This document shows, one piece after another, positions 1 through 64,000 of a stretch of DNA of 64,000 nucleotides (position 1 is the first letter of the stretch; each line of letters begins with the position of its first letter). Below the pieces are notes generated by a model that was given only the letters and a program-made list of their open reading frames with translations, did no database searches and was not told the DNA's origin. The position numbers were made by a program, and so were the translations under genes. Origin of the DNA: Vitis vinifera (taxonomy: Eukaryota > Streptophyta > Magnoliopsida > Vitales > Vitaceae). Location of the stretch: contig NC_081812.1 of the NCBI RefSeq assembly GCF_030704535.1, forward strand, positions 14,915,001-14,979,000. The letters are read 5' to 3'.

Positions 1-834
1 CCTCTCCCGAAACACCAAGATCTCCCCCATTCTCCAGCTATCTCTATAAAACTCCCTATTTCCCCTTTAGATCATCTCCCAGATATTACCTCAATCTTCC
101 CTTCTCATGCTAGCCTTCCACCTACTCCCTACTTAGACCAGATCATCATTTGAAGTTTCAACCACCACCATGGCGGGGTAGTCACGTCCAAGGCCACACG
201 TCCTATGCATGAAGCTTCATGGAAGTCAGTCCCCCACTCGCTCAAGGCGCTGCCAACTCCTCCGGGTGGTAAGAAAACATCATTCTAATGCTATAAAAGC
301 AATAAAAAAAAATTAATACCATTTGTTTTTTAAAAGGGGTCGACAAATATGCCCATCTTCAGTAGAGTTTGCAAGTACAAAGAATGTGAACATCGAAATT
401 AAATGAGAGTGTGAATAATGAGTATAACGAAGTGAACTCTACCGAAGAAAAAAAAAGACCCCTAAAGGTATCAAAGTAGAACACAAACTCACCCAAACCA
501 ATAGATGAACAAAAAGGGCTCTAAAATCCTAAGAGAAAAGTGGATCTCTCAAAGTGCCTTTGAAGTCGCGCTAAGGATCTGGACTCCCTCTAAGACGTCT
601 CCAAAAGTGACTCGAAAAAAACATATCAGGGACAACATGACCAAAATATGTGTCGTGAACTCAACGAACTATGTCATGTGTAGTAGAAGGGGAAATCTAG
701 AAGAACATGATGAATAAGCGATAAGCACAAGGTAAAAAGGTGAGGAAAACCGATGACGAATGTAAAATCGTGAAAGTAAGATGCGCAATGCCAGTAAATA
801 TGAATGTCAGGAGCCATGACTATGAATGACAAGA
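1..834. other. Non-coding flank with a possible first-exon remnant
   Basis: I find no supportable gene here. A TATA-like stretch (CTCTATAAAACT, about 43-54) is followed by an ATG at 219 that opens 16 codons and then meets a GT donor-like sequence at 269. This resembles a first exon, but no continuation exon is recognisable downstream. A nearer ATG at about 171 stops after three codons. It may be the decayed front of a gene or a captured fragment. Confidence 0.2.
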
Positions 835-1735
835 CTGAGGAAAAGCGACTCTGAACGCTAAAATGAGGAAATATGGTGACTCTTAATGTTTGAATGAGTA
901 TGCACAACAGCTCTGAACGTCAAAACTAAGGGAAGATGGTGGCTCGAAATGCCAAACTGAAGACACGGCTCTAAACGCCTAAAACTGATGAAAGTGACTC
1001 TAAATAGTATGAATGACTCTGAATGCTAAACTAAAAGAAAATGACAACCCTAAATGCTAGCAATGTGGCTCTGAACACCGAACTAAAAGAGAAAGACAAC
1101 TCTAAATGCTAGGGACTCTGAATGCTAGAAATGTGGCTCTGAACACCAAACCGTGGAGAGATAGTGACTCTGAACACCAAGCTGAAGATGTTGCTCTAAA
1201 TGCTAAAATAAAGAAGATGAAGACTTTGAACGCCAAATTGAAGAAAAGATGGTGGCTCTGAACGCCGAAACTGTGAAGAGATGGTGGCTCTGAATGCCTA
1301 AGCTGAGAAAATGATGGTGGCTCTAAACGCCGAAATTGAGAAGAGATGGTGGCTTTGAACGCCTAAATTGAGAAGAGATGGTGACTCTGAACACCCAAAC
1401 TGAGAAGATGGTGGTGGCTCTGAACGCCGAAATTGAGAAGAGATGGCTCTGAACGCCCAAGCTGAGAAGATGGTGGCTCTGAATGTCCAAACTGAGAAGA
1501 CGGTGGTGGCTTTGATCGTCAAAACTGAGAAGAGATGGAGGCTCTGAACACCCAAAACTGAGAAGAGATGGTGGCTCTGAACGCCCAAACTGAGAAGATG
1601 GTGGCTCTGAACGCCAAAACTAAGAAAAAATGGTGGCTATGAATGCCGAAACTAAAAAGATATGGTGGCTCTGGACGCCCGAACTGAGAAGATGGTGGTG
1701 GCTCTGGACACCGAGGTCTTCTCGCTAATCGCTAT
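835..1735. repeat. Degenerate minisatellite, unit about 30-34 bp
   Basis: The motif TGGCTCTGAACGCC, followed by a short A-rich spacer and GAGAAGATGG, recurs more than twenty times. Units are irregular before about 1200 and more uniform from 1240 to 1720. Open frames of about 100 codons crossing it are by-products of the repeat. The array abuts the segment that is duplicated at 5.4 kb. Alternatively it could be the subterminal repeat zone of a CACTA-type transposon, which carries similar short motifs. Confidence 0.75.
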
Positions 1736-1803
1736 TAGTGCAAATGTCAAATCTGAACAACAAAGCTCAGTGACGGATGTCATTTTTGTAGGGACCCCTC
1801 CCC

Positions 1804-1914
1804 ACACGTGGCACACATCTCCTAATGACACGTGGCACACATCTCCTAATAACACGTGGCACACATTCTCATCCGGATCAGCCTCATCCGGATTTCCCCA
1901 AGAGTACACGTGGC
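1804..1914. promoter_or_regulatory. Four ACACGTGGC (ABRE/G-box) sites in the solo LTR
   Basis: ACACGTGGC occurs at 1804, 1828 and 1852, exactly 24 bp apart within a tandem repeat, and again at 1906. This is the consensus ABRE/G-box core bound by plant bZIP factors. Its clustering at the LTR edge suggests a stress- or ABA-responsive U3 region. The binding is inferred from motif identity only. Confidence 0.45.
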
Positions 1915-2410
1915 GCGCTTCTCCTATCCGGACTCCCTCAAGGAGAGGCACACGACACTCACAAACATAACATCCGGACGACTGCCACAGCGCATCCGGA
2001 CGATCGTTATACACTATCCGGGTATGTTTGTCCGGATCATTGACTGAAGTAAGCAAGTCTTACACGTTATCACAATAGCCTGCCATGACCCACGTTCCGC
2101 CACCTGCAGGGTGAAAGGACAAGAATGAAGTGACGACAAGTCACTTCCTACGATCACTTCCCACGATTTCTGACAGTCGCAGCAACTACCACGATCTCTG
2201 TCAGCCGCCCGTAGGGTGATGATGGCCCTATCGCCACCTAGTGTCATCATGACAACACAAAATATTTCCCTACCATTAAAGAGAGAAACAAAGCTTCTGA
2301 TACTATATATATGAACCTTCACACAAAAAGGAAAGTAAGCTTGCTATACCTAGTAAAAGGCCAACTGATTTGTCTCCCTCTAACCATGGCTGACAAAACC
2401 ATCGGAGGGT

Positions 2411-2435
2411 GCGTCCGGACACCCTGTCCGGACGC
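2411..2435. repeat. Perfect 11-bp-stem hairpin in the solo LTR
   Basis: GCGTCCGGACA, CCC, then TGTCCGGACGC form an exact inverted repeat with a three-base loop. Each arm also contains the palindrome TCCGGA. The hairpin is followed by CCTTTT. Confidence 0.7.
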
Positions 2436-3050
2436 CTTTTGCAGATAGTACGATTGAATCAAGAATCTATATTGGTTGAGATCGTGCGTCCACCCATTTG
2501 GCAACTACGTGGATCACCAGAGACGCGAGACCTCAACAATTTTGACATCCAGCTGATGGCTGTGTATGCAGCAGTGTTTTCAGACACCACTTGTAGCTGT
2601 TATATACACTTATACTCATAGTATTTGGAAAAAGTAATAGACTTTACTCCCACGTGTTTTAGAACTTCATCCCTTCCCGTTCACAACCTCGTGCATCATT
2701 ATGCCTTACTTACGCTTATTAAAAACTAACGCTTTTTTTATCTCGTCCAAAATTTTTCATTCAAATTTCAACCTTAATTTAAATTTAGATCGAACTAATT
2801 TTGAATTGACAATTTTAAAATAAAAATTTTCATACGCTTTTAAATTATGACATCTATCATTTTTTATTTTTGGTTTTACATGATATTCCATGGCTACTTG
2901 GGATTTTCGTGTGTAATTGTAAAGTGTGATATCATCAAATTTGATTTTATTTAATTTTGGTTTTTTACTTAATAAGTTGCTAATCGATTTTTTTAATAAG
3001 CATTTTGGGACAAAAGTATTGTTCTTTAATAAGTTTAGAGCAATGTTTTT

Positions 3051-3550
3051 AGAATCAAGCCGGTCATTAAACCAGAAAGGTTATTGGTTCATGATTCACT
3101 AGTCAAATCATGATCCAATCAATAACGTCATAAAATTATATTTTATTATTTTATATTATTAAAATTAAAAAAAAAATTATATCTAAATTTTTATAATATC
3201 TATCAAAATTATGATCAACAAATAAAAATAACACATTAAATCATAAATATAAAAGTAATAAAACATAAAAAATAAATTTAAAAAAATAAAAATTGAGCAG
3301 CTACTGCCATTGCACAGGCTAGAGAGGGAAGGGGGTGTTACAGTGGTGGGAGCCTATCGCGACGCGTTGGGGGCGGACGACAACTGCTGCAGATAGAAGA
3401 ATGAGGGTTTGGAAGGAGGTCCTCCAAAACGATGTCGTTTTGATGCTGAAAAAAAAAAAAAAAAAGTAAATTTAATTGAACCGTTTCTGGTTCACCGATT
3501 GGACTGTCGATTCAACCGGTATAATCCCAATTCAACCTATTTCCGGTATA
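3051..3550. repeat. Possible short transposon remnant rich in CCGGT/AACC motifs
   Basis: About 500 bp begins around GCCGGTCATTAAACCAGAAA and ends around CGATTCAACCGGTATAATCC. The two ends carry related AACCAGAAA/TTTCTGGTT motifs in opposite orientation. The middle holds a GC-richer stretch and a 7-bp-arm palindrome (AAAACGA-TG-TCGTTTT). The inverted termini are imperfect and I find no clear target-site duplication, so this is tentative. Confidence 0.3.
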
Positions 3551-5404
3551 ATCATACTAATGTATAAATTTTATGATATGAATATGAAAATGGTCATTAT
3601 ATGGGTATGAAAAATACAGGTAACAAGGGTTAAAAAAAAAACAAACAAACAAACAAACACACAAAACAAAATATAAATATATGAAAAATAAATATAAAAT
3701 AAATAAACTATTAAAGGGTAAGAAAGTTTTTATATTTGTCAAATATATGGAATCTTAACTCATTGATACAAATAATACAACAAATTATTGGTACAATTAT
3801 GTACATGGTTCTTAGAACTTCACTTTCATATTAAAATCTGACCTCTATTTCAATGAATAAGAGCATCTCTATTTAAAAAAAAAACATTTAAAATTATTTA
3901 TTTTGTTTAATATTTTAACTAGATCAATAATTAATATTTGAGGAAAATTTAATATTGGAAATTTTTTTAATATATATATATATATATATATATCCAAGAT
4001 CAAAATAATATATAAGATTAAATTAATTAATTTATTCCTTGTTTTTAAAATAAAAAATGAACACATGCAAATGTGACGTTTTCCACTATAAATATCTTAA
4101 TTTTTTTAATATATAACAATAATAATGAAAAAATTAAAAGAGTTGTTCTTTGAGCTAATAAGTTTTTATTTTTCAACAATTTCCATTCTTATTAAATAAT
4201 AATAATAAGAGCACGATGATCTAAACTCAATTTTGATTAAATTAGAATAATATCTATTAAGGGTCTCTTCAAAATTTAGGAAATACCTTTTAAAAAAAAT
4301 ACTTAGCTGAAAAAATACTTAATATGATTCTCCAAAAAACATCATTAATTAAATTCTTCGAATAAAAATACTACTAAACACATTCTAAAACTATTTTTAA
4401 AAATAAGAAAGTAACATAATAATATAATTTTAATAAATCATTAATAGTTGAGTAACAGGGCATTTAACAAGTATTTTATTATTTTTGTAGTTTATAAATC
4501 AAATTATAAATAAATAAATAAATTTAATAATATATTATTTTTGAAATTTTAATAATGTATGGAGTTGATTCTACATGCTTAATTGGCTTCCATTCGGATT
4601 TCGTTGAAAGTGGGGCATCAACTTGGATTATAATGTCTTATCTTTATATTTTTTTTGTTCTGACTTTTTATGAGTTCCTAATAGTAAAATCCTCGTTTTA
4701 ATATCATCAAATGTCAATTTGTACAAACATATTCCAATTCCATCTTGATAAACCCAAATCAAAATTGCACATTTATTTAATAAAAAACAATCTTATAAAA
4801 ACAATTCAAGTTTCATACACGCAACAATTAAATCTATTGTTCTAAAATAATAAAAAATAATATCTAAAACATATGATCGAAAGTAGCACTTATCTAATTA
4901 AAAAATGATAATTTACTTTGACAAAAAATATACATAAAATCCTATTTTTTAGACCGATATATAAAATTTAGATATTATATGGTTGAATTCTTATTCTATG
5001 GTTTTTTTTTTTTTTTTAAATGTGTATGGAAACACCATTATTCAATCCACTTGCCAAATTGGATGGTACGGCATTCAAGAGGGTGTCCTCGAACTAAGAA
5101 AACGATGCTAAGCATCACAAGGGAAAAAAAGTCTTTGGCAAAACATGGTTATAAATATAACGTCTTTGGGCATCTGCCTCCACCGAACACCCCCACTTGG
5201 AACACAAAAGTCCATGCATTATAACGACCAAAATCAAAATGAATCATTTCCAAATACACCCCATCTCAATCCCCATCAACACCAATCATCTATCACAGTA
5301 GTTGAATTTCATGTCCCAAGATCTTATTTGAGTGTACGGAATGCAAGTGGGTATCATCAAGGAGAGGGACAACCTAGACAGGCAATGTGATGGTCTTCTC
5401 ACTT
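3551..5404. other. AT-rich non-coding DNA
   Basis: No coding signal is seen. The stretch is strongly AT-rich, with homopolymers and a (TA)n tract near 3971-3992. Confidence 0.6.
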
Positions 5405-5940
5405 TTAGTGCAAATGTCAAATCTGAACAACAAAGCTCAGTGGCGGATGTCATTTTGACATCCAACTGATGCCTGTGTATGCAGCAGTGTTTTCAGACGC
5501 CACTTGTAGTTGTTATTTACACTTGTACTCATAGTATTTGGAAAAAGCAATAGACTTTACTCCCACGTGTTTTAGAACTTCATCCCTTCCCGTTCAACCT
5601 CGTGCATCATTATGCCTTGCTTACGCTTTTTTCTCTCGTCCAAAATTTTTCATTCAAATTTCAACCTTAATTTAAATTTACATCCAACTAATTTTGAATT
5701 GATAATTTTAAAATAAAAATTTTCATATTCTTTTTAAATTATGACATCTATCACTTTTGATTTTTGATTTTAGAGGGATGTTACATGGTTGCTTGTGATT
5801 TTTAATGCAATACTAAGTGTGACACCTTCAAATTTAGTTTTGTTTAGTCTTGGCTCTTCATTAAACAAGTTGCTAATCGATTTTTTTAATAAGTGTCTTG
5901 GGACAAAAGTGTTGTTCTTTAGTAAGTTTAGAGGATAAAA
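5405..5940. repeat. Segmental duplicate, copy 2 (holds the empty LTR site)
   Basis: This segment is homologous to 1737-1786 joined to 2539-3060. It carries a single ATTTT at about 5452-5456, where copy 1 has the 752-bp LTR. Small substitutions and deletions separate the copies, including loss of a short stretch after CGCTT. Confidence 0.8.
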
Positions 5941-8900
5941 TGTTGAGTTTTAAATGTGAAAGAATAAAGTGTAAAATATATTTTAAAATAATTAATATTT
6001 TGTATAATTTATATTATCTTTTATTATTTAGATATTATATTTTAATGATATAGATATTTAACCATTTAAGATACTGTATTTAATTAATATGTGCCTATTT
6101 TATAAATTTTTTCAATAAGTATGTGAAAACATTTTTTTTTTCCTAAAAATATTAGGGGAATAAGTATATTTTTAAAAATACCTTGAAAAATAATGTTTTT
6201 ACACCAATTGTATAGAAATTTTTTTTTCCATTTAAATTTTATTATAAAACATCGATGTTGACATGATTGGGTTTAATTTGACGTATAAAACCAATATTAT
6301 TAACATTGATTTTAGCATATAAATTAAAACCGTAATTATCAACATTGGTTATATTATTATAATATTTGCTTTAGAGTAAATTTGAAGTAGGTTTAAAATC
6401 AACGTAGATATCATCGATCCCAATGCATGTGCAAAACCACATTTGATAGAGCATATTTTATAATAGTTTTTCAAAGATTCAAAACCATAATCGATGATAT
6501 TTCTTAAAGTTTTCTAAACCTAACGTTGAACTGAAGGTTTTAAATGTTGGCTTTACTATACATAAAAACAGAAACAAAATAGTTGTGACATGACCTAGAA
6601 GTATTCCTTTGACAATGAGAGCCACTTTATTCCAAAGGATGAATCATTTAAAATCACTCCTTAACTCAATTGTCGGCATAAAAATGACGGTCCCCTTAGT
6701 TTCTGACAAAAGGGCAGACAATGTGATGACTTTCCTGGTGACGGTCTATCTCAATGTCGTACCACGTATGCAACCCAACTCTGGAAATTTGCGGGTTCAT
6801 ACTTCGCTCTCCATCACTTTCATATTTCTTAATTTCTGGTGTTCATAACGTAGTTGTTGATTTATTTGTGGTGTTAAAGTCCTCTAAATTTCGTGTAAAT
6901 CATTTCTATTTTCTCTCGGGATGGGTGTGTTTTGACTTATAAATTATAAAAAATAACATTTTATTAAAAATAATTCAAATTTTATATATTTATTAATAAA
7001 AAAATAATGTATATATCATTAAAAAAAATAGTATTTATATCACGTGTTTGTATTATCAAATTAATTAAATTGATTATGAATTGAAGTGTAATTCATATTA
7101 AAAAACAATTCATTTCAATTTAATTAAATCTAATTTTTAATTTGAGGTACTCAACCAAAACCTAATTTAATATCATTATTTTAAACTCAAATTTGTTAAG
7201 TTAAAATTCGAGTTAATCAGATTGATTGAGTTGTATAACTTAAAATTTGTTCATTGTAATTTTAAAAATACTTTATATGTATATATAGTAAATGAGATAA
7301 AATTTCAAACAACAATAAAAAATAAAAATAAAAAACTTATATATTTTTATTTAAAAAATGAAAAAATATATATAATATAAATATAATTTGAGATTTTTGC
7401 CTTTAAAGTCTAAAAACACAAATATCATTATACTACATAATAAATATTATAAAAACACTAAATTAAATTGGGTTTAAGTTAGAGTTAGATTATTTGAATC
7501 TTGACCAAACCTAACTCAAATTAAGTTTAAGTTAGTTGAGAAAACTTAACCAGCCCAAACAACCTAACCTACCCAAATTACACCTTAATTTATATAGTTA
7601 AATATAGTACTTTTAATGAAAAAGTAGAAAAAAGTTTTAAAAAGTAGTTTTTGAAAACTATTTTTTTATTATTTTATATAATGAAAATTTGTTTAAAAAT
7701 TTAAAATATTTTTAATATATATAATATTTTATTTTTATAAATGATCCTGAAAAAATAAGTCACAACAAAGAAAACACATCCTCTATTTTTAATTGTCAAA
7801 CATGATATATTAAAACACATGTATCACAACACATCCTTCACTTTTTTTCTTTCCTTTTTTCTAGTTCTCGATGTCATGAACACTGAATGGAAACATAAAA
7901 ATAAAAGCAATTTCAATTTGTAATCGAAACAACTGAAGAATATTTTTGGCAACAACTTTGCAGTTGAGTAGGCCACCTAACTCAACATAAAATGTGTTGG
8001 TCATATATCAGCCTCTTATTTTATTCTTTAAATTTAAAGTTATAAAAATGTGGACTCATTTAGGGTACATGTGATACGAGCATTTGTATAAAAAAATTGT
8101 CACGCCTTTTAAATTTTATACATTTGTATTGCTAAGAGAGTCAAATTCTATCCTATTCATTCAGATTTTATAGATTCATCGCAATTATTTAAAAGAAGAA
8201 AAATAAAAAATGAAAAAAAAAAATCTATTTATCAGTAATTGCATAAGGCCATAAGAAGACTTCAGTGAACAAGTCAAACGCGCCGCTACCGGCACCGCCG
8301 AAACCGGGAAGCTAATTAACTAATAAATCTTTATCCCGCTGTTGACTTACGGGGCAGTTGTGACTCATGGAAAATGACTATTTTTTTTTTAACTCTATAA
8401 AATTTGAATTCAAATGGATTTTATTGTTAGGCTAGTGGATATTGTCACCAGCCTCATTAGATGATAATTTTTTAATTGTCTGAGACAATAATTTTTACCT
8501 CGTTAATTTCTAAAAAATTTAAAATAATGTGTAAATTTTTGTCAAGAATAATGGTCTTAAAAAGAAAATAAGAGTTAAGAAACGGTTTAACATTTTAATA
8601 CTAATTCTCCTGTCCACATTTTTTATTTATATTTTTATATTTTTACGTTGAAATTAAATATGAAAAAAAAAAAAATCTTCAGAATTTAGTTGTATTTGAT
8701 GTTGAGAGTTACCTAATTTGAACCGAAAAAATAACGTCCATTGCAAGGAAAAAATGACGAATGTCCAAAAATAGTCGAAAAAAAGTGAAAAGCACGTGTT
8801 AGAGGGTGGATTTGAGTATTTCTAAGGTGGGTGTATAGGAGGTAGCACCCAGCCTAGGTTCTACCTAGAAACTAATTTGAAGGGGCTCGGTAAATAGCCG

Positions 8901-11900
8901 TCAAAGAAGACCCAAAACGTAAATAAATCAATAACCTAACAGTAACAGTTATGCTGATTACTATGAATTGACATTAATATTAGAATGGATGGTCGAACGC
9001 TTCACACATCCGGGATGGTTGGAAGTCAACTGAGGGAGAGGAGGAGGTCCCGGTCCCAGTCAGCATGCGAAGCGTTCAAGTAGCAATTGTGAGGGTGGGG
9101 CCATTGCCAGGTGTCATCTCGTCACGCTTCCCTTGCCGCCAAGGACATTGCCTCCCTGTCATCACTACGTTTTTCTCCCTTTTGGTTCGTATCGTACACG
9201 CCACTCTTTAGAGTTTGTGTTCACATTGTATTAACGATATGAAACAAGGGCTTTGCCTTACAGGTTACGGTTCAGTTGAGGAGGGGAATGAAACAAGGCT
9301 GTTGGCATAGTTAGTAAACCCCACCATCGGTTTAATTGATCCAACCGTCTATTGGTCACATCTCCAAAGCATCTGATGGGTTACCACTGGATCAACCTCC
9401 TTACCATTATATTAATTATTTAATAATCAAGTTAATGAAATTCCAAAATAAAAATAAAAATGATGATATATAAAATTGATGAAACGTAAATAAAATAGAA
9501 AATAAAATTTTGTTTGTAATAATTAAATATTATAATTTTATTATAAAATAAAATAATATGAAACACTTTGAAATTTTAATTATATAATCATTATAATTAT
9601 TTTTAATTTGAATAACATACAAACTATTTATTTATTATATCATATGGATACAATGACTCCACCATAATTTAATTATCAAATATTCGGTCGTATTGTAATC
9701 TGATACGAAAACAATACCTTTCAACCGTCCTATCAGTTTCTGATCCTTCCGAGAAAGGCAAAGGGTGAAAGGCATGGACAGCCTATAATAATCACACGAA
9801 CGATAACAGAAGAAGTCCAACAAAAAATTGATGGGTGGAAAAGGCAAAAGCAAAAGCAGAAAAAGTTCAATTGGATGACCTGAACGCAATCGAGAATGAA
9901 GTATTAGGAAGCTTTAGATTTTTGTGGGCTGTAGTTACCATTTTTTCATTTGTCCAACTTGGCAGTCTGTCTGACCTATTCCATTGCCTCATCACTCCGC
10001 ACGTATTTCTCTTTCTTGGTATGAATTAATCCATTTTTTATATTTTGACTTTTAAGAAGTCTGGAAAAATACAGATCATAAATCATCGCACTTCAATTAA
10101 AAAACTTTTAGAAAGTAACATATTGACTTGGCGACCCCCCCGCCCCCCTCCTCCCCACGCCTACCCTTGACAGGACAAATGAAGAATTATTGGATTGGAA
10201 AATCTTGTTTCTCAAGCAGCCAAGCTTCACTGCTTCAGAGTGTGAATGGAATTCGAAATTTACTATGTTGCTAAAAGACATAACGAAATTCAAAATTTGC
10301 CAGTGGCTTGGAGACCAAACATCGGCCACCAGTGATGGACCATCATCACCTTGCTGGAGGGAGGCTCCTGGTCGAGTCATATACTAACAAACTGCTCCAT
10401 TGGTTTTGAATACTTGATTTATATTGACCAACAGTAATAATAAAAATACTGAAGATGCATTGTGGTCAATTTTCATGGCATGTTATTTCATTGTTTGAGG
10501 CAACAATGGGAGCTAATGACGATTTTAACTTGGACGGTTTAACACATTCAGTTCAACGAGCCATTCTCAGCCCACAACAAAGAATGTTCTAATAAGAAAA
10601 CAACGGGGAACAAATTTTTAAAATTTCTTCCTTCTTTTTCCTGTTATATCCTTAGACATGAATGGAAAGAATCAACAGAAAATATAGCATCCCCACTACA
10701 ACTATGGAAAAAGGAATAGGAAAAATATGAGCATCTACTTTTCTAAACGATGGACCACGGCTCATTATGGTGACACGGTTTCCCTTTGGTATAGCCGTAT
10801 AGGTCGTTCATTTCCAAGTATTATAAATTTCATGCATTATTTTTTTTTTTTTGATAATTTCACCAAAATTGGTTACCTAAATAAAACCACTTATAAGTTG
10901 TAATGGGAGACAGTCTGGTAATTACAAGTTTATAATAGCAGGCCAAGCTCTGATCCCCGAGCTTTTGCAAATAAGATGATTAATAACTGCTATGATGGTA
11001 ATCATGTCCTGAAATTTTGATAATTCTTTTAGACCAATATGAAAATAGGAGTGTTAATCAAATCACAAAAAAAAAAAAAAAAAAAAAATTAATGCGATTC
11101 AACGATTCCTATGTTCACAGAGGATATCAACACTCAATAATTTACTAATCAGAATAAATGAGAAGAGTTATAATGGTAAATCTCTTTAAAAAAACTCTCA
11201 ATTGCTATCAAACTACAAAAAAAATTATATGAGAATCGAGTTGATTGGGCAGCTTGACCCATAATATTTTAAGCAAAACACAATAAAATTGATTTAAACA
11301 AAGATGAAGGAAGAGAAATTGCAAAAGGGCTGTTGTTGGAACATGAATTTCTTCTTATTTGATTAAGGCTGTGTTCTCTGTTTGTTGTTTGTTTTTGTGT
11401 TTGTAAGGTCAAACGAAGCTTCTATCTCACAATCTTTGTTTGATGAGATATTTGCTTACGTGGTATCTGTTCGATGAGAAATTGTAGTTTTCCTCGGGAA
11501 GGAAGGAAAAGTATCATGGATCATTAGGATGGGACAACCAAAAACTCCAAGAAAGACTTGAGAGTCAATGGAGGGGGCCAACCAAACAAATAACACTACA
11601 TATGCAAAACAAAAGAATAGTGTACAAAAACCAATGATAGTTTGAACTCGATTACAAAATTGAGAAAGCAAAATCACTTGTAGGCCCCTTCACTAGTTTT
11701 TCTTTGTTTCACATTTCATGCATTCATGCATCCAAAGATTCTAACATATTCTCAGTGTTGAATCTGTGCTGGCTATCATTTCACACTCGGAAACAGACGG
11801 AAATAAAAATTAAAGAAAACAAATTTGTTTCTAAAAATAATGAAAGTATCTTTTCCTATGGGAAGTGATGATAGTTCACCGCGTTCATATTTCTTTTTAT

Positions 11901-12289
11901 AAACAAAGATGAGAGTTTAATGAATTCATCCTAAAAATAAATATGAAGTTAAGACACTTGCAAGTGAATACTATTTCTTCACCCTAGTAAGAAGAAAAGG
12001 AAATGAAATAGATTGGTCGATGCTCGTAGGAGTAAGGAATAAAAGGGTGACTGATTCCACTCAATTGGGTTGAGATTTGAGAAGGCAAGCTTAAGCTTCC
12101 CTTTCTTTGCTTTTACCCTGTTAACGAGGGATCAAGTCACATGGCAGTCAACTTTTTGGAAAATTCAACAATTTGGAAATGTATTTTTCACGTGTAACGC
12201 GTAGTCATCAGTTTACGTGGCCCTCGACGACTTTTAACCTATGTTATTCTTCTTTCCCAAGGATTCAGTGCCCGCGGAAGCGGCCCTCT
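5941..12289. other. Gene-poor AT-rich DNA
   Basis: I see no supportable gene. Short open frames (for example 6609-6942 and 9635-10387) show neither family motifs nor splice context. Slightly GC-richer patches lie near 8270-8360, 8820-9180 and 10120-10380 without a recognisable function. Poly-A and poly-T tracts are frequent. Confidence 0.55.
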
Positions 12290-12305
12290 TCCTCTATTTA
12301 ACTCC
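12290..12305 (+). promoter_or_regulatory. TATA-like element of the EXO70 gene
   Basis: CTCTATTTAACTCC lies about 120 bp upstream of the chosen ATG at 12418. It also lies inside the in-frame upstream extension that starts at 12241, which argues that the extension is not translated. Confidence 0.3.
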
Positions 12306-12417
12306 TCCCCCACCCCTCCTCCAACCTAGTCTAAACTCAACAAATACAGCCCCAACACACAATCACAAAGCCAACAAGAAAATCATACCTGATCAGTCGG
12401 GGTCTAGCTTTCCCCCA

Positions 12418-14325
12418 ATGCCGAGAAAAGGAATGAGGAGCTTCTTCTTTTCACACAAAGCCGATTCGTCCTCCGCGTCTCACTGCCCTTCACCGTCCCG
12501 ATCGACAGCCACTCCTTCGATCCCTCGGAGAAGCATTTCCGATGCAGCAATGGCGAAGGGTGTTGAAGAGGCAGAGGCCATGATTATGAAATGGGACGCG
12601 GATACTTCAGCCTATGCTAAAGTCACTTCTATCTTTTACGAGAGCAAAAAAGAAGCCCATGATTTTATCAAATGCGTCAATGACTTACAGAAGGCAATGC
12701 ATTTCATGGTGTCCGAGAACTCCAGCTCCGAGATGGTGGTGCGTGCCCAGCGCTTGATGCAAATTGCCATGAAGAGGCTTCAGAAGGAATTCTATCAGAT
12801 TCTTTCTACCAACCGCGCTTACTTGGACCCGGAGTCCGTGTCCACTCGATCATCACGTTTGTCAGCAAGATCTAGCACGTCTGACTATGACGATGATGTT
12901 GGACCGGAGGATGAGATTCGAACGGCAGGCGATTCCATTTCTGAGGTCGAACAAGTATCTAGTAATGCAATGGATGATCTGAGATCCATAGCCGAATGCA
13001 TGATCTCGTCCGGCTATGGCAAAGAGTGCGTACGCATATACAAAATTATCCGCAAGTCTATAGTGGACGAAGGAATATATCGTCTTGGAGTCGAAAAATT
13101 AAGTTCTTCGCAGATTCATAAGATGGATTGGGAAATCGTGGAGTTGAAGATCAAGAATTGGCTGGAGGGTATTAAGATATCTATAACAACACTCTTCACT
13201 GGGGAGAGAATCCTTTGCGATCATGTCTTCGCGGCATCTGACTCCATGCGTGAGTCTTGTTTTGCGGAAATCTCAAAAGAAGGAGCGACTCTTCTGTTTG
13301 AATTCCCTAGACTGCTCGTATCGAAAAGTAAGAGATCCCCGGATATGGCGTTCCGTACACTCGACGTGTACACGGCGATATCTGATAATTGGCCGGATAT
13401 TGAATCGATATTCTCCTTCGAGTCCACTTCTTCTGTTCGTTTACACGCTCTCACCACGCTCAGCAAACTTGGAGAATCAGTACGGATGATGTTGTCCGAG
13501 TTCGAATCGGTGATTCAAAAGGACTCGTCCAAATCGCCAGTTGCAGGCGGAGGACTCCATCCTTTGACTCAATACGTGATGAATTACTTGTCTCACCTTG
13601 CCGACTATAGCAGCATTCTTGGCGACATCATTGGCGATTCTCCACCGCCAGTTCAGTCGCCTTTGCCGGAGTTCTACTTCGAAAGTTCAGACACCGACAA
13701 CACTCCGGCGCCAGCCATCTCCGTTCGATTGGCTTGGATTATACTTTTCCTTCTCTGCAAGCTGGATGGCAAAGCAAAGCAGTACAAAGAGGTGTCTTTA
13801 TCGTATCTCTTCTTAGCGAACAATCTTCAACACGTCGTTTCAAAAGTCCGTACATCGAATCTCCGGTACCTCCTCGGAGACGAGTGGATCTCCATGCATG
13901 AATCTAAGCTGAGACAGTTTGCCGCCAACTACGAACGGTTAGGTTGGGGCCACGTCATATCGTCAATGCCGGAGAACCCTAAGGCTGCCATTTCGCCGGA
14001 GGAAGCCAAGGAAACTTTCCGGAAATTCAATTTGGAGTTTGAACAAGCGTATCGGAAGCAATCCTCTTATATCGTACCAGACCCGAAACTTCGAGACGAA
14101 ATAAAAGCTTCCATCGCCAGGAAACTCGACTCGGTGTATCAGGAGTTCTACGAGACCCATCGTGAGACACTGGCCACCATACGAAATGCAGAGATGCTTA
14201 TCAGATTTGCCCCCGAAGATGTGAGAAATTGCTTATCGGATCTATTTTACGGCACGGGTTCGGGAGATTCTATGAGTGTCTCTTCCACGTCTTCTTCGTC
14301 ATCCCCACGACGGCGCCACCGCTGA
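12418..14325 (+). CDS. EXO70: EXO70 family exocyst subunit, probably H clade
   Basis: The 635-residue product is an EXO70 subunit of the exocyst, which tethers secretory vesicles to the plasma membrane. The start at 12418 gives MPRKGMRSFFF followed by a Ser-rich linker. An in-frame ATG at 12241 would add 59 low-complexity residues but lies upstream of the likely TATA box. The helical EXO70 body follows (AEAMIMKWDAD, FIKCVNDLQKAMHF, AQRLMQIAMKRLQKEFYQIL). Then come the C-terminal domain signatures LTQYVMNYLSHLADYS, LFLANNLQHVVSKV and LRDEIKASIARKLDSVYQEF, with a basic tail (SPRRRHR). It is a single exon, as is usual for plant E/F/H-type EXO70 genes, and of normal length. The H-clade placement is from memory of the N-terminus and is less sure than the family. 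No frameshift is seen. Confidence 0.95.
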   Translation: MPRKGMRSFFFSHKADSSSASHCPSPSRSTATPSIPRRSISDAAMAKGVEEAEAMIMKWDADTSAYAKVTSIFYESKKEAHDFIKCVNDLQKAMHFMVSENSSSEMVVRAQRLMQIAMKRLQKEFYQILSTNRAYLDPESVSTRSSRLSARSSTSDYDDDVGPEDEIRTAGDSISEVEQVSSNAMDDLRSIAECMISSGYGKECVRIYKIIRKSIVDEGIYRLGVEKLSSSQIHKMDWEIVELKIKNWLEGIKISITTLFTGERILCDHVFAASDSMRESCFAEISKEGATLLFEFPRLLVSKSKRSPDMAFRTLDVYTAISDNWPDIESIFSFESTSSVRLHALTTLSKLGESVRMMLSEFESVIQKDSSKSPVAGGGLHPLTQYVMNYLSHLADYSSILGDIIGDSPPPVQSPLPEFYFESSDTDNTPAPAISVRLAWIILFLLCKLDGKAKQYKEVSLSYLFLANNLQHVVSKVRTSNLRYLLGDEWISMHESKLRQFAANYERLGWGHVISSMPENPKAAISPEEAKETFRKFNLEFEQAYRKQSSYIVPDPKLRDEIKASIARKLDSVYQEFYETHRETLATIRNAEMLIRFAPEDVRNCLSDLFYGTGSGDSMSVSSTSSSSSPRRRHR

Positions 14326-15533
14326 GTGTATAGAGCTCACAGATTTCTTGATTGTATTATTATTATTTTTTTTTTGTAATTTTTTTCTGGACATAAATAT
14401 ACCTGTTTTGTTTTATTCTTAATTTCCTAAAATCACGTTTTTTTTTTTTTTTCATCATTTCAATTTTCCATGCCGACTTAGCGTTCGCATATTTAATTTC
14501 ATCATGAAAAAAATAATAATTAAATATAATTAAAATTTTGTACCTTTTAAAATTATTTAATTTTGATATAATAAAAAAATAAATGAAAAAACGTTTAAAA
14601 ATAATTTAATAATTTTAAAGCTTTGTTTTTTCTCTTTCACCTTTTTCTTCACTTTCTGTTCTTTTCCCAGTGTTTTCCCCTGAGGCTTATAAATAATCCT
14701 TAGAACTATAAAGAACAAGCACCAGGTAGCCAAGTTATAGGAGATGTTGAAGTTTATGTAGGGAAACGCAAAGAAGCCGGGAAGGAGCTCTCAAAAGTGA
14801 TCTTATAATATGAAAACAGTGAAAAAACACAAATGGAATTTTCCAGTGAAAAGCTACCCGTGAAATTTCTTTCAGATCGAAAAGTCAAAGTCGCGTCTGC
14901 TTATATTTAAGAAAAAGGAGAATGATGTCATAATCCGCAGCCAAAATGATGCTCGTAAATTCAAATATAATAAGAGAAAACTCAGTGGGCACGGCACTCC
15001 AGAATAAGTCGGGAAGTAACATAATCAAACCGTCAGCGCATTGTAGAAATTTGATAGGTAAACCTACACACATGGCGTAACATTTGACACCCAAAGTGGC
15101 GCTCTGTTAGAGACTCCGGGTCACAAACAACACTTTGAGCCATTGGGCGGGATCCCTATCCAAAGCTCATTCATTGCTCACCAAGTCACCATATCTAAAT
15201 TTCAATGAAAATGACAGAAACAAGTGCAAAACTTGAGCACGAAAGAGGCTCTAGATGACTGCATACAGAGGCTTTAAACGAGTGGACCGCAGAAACCCAC
15301 CGCCCAACAGACCCAGCTCACCCATACATAACCTCTCAGATAAACCAAAAAAAAAGAGGAAAAGAGAGGAGAAAATTGGACAGACTACACAACAAATGAC
15401 ACAATATAATCAGAATTACCACATTTTATTCTTATATTATGGCAACCGGGTAAAAAAAGGAAAAGGAGATGTGTGCAACCTCAGAGTGATGCAAAACAGA
15501 TTTATTATATACTATGGATGAAAGTTGAAGCTA
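14326..15533. other. Intergenic region between converging EXO70 and pectate lyase genes
   Basis: This holds the 3' flanks of both genes. T-rich runs near 14360 and 14437 follow the EXO70 stop. 15100-15533 is probably the 3' UTR of the minus-strand gene. An 88-codon frame at 15255-15521 lies antisense to that UTR and has no family features. Confidence 0.5.
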
Positions 15534-18500
15534 CTAAGCAATTGCTGCTTCATCTGCTGGCCGGGGAACACACTGCCATCCTGTACAATGATGGAGAACC
15601 TGCTTAAGAGCATCAGAAGGAGCCTCAACTGTCCATGTGGGATAGAATTCCCGAGGGTGAAACATTTCACTGGCCACAGTCATTAAGCCTGCTTGAGTTC
15701 CGTTTATGAACAAGTCCCCTTCTGACCTTAGACAGCCAGTTCTTTCCTCTTCTTTGTCAGCTGCCTACACATCATAACAACCAAGTATTCAATCTTGTTG
15801 CCTCTGGATTGTGAAAAATATAGCCATAAGAGTATTTGCTGACAACAACACCCATAAGGAAGAAAATAAACTGCTGCATGATTCAGATACTCAGTCACTG
15901 GAAAAAAAACACATGGTTATTAAGTAAACATAAAATTACAATAAAAACCAAGCCTCAAAACTCAGTTGTTCAAAGCAATCAATTCAACTGAACAATGCCC
16001 TAATCCCATTTACTTCAGGTTCACTATGTGAATCCTATTTTGCCATTCAGCTCTATCTGAGGCCAATATTTGTTCTCCCAAAACCAAGAACCACATCCAA
16101 GCCATCATCTTCCAACTTCTAGTCCTGCTTGATGAAGCAAGGGTTCCAAGAAGATTTTCTCCCAAACTTGACCCCTCAACCCAACTCCATAAAAAAAGAC
16201 CAAAACCTCACATCATTCCTCTCATTAACAGTGAAATGCATTACAAAAGTTTCACTGATTGGAGCCAAAATATGTGCTCTAATGGCACATATTCGATATG
16301 ATTTATACACCATCAAACACTCAAATCATCCTAGTTGACCCAAATTGATGCTAAGGCTCTAGCCATGGGTTTAACTTGCATTTTGGAGATTTATCTCAGG
16401 TTTAAAGGAAGAAAAAGGTGCAAGTTAAATCACTTTAGATTTTGAAAGACCAAGAAAGGGTTAAATAAGGAACTGAGCGAGTCAAAACTCACGGACTATG
16501 AGGAAAGGCAAAATGAGGATATCACGAGTTTGGGAAATGAGGAATGAACATTACAAAGTAAGAAAGAAGGCACACAAACATGAGAAATGAGCCATGAAGC
16601 AAGATTCATCAAGTTGCATGGAAATTTAGAACTCAAAATCTGGTAGCAATATGTACTTTGACCTTGAGGAAAAATTTGAAGTACTTCCCGAAGCCCATTT
16701 TAGTCCTGCTATATATTGTTTTGAAGCTCAAGAAGTCAAGAGTCCAACGCTTGAAACGGTATGTAAATCGGAGCTTAAATGAAGAAGTTATGGTCATCTA
16801 AAGACAATTGCGCAGAGTTAAAAAACCATTTCAAAATAATTTCGAAATTCAATTTATGAATTCAAAATCCAATTCGAAATGACCCTAATTTCAAATTCAC
16901 CCACTGCCATTTTGGTGTTTTGCCTCCACCACCTCAAGAATTGCATCTAGGGCACTCCGTCCACCTCATGTGGGCCCACCCACCTTGGCGAACTTCCAAG
17001 TTTAGCCACCAAACCCAGACCATCAAATGAATCCCAAAGTGTTCAATGGTGGGAAGAGTAATTCCACCATCAAGATGCGCCAAGTCCACTTTAGAACCCT
17101 CAAGCCTTGCTCCTGACTTGAGCAAGTATATTAGCAGTAGGGCGTTCTATCAATAGTGACACCTTTCAGGGAGATACAGAGGATTATCTGGGCATAAGCA
17201 TTCTGGAGAAAACATTTTTCCTATAACAGGAATGAAACAATTAGTCCTTTTAAGTGCACACTATGTCACCTTCACTAAGTGGTATATAATAGGAGGGATC
17301 CCCTCGACATCCACCATAGGTCGACATCCATGTTCCACAGGCATCTAGGAAACCCAAGAATATGGTGGAAGATATGCATTCATGTCCAGATAACGCAACA
17401 CTATAACATAGGAGCTATGTAGTGAGAACATGGATTTATCCATGCATTGGAGATCAAGGGTCAGATGCACTTTGTGTCATGTTAGTGAGATAGACCTTGA
17501 GCATGTACACATGGTATTGTGTGATCAATCATGTCATGATGGAGCTCACATGGTATATATTAGACATGTGATAACACTATGATTGGTCCATATGAATTTT
17601 ACAAAATAGGACATCAACAGTTAACAAACAAAACACAAACATGGGCTAATTCATCAACCATTATTCATAACTAGAGAGTGAGGTAAAGATCCAATTGGGA
17701 TTGATCAACAAGGCGAAGATAGTCAACAGATCAAGACATGGAAACCAGGGAAAACATGAACGTGAAACACCCACTTCTTCGACATCTTTAACAGTTAAGC
17801 TAGAACATCTACCCCATCATTTTCAGGTGGCTAGTTTTATTAGCACTTAGGTTTTGCAGGTTAGCAGTTAATAATCAAACCTTAAATATTAGAGGTTTTC
17901 TTGCTATTATGACTGGCATTTCTTTGGTGTTTAGATGAGATTCTTAGTAGCAGCAGGTTAGCCACATGGATGCTAAATTGTTAAGCTTTAAGGGAAGGGT
18001 AGAGTATAGTGACTATTGATATGGGGTTAGAGAGAATTGGCAATAGTATGAACGGGCTAGTGTTTAGAGCAACATTTCAAGAATGCTTGAGGAATCTCAA
18101 GGTGGGTTTAAGAGATCTAAAAAATAGTATTTGCAACAATAAGCATTCTTAGGTCCTTAATATAGAAGCCCACAGGGACAACCCTGCCAGTGAGTTAAAG
18201 CCCATTAAATGTGGGGCCTTCAAGTCCTAGGGTGATATAAGCAGTAGCTGAAGATATCAAAAAAAATCTTTTGATCTCTAAATCTATACCATAGAGTCCA
18301 AAGTTCTAGCCAAAAAGGCAGTCTGCCAGTAGGTTGAAAACCCCATTAAATGTGGCGCTTACAATGCCTAGGGCACTATAAGCAATAGATGAAGATTTCA
18401 AAAAAGACCTTATCATCTCCAAATATAAACAGTAGAGTCCAAAGTTTTGGCCAAAAAACGCACACCTGATAATTTTATATGGTTGGTTATGACTTATGAC

Positions 18501-21500
18501 ATATTGGTTTCTTTCTTTTTGTTTATTTGAGAACTTTCACCATTCGAGTGAAAAGAGTTGGAACATCAAGTTCTCCACAAATAAGGGCAACTCAGCTATG
18601 TTCCTCTACTTTACAGTACAATATGCAACTTTACAGTTTATATTAATGTGATGACAACTTAATTTTTAGAAGTTGGTTTGTTAATGTAGTCTTTGCATCT
18701 ATTGATTTAAAAAGTTGTAACCAGTAGTAGATGCTAATAGATCTCATCAAGTAACCAACCCTCAAGTCCAAATTACTTTAGTTCATAGCAATTACGGTTT
18801 AAGAAAGAAAAAATTTCTCAATTTTTGGTCTCTTTTCTGACAAGAGATCTAAGGTACAAAGTAGCATTAATGCATGCACCTGGCAATAAGACACTCCTAA
18901 TCTCAAAAAGATAGGCAAGACAACATGATTAATCATAATTAATATATTCCCAACTAATACATTTGGTTGTCAAGAATGAGAAAGTTCTAGTTTTCTCTTT
19001 CAAGGGATCTATAGTATATCTCACATATTCTCATAGGTGAGATGAGCAACCAACAAACTTTAAGCATTTAGAAGTATAACACTCAGTGAGCTCTTTTTAT
19101 CAGCATATTTGGCATCTAGCTTAAAAGAAAAAAATAGTTTAGCAAATTGCTTTATTGGGATAGAGTAACATATTGTCATAGTTACTCAAAAAGATGAGAT
19201 GTGCTTCAGTGGAGCCAAATGTTGAGGAACCAGAGAAGCTAAAAACCAACAAATAACAACATGCAGCAACCTAGATAAGAAGTTGATGGTGGAAGGCAAA
19301 TGAAGCTAGGAAAGATAAGATTGGAAAAATAAAAAATTGAGGAACCTATCGCAACAGTAGATGATGAGATATACAGTGAGACACTTGAAAATACTGAGAT
19401 ATAGAGCTTGAGATGGAGATCGATCACAATATTCCAGAAACTAGAGTAAGCATAGCTTGTGTCTAACTTAGCATACACTTTTAGAAGAAATGCTAAAGGG
19501 CAAATTTGATAAGTATTATAGCATCAAAACATAAGTTACAAAAGGGAAATATAAATCAAAGGCCATACTTGACTTATAAAGGCATGTATTGATCCTCTAC
19601 CTGTGGAACTTAGAAAAATATGTCAACTATTGACTTCTAAGTAGAAACTGGAAACTAAAATCATCTGTCATAATTCTATAAATCTATCAAATGCAGTGAG
19701 ACAAAAAAAAGTATGACTTGCAAAGTTATATACATTTAAATGCTTATTAGAAGATAATAAAATGCAATATTCATGGTTTCCATCTGTCACATCTTTTTTC
19801 AATTGAATCAGAACCTGTCTGAATAACTAAACTAATGGCCAACTTTGAGCAACCAAAATCTTTCACATTTAATAATTTTTCAGTTTGCTTTTCCTTTATT
19901 TGGTCAATATACAGAACCATACGTCATATTTGAAATTCATGTTCACTTCAAGAACTTAGTATTTCTCCTATTCACATCAGCATCTTTTTATAATGATTTA
20001 CCTAGAACAAAGCAAAAGCAAATAATTTACCTTCTCTGTAAGATATTTAAATGCCACCTTCTTATGTCCTGCTTCGTATATATTGCATTGGGAGTATATC
20101 TAATTTCAAGAAATAAAAAGAAAATAATGATCAGAAAAAAAAAGAAAAAAAAAAAGAGTGATATTTTCCCCATTAAAAAATTAGGTGACAGAAAAGCAGG
20201 CCCTATAAGACCTGTTACCTGTGATTCTACACTGGCACAAACAGCATAAATGCCCCAGTTTCTGGTGTAATTATTATATAGATGTACTTTCCCATATCTA
20301 ACACGAGGGTGCCGCTGTCGAGTGCCATCGAAAAAGCAATGATGAATGGTCACCCGAATACATCTATCACCAGTGTGAGATGGGTCTGCTCCAATGAGCA
20401 TCGTCTTGTCATGCTGTGAGAAGTGACATCTGAAGACAAATGTTAAAAAAGACATTGGGATAATCAAACAAGAGTAATTTTTCAATGTAAGTGAGTTTGC
20501 TAACCTGGAAATGGTAATATCCGTGCTTGCACGAGTGATATCAATCAGTCCATCATCAAAATCACGGAGGCTGCAACGATCAATCCATATGTGCTTTGAA
20601 TTAGGTTTTATTTGAATGCCATCAACATCAGGTCCTCTACCACCTTCAAACTCTAGATTGCATATAATTACATGCTCACATTCCTTCAGCCTTAAACCCT
20701 TTCCTGTGAGTTTTATCCTCTGGCCCCGCCCATCAATAGTTTTATAAGATGATACATTCAGGTAAGATGAGAGATGAATGATGCCTGAAACTTCAAAGAC
20801 AATCCAAAGTGGTTCTTTCTTACGACATCCATCACGAAGTGATCCTGGCCCATCATCTATAGTCATATAAAAACGATGTTAAGCTTAGCATTCAGAGACA
20901 TCAAGAATAAAGAGACTTGAACTCAAGACTCTAATAAACCAGGGCTCTAATATGTTGAGCTACCACTTTAACCAAAAAACTAAAGTTGATAGGTAATTCG
21001 ACAAAAATGTATATCCATTTAAAACTGTACATAAAAAGGCCAGAACCATCTTGGCAACACCACAAACAGCAAACTTTAACATCACAAAAACAGAATGCAG
21101 AGTACCATTAACCTCTATGACACCTCTACACTTGCCATTCAGAACATCTTAACATCTTAACAGGCCAAATAAGTAGAATACGTAATAAACACATTCCAGG
21201 GATTTGGCTCGCAATATGCATGCAGATATCAAATTAAAGTATCAGTTAAGCAATGCAATAAAGAAAAAATAAAATAAAATAAAATTGACCATAGCTTCTA
21301 AGATCTGTTAATCCTAACTTCTAAAACAAACAGCTATTAGATAATATACAAACAATAGAAGGTTATATCGTTCAATATTCTTCCCAGAATCTCCTTTTCT
21401 TTTTGGGATCAGTAAGATTACTTCTTGATCAAGCATAAAAAAATCCCAAATGAACAAAGCTGAAGAATTGAGTTTTTCCTAAATCAACTTGAACTCTCCA

Positions 21501-22227
21501 TTAGCCCTGCAAATTAAAGTAGCAATCCCTATGCAAACACATTGAAAAAAAAAAAAAAAAAAACCGCACACAAGCATTTGAGCGGCATTTCATTTAAATT
21601 GCAATAGCAATTCTCCTATTCAAATTTCATGACAAACTTCGCTAATAATAAGATGTAAAAGGTAAATGAATGCGTAGAATAGAAGTCAAGAAGCGCCAAT
21701 TATAACAGAAAAAAAAAAAAAAAAAGTACACATATAAAAAAGAAATATCTCTCATGAAATGTTGGCACCAAACTTCGGAGGGATGAAAAACTCAAGCGAG
21801 GAAATGATTCTAAACAAAATCGAATGGAAAAACTCGATTCCTGCAGCCGACTCTAAGTTCTTCAGTTAAATCACAAAACCCTACCATCAACAACAAAGTC
21901 TGTGTTCAAAATTTGAATAAAGAAAATAATAATTCTAATCCTAATCTTAGGAATTGGTGAGAGAGAACCTGCTAGAGTGGTGACATGATAAAGAGGTCCG
22001 TGAAGACCACCAATGGCAAGACGGCCGAAACCCTCGGCCTGCCCAGCCAGAGCTCTTAAGTTGGAATCAACATGAGCGTAAGGCAGACAAGACATGTTGG
22101 TGCGGACTGTGTTTGATGGATCACGACCAAAGGCTGAGGCAGGGGCTGTTGTGTCCGGAAAAGTGGTGTAGGCGGGGGTGGGATGCTTCCGATGAGTGCC
22201 AGAGCAACGGCCGTGAGCACCTCCCAT
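15534..22227 (-). CDS. Pectate lyase-like protein (PL1 family), five exons
   Basis: Joined exons 22227-21969, 20856-20505, 20429-20219, 20099-20031 and 15764-15534 (259+352+211+69+231 nt) give a 373-residue protein. All junctions are GT-AG and in frame. The pectate lyase parallel beta-helix fold cleaves de-esterified pectin by beta-elimination with Ca2+. Its motifs appear in order: DDGPGSLRDGC, WIVFEVSGIIHLSS, IDGRGQRIKLTGKGLRL, IWIDRCSLRDFDDGLIDIT, SRCHFSQHDKTMLIGAD, and RQRHPRVRYGKVHLYNNYT with the candidate catalytic Arg. IYSQCNIYEAG follows, then RSEGDLFINGTQ. No N-terminal signal peptide is evident, unlike most secreted members, which matches the small plant subgroup typified by Arabidopsis At3g55140 (recalled, not checked). 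The last intron is 4.27 kb. Enzymatic activity is inferred from the family. Confidence 0.93.
18186..18465. repeat. Tandem duplication, period about 139 bp, in the pectate lyase intron
   Basis: GCCAGT...CCCATTAAATGTGG...GCCTAGGG/TCCTAGGG...AGAGTCCAAAGTT...GCCAAAAA occurs at 18186 and again at 18325. The two units have diverged by substitutions and small indels. Neither codes. Confidence 0.75.
20878..20990 (-). mobile_element. tRNA-derived SINE fragment in pectate lyase intron 1
   Basis: On the minus strand, AGTGGTAGCTCAACATATTA resembles a polymerase III A box. TTGAGTTCAAGTCTC, about 40 bp downstream, resembles a B box. The cloverleaf is not intact, so it is a SINE head or tRNA relic rather than a tRNA gene. 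The boundaries are approximate. Confidence 0.4.
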
Positions 22228-24989
22228 TTAATGTATGAAATTATGAATTATGATATGATATTGGAGTTACGTTCGACACTCTTAACGCTCCCCACTCTTG
22301 AGTGATCTGTCGGTGGCCGGTACCGTCCTTTTCGAATTTATATTTTCAGATATTTTATTGATTTTTAAAATTGCATTCACATCCCTTGTCTTTGTTTTAT
22401 TAACATCGCATTGCCTTCACCGCTTCACGCAACCGTTCTTATGTCAAGATCTCATTGTTGAATGAATCTAGACATGCCTTCCTACTACATTTTATTAATG
22501 ATTTAGCATGAGATATTGGAATAATGAATCCAAGATTTGTCATCTTTCAATTTTCTAACAAGATTCTTTTAAACCAACATAAGTTTCAATATAATCATGA
22601 TAGTTTAACAACCAATAATAAAATAATTTACACGCAAAGTTATTTGATGTTTTAACATAGTAGGAAGAATTAGGTCCACATACATAATAAATAATTAATA
22701 AGAACAAATAAAATATAAATATGAATGTACAATAAAACAAAAAAATTTATAATATTATAAAAAAATTAAAATAATTTCAAATATTAAGTCATAATACATT
22801 ATTTATGATTTGGATTTAAAAAGTACATTTAATTGTTTAGAAGTTCAAGATATAAAAATTTTTAGATTAATAATAAATAAAGTATTTATTTATTTTATCA
22901 AATCTTATCCTATATAAATATAAATAAAACAAAAATATCATATTATTTTATTGTTATATTATTATTTTTTATTTTTTTATTTTTCATGTCATAGTGGTGA
23001 TAATTTGTCCTTGTTTCTTGCTTCTAATTTTAGGTTTTTACTTTTTGTTCTAACTTCACATGGGTTCTAATTTTTTCTTCTTTGTCTATTTTTTTTTTAA
23101 ATAAAATGAAAAATTAATCGTTTTCATAAAAAATATGTATTTAATATTTTTATATTAATTTCATCTCAATTTTCTTAAAAAATAAAATTTTTATGATTCA
23201 ATATTAAATTTTCACTTGTTGTGATATTTTTATAGATTATTATATTTTTAAGTGGTTAGAAAATGAATGCTAAATTTATAAATAAAAAAAAGTTTATAAA
23301 ATAAATAAATAAAATAAAAATATTTAAGGGAAATATAATTTTGTTTATATTAATATTAAATATATATGAATTAAAATTTTAAAACTTATATCTAGATCAT
23401 TACAATACTAAGTATTTTTAAAATATAATACTGAAGAAAATATTTCCAAATACAAAAAATAAAATAAAATCTTTAAATACAATAATAAAAAATTTCAGGC
23501 AAAACACATTCTCAACCCAAAATAATTTATCTCAAGGTTTTCTTTAAATCTAATACATTAAATAATTTTATGTAATAACTCCAATAATAATTAATGATTA
23601 TTATTATGGATATATTATTTATATGTAACAATGTTATAAATTAATTTTTATTTTATTTTATTTATACATAACAATATTGTAGATTAATAGACTTTTTTTT
23701 TTTTCTAGATTGAAAATCATCTTCATTTTAAGAACTTTTGTAGGGTAGAGATGTATATGCTACATAAAATAAATACTATTTTATATTATATTTATCCTAT
23801 CTTGAATTTTATCTTTAAAAATAAAAACCCAATTTACTTCTTTGTTCTTTTATTATTTTTATGATTAATATTAAATTTTATTAAATAAAATTAATTTAAA
23901 TTCAAACAAAAATACTTTGTTTTCCATTTTATAATTTATTTAAAAATAATTCAATGCACTTAAAATTAATAAGCTATTTTCTATTTGAAAACCATCATTG
24001 TTTATTAATGTTGGAGTTGGGACCCGCCCAAGTTGGGTTGACCCAACCAAAAAAAAAAATGGAGGGTAATTTCTTAGAGTAAGAATTATTAGAACTCTAA
24101 GAAACCATCCCAATAAAAAAAAAAAGTTCCCTCTCATAAAAGAATGAGATCGGAAACGAAGAAAAATTATAAAGTAAAAGACTTTTATATTGACGTTGTG
24201 GTTCTCGATTTTAATATGGTTTCATTTACTATTTGGGGTTGGCGTGAAAAATTAAACAATAAAATAACTATTTTTTTTTATTTTGGGCATTTAAAAAAGG
24301 TTATTTGAATTTTTCTTAAAAAAAGTAAAATAAAATAAAATTTTAAAAATCAAGCATAATCAACTTGCTTTTGGGAAATAATTTTAATTATATTAAAATT
24401 TTAAAACGATTTATAAGAAAATATTACATTTGCAGCCTATTTGGTAATAATTTTTTTTAAAAATTTTACCTAAATTTTCTTTTTTTAAAAATTAAATATT
24501 TATCTAAATTTTAAAAACAAAATTAAAAATAGGAAAAATATATTTTTTTTTGAAAAAAACGTTTTCATTAAAAATACTTCCGATAAACGCAATTTTATTA
24601 TCCTTTTTAAAACGTTAAAAAAAATAATAATAAAAATGTTATGTTGTTATAAATGGTAATAAAATAATAAATAAAGACGTCTAGTTTCAAACCTTCAACT
24701 GATCATAAATTAATTGTCCAGTAGAAGGATGAATTCCATCTCAAAAGTCAAAGTCTAACGGGCCTTAAAAAATATAAAATAATAAAATAAATAACTGAAA
24801 TAGAAAAATGGGGAAAAAGTGGAGCCCCATCTAAAATGGTAGGTCCGGCGGCGTCAACAAGTTGAAATCCAAAGGAGAAAGAAGGCGAAGCATTTTTTTC
24901 CGTCATCGGCGACTGCCCGATCTTTCCTACCTCCTTCCTCTTCCGCTTTCCAAAACCCTAAGAATTCAAAATCCTTTTGCGTCCGCAAA
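22228..24989. other. AT-rich intergenic region (divergent promoters)
   Basis: This separates the minus-strand pectate lyase from the plus-strand ITN1-like gene. 22500-24700 is extremely AT-rich with no coding signal. A less AT-rich stretch from about 24830 is the likely promoter and 5' leader of the ITN1-like gene. Confidence 0.55.
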
Positions 24990-25001
24990 ATGATTTTTTA
25001 G
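24990..25001 (+). promoter_or_regulatory. Minimal uORF in the ITN1-like 5' leader
   Basis: ATG ATT TTT TAG encodes three residues and ends 20 nt before the main ATG at 25022. Whether it is transcribed depends on the true start site. Confidence 0.35.
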
Positions 25002-25021
25002 GGCAATTCTCCAACATTTCG

Positions 25022-28000
25022 ATGGGTTCTGGATTTGAAGGTACTTTCCTTTCTTTTCTTATTGGTTTGTTTGGCCGCCCCCGAAGATGGGAGAAAAGAG
25101 AATGAAATGAGATTGAAATGTTTTGAATCTAAAATTGTGATGCATTTTGCTTTTTATTTTTCTGCATTTTCTCAACAGCCGAACACTGCGTTTGATTGAT
25201 GAGTTTTGGATTTGTTGATCTGATTGTTTCAGTTGTTTATAATTTGCTGATTTTTATGGTTGATTGAAAAGGGGACGAGAGGGATCTGGAGAAGGGAGAG
25301 GCCCGGCCCCAGAACCTTAGCCATTTGAACGATCCGTCGCCGCTGCCTTCTCCATCGGCTGCGACCTCAGGGCCCGCGCTGGTTTTATCCAATTCTGGTA
25401 AGGCTTTGGGTATCTCTGCTTCCAGTAAGGCTTTGGGTGCATCGGCATCTAGTAAGGCTTTGGGTGTTTCGCCTTCCAGCAAGGCTTTGGTTCTGTCCAA
25501 TTCTGGTAAGGCTTTGGTTCTATCAAATTCCGGTAAGTCTCTGGTCCTGTCCAATTCTGGAAAGCGGATCGATCAAGCGGGAAAGAAGAAGTACGTGAAG
25601 CAGGTGACTGGGCGGCATAATGATACGGAGCTGCATTTGGCCGCTGCGCGTGGGGACTTGGAGGCAGTGAAGCAGATTCTGGGCGAGATAGATGCTCAGA
25701 TGACGGGAACATTGAGCGGGGCAGATTTTGATGCTGAGGTGGCAGAGATTCGGGCTGCAGTTGTGGACGAAGTGAATGAGTTGGGGGAGACAGCATTGTT
25801 TACTGCTGCAGAGAAGGGGCATCTGGATGTGGTGAAAGAGTTATTGCAGTACTCTACTAAAGAGGGCATTGCCATGAAGAATCAATCTGGATTTGATGCT
25901 CTACATATTGCTGCAAGTAAAGGTCACCAAGGTAAAGATAAATTGGATTTCATGCACATCTCCAATTTCATATTATTCCACTTCCTTTTCTCTTCTTGTT
26001 GTCTTCTTGTTGTTGTTTCAACTGAATCTAGCTGGAATAAACTGTCGTTGTATCCTCCACAGCCACCACCGGGTAATCCGGGGATTCCCAAATGGCAGGA
26101 ATGAACCCAAGCTGTTCCACACATCATGGCACTCACTCTTACCATTAGGCCATGCAGGGAATCTGTTAAATTCAATATCTCAAAGTTGTTATCCTAATAT
26201 GGGAAATGCAGAAAAAGGGAAATGTGAACGGGAGAATGGAAATGGGAAACCTAATTAGGAGCTCTATTGAGACAGATAGAATTGTTTCTGAGCCGGAGGA
26301 AACATCTGAAAATATTTTTTGCTATATCTATGGGACATCTATTATTAGTTTTTAATATGCAACTAAAGAGTAGTATTGAAAGTGTCAAGGGAACCCATGT
26401 ACACAGGAAACTGTACAAGAGCACCCAGCTGAAAAGAAAAAGAACCCAGAAAAAACTACACTGAGGGGATTGAAAAACAGGGCTCACAAGTTTCACACAG
26501 TCCATCACATTGTACTGGTTAAAGACTCTGGTACTTGGTGCCACCCTTTTAAATCTCTGGGGCAGGGACCCTATTCATTCCTTGTTGAGAACGATATTAA
26601 TTATGAAATTTCATAATTTTGTCAAAAAGTGTTTATAAGATATAACCAGGTTTTCCTGAAAGCATTGATGCTGCAAGTTTTGAATTGTGCAAGACAAGCA
26701 AAATGAAAAATGTGAGATTTATTCACAATTTTAATTGTTTTGTAAAAGGCAAATAGTTGGGGAAGTTATCTCTTGAATTCCTTGAGAAGTGAGAAGATAT
26801 TACAGAAAATATGCAATATTGCTGTATCTTTTTTTATTATATCTTGTTATATGTGCTTGCAAATTTTTATGGCACACGGCTGTCATGAAAAACATACAAA
26901 CTATTTCTATCTTCTTCTTTTTTACCTGGCTCTGGCCTCAGATATTTTCCATCCAAAATCAGCTGAATAGAGTTTAATAACCATCTCCATGCAGTAATCG
27001 TTGAGGTGCTATTGGACTATGACCCAGAGCTAAGCAAAACAGTGGGCCAATCAAATGCAACACCTCTAATATCTGCAGCAACAAGAGGGCATCTAGCAGT
27101 AGTTAATAATTTGCTGTCTAAAGACTCTGGCTTGCTAGAGATATCTAAATCCAATGGAAAGAATGCATTACATTTAGCTGCTCGGCAGGGGCATGTAGAT
27201 ATTGTAAAAGCATTGCTTGACAAAGATCCACAACTGGCAAGAAGGACTGATAAGAAAGGGCAAACTGCATTGCATATGGCTGTAAAAGGGGTTAGTCGTG
27301 AAGTGGTGAAGTTGCTTCTTGATGCAGATGCAGCCATTGTGATGCTCCCAGACAAGTTCGGTAACACAGCATTACATGTAGCAACCAGGAAAAAGCGAGC
27401 TGAGGTATTGATAAGATTGCTGCAAGTATATTCCATATCTGCATATTTTCTTAACTGTCCATGGGCCTAATTATCGCATTGTTTAACATAGAACTATTAC
27501 TCATATTATTTGATCAGTTTTGGATGAGTGGGCTGCACACCCTGGACTCACCCAAGTAAACCAAATCTTGAATTTAGGATAAACATTAGCCTTAGTTCAG
27601 TTAAAGCTTGGCCTGGCCCCATGAAGTATGATGCTTCACACATACACTTGCACATGTCTTATAGATTTATGTGGTACCATAAATTCACAAAATTAGTTTT
27701 GTCGCATAAGCAGAGCATGGTTTATCGCTTCACTGCCTTAATTTTCAAGCTAACATTTTGCTCTTGCGATGCACTCCTTTTTGGTGTCATCAATTTATGA
27801 TCTGCATTTTAAAAAAAATCAAGTTACCATTTCGGCAAAACAAATTTTATGTTGTTTTTTTGCAATGTTTAATGAGCATATTATTTCTTGAAAGTTTAAC
27901 TTTGGCAGGCCTGAACACTAACCCACGGCTCATATTATACAATGGGCTGGGTTCTGACTGACCTCAGCTTGGCTAAGTGCAGCTCAATTTGCACTTTTTT

Positions 28001-29841
28001 TGTTCTGGACAATAGCTTTTTAGGAGTTATTGAGGTTGGTTTGTTCATTTGGGTTGGTCTCTTTTGTATCCTGCCTATTTTTTCAACATAAGGTTTTTAA
28101 AGATTAACACCATGTTTGCCAAGAAAGTACCAAGGAAAGAAAAAAAAATGTTAAAGAAAATAATTTTCTTAAAAAAATATATAATTAAAAATCTACGTAT
28201 TTTCAAATTATTTAATTTTTATATAAAAGAGTTAAATCAAGTGAAGTGAGTTTGAAGTAGTAGATAGAAATAATTTATTGATTTTGAATCTATCTTTTAT
28301 TTTCCTTTCATTTTTCCTCAAAATTTTCAAGAACCAAACATAGCCTAAAAAAATTCTGCTGAAACAGCTGTGTTCTCTTTTTTTCCTTCCCAAATTGGGT
28401 GTAAGTAGTCCATTGAGCTAAAGGCCTAGACCTTATCTTTCATCTTTTGTAAATGAATGTTTTCCACACTAAAAGAATTGTATTGGAGGTACAAACTAGC
28501 GGAATGGAAAATAGAGTTAACAATCTAGGAATGTGATATAAGTTAAACCAATGGTAAAAAAACAAAATCTATGATAGGAATAATGATCCACAGCCAACCA
28601 TGTGGTTTGGGGTTGCGGGTGTGTGGTTGTGGTGTTATGGCTTTGCTAGCTATATGATTTTTTTTTTTGTTTTATAGACTTTGCTAGCTATATGATTGAA
28701 AATGCATGTCATATCAAGCTGCGTACATGTAAGGTATGCTTAGTCTTTTGGTACTCTAATCAGATTTTGTTTAGGCTTCAGATTAGTTTTTTGAATGTCA
28801 TATTCAATATTTATCTTTTCTTTTTGTATTTCTGGCTTTATCTGTGTGTACTGCCGTATTTTCGGTTTCCTTTTTCTTTTCATTGTGCAAACCTATCAGT
28901 TTTTTGTTATTGATTTTATGGGCATGCAAGAAATAATTAGAATTCCAAAGCAGATTATGGAAATTCTGTTAAGTATAAAATGCAGTAATCGTATCCCTTG
29001 CTATTTTGTGCAGATAGTGAATGAGTTGTTACTCCTCCCAGACACCAATGTGAATGCATTGACAAGAGACCACAAAACAGCCCTTGACATAGCTGAAGGA
29101 CTCCCTCTGTCTGAAGAAACCTCTGAGATAAGAGACTGCTTGGCACGGTATGGTGCTGTCAAAGCTAATGAACTGAACCAGCCACGTGATGAGCTTAGGA
29201 AAACTGTAACAGAAATCAAGAAAGACGTTCACACCCAGCTTGAACAAACCCGGAAAACCAACAAGAATGTGAGTGGGATTGCCAAGGAACTCCGCAAGCT
29301 CCACAGGGAAGGAATCAACAATGCCACCAACTCAGTCACTGTGGTGGCTGTGCTCTTTGCAACAGTTGCATTTGCGGCCATCTTCACAGTTCCTGGTGGT
29401 GATAATGACTTGGGGGTGGCTGTGGTGGTGGACAGTCCATCTTTTAAGATATTCTTCATCTTTAATGCCATTGCACTCTTCACATCATTGGCTGTTGTTG
29501 TGGTACAGATCACCCTGGTGAGAGGGGAGACGAAATCTGAAAGACGGGTCGTGGAGGTGATCAATAAGTTGATGTGGTTGGCCTCTGTTTGCACTTCAGT
29601 GGCCTTCATTGCTTCATCTTACATAGTGGTTGGCCGCCATAACAGGTGGGCTGCCATTCTTGTTACAGTTATAGGAGGAGTTACAATGGCAGGAGTTCTT
29701 GGTACTATGACTTATTATGTGGTGAAGTCCAAACGAACTCGGTTACTAAGGAAGAAAGAGAAGCATTTGAGGAGTGGTACCACTTCATGGCGTCACTCAG
29801 ATTTGTCTGATTCAGAAGTTAACCCAATTTATGCCATCTGA
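25022..29841 (+). CDS. ITN1: ITN1-like ankyrin-repeat transmembrane protein (PGG domain)
   Basis: Exons 25022-25040, 25272-25931, 26995-27404 and 29014-29841 (19+660+410+828 nt) join in frame through GT-AG introns into 638 residues. Residues 43-105 form a 9-residue tandem repeat. About eight ankyrin repeats follow from residue 123 (TELHLAAARGDL, TALFTAAEKGHLDVVKELL, ALHLAARQGHVDIVKALL, TALHMAVKG, TALHVATRKKRAE). A linker DVHTQLEQTRKTNKNV leads to the PGG membrane domain with four hydrophobic segments from about residue 471 (VVAVLFATVAFAAIFTVPGG). It matches Arabidopsis ITN1 (At3g12360) from the YVKQVTGRHNDTELHLAA region onward. ITN1 is a plasma-membrane protein linked to salt- and ABA-dependent ROS production; I infer a similar role here. 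A related gene lies 6 kb downstream on the same strand. Confidence 0.95.
25379..25567 (+). repeat. Seven 27-bp in-frame repeats in the ITN1-like N-terminus
   Basis: The encoded units are LVLSNSGKA, LGISASSKA, LGASASSKA, LGVSPSSKA, LVLSNSGKA, LVLSNSGKS and LVLSNSGKR. The repeat is exact in length (189 bp). The outer units resemble one another more than they resemble the middle three, suggesting local expansion. They place Lys/Ser-rich sequence just before the ankyrin domain. Confidence 0.9.
25985..26160 (-). mobile_element. tRNA-derived SINE in ITN1-like intron 2
   Basis: On the minus strand the element opens near CCCTGCATGGCCTAATGGTA (A-box-like TGGCCTAATGG). About 45 bp later comes GGGTTCATTCCTGCC (B-box-like), and it ends in a purine tail of AAC/AAG units. 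This is the layout of a plant SINE inserted antisense to the host gene. The ends are approximate. Confidence 0.5.
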
Positions 29842-30409
29842 TCTGCCTGGACTCTGGATCTGCTCGGGTCTCCTATCTTCCTTCCGGCCTTTTATCTACA
29901 GAAAAAACCAAAAGAAAAGAAAAACTGAAAGCAGTTGGGTGACCGGTGTTTTTGTCTGAAAAAGAAAACCAGAAGAAAAGAAAAAGGAAAAAAAAAAAAA
30001 AAGGTGGGAGCTGTTGGTGTTTTTGAGGGGGGCTTGTGCTGTAAATACCCGATCTGGGAACAAGTAGCATTCCTTATGGATTGATTCTCTGAAGGGGAAT
30101 GGATTTTTCTTCTTATTATTATATGTAAGAGCATTAAAGGAATACCGGTTGAGGGACCTGGAACACTTGTTGTATAACTTTTACATTATTACTCTGCATG
30201 GCTTAATCCGATTTGACCAGCTACTTATTTGTCTGATTCAGAACTTTTACATTTCATTTGTTTTTGTTTTAAATATTTAAATCGGTATGAACATGAATAA
30301 TTAAAACAAACCATGTTTGAGATTCGGAAAAAAAAAATCCATTTTTGACTTAAATAAGTCATTAAGACAGTTTACAAATCACTTTCTAGGTTCTACACAC
30401 ATTTCTGAA
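29842..30409. other. ITN1-like 3' flank
   Basis: This is the likely 3' UTR and downstream region. It holds an A-rich stretch at about 29960-30005 and no coding signal. The 10 bases 30400-30409 (CATTTCTGAA) are one copy of the target-site duplication of the next element. Confidence 0.5.
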
Positions 30410-31205
30410 GGACTTTTCTTAATAGTACGGTAATTTAAAAAAGTTATGCTTAAATTATTGTAGTAGAAGAAGTTATTACAAATATATGGTAGTTTTTACC
30501 ACATAGGAGAGAGAAATATATGGTAGTTTTTACCACATAGGAGAGAGGAGAGAGGGTGAACGGATAAATTTTTTTAAAACCAAAATCATCTTTTCAAACA
30601 AAAGAGACGAGTTCCATGAAAAAACAAATATATATATTTTTTTAAAAAAATCATCTTTCAAACAAAGGGAACTCGTCTCTTGAAGAGACGAGTTCCATGA
30701 AAAAAATATATATTTTTTATTAAAAAAAAAAAAACAGTTGCTGAAGGGAACTCGTCTCTTCAAGAGACGAGTTCCCATGGAAAAAAAAAAAAATATTTTT
30801 TATTTTAAAAAGAAATTCCCAAATTTAAATTTTTTTTTTTAAAAAAAAAAAAACAAACAAAAGCAATTCCTCCATGGTTTGTTTGAGATAACAAAGTACA
30901 TAGATCCTCCTTGAAAAATTTCATATCCTAAAAATCTAATTTTTGTTTGAAATAATTTTATTTTTAAGCAGAAAAAGCCGGAAATTTTTTTTTTATTTGG
31001 GAATTTTTAAAAGAAAAAATATTTTTTTTCCATGGGAAGTCGTCTCTTCAAGAGACGAGTTCCCTTGAGGAATTGGTTTTTGTTTTATTTTATTTTTCAT
31101 TTTTATTTTAATTTGGGATTTTTTTAAAATAAAAAATATATTTAAAAAAAAAAAAATTCCATGGGAACTCGTCTCTTGAAGAGACGAGTTCCCTTAGGAA
31201 TTATT

Positions 31206-31250
<45 letters not shown>

Positions 31251-32146
31251 GATTTTTTTTAAATAAAAAATATATTAAAAAAAAAAAATTTCCCATGGGA
31301 ACTCGTCTCTTGAAGAGACGAGTTCCCTTTAGCAATTTTTTTTTTTTTTTTTTTTTTAAATTTGAGATTTTTTTTAAATAAAAAATATATTTAAAAAAAA
31401 AATATTTTTTACATGGGAACTCGTCTCTTATTATTATTTTTTTTAATTTGGAATTTTTTTTTAAATAAAAATTATATTTTTTAAAAAAAAATATTTTTTT
31501 TTTCCATGGGAACTCGTCTCTTCAAGAGGGAATTGAAAAGACGAGTTCCCTTTATTAATTTTTTTTTTTTTTAATTTGAGAATTTTTTTTAAAATATATA
31601 TATATTTTTTTTAAAAAAAAAATATTTTTTTTCCATGGGAACTCGTCTCTTGAAGAGACGAGTTCCCTTAAGGAAATTCTTTTTTTTTTTAGACTTCTGG
31701 CAGGCTGCTGTGTAGAAACATGCTTGCTGCTTTTGGAACAGAAACTGCAAAGCTTGTAAAATATTCTTGATGGAAGACAAAAGGCTGATGATTACTTAGA
31801 TATATATATTTTTTTTAAAAAATTTATTTATTTTTACATAGGAACTCGTCTTTTCAAGAGACGAGTTCCTTGAAGAATTGTTTTTTTTTTTTTTTAATTT
31901 GGAAATTTTTTTTTAAATAAAAAATATTTTTTTTCCATGGGAACTCGTCTCTTCAAGAGACGAGTTCCCTTGAGGATTTTTTTTTTTTTAAAATAAAAAT
32001 TATATATATATTTTTTTAAAAAAATTTTCCATGGGAACTCGTTTCTTGAAGAGACGAGTTCCCTTTAGCAAATTTTTTTTTATTTGGGAATTTTTTTTAA
32101 AAAATATTTTTTTTACATGGAACTCGTCTCGTTCCCTTGAGGAATT

Positions 32147-32187
<41 letters not shown>

Positions 32188-32859
32188 GAATTTTTTTGAA
32201 AATATATATATATATATATATTTTCCATGGGAAGAGGAAATTCTTTTTTTTTTTTTTTTTTTAATTTGGGAATTTTTTTAAAAAGATATATATATATATA
32301 TATTTTCCACGAGTTCCTTTGAGGAATTGCCTTTTTTTTTTTTTTTTTTTTTTTTAATAATTTGGGAATTTCTTAAACAAAACATATATATATTTTCATG
32401 GAACTCGTCTCTTCAAGAGACGAGTTCCATTGAGGAAAAAAATGTTTTTTTTTAAAAAAATAATTTGAGAATTTTTTTTTGTTTTAAATATTTTTTTTTT
32501 AAGATACGATTTCCCTTGAGCTTGTTTTTTGTTTTTTTTTTTTTTTTTTTTATAATTTGGGAATTTAAAAAAATATATATATATTTTTTTCTATGGGAAC
32601 TCGTCTCTCAACTGTTTTTTTTTTTTTAACAAAAAAAATATATATATATTTTTTCATGGAACTCGTCTCTTCAAGAGACGAGTTCCTTTTGTTTGAAAGA
32701 TGATTTTGGTTTTAAAAAAATTTATCCGTTCACCCTCTCTCCTCTCTCCTATCTCCTCTCTCCTATGTGACAAAAACTACCATATATTTGTAATAACTTC
32801 TTCTACTATAATAATTTAAGTATAATTTTTTTAAATTACCGTACTATTAAGAAAAGTCC
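30410..32859. mobile_element. Non-autonomous Mutator-like element with long TIRs, 2.45 kb
   Basis: The termini GGACTTTTCTTAATAGTACG and its complement CGTACTATTAAGAAAAGTCC head inverted repeats of roughly 190 bp (30410 to about 30610, and about 32660 to 32859). CATTTCTGAA flanks both ends (30400-30409 and 32860-32869), a 10-bp target-site duplication of Mutator-type length. There is no transposase frame. The inside is a run of palindromes separated by poly-T/poly-A spacers, plus one non-repetitive segment at 31690-31795. The left TIR carries an extra tandem copy of about 35 bp (GGTAGTTTTTACCACATAGG). Superfamily assignment rests on TSD and TIR length; the terminal bases are not diagnostic. 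Confidence 0.85.
30603..32687. repeat. Array of 31-bp palindromes inside the Mutator-like element
   Basis: The unit is GGGAACTCGTCTCTT, a central G or C, then the reverse complement of the arm. Full or near-full copies start at about 30667, 30746, 31034, 31163, 31297, 31508 (with an insert), 31637, 31841, 31939, 32033, 32399 and 32658. Half or decayed copies lie near 30602, 31414, 32116, 32230 and 32596. Most carry CCATGG or CATGG on one flank. Spacers of roughly 70-200 bp hold T-runs, AATTTGGGAATTTTT and A-runs. Confidence 0.9.
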
Positions 32860-35800
32860 CATTTCTGAAGGTGACCCTAATTGTCTCCATTGGGCTGCGC
32901 CCTCCCCCACAAGGAGACAATGTAGGCGTTTGACCCGGGCCATCTAACTGGGTTGTATTTGGGGTAAAAAGATAGGGGTGAAGATTAGATATGCAGCTAT
33001 ATCGTCCAGGGGTTCTGTATAGCGTTGGTCCATCCCTTGTTTGTGTACAATATTTTAATCTGCCAGTGCTGGAGTGGGACCCGGTTGGACTTATGAAAGG
33101 CCTCACCACGTAAGCGGTTGACATAAACTGATAAACTGATGAACCCTGAGGGAATGGTCAAAAAGTTAGCTACGGGACATGTTAGCATTCCACCTTGTTG
33201 ATAATGCTACGCAATATGAGGAAACTATCAACCACGGGTGCTGACTCTAATCGCATTTACAACTATTTTTTTTGTTTAGTATCAACCATCCAAGAGTCTG
33301 AGCGGTTAACATACCACCTACTCCCCCACCTTTTCTCATAAATATCTCCATAAAAAAGGGCCCCAGTACGAGCAGTTGTTCCATTGACTGGTGCAAGACA
33401 TGGTTTCTTGTCTACAGATTCCTCCCAGGGAGCCCCTTAACCTCCATCTCATTAATTTCAATCCATCTGAGATTGTGTATCCAAGTCAGTAGTTGACCTG
33501 ATAGTTGTTTCCAATTTGGTTGTGAAGCAATCCAAACCATATTTTAGAAAGAGAGATATAGTCAGGTTATACCGCTAATTTAGTGCCCACTTACTAATAA
33601 TGTCATACAAAAAAAAATATATATCTGATTATTAACCAATTACAAGTACAACAACATGAGCAGAGAGAATCATCAGCCCCAATTCGCTTCACATGGGTGC
33701 TGTCTAGACGATGTTTATTAACCAATTAACCCCAAGAATTGGAATTTCCCAACCATGATACAACGAGTATGCTCTAGGAAAATTACTGTGTTTGAGACAT
33801 TATAGCAAGCACGGTGCCTTTCAAATATGACCAAACACAAGTACTTTGGCCGGAGTGGACACTGTCCAAATGCAATGCAATGAGAACGCGTTTAAAGCGG
33901 ATTAGTTAGTGTGGGGTCTGGCTATAGTCTTGAGTGGTACTTTTTTGGTATCTATTAAAAAGGAGACACTATCAAAAAGAGATTATCAATCAGCTCTAGG
34001 TCCAATTTGCATGTTTTTTACTTTTTATACTTTCATACTGGCTTAAATCTTATTATATATATTTAACGTTTTTGATCTTTTGTTTTATAGGTATCATTCC
34101 AATGCCTTGGTATTTTTCGTTAACGCCGCACCATCACGTTACAAGTGGCTAAATGGCTAGCACCATTCCCAATGTGATGCTGTTATTCTTTCACCGTTAA
34201 CCCGCAATCATGTGGCAGGGGATAAGTTGAAGAAATATAATCCTTAAATTATGAATTTAATCATTTTTATACTTTTTATTGAAAAATAATCAAATTTTAA
34301 GGTAAATATTAAAAAAAGAATGATGATATTTCCATTCAAATGAAAAAAAAAAAGGGGGGGGGGGGGGGGGGCGGGGGGGTGTAAAAAGACCAAATTTCAA
34401 AAATTAGATTTTGAAAATCTTTTTAATCAAATAAACCAAAATTCAACCACCATGTGAAAGCACAAGTTCAAGGGAAAAGTAGGATCTCATTTGCGGGGAC
34501 CCTTGCCCCCTTGCGAGGTGATTATTAATGAGCGAGTGCGGCATGATGGAAAGCGTGTGTGACAAAGTCCACACAACACAAGGCCTGAGGCCCTGAAGGG
34601 CCCTATATCTATGGCGGCCACACCCAACTCTGCCTCGGTCAACACATCTCTTTCAAAATTGCAATCATATCACTTAGACATTTAACCTCCCTCAATTAAA
34701 ATGGCCCACCTTTTTCTTGCTTTTGGATATCACCACCCACTTGGAACTGTAGTTTTATTCACCATAGAATTTTGATTTCTAATTGACCTCAGGGGAAAAT
34801 CTACTTGACCAAATTCATCGAAAACTTAAAGCCTGTTTGTTTACTCATGAAGATCAGAATGATTTCAAGATAAAAAGTTCTTTATTTTTTAGATTTTCCA
34901 TGGCCCCACGCTGATACCACGTCTGCCGTTGGGATGGTAATCAACGAACGATGGGCCCTTTTTTCCTAAGCTTATTATTATTTGCCATTTTTAGTGGCTG
35001 AAACGGTGAGAAAAGAAAACTGGAGTCCATAACAAACGGCCAGTTGCTTGCAAGCTTTGCGCAAGCCAACAACCATCATTCGACGTCTTACTTTTGCCTT
35101 CCCTCTCTTCATCAAGTTTCAAAAGGTTCCAAACTCTTTTTTGTTTTGTTTCTTCGTTTCGTTTTTCCTCCTGTTCCTCGTCAACCACACTCAGGGTTAT
35201 TGAACTCCATTGAATTTTTTTTGTATGCCTCATATGGTGTCTTTATCTTGTTCTGTTTCATTCATGCCTCTGTTGGGTTTTTGATTCCCATTTCTCTTCG
35301 ACATGTGCGGCAGCTAGAATGTTTCTATATCTCCCAGCTATATTTGTTCTTTCAGAGCTGATTTAATATGGTGAGACTGAAAAACTCTTTCTTCAAACCC
35401 CGGGTGAATATTTAATTTTATTATTGTTGTTTCAAACTTTTTTTTCTTTTGAATTCGGGATCTTGAAGGTAGAACCCAAGTCCCCAGTTTTCTTGTTTTG
35501 TTGAATAAATTCAAATAATTCAAATTAGGTACAGTTCTCAAACTCCACAGTCAACTTATATTGCTTTTTTCTTATACAGACGATGATGGCAATGATGGTT
35601 TATGAAAAAAATTGTGATATACTGAATCCGAATCAGTATAAGAAAATTGGGATATATACTAACTCAAATCTTAAGAGAGACTGTAGGGTGTTATCATCTC
35701 GAAGAACGTATTGAATATTTTTTTTTTTTAGGTTCAGATGATGTCAGAAAACGTCATGAGCCCCTGGGGTCAAACTTCCGGGTTTCTGACGAGCTCATTT

Positions 35801-35971
35801 CTGGAATCATCCAGATGATCATGTCTAGATAGAGTTGCAAATTGATCAATTGTGATGGCAGGCAGTAGGTGAATTTTGATCTGGGTTTCTCATGAAACAG
35901 TAAGATTTGGATTAAGATTCTAGAAGCATCAAGGGGCATTTTTTATTTTTCCAAGTTTGGAATTGGTTTTG
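32860..35971. other. Intergenic region and probable 5' leader of the second ankyrin gene
   Basis: 32870-33200 is a less AT-rich repeat-like stretch with a short hairpin (ATTGTCTCC...GGAGACAAT) and no recognised coding domain. 35000-35950 has pyrimidine-rich stretches, as expected of a promoter and 5' UTR of the gene at 35972, but I cannot place its transcription start. Confidence 0.5.
34343..34379. repeat. A11/G18/C/G7 homopolymer tract
   Basis: A run of A passes directly into a long G run broken by a single C. It may be a true G-rich tract or a poorly resolved assembly point. Confidence 0.8.
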
Positions 35972-38900
35972 ATGGAGGCTCCGGCGAGGCAGCAAAGCTT
36001 CCGCCGGAAGAACATCACTAAGCAGTTGACGGGAAAACGGGATGATACTTCATTACATTCTGCAGCAAGAGCGGGAAATTTGGAATTGGCTTTAGATATT
36101 CTTTCCAAGTGTGAAGATGCGGAGGCGTTGAAGGAATTGTTGTCTAAGCAGAATCAATCAGGTGAAACTGCTCTTTATGTTGCTGCTGAATATGGTCACT
36201 GTGATTTGGTTAAGGAGATGATGGAGTACTATGATGTCTCCTCTGCTGGTATCCAAGCAAGAAATGGCTACGATGCCTTCCACATTGCTGCCAAGCAAGG
36301 GGACTTGGGTAAGCCTCTATGGATCTTACCTTGTGTCTGTTCCCCTCATATGTATTTCTTGGTATCAAAAGTTAGCCTTGTTTCAGTCTTTTGCACGGCA
36401 TAAGGATGGAGTTCTCAGAATTTTCTAAGTATACTTCAACTATTGAAGAAAAATTTACACTACAAATTGAATTTGTTGTATATATATTTGAACCCCTGGA
36501 ATTGCTCACAACTTTCCTTCAAGAGATTTCTTGAATTTTGTCACTGTACTTGATCTTGTTAACAGCAAAAATGCAAATTTAAGTTATTATTTTCCCTAAG
36601 TGTTTTGGAATGTTATTGGATTAATGTCGAGATTATTGTGAAGGCTTTGTCATGATTGTTGTGCTACTGGCTTCCTTAATTGTTTCCCTCTTTCTTAAGT
36701 TATATAGGAGTTGGATCACCCTAATTTTGAATTGCTGATCATGTTGCAGAGGTCTTGAAGGTCCTCATGGAGGCCATTCCAGAAACTTCCATGACTGTTG
36801 ATCTATCAAACACTACAGCATTGCACACTGCTGCAGCACAAGGTCATATTAGTGTAGTCAGTTTCCTCTTGGAGAAAGGCAGCAGTCTGGCCAACATAGC
36901 AAAAAGCAATGGAAAAACCGCCTTGCATTCTGCTGCTCGGAAGGGGCATTTGAAGGTTGTGAAGGCCCTATTGAGCAAAGAGCCTGGAATTTCAACAAGG
37001 ACTGATAAGAAGGGCCAGACAGCTCTCCATATGGCAGTTAAGGGACAAAATATTGAAGTGGTGGACGAGTTGATGAAGTCAGATCCTTCTTTGATAAACA
37101 TGGTTGATGCCAAGGACAACACTACATTGCATGTAGCTGTCCGGAAGTGTCGGGCTCAGGTGATTAAAGTCTTTCTCCAATCTTTTGGTCTATCAGCCGA
37201 ATATTAAAGTTTCTATTAAGTTATAGGCCTATACTTGTTTGCTGGGTTTTCAATGAGAATCATAATAACTCATCGTTCCTTGTGTACATAGTTGAATCAG
37301 AATTAATAATTGAAAAGCAAAATAAAAAATTAATGAAAAACTATTTTTTCATGTTGAAGAAGTAGTTGCTTTCTGTTTTGCAGCTATTAAATTTTAGTTA
37401 GGCCTGCTTGGAAGGTTCAGTCAACTCAAAATAGTGTCCTAGATCCATGTCCAAGTCCTACAGTACCAGATTCTTTCACTAGTGCATCTCAATGGAGATT
37501 CCTTTGCCCTAATATGATAAAAGAACCTTTTAGTTCCTTTATATGCAGTGGTTCATAACTTTGAATCTCATTAGATAAAACGGAAGGCAAATTAGAGCAT
37601 CTTAATATCCCTTGTTTCTTCTCATGGATGCCTTCACAAAACTGTGGGAATATTAGTGCTAAAGCATCTTAGTGAATTTTCTATAAATTTATACCATTCC
37701 CCAATGTAACTAGACTCTTTATCATTGAAATCACTATCATTTATTTCAGTTTTCTTATATCTTAAGGAAGGGACTCTTAGGTTTATCTGATTGTTATTGA
37801 ATTCAGCCTCCATATTTGAAAAATGAAATTTTGTGAATAATGTCATGATTCATCACAAGGTGATGACCATCTGAATTACATTTGTTCAGGGCATGGAGTC
37901 TTGGATAATGGATTTAATATGTTTCCACAAAGTATTTAGGCCATAGTTTGTTAAAAGCACCATGCCTTTTCTAATCCTGAACAGAGTATATTTTCCATCT
38001 GTTGTACCTATAGAATGGAGTACACATTTACTCCCACTCCCCTGTCATGCCAGAACAACCAAAAGACAGAGCCATAAGGATTCATGCCAGATTCTCCTTT
38101 TGTAACATCAAAAGGGTTGGGATTTTTATGATCCATGTTGAACTATCCTTTGAATTGGCTTTAATAGAGTTCAATTAGTCTGTCACCAATTTAGTTTGCA
38201 CAGATACTAGATATTATCAACTAGAGATGCTAGAAGAACAGAATCCCTCTTACAAAATTGGAAGTCCTGACATTGCACTCTGCTATTGGTGCAGATAGTT
38301 CAGCAGCTACTAAGTCACAAAGCAACTGATACAGAAGCCATCAACAAGTCTGGGGAAACTGCTCTTGACACAGCAGAGAAAACTGGGCACGCTGAGATCA
38401 CAACCATACTTCAGGAGCATGGAGTCAAAAGTGCTAAATCCATCATGCCTCCGACAAAAAACAAGGCCCGAGAACTCAAACAAACTGTAAGTGACATTAA
38501 GCATGAGGTCCATCACCAGCTCGAGCACACCCGCCAAACACGTAAACGTGTGCAGGGTATAGCCAAGCGGATCAACAAAATGCATTCAGAAGGGCTCAAC
38601 AATGCAATCAACTCCACCACAGTTGTAGCTGTCCTCATTGCCACTGTTGCTTTTGCAGCCATTTTTAATGTTCCAGGCCAGTATGCTGATGATCCAGAGC
38701 ATGTCCCTCCTGGGCTCTCTCCTGGAGAAGCGAACATTGCCCCTAGAACTCCCTTCATGCTTTTTTTCATCTTTGACTCCCTTGCCCTATTCATATCTCT
38801 GGCTGTTGTGGTGGTTCAGACTTCAATTGTGGTCATAGAGAGGAAGGCAAAAAAGAAAATGATGGCTATTATTAACAAACTAATGTGGTTGGCTTGTGTG

Positions 38901-39173
38901 CTGGTCTCTGTGGCCTTTCTTTCACTTTCTTATATCGTTGTTGGAACCAAGGAAAGGTGGTTGGCTGTTGGAGTAACTGGAATAGGGACTGTGATCATGG
39001 CAACAACGTTAGGAACAATGTGTTATTGGGTGATTGTGCACCGGATCGAGGCTAAAAAGTCGAGGAGCATTCGAAGGTCAACCATGAGTAGTAGGTCCCG
39101 TTCATCTCCTATGTCAGTTATGTCAGATTCCGAGATCCTGAACAATGAGTATAAGAAACTCTACGCCATTTGA
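35972..39173 (+). CDS. Ankyrin-repeat PGG-domain membrane protein (At5g02620-like)
   Basis: Exons 35972-36308, 36750-37159 and 38295-39173 (337+410+879 nt) join in frame into 541 residues. The ATG at 35972 is preferred because the frame upstream has no ATG. After a basic lead (RRKNITKQLTGKRDDTSLH) come about eight ankyrin repeats: TALYVAAEYGHCDLVKEMM, DAFHIAAKQGDLEVLKVLM, TALHTAAAQGHISVVSFLL, TALHSAARKGHLKVVKALL, TALHMAVKG and ALDTAEKTGHAEITTIL. The PGG-type domain starts near residue 357 (VVAVLIATVAFAAIFNVPGQ) with four membrane segments. The C-terminus is LYAI. It resembles Arabidopsis At5g02620 from memory. It shares intron positions and a 410-bp middle exon with the upstream ITN1-like gene, so the two are paralogues, probably ancient. 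Its specific role is unknown; relatives act in stress and defence signalling. Confidence 0.94.
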
Positions 39174-42100
39174 GATAGACATTAAACATGTCCTTTTTCC
39201 CCTTGTTAGGCACTCTACATCCCCCTTTATCAGGTGTATATGTCCTATGTAACATATGTAACCTTTCCTTTCTCATTGAAGTTGGCTGGCTATTGTTTCC
39301 ACCAGCATGAGCTATGTAAGTGAAGGTTATAGAACAGTAAGCTTCTCATTTTAAAATTCACAGAGAAACAAATTAGTCAATCTATCTGGCTCAGTGGGTG
39401 TCAATAGTTTGTGAGACCATTTTCATATTCCCATGTGTATATGCTCATATGCTTGCTGATTGTTATATTTTACTTCATCAATGGACTCTATTCCCCCCAC
39501 TGCCCACTGCCCACAATTGTTATCTTGTCATCATCACAACATAGTACTAAGAGTAGCAGCAACAGCAGCTGCTGTACGAAATAAACACAAACCGTAAGAA
39601 CAATGCTAGTAATAGACAATATGCTGTTTAGATTTTATAACGGCTGATTCATTTCTTTATTTCTTTTATTGTGCGTGCGTGTGTGATGAAATTTGAATCT
39701 CTCTCTATTTTCCCCCTTTTTCTTCCATGTTTTTATCGGGGTCATTTTACTAAAGAGTTTTGAAGATCAAAGGGGGCTTAGAAGCGAAACATTAGGTCAA
39801 TCTCTCAGCTTGTACGAAATTGAAAAATTTTCTTTTCATTCCCTGGATTAAGGTTGTCAAGATTCTCAATTTCTCACGTTTCTTGGGGGGGAGGGGGGTG
39901 AATCTAGAAATGATTCTTTGAATGCCCTTTTGAGTCAGCCTTTTCTCTTTATTCATTTGGGAACTGGGGTTGGGGTGTTGGGAAGAGACAATCATAGATT
40001 AAAGCTGAAAATATCCATCCAGCTGGGTGCATGCAACTCTTTCACAAGCTTCAGGCAAAGCTGGAGCAGCAGTGTACTGCTATAATGGTAAAGAGGATAT
40101 TCCCTTTCTTGAACGTTCCCATTCCAATACGCAAGTTTCATAAACCGAAACCAAAATTATTTCTTCCTAAATGAGTTTCTTTATAACCAAATTCTGAAGG
40201 TTCCCCTGGACTTGAACATTTGCCACTAATAGATGTTCTATAAATAAATTAAGCTGCATGTGACTCCTTTATGATATGATTTCATTTTCAATCAAACCCA
40301 AGTGGCCAGTGCATTGAACCTTATTGTTTGTTTCTTTTTGAGGATCAGGACAGTACCTTTGAGGAAGTGAGATTGGATCAACCAAAAGAGCAATAGGCAC
40401 CCAAATGAACCAGACAATATTGGCACATGGCCTGCAATCAAGGCAAGCGTGTGTGTTTTTTTATGCGTTGTTCATTTCCAATCTTCACTCCTTTCTCTCA
40501 TATTTCGTTTTCTAGATTTAAATCCTCTGGAATTATTATCTCCAATGGAATATGTAGTGTTGAATCCATGGGAGAACTTAATTCAGCACAAGGGTTTTTT
40601 TATTGATCCGGTTTATATGCCTGTCCATGATTTTGTCAATTTCATATTAAGATAACCCTGTCTAGAAATTATTCCAATGCATGCTAATAGAAATCTAGAG
40701 TGCTTAAATGGAGATTTCTTCGTATCTGCCATAAGCATATAAAATAAGCTTTGTTTCCCTTTACTTAGAATTTGTGGAGAATGATCAAGTGTAGACACAT
40801 GGGTAAAGGTTACATTGCACATAAGGGAGCATGGCTCCACTAGCCCTAGTGTACATGGACAAACATTAAAAGAACTTACTGGCTTGCAATCTGTGGAGGG
40901 AACAGATAAGGAAAACTGAAAGTGAAAGGATAGATTTATTTTCTCCTTTTTGCTTTATGTTCTCTCATTTTCGTAGATGTTCACTGTACTAATTAGGCCG
41001 TGTATGAGAATAAAGTGAAGATGACAAGTTAGTTCAGGGAAAAAAATTTCTCCAAAAATATCTGCAAGAAAATAATATTGATGCCTTGGATCTCTCCTGA
41101 CAGTACTCACATGCTCCACTTTCTGGCTGGTCCCAGCAAGAGCTTTGATATCCTTTTTTTCGATCCACTAGGACTTGTATTCTTTTTCTTATGGATGCTT
41201 AAGAAGGTGAACTTTGGGTAATCGGGTTTATATACTAGCATGTAAAGTGTAGACAATTAATTAAATTTCTTTTAATCTGGAAGTGGATGTGGAGAGCCAC
41301 AAGGCAATGGAATCACCTGGTTCCATTTTAAGAACTTATTCAAGAATAGTTATAAATTTATAATTATTTGAAGACTGATCTAGACTTTACTGCAACATTT
41401 GAATGATATTACATTGGATGCCAACACGCTGGAAAGCATAATTCATAAGCTTTTTTATCTGGGTCAGTGGCATGTCTATCTTAAACTATCAAAATATCTC
41501 AGTGGGTATGAAGACAAAACAGTACCTGAAATTCAAGATTTTTAATGAGAAACCTGTACACATGAATATTGCTCATATATTTGACTTATTGTGTATCCGA
41601 TCATTGTGCTTTGATTGCTTACAAAAGAAACGTAAGAAAAAATCATGGAAGAGCTCGACCTTTTTAGCAGATTGGGGTCAGTGTGTCTGTTGCATGTTTT
41701 CACGTTTTTTTTTTTTTTTTTTCTTTTCTTATCATTTCTTAGTACCCAACCATAAGTGTGTCTGTTGTATGTTTCCAATTTTCTTCTTCTTTTCTTATCA
41801 TTTGTAGCAATCAACCAATCAGTTAATATTGGGTATGAAAAAGATAGAAAAGTGGCTGTGTTTCAACTTTTAAGTATGACTAAATCCATTATTGGTAAGC
41901 ATAGAGGTAAAAAATTTCTTAATTCCCCACTTAAGTGATCTCCTAGACCAAGGCTTGTAGAATTTTGCATCCATTTAAGAGCCAATTTGGTTATCCTTTG
42001 CGTAAAAAGGAAAATTTTTATTCTCAGTGATGTTTTGAGACAGCTTGTGTGTTCTATGGCATATTCCTTCCTGTGGAACAGTTGAAAATGAAATCAGTCT

Positions 42101-44157
42101 GTTCTGAAGGCAAGCTCTAGCAAAGGCCTTACATACATGTTCTCCTTAGCTTTGTACCATGCATTCAGATTCATGAGCCTTATTCAGATGACTACTGCAC
42201 CATTACTTCAAAAATAGATGCTCTGTTATAACTTGTCAACAACCTGAAATGGTTTCCAAGCATGTAAACTGTAAGTTTTTTTGTTAACAAGCATATGTTT
42301 GTTGTTCTTCTGTAACTAGTTTAATATGATTCATTCAGAATCATGCAAGATATTTTGAATAAATTGGAAAGCTGTTTGATGAAAAGACGATACCTTCTTT
42401 TCATAGAAGAGCCTGCTACTTCAATTTCTTCCCCTTCTGGTTGTGCAAAAAATCTGGTGGACATGTTTGCTTAAGCTTAATGTTTAGTCAAAATCAACAG
42501 AAAGAACAAATAAACACCTTTGGATAGTTGTCTGCCTAAGAGAATTCTCTGTTTCAGCGGTTGTATTATTGATTTGGTATGCAACTGTTTGTACATCTCT
42601 CTTTCATCCATTTTTATTAAATGTAACTGCATTACGGATTGCTGTTGAGGGGTAGATAAGTAAATTTCAGGATTAAAATCAACATCTGGGCTGTATGCAA
42701 TGATATTCATATTTGCATAAATTAGTGCTACTGTGCTGTTAATGTATAACTAATTGTCATCATGTGGGAATAGTGGGCTTATGGTTCTCCCTTTCTCTTC
42801 TTTCAATTCAGAAAAGGCTGAAATGGGATAGTTGCTTGAAACTTATATTGGCTAGTCAGCCTTTCAAGGAAATTTAAGGTTCTGTGGATGAGGTCACCTC
42901 TTACTTGTGGAAGCCTGGAAGGTTCTCTTACTAACTTTTTGCTTTTTCTTTATTCCAAAGGAAAGATAAAAGGATAATGTTCTTCACTTTTATCCACTGT
43001 TTCATTATCTCCCACATTACTCTGTAGGAAATGGGCGCTGATAAAATCTGAAAGTTGAAACAGTGATATAGAATCTAGTTCAGGGGAAAAAGGAGCAAAT
43101 AAGAACTACAGTTGACAAAAGGCTTAGCTAATATGGTACCCATAAATTAGAAAAGTTATGACAACTTTCTTGAAAAGGTTTCCCTCACTTGTGAGTTGTG
43201 AGGGAGCAAAAGCTAGTGCTTTCTGCTCTATGATTTTATAAAGTACTTCTAATATAAAAAGAATTTTGGAAGAAAAATGAGACATTTGATAAAATTTAGA
43301 AAACATCCTTACGAAATTGAAAAATCACAATAGTGCTTTTTGTAAGAAGCACTTGATAAATGATTCTCCCAAAAATACTTCTAAAGAAAACACTTCCATT
43401 AAAAACACTATACGGACTTCAAATTTCCTCCATGGTGCTCAAGCCACATGAGGAAGATTAACTCTTTAAATTTTGGCCACACTGAAGAGGTACCATAGAA
43501 GGATGATTTCTTTTTTCAAATAAATGTCACCTATGAGCAATGACCCAAAAACAGGAACCACTAGAGTAAAACTTGTGTGACTTGTCCCTAGGGATTATCA
43601 AAATCAAAAGAACATATTAGTAATTTGGAACGTAGATTCTGCAAGGGCTATCACATATGCCATATACACAGATGGATGGGTTCTGCTGTAGTTCTAGTTT
43701 TCTTTTCATTAACTTTGTATAAGGCAGAATGGTGGTTGAAAAACTAACAGCTTTTAGAGTTCAATTTTGCCTCAATCCTGCACATCACTTCGCTTCATAA
43801 GGGTTAAGGGCCTAAGGCAAGGTTGAATTTGATGGCAGTTGAGGTTTTTCTTTTTCTGGGGTGGGGGATGGGTTGATGATTACGATCTTATGAAAGTAAA
43901 TGTTTGAGCCCCCTGAATTATGAGCCACATTATGCAACTTATGCAAGAGAAACAGAGTGAAGAATGGAACATTAATTTGAAGAAAAAAAAATTCTATTTC
44001 CATTTATATTGAACACAGAAACTCTTTGAACTTTCATGAATTGGTCTGGTCTCACAGGGCATGGACACTATGTAAAATGGCAGAACATCACACTAGATTA
44101 AAATCACACCCAATTAGAAGGAAATGGGAAACCATCTTAGTAATCTCTCACATTTGT
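39174..44157. other. Gene-free stretch of about 5 kb
   Basis: I find no supportable gene, only short frames without domain or splice support. Composition is ordinary intergenic. A small local duplication lies at 41681-41806. Confidence 0.5.
41681..41806. repeat. Imperfect tandem duplication, period 75 bp
   Basis: GTGTGTCTGTTGCATGTTTTC, a T-rich stretch and TTCTTTTCTTATCATTT is repeated once, with the second copy starting at 41756. The copies differ in T-run length. Confidence 0.6.
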
Positions 44158-45249
44158 TCATATGCTACAAAGTGCTGGTCTTTCTTGATCTTCACAAACT
44201 GCAAACCTTGAACCAGATAGTGAATAGAACCCAACTTCAGCTACAGTTTCTCTTAAACTAAACAACTGCTGGGACTGTTTACAGTAAGCAATTGCTCCCT
44301 CAATTGAAATCTCAATCTCTGCGTTGGCGCTGCTGCACCTCTTGAGCTGCTGTAAGTCATAAAACCCATTTGAATTAAAGGAAAAGGAGGAGCAAGAAGA
44401 AGAACCGGATGAAGAAAATGATGATGACGAGCACTTGGTTGGAGAATGGCGTCCAATCGCCCCTGAGAATGACCTTCTATGGCTATTAACACCATCATCA
44501 ACCATCTCTTTGTCAATGCTCTTCATGACAGTAGGTGACATTTGGTATCGCTCATTTTCAATCTGTTCAAATGGGGTTTTCTTCGCTATCTTCATGTACT
44601 TACTTAGACACTGCTTGCCTTTAGAAACATTGCACGCTTGCTCATTGCAGGCTGCCTTGGCACAAGACTCATCTGAACAACCAGACTTGCTAAACAGCGA
44701 CTTGAGGTAAGTTCGGGAAGCGTTAAACTTTTGACCCAGTGAGGACTGCTTGAATTTCATGAACCAAGACTTCTTCGGTAGTTCATGGACGGAGCCGCTC
44801 ACGTCAGATGACCATTCAAAGAAGTACGCATCTGGGTTGAGCTCATTACTGACCCTGCGAGACTCTGATGGTGAGATGCATGATTCCAGTGGGGTGCTGG
44901 TATTAGTGGGGGGCTTGATAGTGCTGGCCATAAATGGAATGGTGAAGAACTCCTCGTCAAAAGCTTCCTCTTTGTCCTCAAATGCTGCAGCGTTGGAGTT
45001 GTGAAGGAGTTTCTGCACCATTTGCAAGCGAGGTGGGAGGTGAAGAGGAAGGAGTTTTCCCTTGTAGAAGAGTTCATCAGCAGGGGAAATGAATTCTCTC
45101 CCATGAGAGATTGAAGACATTTGAAACTCAAACTCTCGAGATTGTGGAGGAGAGTTAATGGAGTAACATAAGAAGTTGGCTGAAGGGCTCACTTCCATGT
45201 CTATGTAGTCTTCATCTGCATAGTTATACGAAGGAAGGTTTGGGGCCAT
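44158..45249 (-). CDS. MAKR4: Membrane-associated kinase regulator (MAKR4-like)
   Basis: This single-exon gene encodes 363 residues. The N-terminus has the family's acidic opening (YNYADEDYIDMEVSP), followed by FEFQMSS and the LPPRLQMVQKLL block. The MAKR signature WFMKFKQSSLGQKFNASRTY, then LKSLFSKSGCSDESCA, is rich in Lys/Arg and typical of the membrane-anchoring zone. The Ser-rich tail ends with the conserved SIEGAIAYCKQSQQ motif. MAKR proteins are related to BKI1 and regulate receptor-like kinases at the plasma membrane, with roles in brassinosteroid and root-development signalling. The MAKR4 label is by resemblance and could be MAKR2/3-type. A GA-repeat leader adjoins the ATG. Confidence 0.85.
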   Translation of the reverse strand: MAPNLPSYNYADEDYIDMEVSPSANFLCYSINSPPQSREFEFQMSSISHGREFISPADELFYKGKLLPLHLPPRLQMVQKLLHNSNAAAFEDKEEAFDEEFFTIPFMASTIKPPTNTSTPLESCISPSESRRVSNELNPDAYFFEWSSDVSGSVHELPKKSWFMKFKQSSLGQKFNASRTYLKSLFSKSGCSDESCAKAACNEQACNVSKGKQCLSKYMKIAKKTPFEQIENERYQMSPTVMKSIDKEMVDDGVNSHRRSFSGAIGRHSPTKCSSSSFSSSGSSSCSSFSFNSNGFYDLQQLKRCSSANAEIEISIEGAIAYCKQSQQLFSLRETVAEVGFYSLSGSRFAVCEDQERPALCSI

Positions 45250-45274
45250 CTCTCTCTTCTCTCTCTCTCTCTCA
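45250..45274 (-). promoter_or_regulatory. (GA)n leader directly upstream of the MAKR gene
   Basis: A nearly pure GA/CT tract begins immediately upstream of the ATG at 45249. Such tracts are common in plant 5' UTRs and can bind BPC-type GAGA factors. That function is inferred. Confidence 0.5.
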
Positions 45275-47901
45275 CTGTCTGTGTTTCTCCCTATGGAGAT
45301 GCTTATTGGGGGGTGAGCTTGGTTATGGCAGAGGAGTGTGGAGCATCCTCTTTTAAAGTAGAGAAATTCGTAAAAATACTGGTATTTTTTAATTCATTTT
45401 TACAATATCCCTGAGTATTTCCAAATGTTAAAATGCAGAAAAAGAGTATCGACTTTTGTTCACGTACGCGTAAGAGCCGCTTGCTCTCCTTTGGCATTAA
45501 GTTGGTGTGGCTCTTTAGCCGTTGTCATTGCTTTTGTTTGAATTATTGACCTTGCTATTCATCTTCCACGCGTTTTTTTAAGCGTCCATCACATCTTTCT
45601 CTCATTAGATTAGATATATAACCTCTTCTCTTGACTGCATTTTCCCTACCACCCAATGATTTTTGGAAACATCTATTTAATTAAAAGGTGTAAAACGATT
45701 CCTAAATGAGATGGATAAGACGGTGAAATACAGAAGGGGCATTGGGTATATCTCATGATTCTCATCCAAAGCCAACTTTTTCTCTTTTTTATTTCTTTTT
45801 GGTTTTGGAAAAGGCACTTCCCTGCCGACTTTCTTCACGCAGGGCTTACGGTGGAGTTGAACTTGTCTAATCAAGGCTCTTTGGGAAATGGACATGGAGA
45901 CAAGTGGATAACAACCCAGGAAACACCCATCACCCATGTATGTTCTTTTATGCTCTTATCAACTTCTGTCAAGGCCATGAATCTGAATCTGTACAGAAGA
46001 AGAAGATGGAAGAAGAAATCGCCACAATATTCTTGTTTGTATTGGCAAGTTTCAATGTAAGTAACACGTGAAACCTTCTTTTGAGTTTTAAGTTTTAACT
46101 TCTAATCAATGTTGAGAAAGTACACAATGCGTTCAGATGGAATGCAAATTTGAAATTTTGAGGGAGACGCTATAAGAGTGAATCTACTTGGGGGTCCTCA
46201 ATGGATTGAGCCCAACACCTCTGTCCAAAAGTATCCTCTTTTTTCTATCTGCAAATCGAAATAATTAATTCTGGTGTCTCCTGCAAAAGCCTTAGCTTCT
46301 CTGCCACCAAAATTCAAATTGAAAGCAGCCCATTTCTCAAAATCTGATTTTTAGGGTTCATAATAATTTAATAATGTTCATCAAATGATGGCGGGGTAGA
46401 GTCCTATTTATTTATTTTTTACTTTTAAAAAAATTCACCTTATGGGTCTCCCCATTTGCCCTGACCCAAACGTGGCAAGTTTTTGGCCCTTTCCGATAGT
46501 GCCGTGGGAATTTCGAGTTTCCCGTGGGTTCGGTAGGAACAAGCATAAGGGTCCAAGGGAGCAATAGGCCCATAGTGTCTTCTAGTCCAGGTTACCAACC
46601 CCTGGCTGGAGGAATGCTGATTGGCGTCGCTTTTTGAGAGGTGATGAGAGTGGTGGAAGCCACCGTACCTGTGAGAGTGACAGAAGAGTTGGATCAGACA
46701 AGGGATCCACACTCAAAAGAGTGTGACCAGTGAATGGCCCAATACAGTCATTCGCTGGTCACGTGATCTCTTCACTAGTGCGACACGATACTGTTACTGG
46801 AGGCGCTGTAAGGGCTAGGATCCATAATTGGTGCGGAAGAATGCGATGGGAAAGTTCCAGGCAAAGCCCAAGGGGTGTCCCTTCTTCCTACATAGCCTTT
46901 TGGATGTCCAAAGTGTGTGAGCCCATTTACAATGCTGGGGCGCGCTTTCCAGGAGGGATAGCTGGTACTTTGTACTTGGTAACGTTATTGAGGAGGAGGA
47001 GATATTTTGGTACCTTTTGATGTTGAATGCTACCAGAAACCGGGGAGTGCTTCGTAACGATGGTGGCCTACAAAGTTTAAAGCTGTCATGAAAATCTTCG
47101 CTAACCTCGAATGGAAATGAGGATATATGTAAAACATCCTGCCCATCTAAGTACGCTCATTTTTAAATTTTAAGTATGAAAGCAATCTTTTAACAGTCAA
47201 GTCCAGTGGATCTGACCTCTAAAGTCAGTCACATTTTCAAGATGGCCGGTCCTTGAAACCATCTATTATTCTTAACCAAATTAGAAACCTAGGAAATTTG
47301 GAGAAAAATGCAAACAAAGAAAATTGAGAAGAAATGTTGAAGCAAAGAAAATGTGAAAATAAATAAATTTATTTTTATATCCTACATTAAACTTATTTGA
47401 CTTATTTTAATTAAAAATATAAAAATTAAATAATTTGAAAATACATAAGTCTTATATTTTTCTTAGTACAATCAAATACGAGAAAATTTTCTTAATTTTT
47501 TTTCTTTCCTTATTATTTTCCACGATTCAAACATAGCCTAACCCCCAGCCATATCCCCTTCAATTACATTTGCCTCCACAAAATCAATGTTATACACCTT
47601 CCATCATTACAAGTTTTGGAGAATTAACACCAAATCAAGTGAGTCAAATATCTTTCCAATACTACATGTCAAAGGAGGCTGCTCCCATTTAAATGCAGCT
47701 TTTTGGGAGTTTACAAGATGTTCAGTAGTCACATACAAGTAAATTTTTTTTTTTTGTATCAAAACAATGCCCGCCTTTGCCTTTTTCCTCTCCAGGCGTT
47801 GATGGAATGCAGTCTTGTTATTTGATTTAAACTACCACGTATATGTTTTATATCACCTGGAAAATTTGACACACTTCCTGTAGCCAGTTCAAGGTTTTCA
47901 G
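45275..47901. other. Intergenic, with an unexplained GC-richer block
   Basis: 45275-46430 is ordinary promoter-side DNA of the MAKR gene. 46440-47030 is distinctly less AT-rich and carries several local inverted segments (for example GACCAGTGAATGG and CATTCGCTGGTC around 46725-46765). No protein domain or known non-coding RNA is recognisable in it. 47030-47900 is AT-rich and includes the 3' flank of the next gene. Confidence 0.45.
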
Positions 47902-48503
47902 TCACCTTTCAAGTTCATCGCACACCCAGTCACTGATCTCGTCTGATGAGTGGTCCCTGCTACTCTTCCCAAATTCTGACTCCAGCTCTAACAGCTCTGC
48001 CTCTCTATCCAATGCCTTGTCTCTCTTAATTGACTTATATTCTGGCATAATATGTTTGAGGTAACCGGATGGACTTTTTTGGGGTGTCTCTAGGATTGGT
48101 GGCTGTGAACTTCTTCTGGTTGGAGTTTCAATTTCCAAAGTTGGTCTCTCAATGGATTCAAATTCATCCTTTATTTTTTCCAGTGCATCGAATAGCTCTT
48201 GGACCTTTTGATCATCTTTTCTGGAATAAGTGCATACCATGTTTCCCATTTTAAGGGGGGTGAGTTTGAAATATCGTAAAATAGTGCATGTCTAAAAAAA
48301 GTGAGAGACAAGTAAACATAAGTCAATTGACAACACAGTATGAACATTGCACCTGGAGAGGTCTTCATTTTGAGCATAGAACTGCTTCTTCATGCTGACC
48401 ACTACACTGAAAGTGGTTATGAACTGCAAATGCGAATAAAAAAAAATGAAGAAAGACAGCCCTTATAGACTTATAGTGTAGATAAAATGCCAAAACTGCT
48501 CAA

Positions 48504-48546
<43 letters not shown>

Positions 48547-51500
48547 TTCAAATTCTCAGTGATCTGAGAATAAAGCACCTACATTCCAGGGGACAAAAGA
48601 CGTGGAAGACAAAGCTCAATACCAAATTTGAATGGGTAAAAAAAAAATTGATTACCCTTGCTTTCAAGTGTACAACAATTTGATGGTAGAGGAGAATGTG
48701 ACTATGAAACGTTATTGAAACTATGAAAGAGAATAATATTGGATGAATATGAAAATCGTGCATACCTTGGCTTCATAATCCAGATATTCCTCTTCAAGAT
48801 TTTTCCTTAGGTTCATTGCTTTTGAATTTTCATCACCCATACTTGGTATTATTGCTGACCTGGTGCCAGGTAACAGTTAGACGCTTCGCTAACCGAGATA
48901 AAACATTTTCAAAGGAAAAGTTAAAAATACCCTCCACTTAAATTCTGCACTAGTTTCTTCACACGAGAGACAGAAGGCTCCAACTCTTCCTGGCAAGATA
49001 CAAGATGTGCATGTCCAATAAGAAAATTAGGGAAATTTCATTGTATTACAAATGGACTTTATACAGGGGCATTGAGTGAATCAATACCTTGTAAGCAGAG
49101 AGAAGATGAATAACTAAATTCACGAAGTAGTCTCCATATTTCTCCAGTTCATCTCTTTAACATATAAAGAACATACCATTAAATACAAAGAAATTGCGAT
49201 TAATTGATAAAACACAACAATATGAGGACTTAAAACTTATGCAGGACAAGACAATTAGACATTAAACCATCTCAATTTTTTTTAGGAAAAACAGTGAAGT
49301 TTAACCAACAACGAATGTGATGTATGTACCTGACCTGGTTCTCGTTTTGCGCTGTGTATGCTCTCTGGAGAGTCCATGTATCTTCCAGAAAATTAATCCA
49401 TGTAGTAACAACATGTGCTTCTACTCTACACGAAGCAAGGGATCTTGACAGCTCATCTTCCTATGATTTAAACGACGTTAAAAATATAAATAGATATTAA
49501 TGATGAAAGAGATCTATATTCTGCTTTGAAATATTGGTGTTGATTATGATACATGTGTTAATTCTGAATATATTTAACTTGAATACCCTTGCTTTCAAGT
49601 GTATAACAATTTGATTGCTAGCTTCAGCAAACTGCTCACTTTCTTCCCTCGCATTATGAAGGCGTGCTCGGGCAGCAGCCAATGACGCATTGACCTACAC
49701 CACATACCAAGTAGTAAAGTGTCATCCGACTGGAGGATAATAAAACTATGCAGAGCACAAATTTTTCCAAATCATTAAGCATGAGTAATTTGAATGAGAG
49801 AGTGAAGAGTTTATGAGAACTCCAAACCTCTATTATTAAGGGGGTAACACTGTGAAGCACTTACCAAAGAACCAAGAAGTTCTTCATTCACTTAGATCAT
49901 GGTTTTTGACTTCTATAGCACCCCAAAAATACCACTTCTAACACCACTGGTATTCAATTTGATCCAGTACTTTGAAACCATGTACATCTATGCTGGAGTC
50001 TTGGGTTTGAAGCTCCATGAATGTCCATAATATAGCCATTAAATTAATTTGAATTCTTCATGACTTCATCCGGTTAATGGAAATAGTTGGGGGGAAAGAT
50101 AAGAAATTGCCAGAGAAAGCGCTCTCATTTTGGTTTTTGGGATTGTCCTAAAGAAAGAGGTATGGATAGGATCATATAAAATACCTTTTTCAATTCAGCT
50201 TCAAATTCATCTCTTTGCCTTTCAAGTGCTCCTATCTCCACTGTCAGTTCCTGGAGAAGGTCATGATACTTGAGCATCTGGATATTCTTCAATCCAATCA
50301 ATCATGAAAAGCAAAGTTCCTTCTTAATGAGTATATTCGAACATAACATGTTAAGCATTGAACTTTCTCAGTTATATCCAACTATCCCTATAACTTTGAA
50401 ATTTGGAGAGCAATGGAACAATTATGTCTTGTATCCCAATTAGAGCAAGGAGCTTTTCATGAATAATGGCATTTTTGCATGCATGCATGTAAAAACCAAC
50501 TTGGCTAGGGAACTTCCAACAAGAATCATGGAACTTAAGCATCAACAAAACGAGAGAGAGATGCAAACTATTGAATGTTACAATGCTGAAACCATAGTGC
50601 AAATATTCAAATATGACAAATTGGAAAAGGAGGCCAAACATAGTTCTCATTTCACTAAGTCAAAACAACAGGGTAGCATAAAATGGAAAAATAAAAAAAT
50701 ATAAACTAAGTTCCCCATGCAATGTGGCAAGAGGACTGTTCCCCATGCAATGAAAACTAAGTTCGTTACCACTGTTTGTATCACCCTTTATCATAAACCA
50801 CTATAATTGATGGGGAACTTATAATTGATGACCTTAATTTTCCCAAAAGAAACTTATAATACATGGCTTCATGCATCCTAATCTACCCTTGCAATAGAGC
50901 ATCTCAGGTAGCAAGTTTCATTAGTATTTTGATAGATTTATTTATTTGAAAATGGCAGTACTTTTTGGAGGCAGTGTACCTTCTCAAGTTGGTTAATTTC
51001 AGTATCTTTTGCCACACGAAAGTTGAGTGCTTCTTCTTTTTGATATCTGTTAGATGTGGAGGGAAGGCATAAGAAATATATCATACTAAAATCTGTGTCC
51101 TAGAAATGCAATAAAAATAACAAAACTTTTGAGAGCAACAAAAAATTTAGTAAAAACTAAGAAAATAATATTTTGGAAGGAAAAACACCTTTTTCATGGT
51201 AAGTAAGGAAAGTCCATTCACATGTTTCTTTCTTTCTTTCTTTATTTCTTTTTCTCCCCTGATAATGGGGAATCCACCCAACAGGGAGGTATTTATTCCA
51301 ATGAAGCAAACCTTAGTACATGGGTCCACCTCTCTACCCTACACCACTTAAATGCTAGGGACGCTTGGACTTGGGACCTCTGGTTCAATGCCAGAGGGTA
51401 GTATTTTTGAGCTACATCCCAGGGAAAAACGCCATTCAGATATGTTATCTGCCCTTAAAATATCAACCAGTCAAAAAATGTAGTAAATACATTTCTTGGC

Positions 51501-54500
51501 ATGCAGAGAATGTATTAAGAAGGGATACACAGTGCTTCTCAATTGAAGACCAAATTCAAAACTCAGATATGGACTCACTTTGAGCATTGACTTAATCTGC
51601 TTCAGCACATGTATTAAATGTCTCCTGGTTTTCTAGGAGTAGGTAAGCTTGGTATTCTTCTCTAATATGTACATGCACATGCATGAGTGCATGATATGTA
51701 TGTTAAGAAATGGTTCATAACATATTAAGCAAGTGGTTCTTCACTACACTGGGAAGTTCACAAGGGAGTAGAAGATGATCAACCGATCCCCAGATTTCTT
51801 GCACGTGAAGCTCATTTTAGGAAGGAAAAGTTTTCCTTCTTTGAAGTGTATCTTTTTATTTGCCTTGATTTGAGCTACTGTCTGGGAACTTTGAATTTAG
51901 GAGGGCAGTCAAACTTTAATGACCACAGGGAAAGGAATGAAGAAAAGGATTTTCTTGAAAGGAATGTGCAGAAACAGTCTTAAAGAACATGTTGCAAGAA
52001 AATGTACATTCAGATCTAGAGTCCAGATTTTCATTGTCTTCAGAATTACTAGAGACAAAACATAATTAAAAAAAAGAAGAGAAATGACTTAAACCAATTC
52101 AGAATCACCAATGTTGCTCCTAAATTGGAAATTCCAAGGCTTTATGGAGCAAGAAACCAAAATAAAAAACAAAGCATAGTTGCATCAAGAGAGACGAAAA
52201 AGGCAAGGAAAATGATAAATGAATAACTTCTTCATATTACGAAGTTTCAACCTACAACTTGATCCTGTTTTTAGAAACAATATCAAATATAATTAAAGAT
52301 AAATAACTGGGAGACTGAAAAATGACTTTCTATTTGGGTACATGCCATCTTCATTTGCATGATTATCATCATAATCATTTGAGATATACCCTGCTATACT
52401 TATGTGTGATCACCTGCACTTGGTTCCTTAAGCCAGAAGTTTGAGACAGACCCCAATCTACAATACCAATAAAAGTAGTTCGAATTTCTTTATTTAGATA
52501 TGGAAATTTTTACAAGCAAATTCAATATATTTTTACTGGAAATTCAGACTATATTAAAACCTATCTATTAGAATCTCTTTCTGTTCCTAGACTGTTAACC
52601 ATTCTATGAATGAAAGAATCTGATTCTTTTGAGAGTTCGAATTTCTTTCTTCTGTCATCAGAAAATAGTGGTTGCCACAAAAGAAACATGATTCCTACAA
52701 ACGCCTTAGTAAGAAGAGTGAATCCTGATTCCAGAGCTGGGTTATCACCTAATATAGGAGGTTCCCACTTCCAAGAACTGAAGCATTGCATTACAAAGAG
52801 TGCACCCTTAATGTTTAACCACAACAAGTTACACGTAAGGAAAAATTTGGATTCTATTCGATCCACCAAAAATGCACAAGTTGAACAATATGTAAGAAGG
52901 GTACAAAAAGGTAAACTTGAATCAACTAGGTAATTATAACGTCTAATCCAAGCTGATATAAACCTCCACACTGAAGTGACCTTATTTAGTTATTTATTTT
53001 TGAACATAAACAACCATCTTCATTTATCTGTAAGGATAATGCAAGAAGGACAAGCAATTCTCCAAGGATATACAAAAAGGTTATAAAGTAACCAAGTGTC
53101 AAGCCTTCAAACAACTAGCTCAGACTTAAAAATAAAAAGCTAAGGTACAAGGAAGAGAAATATAGTAGACTCAAGGGGAAAGAAAGTCTTCAACAAAGGA
53201 AATGCTTAGCTCCTTGTTTGGCTAACTAGTCTACAACTTGGTTGGATGAACAGTGAACCCAAGAGAGAGAGCAACCCATCTCACTAACAACCTCTACAAT
53301 TTTGCGCATCCAATTGTCAAACTTCCATGAACCTCTTTCCTTATCAACCACCTAAGATATAGAAATGGCAAAATCTCCCTCTATAGTTAGGGTAGAAAGG
53401 CTTAAAGCTTTAGCCTGCATGAAACCTTCTAGTCATGACAATATCTTGATAGTCAACCCTACTCCTACCTGATTAGAGAAGACTCCCAACACTCTACCAA
53501 AATGATTTCTAATCATGCTTCCAATAGTTATCTCATCAGGGTTATCCAAAGAACATCCATCAAAGTTTAACTTTACTGAACCTATTGGAGGGGATTACCA
53601 ACCACTCATAATTTTCTTCATTGACCTGTTTGAGAAGCAGGCACTCTTCCAGTCCAACATTAAAAGAAACAAAGGAATATCTACAAAAGGCTTGGTGATT
53701 GAAGCCCAACGGTAAAAGAATAGCAAGCCCCAAATGGCATCCACATATCTCCTTTTGGCTGAAAAATCCTTGCAAAGTGACCTTATTTCTTAATAACTAT
53801 AACTTCTTCAAAGAAAGCTAACCTCTTTATTTTAAGCAAGGATGCCCTTCTCCCCATTGTAAATTTGTTGGAAATATGGAATATTGGGAACTGTAACATG
53901 GTATATTGTGGCAAAACTTATTGTAAGTTTTGATTAGTAAGTAGTTTTGGTTCAGGTTGGATTAGTTTGGGATTCATTTGTTCAGTGGTGGACACCAGTA
54001 ACTAATTATTTATTTATTTTTAAATTTTTTTGTCTTTCTTTTGGGAGCCAGAATGAAAACTATCTTTCATACAAAACATAATATGTTCTAATATCTTAGG
54101 GGTGGGGTGAGGAACCATAATCGTAGAAGATATGAGTTGTCTAGCTGCAAGTGCATGCCAAAATAAAAAGAAAAAGACAATTTCAGGTCTTTTTTATGTT
54201 TCATATCTAAATCTATTTTAAGTTAATGCTTAGGCAATTAGGTTTTCATATCTCCAATGGATCCTCTTTGGTTTTGCATATTTCCCCCATGAATACTGCT
54301 CCATCAACCATGGTAACTGGCAAGTGATGCTTTCTGCCAGATTGATGCCCTTGTTTCCAATCTACTATTTTATTATTTTATTTTCTGTTTCAGATTTTCC
54401 TTTCTCCCTCACATCTTCTTTATGTGTTCTTTGGAGGAAAAAGCATGTTTAAAACTCCATACCAAATCTTGTTTTCTTTTATTTGCTTGTATTATGCTTC

Positions 54501-56663
54501 TAAAAAAAAAAAAATCATTGAATACTAGTGTATTTCTTGTTAATATGAAAAGAAAATTGAGGTTCCAGGTTGTTCTGGGTTGGCCATCATTCTGGTGCCC
54601 TGTTGTCACTACCACAGATTTCTGTCAGAAAAGTGTCTATAGTCGTCAAGCTAATGCTAGAAAAGTTACCCAACCTTCTCTTTTCATTCAAAAACTTGCT
54701 AGGGAACTTACTACAACAGATCAGATAAGGCTTAATCAAACCTACTATTTTTATGCTTCCTAGAAATTGTTATCACTGACAGAAACCAACTCATGTAGTT
54801 AATGATGTTGCCGTTGTTGCTGGGACCATCATATCTCCTGTCAATGCTATGGCTCTAGTTATTGCTGCAATTTGAATGTTTGATAATCTTGTCTATGTGC
54901 AGAAAATGAAAATGAGAGTGCCCTAGCAACACCTACGAGTACATCAAAAGGTGGAGCATTGTTTTTGAGAAACCAAGTGAAGAATCCCAATCCATGACAT
55001 GTGATTATAAGACATGGGTGCCTTCAGCCTAATCAATCAGATGGGGATTGTATAAAAAGAAATAAAGAATGTGGCTAAATTATTATGTGGTGGGGTGTAT
55101 TACAATTTACAAGGTAACATTTAATATTGTTTTGTACCAGAGTAGATTTGTTCAAGGTTACATTAGGTTAAATTTAATACATACTAGCCCCTAGGTAATT
55201 ATTTCTAAAAATCTTACTTATATTTCCACTCAAAGCTTGCAGAGCACTGGAACCTGCTCTTGGGTATGCTTAAGGTTATTACCCTAAATAATAACAAAGT
55301 GATGTTATACATAAAAACTTGGGTATTTTCCTGTCAAACATATATATGTAAACTAGAACATCTTTCCCTAAGAAATAAATAAATAGATAAATAAAAAGAG
55401 CATGCTGCCCTGTCCTAAGCAAGGAAATTTTGAAAATGCACAAGTACACTCCAACTCACGCACACAAAGTTGTGAGAGACTATTTAAAACCTGTTGTCCA
55501 AAATGCGGTTTTCTGCTTTTGAGGTAGAGCTAATAAGAGATTCTGACAAAATTTTCAATTTATTGACCTGCATATAATTGGACATATGAATTAATAATGA
55601 TGATAAATGACCAACTAAGACCTAAGTAAATTGTGTGACTAAAACAAAACAAGCCATGTTAAATAAAAAGTCAAGCTTTGATGGAGAAGGAAATAGCTGG
55701 CATTTTGTATATGACATTATACTTGATTTCAGTTTTTTATCTTTTCCCTTCTAATAGATAAAGGGAATATAATAGAGGAGTTTCAAAGAGGGTGCAAGTA
55801 TATTATGCATGAATATATTCAGATTGCATCAAATGCAACTACGTAAACACAAAAACAGCTATTAAACCATTCAATGATTTAACTTTGGTTTATTTGCATG
55901 ACTAAACCATTCAAATCACTAAAGCTTATAAACAAAGATATTTCAACATTACATAGAGATACATGGCAAAAATGTCACATATGCTTGACACATGGATGAG
56001 CTTGCATCTGCAAGATGATGTCTTGAATGACAAGGTAGCCTCCCACTTAATCTCCTCATATCAGAAAATCAGACTGGAAAGTTCATCAGTGCCACTGATT
56101 AACCGCCCTGTGCACAGCAGCAGTATGTTGTAACAACATCCAAGGCATACTATATCATTCAACTTGTTTGGTACCAAAACATACTGATCAACAAGACAAC
56201 TATGATGCTTGGAAAACTCTACTTTTCCCTGCATGGGATCATCATGAGAACTATCTAGCCCTTATGTGGCCAGCAACACCATGTGTATTAGAGTCAACTT
56301 AATATTGAGACCACAACTTGGTCTGCTGCATTAGGAACCAATTACCAAAATAAAACATCAGTTTGGTTTCTTGAGTCCAATGAACATCTTGATTCAGCTG
56401 GGATTGAAATATTACAACCAACCTTAGATCGGATCAATTATTGATTAAAACATAAGGTAAATTCACTCAACCTGACAGTGACTCTTAAAAAATAGTGTGG
56501 GCTTTTGGAAAAATAAAACCAAAGAAGGACCAATATCACAAGGGAATCAAACCTTTTCAGCATGAACCTCTGGAGAATCACCAGTTCTTAAAGATTTCTT
56601 CTTTAGTAAGAGCGCCTCCACTTGGGAACATAGTAGAATCTGTGCAAGTGCCTCCTTTAAAGC
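47902..56663 (-). CDS. Coiled-coil protein, last eleven exons (5' end outside the window)
   Basis: Exons on the minus strand: 56663-56553, 55567-55491, 51046-50980, 50277-50185, 49694-49587, 49460-49330, 49154-49088, 48989-48931, 48859-48766, 48423-48353 and 48220-47902. They total 1197 nt and give 398 residues plus a stop. Every junction is GT-AG and phases agree throughout. The product is a charged coiled coil: EALAQILLCSQVEALLLKKK, NKLKILSESLISSTSKAE, YQKEEALNFRVAKDTEINQL, YHDLLQELTVEIGALERQRD, NASLAAARARLHNAREESEQ, WINFLEDTWTLQ. It ends in an acidic tail (ISDWVCDELER). It resembles the uncharacterised Arabidopsis At1g24560 (recalled, not verified). I cannot assign a function; coiled coils of this kind often scaffold. 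Upstream exons probably lie beyond the copia elements. The 4.4-kb intron 51047-55490 holds retroelement debris. Confidence 0.85.
48504..48544. repeat. (AAT)n microsatellite
   Basis: About thirteen uninterrupted AAT units lie in an intron of the coiled-coil gene. It is a likely length-polymorphic marker. Confidence 0.9.
48653..48684 (-). repeat. Copied exon end and splice donor within an intron
   Basis: These 32 bases match 49584-49615 with one substitution. The source covers the 3' end of exon 49694-49587 (coding for QIVIHLKAR) and its GT donor. The copy lies alone in the intron 48424-48765. Confidence 0.85.
51221..51420 (-). mobile_element. tRNA-derived SINE in a coiled-coil gene intron
   Basis: Read on the minus strand it opens GGGATGTAGCTCA (A-box-like). 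It passes through a CCTCTGG...CCAGAGG stem and GGTCCCAAGTCCAAGC (degenerate B box), then about 120 bp of body, and ends in a GAAA-rich tail (51224-51245). It lies in sense orientation to the host gene. A target-site duplication is not clear. Confidence 0.5.
52561..52971 (-). other. Unassigned open frame in a large intron
   Basis: Both strands stay open here (136 codons on minus; 107 on plus at 52610-52933), which is unusual for intronic DNA. The minus-strand translation is rich in Trp, Phe and Leu (SSWKWEPPILGDNPALESGF). I recognise no family. It could be an inserted organellar fragment or retroelement remnant; I would not call it a gene. Confidence 0.25.
53190..53580 (-). pseudogene. RNase H-like (RVT_3) domain remnant of a non-LTR element
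   Basis: The minus-strand translation, with stops and a frame break, reads KLNFDGCSLDNPDEITIGSM, IRNHFGRVLGVFSNQVGVGL, IEGDFAISIS, SWKFDNWMRKIVEVV and LSWVHCSSNQVVD. This is the plant LINE-type RNase H pattern: an NFDG opening, GNP-like turn, G...RN..G core, EGD motif, and a closing WV.RxxN..D region. In-frame stops show it is dead. The rest of a LINE is not recognisable around it. Confidence 0.65.
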
Positions 56664-56779
56664 CTGCCAGAAGAACAAGACAATCAGCTTCAGTGACTTA
56701 AATCTTCATCAAAGTACTTGATTAGAAGTTGTCTGATGATTTCAGAAGCCTTTACTAAACATTAAAAAAATTTCATCAA

Positions 56780-58930
56780 TGTTAGGGTTTGGACCAAAGA
56801 GTATATCAAGATTATAGGAGAAATTGTAGGAGGGACTATAGGAAACCTTGTAGGAGAGATTGTGGAATTATTTATTAATTTATTTCCTTTTCTTTCACTA
56901 TTATGGGCTCATAAATATCCTTATAACTTCATTTGGAATAGATAAAAACAATTAGATGAATTCTCTTGATTTCACCATTTATTCTTGATACCTAAATGTC
57001 TGTTGTCATTGCAAAGGCTCATTTTTTGTTGCCATTTTTTTTTCTTTTCATCTCTTGGATATTTTTCTTGCTACTTGATCTCTCACTCAGATCTTGAAAC
57101 TTGATTTTTTTTTTTTTGTGCGTCATAGGTAACAACATGCCAATCAATATCTCACTCTTCCATGGTTTATGGTTGGCATAAAATTGTATGAGCATAACTA
57201 TCTTCCATCATCAATCATTGCCATGTTGGGTAATTTAGGTAATACTTGTATTCATTCCCTAACCACTTGGTCCTTGGATTAATGATTATGGTGCATCTAC
57301 TCATATGACCGGTCAAATCTTACTTCTTCCAATCTTTCTCAGCCTTCATTTTTATCCTTTGTTACTAGTGCTAATAGTTCTAAATTGCCTATTCATGGGG
57401 TTGGAAAGTTAGCAAGGCTGATTTTACACCTTCATCTATTTTATACAGCCTTAATTTTCCTTTCAACTTATTGTTTGTTCACAAACTTGTCTTTCAACTT
57501 AATTGTTCAATCATATTTTCTCCTTTACATTGTGTCTTACAAAATCTATGGACAAAGAGAACAATTCGTAGGGGATTTGAAAAGGATGGATTCTACTACT
57601 CCATTGCACAAGCCCCTAGGTCTCCATAGTACTATCTCCTTATGCTAGTAGCACAATCATCTTGGTCATCTTTCCTTTGCCAATCTATGTTGATTAATTC
57701 CTTCTTCTTTTACTGACTTTAATTATGAAATATGCGAACTCTATAAACATTATAAGGCTACTTTTAAACTTTACCCGGATGAGCCCTCATTGCATTCATT
57801 TGAGTTGGTACACTCATGTCTAGGATCTAGCAAGAAGCATTGGTTCATATAGTGCTCCTTATCTCATGTCCTATATATGACTTGTATCAATAGAACTAAA
57901 GTATTTGATGTTTTCTAGCCTTTTTATGTTGAAAATGCATATTAGTTTAATTTTTAGAATTGAGAATGCCCTGGAACATTTCAATGTTGTTTCATGACCA
58001 AGAACATTTCCTTCTTCCACCCAAAGTTTTTAAGGGTATCTATTTTGTACATAATTTGAGCCATATTTGCAACAAGCTTGATCCTTAAGCCAAAAAAAAT
58101 GCTAATTTCTTATTATTCATGAACCCAAAAAGGATATCAGTGTTATAGCCTTACTTTTTGAAAACACTTTGTTTATATTGATGTTACCTTTTGAGGATGT
58201 ACCTTATTATTCTAAAGGAAGTGAACTGTCTTAGTATTTTCTTCTAGAACTAGTTTGTATTGCTCTAGTTCTCAAAATCCATTCTTATAAGAGGTTTTAT
58301 ATTCACAAATAACAACATCCTGATCTAGAAGCATCAAGGTACTCTTTGTCACCTCCAACAGTCCTCTTGATGTCTCCAAATTCTACTTCTAAACTCCCTT
58401 TTGTTGTTCCTAAAGGTAGACACTACACGCACAATACTAAACATCCTATTTCTAATTTTGTCTCTTATGATCACTTGTCCCCTTCTTTCAAAATCTTCTC
58501 TACCTTCCTCTCTTCTGCTGTTACTCTTGAGTCTTATAATGAAACTCTTTCTCACCTTGGCTAGAGGAGAGCGATGGAATAGGAAATGCATGCTTTATAG
58601 TGGAATCATTACTGAGATCTTGTTTCTAAGCATGCTCTAATTGTTGGTTATCATCTGGTCTGTACCATAAAAAATAATCCTAATGATATAGTTGATAAAT
58701 TTAAGGCTCGTTTGGTGGTCAAAGGGTTCACTTAGACCTGTAGCCTTGACTACATTGAGACCTTTTCTTTTGTGGCCAAATTGAATTTTGTACAAATTAT
58801 TGTATCTATGGTAGCAAATCTCGACTTACCCTTTCATCAAAATTAATGTTCCATTTCAAAAAATCATTAGTTTGTAGCAATGGCATATGGAGTCACCAAC
58901 TCCCATTGGATTCTGATATAGGAGCATGAG
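56780..58930 (+). mobile_element. Degenerate Ty1/copia retrotransposon
   Basis: An LTR-like start (TGTTAGGGTTTGGACC) at about 56780 is followed on + by decayed copia pol in the correct order. WINDYGASTHMTG (57290-57330) is the protease box, with DSGA changed to DYGA. HLGHLSFANLC...YEICELYKHYKATF (57660-57770) is the pre-integrase zinc region. HPISNFVSYDHLSPSF (58440-58490) and FKARLVVKGFT...LDYIETFSFVAKLN (58690-58790) are the integrase/RT junction and RT start. Stops and frameshifts are many. It sits in the intron upstream of the coiled-coil exon at 56663. Confidence 0.8.
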
Positions 58931-59208
58931 TGTCAAACTCAAATTTGAAACATAATACTAGTTATGAAAGAACTGAAGGAAAATAAAAGGTCATGGGCTG
59001 AATGGCTGGGTGTACTCAACTCCATTCAACAAAAACTTAATCCCCAACATCTTGAGATTAGCTACATGATTTTCTTTTTCCATTCAAGTCTATCTAGACC
59101 AATATCCTCCATTAAATCTTGGAAGTCAAGTTTGTCCTTACAGCTTCTACCATGGCTCTTTTGGCCTTCATACATAAATAAGGATTGGCTGACCAAGTTC
59201 TATCTGAT

Positions 59209-59472
59209 TGTTGGAAGCATGAGAAAAGTTTATAACTACAATTGTTTCAACTATTGTAAAAATTTGAACTTGAAGAATTTCTGAACTCCTTTATTGATAT
59301 TAATCGGTACACACCATACACATATATATACACAAATGACTGAATAAGAAAAAAATCAATCTAGCTTAATTCTCTCCTAAAATTAGGAAACTAAATCATA
59401 AGGAAATATCCTAAATGATCTCTCCTTTTTTATTCCTAAATTAAAGTCCTAACTTTGGCATTATTTCAACAC
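59209..59472 (-). repeat. 3' LTR of the copia element
   Basis: It starts TGTTGAAATAATGCC at 59472, immediately after the polypurine tract, and probably ends GCTTCCAACA at 59209, giving TG...CA termini with a short imperfect inverted repeat. AATAAA (complement at 59290-59295) is a plausible polyadenylation signal. The distal boundary is inferred from the terminal motif only. Confidence 0.65.
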
Positions 59473-59484
59473 TCCCCCTCAAGC
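59473..59484 (-). other. Polypurine tract of the copia element
   Basis: CTTGAGGGGGAG directly precedes the LTR on the minus strand, matching the plus-strand priming site of plant copia elements. Confidence 0.8.
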
Positions 59485-62400
59485 TGGAGAATATATATCA
59501 TATAATCCCAGCTTGCAAGTTAAGTCTTCGAAGTTAGGCCTAGGTAAAGCTTTGGTGAGGATGTCTGCGGTTTGGTGCTTGGTAGGAACATAGTTTAATT
59601 TGACCGTCTCACTAGTCACCTTCTCTGTGATAAAGTGTCTGTCAATCTCAACATGCTTGGTCCTGTCATGCTGCACGGGGTTCTTTGCTATGCTTATAGC
59701 TGCCTGATTATCACACATCATCAGAATTGGAGATGAACTCATTTGTCCCAGTTCACTAAGAACCCCTTTTATCCAAATCCCTTCACAGATTCCCTGTGCA
59801 AGAGCTCTGTACTCAGCTTCTGCACTACTTCTAGCTACAACTGATTGCTTCTTACTCCTCCAGGTAACAAGATTTCCCCAGACAAAAGAACAATATCCGG
59901 AAGTGGACCGCCTGTCAATGATGTTTCCTGCCCAATCCGCATCTGAGTATACTTCAGTGTCACGGTTCTCTGTCTTTCTGAAGAATAGGCCTTTCCCTGG
60001 TGTCATTTTTAAATATCTAAAAATCCTGTAGACTGCTTCCATGTGTTCCTCAGTGGGGGGGCTGTGCATGAATTGACTTACAGCACTCACTGCAAAGCCA
60101 ATATCTGGCCGAGTGTGTGAAAGATAAATCAAGCGCCCGACAAGCCGCTGATATCTCCCCCTGTCTACCGGTGTACTTTCTTTCTCGATACCAAGTTTTT
60201 TCTGACTATCCATAGGAGTATCAATTGGTTTGCATCCAAGCATACCGGTCTTCTTAAGAAGATCGAGTATGTATTTTCTTTGAGAGACTACGATTCCCTT
60301 TCTTGATCTAGCCACTTCCATACCAAGGAAATATTTCAAATTTCCAAGGTCTTTAACTTCAAACTCTTCTGACAAATACTTCTTCAAATTCTGTAACACC
60401 CCCATATCATTTCCAGATAGAATAATATCATCGACATAGACTATCAATATGGCCAATTTCCCGGCATGAGACTTCTTGACAAATAGAGTATGATCAGCCT
60501 GACCTTGTTTGTAGCCCAGCTTCAGGACTGCTTTTGTGAATCTATCAAACCAGGCTCGAGGAGATTGTTTAAGGCCGTACAAGGATTTTTGGAGTTTGCA
60601 AACCTGATTCTTTGCCATACTTTCTTCGAAACCAGGTGGTATTTCCATGTAAACTTCCTCTTCTAGGTCCCCATTTAGAAACGCATTTTTTATGTCCAGT
60701 TGTTGCAAGCACCAATCTTGATTGACAGCCAATGAGAGAAGGATCCTGATAGTGTTCAGTTTTGCAACAGGAGCAAAAGTCTCCTGATAATCTATCCCAT
60801 AGGATTGTGTAAACCCTCTAGCTACCAAACGAGCCTTGAATCTTTCGACTGATCCATCTGCTTTGTATTTTATGGTGAAAATCCACTTGCACCCCACAGG
60901 CCTCTTCCCAACCGGCAAATCTGTGATAGTCCACGTCCCATTCTTCTCAAGTGCATCAATCTCATCTTGTACTGCCTTCTTCCATTCTGAAATTTTTAAT
61001 GCCTCTTGTATTGTGTTGGGAACCTGAGTATCATCAAGAGAAGTAGCAAATGCTCTGTAAGATGGTGATAACCCTTCATACGTAACATAATTCCCAATTG
61101 GATGATCTGTACATCTCCTAACACCCTTCCTCAATGCAATTGGCAAAGTAGAATCACCAATGCTGGGAATTAACACCTCTCCAGCCCTATCCTCACCTAT
61201 GTTCTCTTCAGGAAGACTTGAATTGGAGTCAATATATTGGCCACATGTTGACTGTGATCCGTGCTCTAATTCCTGTCTTTTCCTCCTCCTGATGTAAACT
61301 TGTAAGTTCTCATTAGCAAGTTGTGGGGCTATAGGTTGAATAGGCATGGGAGACTGGATGGTCACGGGAGAAGGAACATTTGTGTGCTGGGCTAGCTGAA
61401 CTGATGGCGGCATGGGTGTGGACAACTCAGTGGGCGCGAATTGGGAAGGATTTGGTGACTCTGAGTGAAAAGAAGGTACACCCTCAAGAAAAGACTCCCA
61501 AACTTGATGTTCATTCATGCTCTCCCCCTGAACATGAGATTTGGGATAGAAGAAGACATGTTCAAAGAAAGAGACGTCCATGGTGGTGTAAAATCTTTTG
61601 TTGGTTGGAGAATAGCATTTGTACCCTTTTTGGGTTGGAGAATACCCTAGAAAAATGCACTTATTTGCTCGAGGAGCAAATTTGCTACGATTTTGAGGAT
61701 ACACATGAACGAATGCCGTACAACCAAATACTTTGAGTGGTAAATCAGAAGAGGCGGCATGGGTGTGAGGAAACTGTTTTAAGAAAAGTTGACATGGGGA
61801 TTGAAAGGTAAGCACTCTGGATGGCATACGGTTAATCAAATAGGTAGCTGTGAGAATAGCTTCCCCCCAGAAATAGTTTGGAACATTAGAGGAAAACATA
61901 AGGCACCGGGCAACCTCCAAGAGATGTCTATTCTTGCGTTCGGCCACCCCATTTTGTTGTGGGGTGTCAACGCAAGAACTTATGTGGATAATGCCATGAT
62001 TTTGAAGATAAGTACTGAGACTACTAGTAAAGTATTCCTTTGCATTATCTGACTTGAGGACTTGTATTTTGGAATTGAATTGATTTTGAACCATAAGATT
62101 GAAGGTTTGAAAAATGTGCCCGACCTCTGACTTTTCTTTCATAAGGAAAACCCATGTTACCCGAGTATGATCATCAACGAATGTCACAAACCATCGAGTG
62201 CCAGAAATATTTTTTATCCGGGAGGGACCCCACACATCACTATGTACTAGAGAGAAAACAGTCGAAGGTTTGTATGGGATTTGAGGATATACTGTTCGAG
62301 TATGCTTTGCAAACTGACAAATTTCACAGTGATAAGATGCTGGATTTTTATTGATAAATAATTTGGGAAACAATTTTGCAAGGTAAACAAAGCTAGGATG

Positions 62401-63972
62401 ACCAAGGCGATAGTGTAACATTATAATCTCACTATCTTTATTGACCTTAGAATTTGACACAGAATTGAAAGAATCTGACATACTCTGAGACTGTACGCAA
62501 CTTGCTTGAAAGACTTGGTTTGAGAATTGGCCACATGAAAGGAGGTAGAGCCCGGAACACAGTTCAGCACTGCCAATCATCTTCCCTGATTTCAAGTCCT
62601 GAAAAACACACAAGTTTGGATAGAATTTAGTAACACATTGGAGATCATGAGCCAATTTGCTAATGGACAAAAGATTACAATCCAAGTTTGGAACATGGAG
62701 GACAGAGTCAAGATATAAGTCTTTAGTAAGTTTTATAGAACCTGTCCCGACAATTTTTGACTTTGAACCATCAGCAATATGGACGGATGAATGACCATTA
62801 CTTGGCTTGTAATTTTGAAGAATGGCAGCATCTCCTGTCATGTGATCAGAAGCACCTGTGTCTACTATCCACGGCCTCATTCCTCCTCGATTAGCAGTGA
62901 AGGCTACACCGATAGTACTGCCACTGCCAACTTGGCTTAATAATTTCTGTAGCATCTCCATCTGCTCTTTGTTGAATGGACTCGGCTCGGGAACAGATGT
63001 GCTCTCAGAGTTGGCAGCCACGTGTGCTCTGCCATCTCTGTCAAACCGTCGCTTTGGTTTCCAATCTGCAGGTTTGTCATGAAGCTTCCAGCAAGTCTCC
63101 TTATAATGGCCTGGTTTCTTACAATAATCACACCAAGGCCTATCCCGTTTCTGACGATCTCCACCACTACTATTAAATGACCGAGCAGCAAGGGCAGAGG
63201 CATCCAATGTTGGGGCAGGTTGCTCTTTTGATCCCATCATCACTTTCTTTCTACTTTCTTCACGCCTAACCTCTGAAAAAGCCTCCCTGAGACTTGGCAG
63301 GGGTTTAATGCCCATGATTCGGCCTCTAACATCATCCAATTCCCTGTTTAGTCCTAGGAAGAACTTGAACAGTCTCTTTTGTTCCACAATTTGCCTGTAT
63401 GTTGCTGCATCATCCGAACATTTCCATGAGTGAGTCTCAAATAAGTCAAGTTGCTGCCAATACCTTGTGAGTGTGTTGTAATACTGAGTAACTGACTGCT
63501 CTCCTTGGCGGAAGTCATGTAGAGCTGATTCAACCTGAAACAGTTCTGAAGTATTTTCAGAACTTGAGTAAGTTTCTTTGGTTGCATCCCATATGTCCTT
63601 TGCAGTCCCAAACAGTAAGAAATTTTCGCCTATGTCATTGTTCATGGAATTGATAAGCCATGACATGATCATGCTGTTTTCAATCTTCCACTTTCTGAAA
63701 CCCGGTTCCGTAGTTTCTGGCATGACTGCTTCTCCAGTGAGGTACTCATCCTTTCCTTTACCGCAAATGAACAGCAACACAGATTGTGACCACTGTAAAT
63801 AGTTATGGCCATTTAATTTGTGTCCTGTGATGAGAATAGGAGAGGAATCATTGCCACCAAGGTTTGGAATTTCAGATCTGCCCCCTGATTCTGGTGACGT
63901 GACGCTGGATACTTGTGATGATGCCATTCCGTATTTTGTCATGGACCGGAAAGGTAGAAGAACACTTCTCAA
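59479..63972 (-). CDS. Ty1/copia Gag-Pol polyprotein, intact
   Basis: One 1497-residue frame carries the copia order. Gag comes first (LNGHNYLQWSQSVLLFI), with a CCHC zinc knuckle CDYCKKPGHYKETC near residue 280. Protease follows (WIVDTGASDHMTG, about 369), then integrase with HHCC (HYRLGHPSF...CEICQFAKH) and the DDE residues in HSDVWGPS, LKSDNAKEY and NGVAERKNRHLLE. Reverse transcriptase has FKARLVARGFTQ, LDIKNAFLNGDL and the catalytic YVDDI near 1178. RNase H has YSDADWAGN and SSAEAEYRAL. All catalytic residues I can identify are present and no frame is broken. The true start may be one of the in-frame Mets 10-15 codons in. Integrase precedes RT, which defines copia rather than gypsy. Confidence 0.95.
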   Translation of the reverse strand: MRSVLLPFRSMTKYGMASSQVSSVTSPESGGRSEIPNLGGNDSSPILITGHKLNGHNYLQWSQSVLLFICGKGKDEYLTGEAVMPETTEPGFRKWKIENSMIMSWLINSMNNDIGENFLLFGTAKDIWDATKETYSSSENTSELFQVESALHDFRQGEQSVTQYYNTLTRYWQQLDLFETHSWKCSDDAATYRQIVEQKRLFKFFLGLNRELDDVRGRIMGIKPLPSLREAFSEVRREESRKKVMMGSKEQPAPTLDASALAARSFNSSGGDRQKRDRPWCDYCKKPGHYKETCWKLHDKPADWKPKRRFDRDGRAHVAANSESTSVPEPSPFNKEQMEMLQKLLSQVGSGSTIGVAFTANRGGMRPWIVDTGASDHMTGDAAILQNYKPSNGHSSVHIADGSKSKIVGTGSIKLTKDLYLDSVLHVPNLDCNLLSISKLAHDLQCVTKFYPNLCVFQDLKSGKMIGSAELCSGLYLLSCGQFSNQVFQASCVQSQSMSDSFNSVSNSKVNKDSEIIMLHYRLGHPSFVYLAKLFPKLFINKNPASYHCEICQFAKHTRTVYPQIPYKPSTVFSLVHSDVWGPSRIKNISGTRWFVTFVDDHTRVTWVFLMKEKSEVGHIFQTFNLMVQNQFNSKIQVLKSDNAKEYFTSSLSTYLQNHGIIHISSCVDTPQQNGVAERKNRHLLEVARCLMFSSNVPNYFWGEAILTATYLINRMPSRVLTFQSPCQLFLKQFPHTHAASSDLPLKVFGCTAFVHVYPQNRSKFAPRANKCIFLGYSPTQKGYKCYSPTNKRFYTTMDVSFFEHVFFYPKSHVQGESMNEHQVWESFLEGVPSFHSESPNPSQFAPTELSTPMPPSVQLAQHTNVPSPVTIQSPMPIQPIAPQLANENLQVYIRRRKRQELEHGSQSTCGQYIDSNSSLPEENIGEDRAGEVLIPSIGDSTLPIALRKGVRRCTDHPIGNYVTYEGLSPSYRAFATSLDDTQVPNTIQEALKISEWKKAVQDEIDALEKNGTWTITDLPVGKRPVGCKWIFTIKYKADGSVERFKARLVARGFTQSYGIDYQETFAPVAKLNTIRILLSLAVNQDWCLQQLDIKNAFLNGDLEEEVYMEIPPGFEESMAKNQVCKLQKSLYGLKQSPRAWFDRFTKAVLKLGYKQGQADHTLFVKKSHAGKLAILIVYVDDIILSGNDMGVLQNLKKYLSEEFEVKDLGNLKYFLGMEVARSRKGIVVSQRKYILDLLKKTGMLGCKPIDTPMDSQKKLGIEKESTPVDRGRYQRLVGRLIYLSHTRPDIGFAVSAVSQFMHSPPTEEHMEAVYRIFRYLKMTPGKGLFFRKTENRDTEVYSDADWAGNIIDRRSTSGYCSFVWGNLVTWRSKKQSVVARSSAEAEYRALAQGICEGIWIKGVLSELGQMSSSPILMMCDNQAAISIAKNPVQHDRTKHVEIDRHFITEKVTSETVKLNYVPTKHQTADILTKALPRPNFEDLTCKLGLYDIYSPA

Positions 63973-64000
63973 GGCACGTGCAGGGACTGGAGTTGAGAAA

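Follow-up and report, generated by a model that had tools for sequence, protein, structure and literature searches.

The locus described here raises the question of why the interior of a transposable element should be made of palindromes, and of what keeps those palindromes alike. It lies in a window of 64,000 nucleotides of the Vitis vinifera genome, this being the whole stretch of DNA that was analysed. A sequence-only reading of the window had described a terminal inverted repeat (TIR) element with TIRs of about 190 bp, a 10 bp target site duplication (TSD) and an interior filled with a palindrome array. The element is confirmed by the TIRs, which align over approximately 190 bp with few mismatches, as is seen in the long-TIR, MuDR-type Mutator-like elements (MULEs), and by the perfect CATTTCTGAA on both sides. 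The array is also real, with 11 palindromes (7 or fewer mismatches to the consensus) and 7 half-sites, which are solitary arms with 2 or fewer mismatches, identified in an interior that is 77% A+T. The consensus palindrome is 15 + 1 + 15 nt, GGGAACTCGTCTCTT-S-AAGAGACGAGTTCCC, and is matched exactly by five of the 11, with 1 mismatch by three, with 2 by two and with 3 by one. When the element was resampled 100 times under a first-order Markov model, no palindrome (arms of at least 12 with at least 3 G/C) arose. The parts of the element are as follows, with palindromes and half-sites given no strand.

30410-32859: whole element, 2,450 bp
30400-30409, + strand: TSD CATTTCTGAA, left copy, perfect 10 bp
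30410-30602, + strand: left TIR, begins GGACTTTTCTTAATAGTACGG
30602-30616: half-site at the left TIR's inner boundary; a whole palindrome occupies the matching place in the right TIR
30667-30697: palindrome, left block, centre G, 1 mismatch
30746-30776: palindrome, left block, centre C, exact
30873-30980, - strand: loop segment between the two unit orientations
31034-31064: palindrome, centre C, 1 mismatch
31163-31193: palindrome, centre G, exact
31297-31327: palindrome, centre G, exact
31415-31550: three half-sites (31415, 31508, 31536), being broken palindromes
31637-31667: palindrome, centre G, exact
31690-31800, no strand: non-array segment within the right block, shared among the fetched loci by L016 only (95%)
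31840-31870: palindrome, centre C, 3 mismatches
31939-31969: palindrome, centre C, exact
32033-32063: palindrome, centre G, 1 mismatch
32118-32609: half-sites (32118, 32501, 32595)
32399-32429: palindrome, centre C, 2 mismatches
32657-32687: palindrome extending into the right TIR, centre C, 2 mismatches
32667-32859, - strand: right TIR
32860-32869, + strand: TSD CATTTCTGAA, right copy, perfect 10 bp

The left TIR contains a perfect 34 bp tandem duplication (30480-30547) that the right TIR does not have. Groups of ORFs resembling ankyrin-repeat genes, the domain being recognised by eye, are present on either side of the element (25325-29841 and 35957-39173), and the element starts approximately 0.57 kb past the first of these. 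Elsewhere in the window are a 32 bp minisatellite of about 18 copies, GTGGCTCTGAACGCC...GAAAAGATG, that is partly within an ORF (1133-1706), a gene for a Membrane-associated kinase regulator-like protein on the minus strand (44158-45249), for which the nearest named matches are plant homologues, and a single open frame of 1,497 aa, also on the minus strand (59479-63972), that resembles, by eye, a complete Copia gag-pol.

The array is not a local or assembly artefact, since it belongs to a family that is dispersed through the genome. The search with the arm and TIRs that had been proposed from the window identified a total of 2,364 exact matches (1181 + 1183) to the 15-nt arm in the 496-Mb genome (21 contigs), against 0 + 1 for the reversed-pattern control. 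There are 1,111 perfect 29-nt palindrome cores and 210 TIR ends (first 38 nt, 3 or fewer mismatches) genome-wide, with none for the control in either case. The 100 arm matches listed all group into a few clusters on C1. Seven arm clusters were fetched, and every one of them contains palindrome arrays. The 30-nt core had no matches in viral contigs and none in bacterial or archaeal genomes.

Counts given here are for 21 two-ended elements, from the seven arm clusters and 19 further places found by the TIR search, which gave 20 stretches, two of them being one locus. Left out were L010, L016/L017, L019, L024, L027 and L029, which have only one end or contain a nested insertion. The 21 elements are 0.9 to 4.2 kb long and have the array throughout, the number of palindromes per element, which the sequence-only reading had suggested comparing, varying from 4 to 25. 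Together they contain 261 palindromes and 112 half-sites. MULE TSDs are typically about 9 bp (range 8 to 11). The TSDs of this family are in keeping with this, being an exact 10 bp for 12 elements, 1 mismatch for one and 9 bp for one, with none recognised for seven. The flanks of L030 are reverse complements of each other (TGAGAATTTCC and GGAAATTCTCA) instead of a direct duplication. A 5.6-kb member (L040, C5:2092700-2098600) has an LRR-type gene fragment between family ends, and end pairs with the same spacing are also found near C5:2200731 and C5:2308610. These are about 108 kb apart, which suggests a triplicated segment.

Each unit of the array is a palindrome with an A/T-rich spacer, at a median spacing of 119 bp. 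When classed by their flanks, some of which are unclassifiable, the units of the left block share one direction and those of the right block have the reverse, with a single switch of variable position in most elements and an extra inverted block in L035. The small palindromes are therefore nested in one large foldback, having long inverted arms of tandem units (4 to 25 palindromes) and a loop segment. The whole of L035 mirrors itself, with 98% identity over 95% of its halves in ungapped columns (90% by gapped BLAST), and L014 does so more weakly. In 19 of the 21 elements, half of some other element fits at least as well as the element's own other half. A palindrome with symmetric flanks sits at the orientation switch in L015, L025 and L033. 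The earlier prediction that a transcript would fold into many hairpins within a long foldback is supported by the 889-nt relative L009, with a folding energy of -484 kcal/mol against -206 +/- 6 for 20 shuffles.

The assignment to the Mutator-like class, made from the window alone, holds in light of a full-length relative at C9:1138168-1152452, between two TIR1 ends that are 14.3 kb apart. Its TIRs are 1 mismatch from those of the family, its TSD is TATAGGATA with a difference at the tenth base (9/10), and it has 47 palindromes or half-sites in three blocks. The transposase is encoded on one strand and has Pfam matches above the cut-off to PF10551 MULE (1e-18), PF03108 DBD_Tnp_Mut (1.3e-11) and PF04434 SWIM (1.4e-9). 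On the other strand are plant mobile domain (PMD) ORFs, identified by PF10536 PMD (4.1e-50 and 3.4e-10). This transposase copy has one in-frame stop; open transposase frames of 860 aa with 98-99% identity are present at C9:1848354 and C7:150855, and a TIR1 end is found 4.2 kb away from the C7 copy.

In the window element, the loop (30873-30980) joins 37 bp that match the C9 transposase ORF (97%) to 73 bp that match non-coding DNA within the left array of the C9 element (99%), and the loop segment is also present in L016, L021, L028, L032 and L034 (96-98%). Since the loop is made of two fused segments of the C9 element, the window element and the short members are deletion derivatives of the MULE. 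The window copy belongs to a MuDR-type MULE foldback family, in which it is a non-autonomous member that has lost internal sequence. As regards Pack-MULEs, which carry captured fragments of host genes, the loop of the window element comes from the MULE itself, and the LRR-type fragment mentioned above was seen in L040. Two other candidates for the source element were rejected. The extra length of a 12.2-kb copy on C7 (L016/L017) contains ORFs that by eye are of LTR-retrotransposon gag type, and a group of 829-aa MULEs (L036) lacks both the family TIR and the palindrome in the 5 kb to either side. Near the unrelated 829-aa MULE, two copies of an inverted repeat with a 6-nt loop, TTTCTTCATGGTGCGAAAT, form a short tandem array (L036, 249-430). 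Five ORFs scanned from the long members L037, L038 and L040 gave no transposase match.

Three spellings of the palindrome middle were found, CTC, ATC and [AG]GT, matched on both arms. This symmetric respelling among sister MULE families, which was absent from the sequence-only reading, is the strongest sign that the palindrome is maintained. The third spelling is that of L042 (C3:10483772), where a transposase of 81% identity is open for 854 aa with PMD ORFs adjoining. This locus has no TIR1 (6 or fewer mismatches over 21 nt) and no CTC palindrome. Its 11 palindromes are TGGAA[AG]GTGTCTCTT-S-AAGAGACAC[CT]TTCCA, in which the core GTCTCTT-S-AAGAGAC and the GGAA/TTCC of the CTC palindrome are kept and the intervening three bases differ, in a matched way on the two arms. 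The [AG]GT spelling occurs at 162 places (control 0) and, among the 50 listed, 48 match across the arms at the [AG] site as A:T or G:C and 2 do not, although the two symmetric unit types within this spelling may reflect common descent, not covariation. For the ATC spelling, the search required a change only at arm position 6 on both sides and allowed nine base combinations. It found 53 places, and among the 50 listed all are A:T across the arms, 33 being exactly ATC/GAT. Genome-wide cores number 1,111 CTC/CTC, 16 mixed CTC/ATC and at least 33 ATC/ATC, against 1.45 of the last expected under independent arms.

Each sister MULE family is associated with its own palindrome spelling adjoining its own grade of transposase. 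The association was scored over 116 transposase rows of 893 candidates and the listed fraction of the places (50 of 53 ATC, 50 of 162 [AG]GT and 100 of 210 TIR), the grades being bins of identity to one C9 piece, not a tree. Four of the 7 copies with at least 95% identity have a listed TIR1 end within 12 kb, as does one of the remaining 109, at 44% (Fisher 2e-5). Of the 17 copies at 82-94%, 6 have a listed ATC palindrome within this distance, against none of 99 others (4e-6), and of the 10 at 60-81%, 8 have a listed [AG]GT palindrome within it, against none of 10 others in the listed contig range (7e-4). At L044, for example, seven ATC palindromes adjoin a 92% copy, and at L045 a CTC palindrome and TIR1 adjoin a 98% copy, with an ATC-type half-site also present. 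No array was found downstream of a 65-72% copy (L043, 3.5 kb) or adjoining an 80% copy at C18:31051817 (L046, 3 kb), where arrays may lie farther out. There is some mixing of spellings, with one ATC place of the 50 listed and 9 of the 16 mixed palindromes within 5 kb of TIR1 ends, and an AAATCGTCTTTT palindrome among the units of L015.

In the C9 element the transposase and PMD ORFs converge on an array that separates them, but in L042 they share one direction and no array separates them, which suggests an inversion at the array. Tail ORFs past the PMD are RG-rich (GRGRGRGRGR; L039 5152-6216 and L042 8315-8743) and, judged by eye, could possibly be nucleic-acid-binding.

Within the CTC family, the contrast between conserved arms and variable spacers that had been seen in the window was confirmed on 199 oriented units. 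Arm positions 2 to 30 are conserved at 89-100%, the centre excepted, and conservation has sharp edges at the palindrome; that of the 2 bases just past it results from the criterion used for orientation. In 20 elements conservation is greater in the arms than in those elements' own TIRs, which were sampled partly by likeness to the window TIR, for all three classes of site. Divergence from consensus is 16/3584 for arms against 39/2518 for TIRs at A/T sites, 120/2560 against 60/759 at C/G outside CpG, and 51/1024 against 17/80 at CpG. The decay of C/G in the arms is mainly C-to-T and G-to-A (CpG 5.0%, non-CpG 4.7%). At arm positions 2 to 15 there are 182 single-arm changes and 5 double changes, 3 of the 5 being complementary, where 4.7 double changes are expected. 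Double changes are at the chance level, so there is no correction of one arm by the other within the family, and such correction is ruled out as the main origin of the symmetry inside it.

The flipping of the centre base between G and C is clear in 261 palindromes of the 21 elements (G 127, C 123, T 8, A 3). It had been taken as a sign that copies occur in both orientations, and this part of the reading was not borne out. Orientation is set by the flanks and the centre is independent of it (G58 and C52 in plus units, G46 and C56 in minus units), so the centre base is rejected as an orientation marker. The centre shows no correlation between neighbours (106/221 equal at lag 1) and no excess between elements. 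Centres agree in 15 of 20 pairs with flanks at least 95% alike, in 59 of 106 at 90-95% and in about half of those lower, although the pairs are not independent. Since the centre is independent of orientation, neighbours and element, the palindrome must be flipped, or swapped between units of opposite orientation, without its flanks. We infer that palindrome turnover proceeds by short exchange between palindromes, without one arm being copied onto the other. Within one element, the left and right TIRs also resemble each other more closely than randomly paired TIRs do (0 of 10,000 permutations).

Our reading, to which we give slightly better than even chances, is that the palindromes are an array of dyad-symmetric candidate recognition sites for a protein encoded by the element. 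The reader would be the transposase or the PMD protein of the full-length element, probably acting as a dimer. Array length would change through duplication and loss of units, leaving half-sites behind, and copies that are almost pure array would be mobilised in trans. The greater constraint on arms than on TIRs, the sharp palindrome edges and the symmetric respelling all argue for such sites, and the pairing of spelling with transposase grade in each family is expected if site and protein diverge together. The effect of binding could be better end recognition, as has been argued for Galileo, or it could instead be the countering of host silencing, as for VANC in VANDAL, which would fit the PMD ORF. 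Against recognition sites, homogenisation of a neutral array within each family would also make spellings differ by family, the separation of spellings between families is incomplete, and binding alone does not predict a coin-toss G/C centre.

The neutral account is that of concerted evolution, with a palindromic minisatellite spread by unequal exchange, short gene conversion and hairpin-templated replication errors. The symmetry would then be a by-product, the spelling would drift in each family, and no protein would read it. It is the main rival, although rather unlikely as the full explanation. In its favour are arrays of 4 to 25 palindromes among 21 elements, 112 half-sites beside 261 palindromes, an element's own TIRs resembling each other more than random pairs do (0 of 10,000 permutations), the full-length inverted repeat of L035, and a centre that is uncorrelated with neighbours or element yet agrees in 15 of 20 pairs with flanks at least 95% alike, against 59 of 106 in the next class of these non-independent pairs. 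However, frequent hairpin-templated repair would correct the arms, and the 182 single and 5 double changes (4.7 expected) speak against this. Nor does it account for conservation that ends at the palindrome edge, or for arms that are more conserved than the TIRs although the units are older duplicates. The arrays do turn over, as seen in the coin-toss centre and the half-sites, and whichever account is correct, this turnover belongs to it.

That the transcripts of the array fold and feed siRNA that would silence the family, or host genes in trans, is improbable. The extreme foldability of L009 and the decay from C to T and G to A, similar at CpG (5.0%) and non-CpG (4.7%) sites as expected of methylation in all contexts, are consistent with it, but such foldability follows from any inverted repeat, and RNA pairing should select for compensated changes between the arms, whereas within the family their number is that expected by chance. 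Extrusion of the palindromes as cruciforms that aid in forming or rebuilding the giant foldback, for example through fold-back replication with one palindrome as primer, with no sequence-specific reader, we consider even less probable. L035 and L014 (2 of 21) do mirror themselves more than any other element, and the symmetric-flank palindromes of L015, L025 and L033 are at the orientation switch. Yet in 19 of 21 elements another's half matches at least as well, and structure alone would not hold one sequence over about a thousand copies.

The MULE and the Foldback layout are themselves already known, and several systems resemble the grape family in part. In Arabidopsis, the VANC anti-silencing proteins of VANDAL MULEs are described as binding motif arrays and diverging with them (PMC5735166; PMC10398659). 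The motifs are 8-9 nt, YAGTATTAY and AGTTGTCC/AC, and the word palindrome does not occur in that report (PMC5735166). The likeness is in family-specific arrays that differ between related MULEs, here as three spellings with three grades of transposase. The grape family differs in its 31-nt palindrome, PMD ORF, long TIRs and foldback, and in that binding is predicted here from sequence. Its second ORF is a PMD (PF10536) by Pfam. Galileo of Drosophila has long, internally repetitive inverted ends of varying length (PMC3688188; Tetris, PMC4079207), with further THAP transposase sites reported in the tandem repeats of these ends (PMC3688188). It belongs to the P superfamily, and its units are not described there as palindromes (PMC3688188).

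Tm1 of root-knot nematodes belongs to the Mutator superfamily and has 8-10 bp TSDs and composite, Foldback-like TIRs that consist of tandem repeats; it differs in its 13-15 bp repeats, Phantom-like transposase and animal host (PMC3169594). The Medicago family MuTAnT consists of foldback MULEs in a plant and includes an autonomous member with mudrA, but its elements are about 0.2-1.6 kb and insert at TA microsatellites, and no palindrome array is reported in the available text (PMC4486113). The grapevine Mutavine elements are likewise MuDR-type MULEs with long TIRs, but their TSDs, when found, are given there as always 9 nt (PMC2528002), while 10 nt is the rule in the palindrome family. No description of symmetrically respelled palindrome arrays between MULE families was found in the open-licence literature searched, and the arm sequence was absent from it; the family may have a catalogued name.

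The grape family bears on the purpose of long repeat arrays in Foldback-type elements. A role of Foldback and Phantom repeats as binding sites 'remains untested' (PMC3688188), and for PMDs captured by MULEs an anti-silencing role is 'tempting to speculate' (PMC5418596). Returning to recognition sites, a more specific form can be proposed tentatively, at somewhat less than even chances. The PMD protein or the transposase would be a sequence-specific dimer that reads the array, with each MULE family having its own protein-palindrome pair. The system would be self-addressing and possibly anti-silencing, convergent with VANC but based on perfect palindromes, with the arms changing together at the birth of a family and the non-autonomous copies being parasitic, near-pure arrays. 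The three site spellings, three grades of transposase and PMD, and open transposase frames of 854-860 aa are natural matched pairs, and cross-binding is therefore directly testable. If the reading is true, the family-specific palindrome would act like an address label for the family's own protein.
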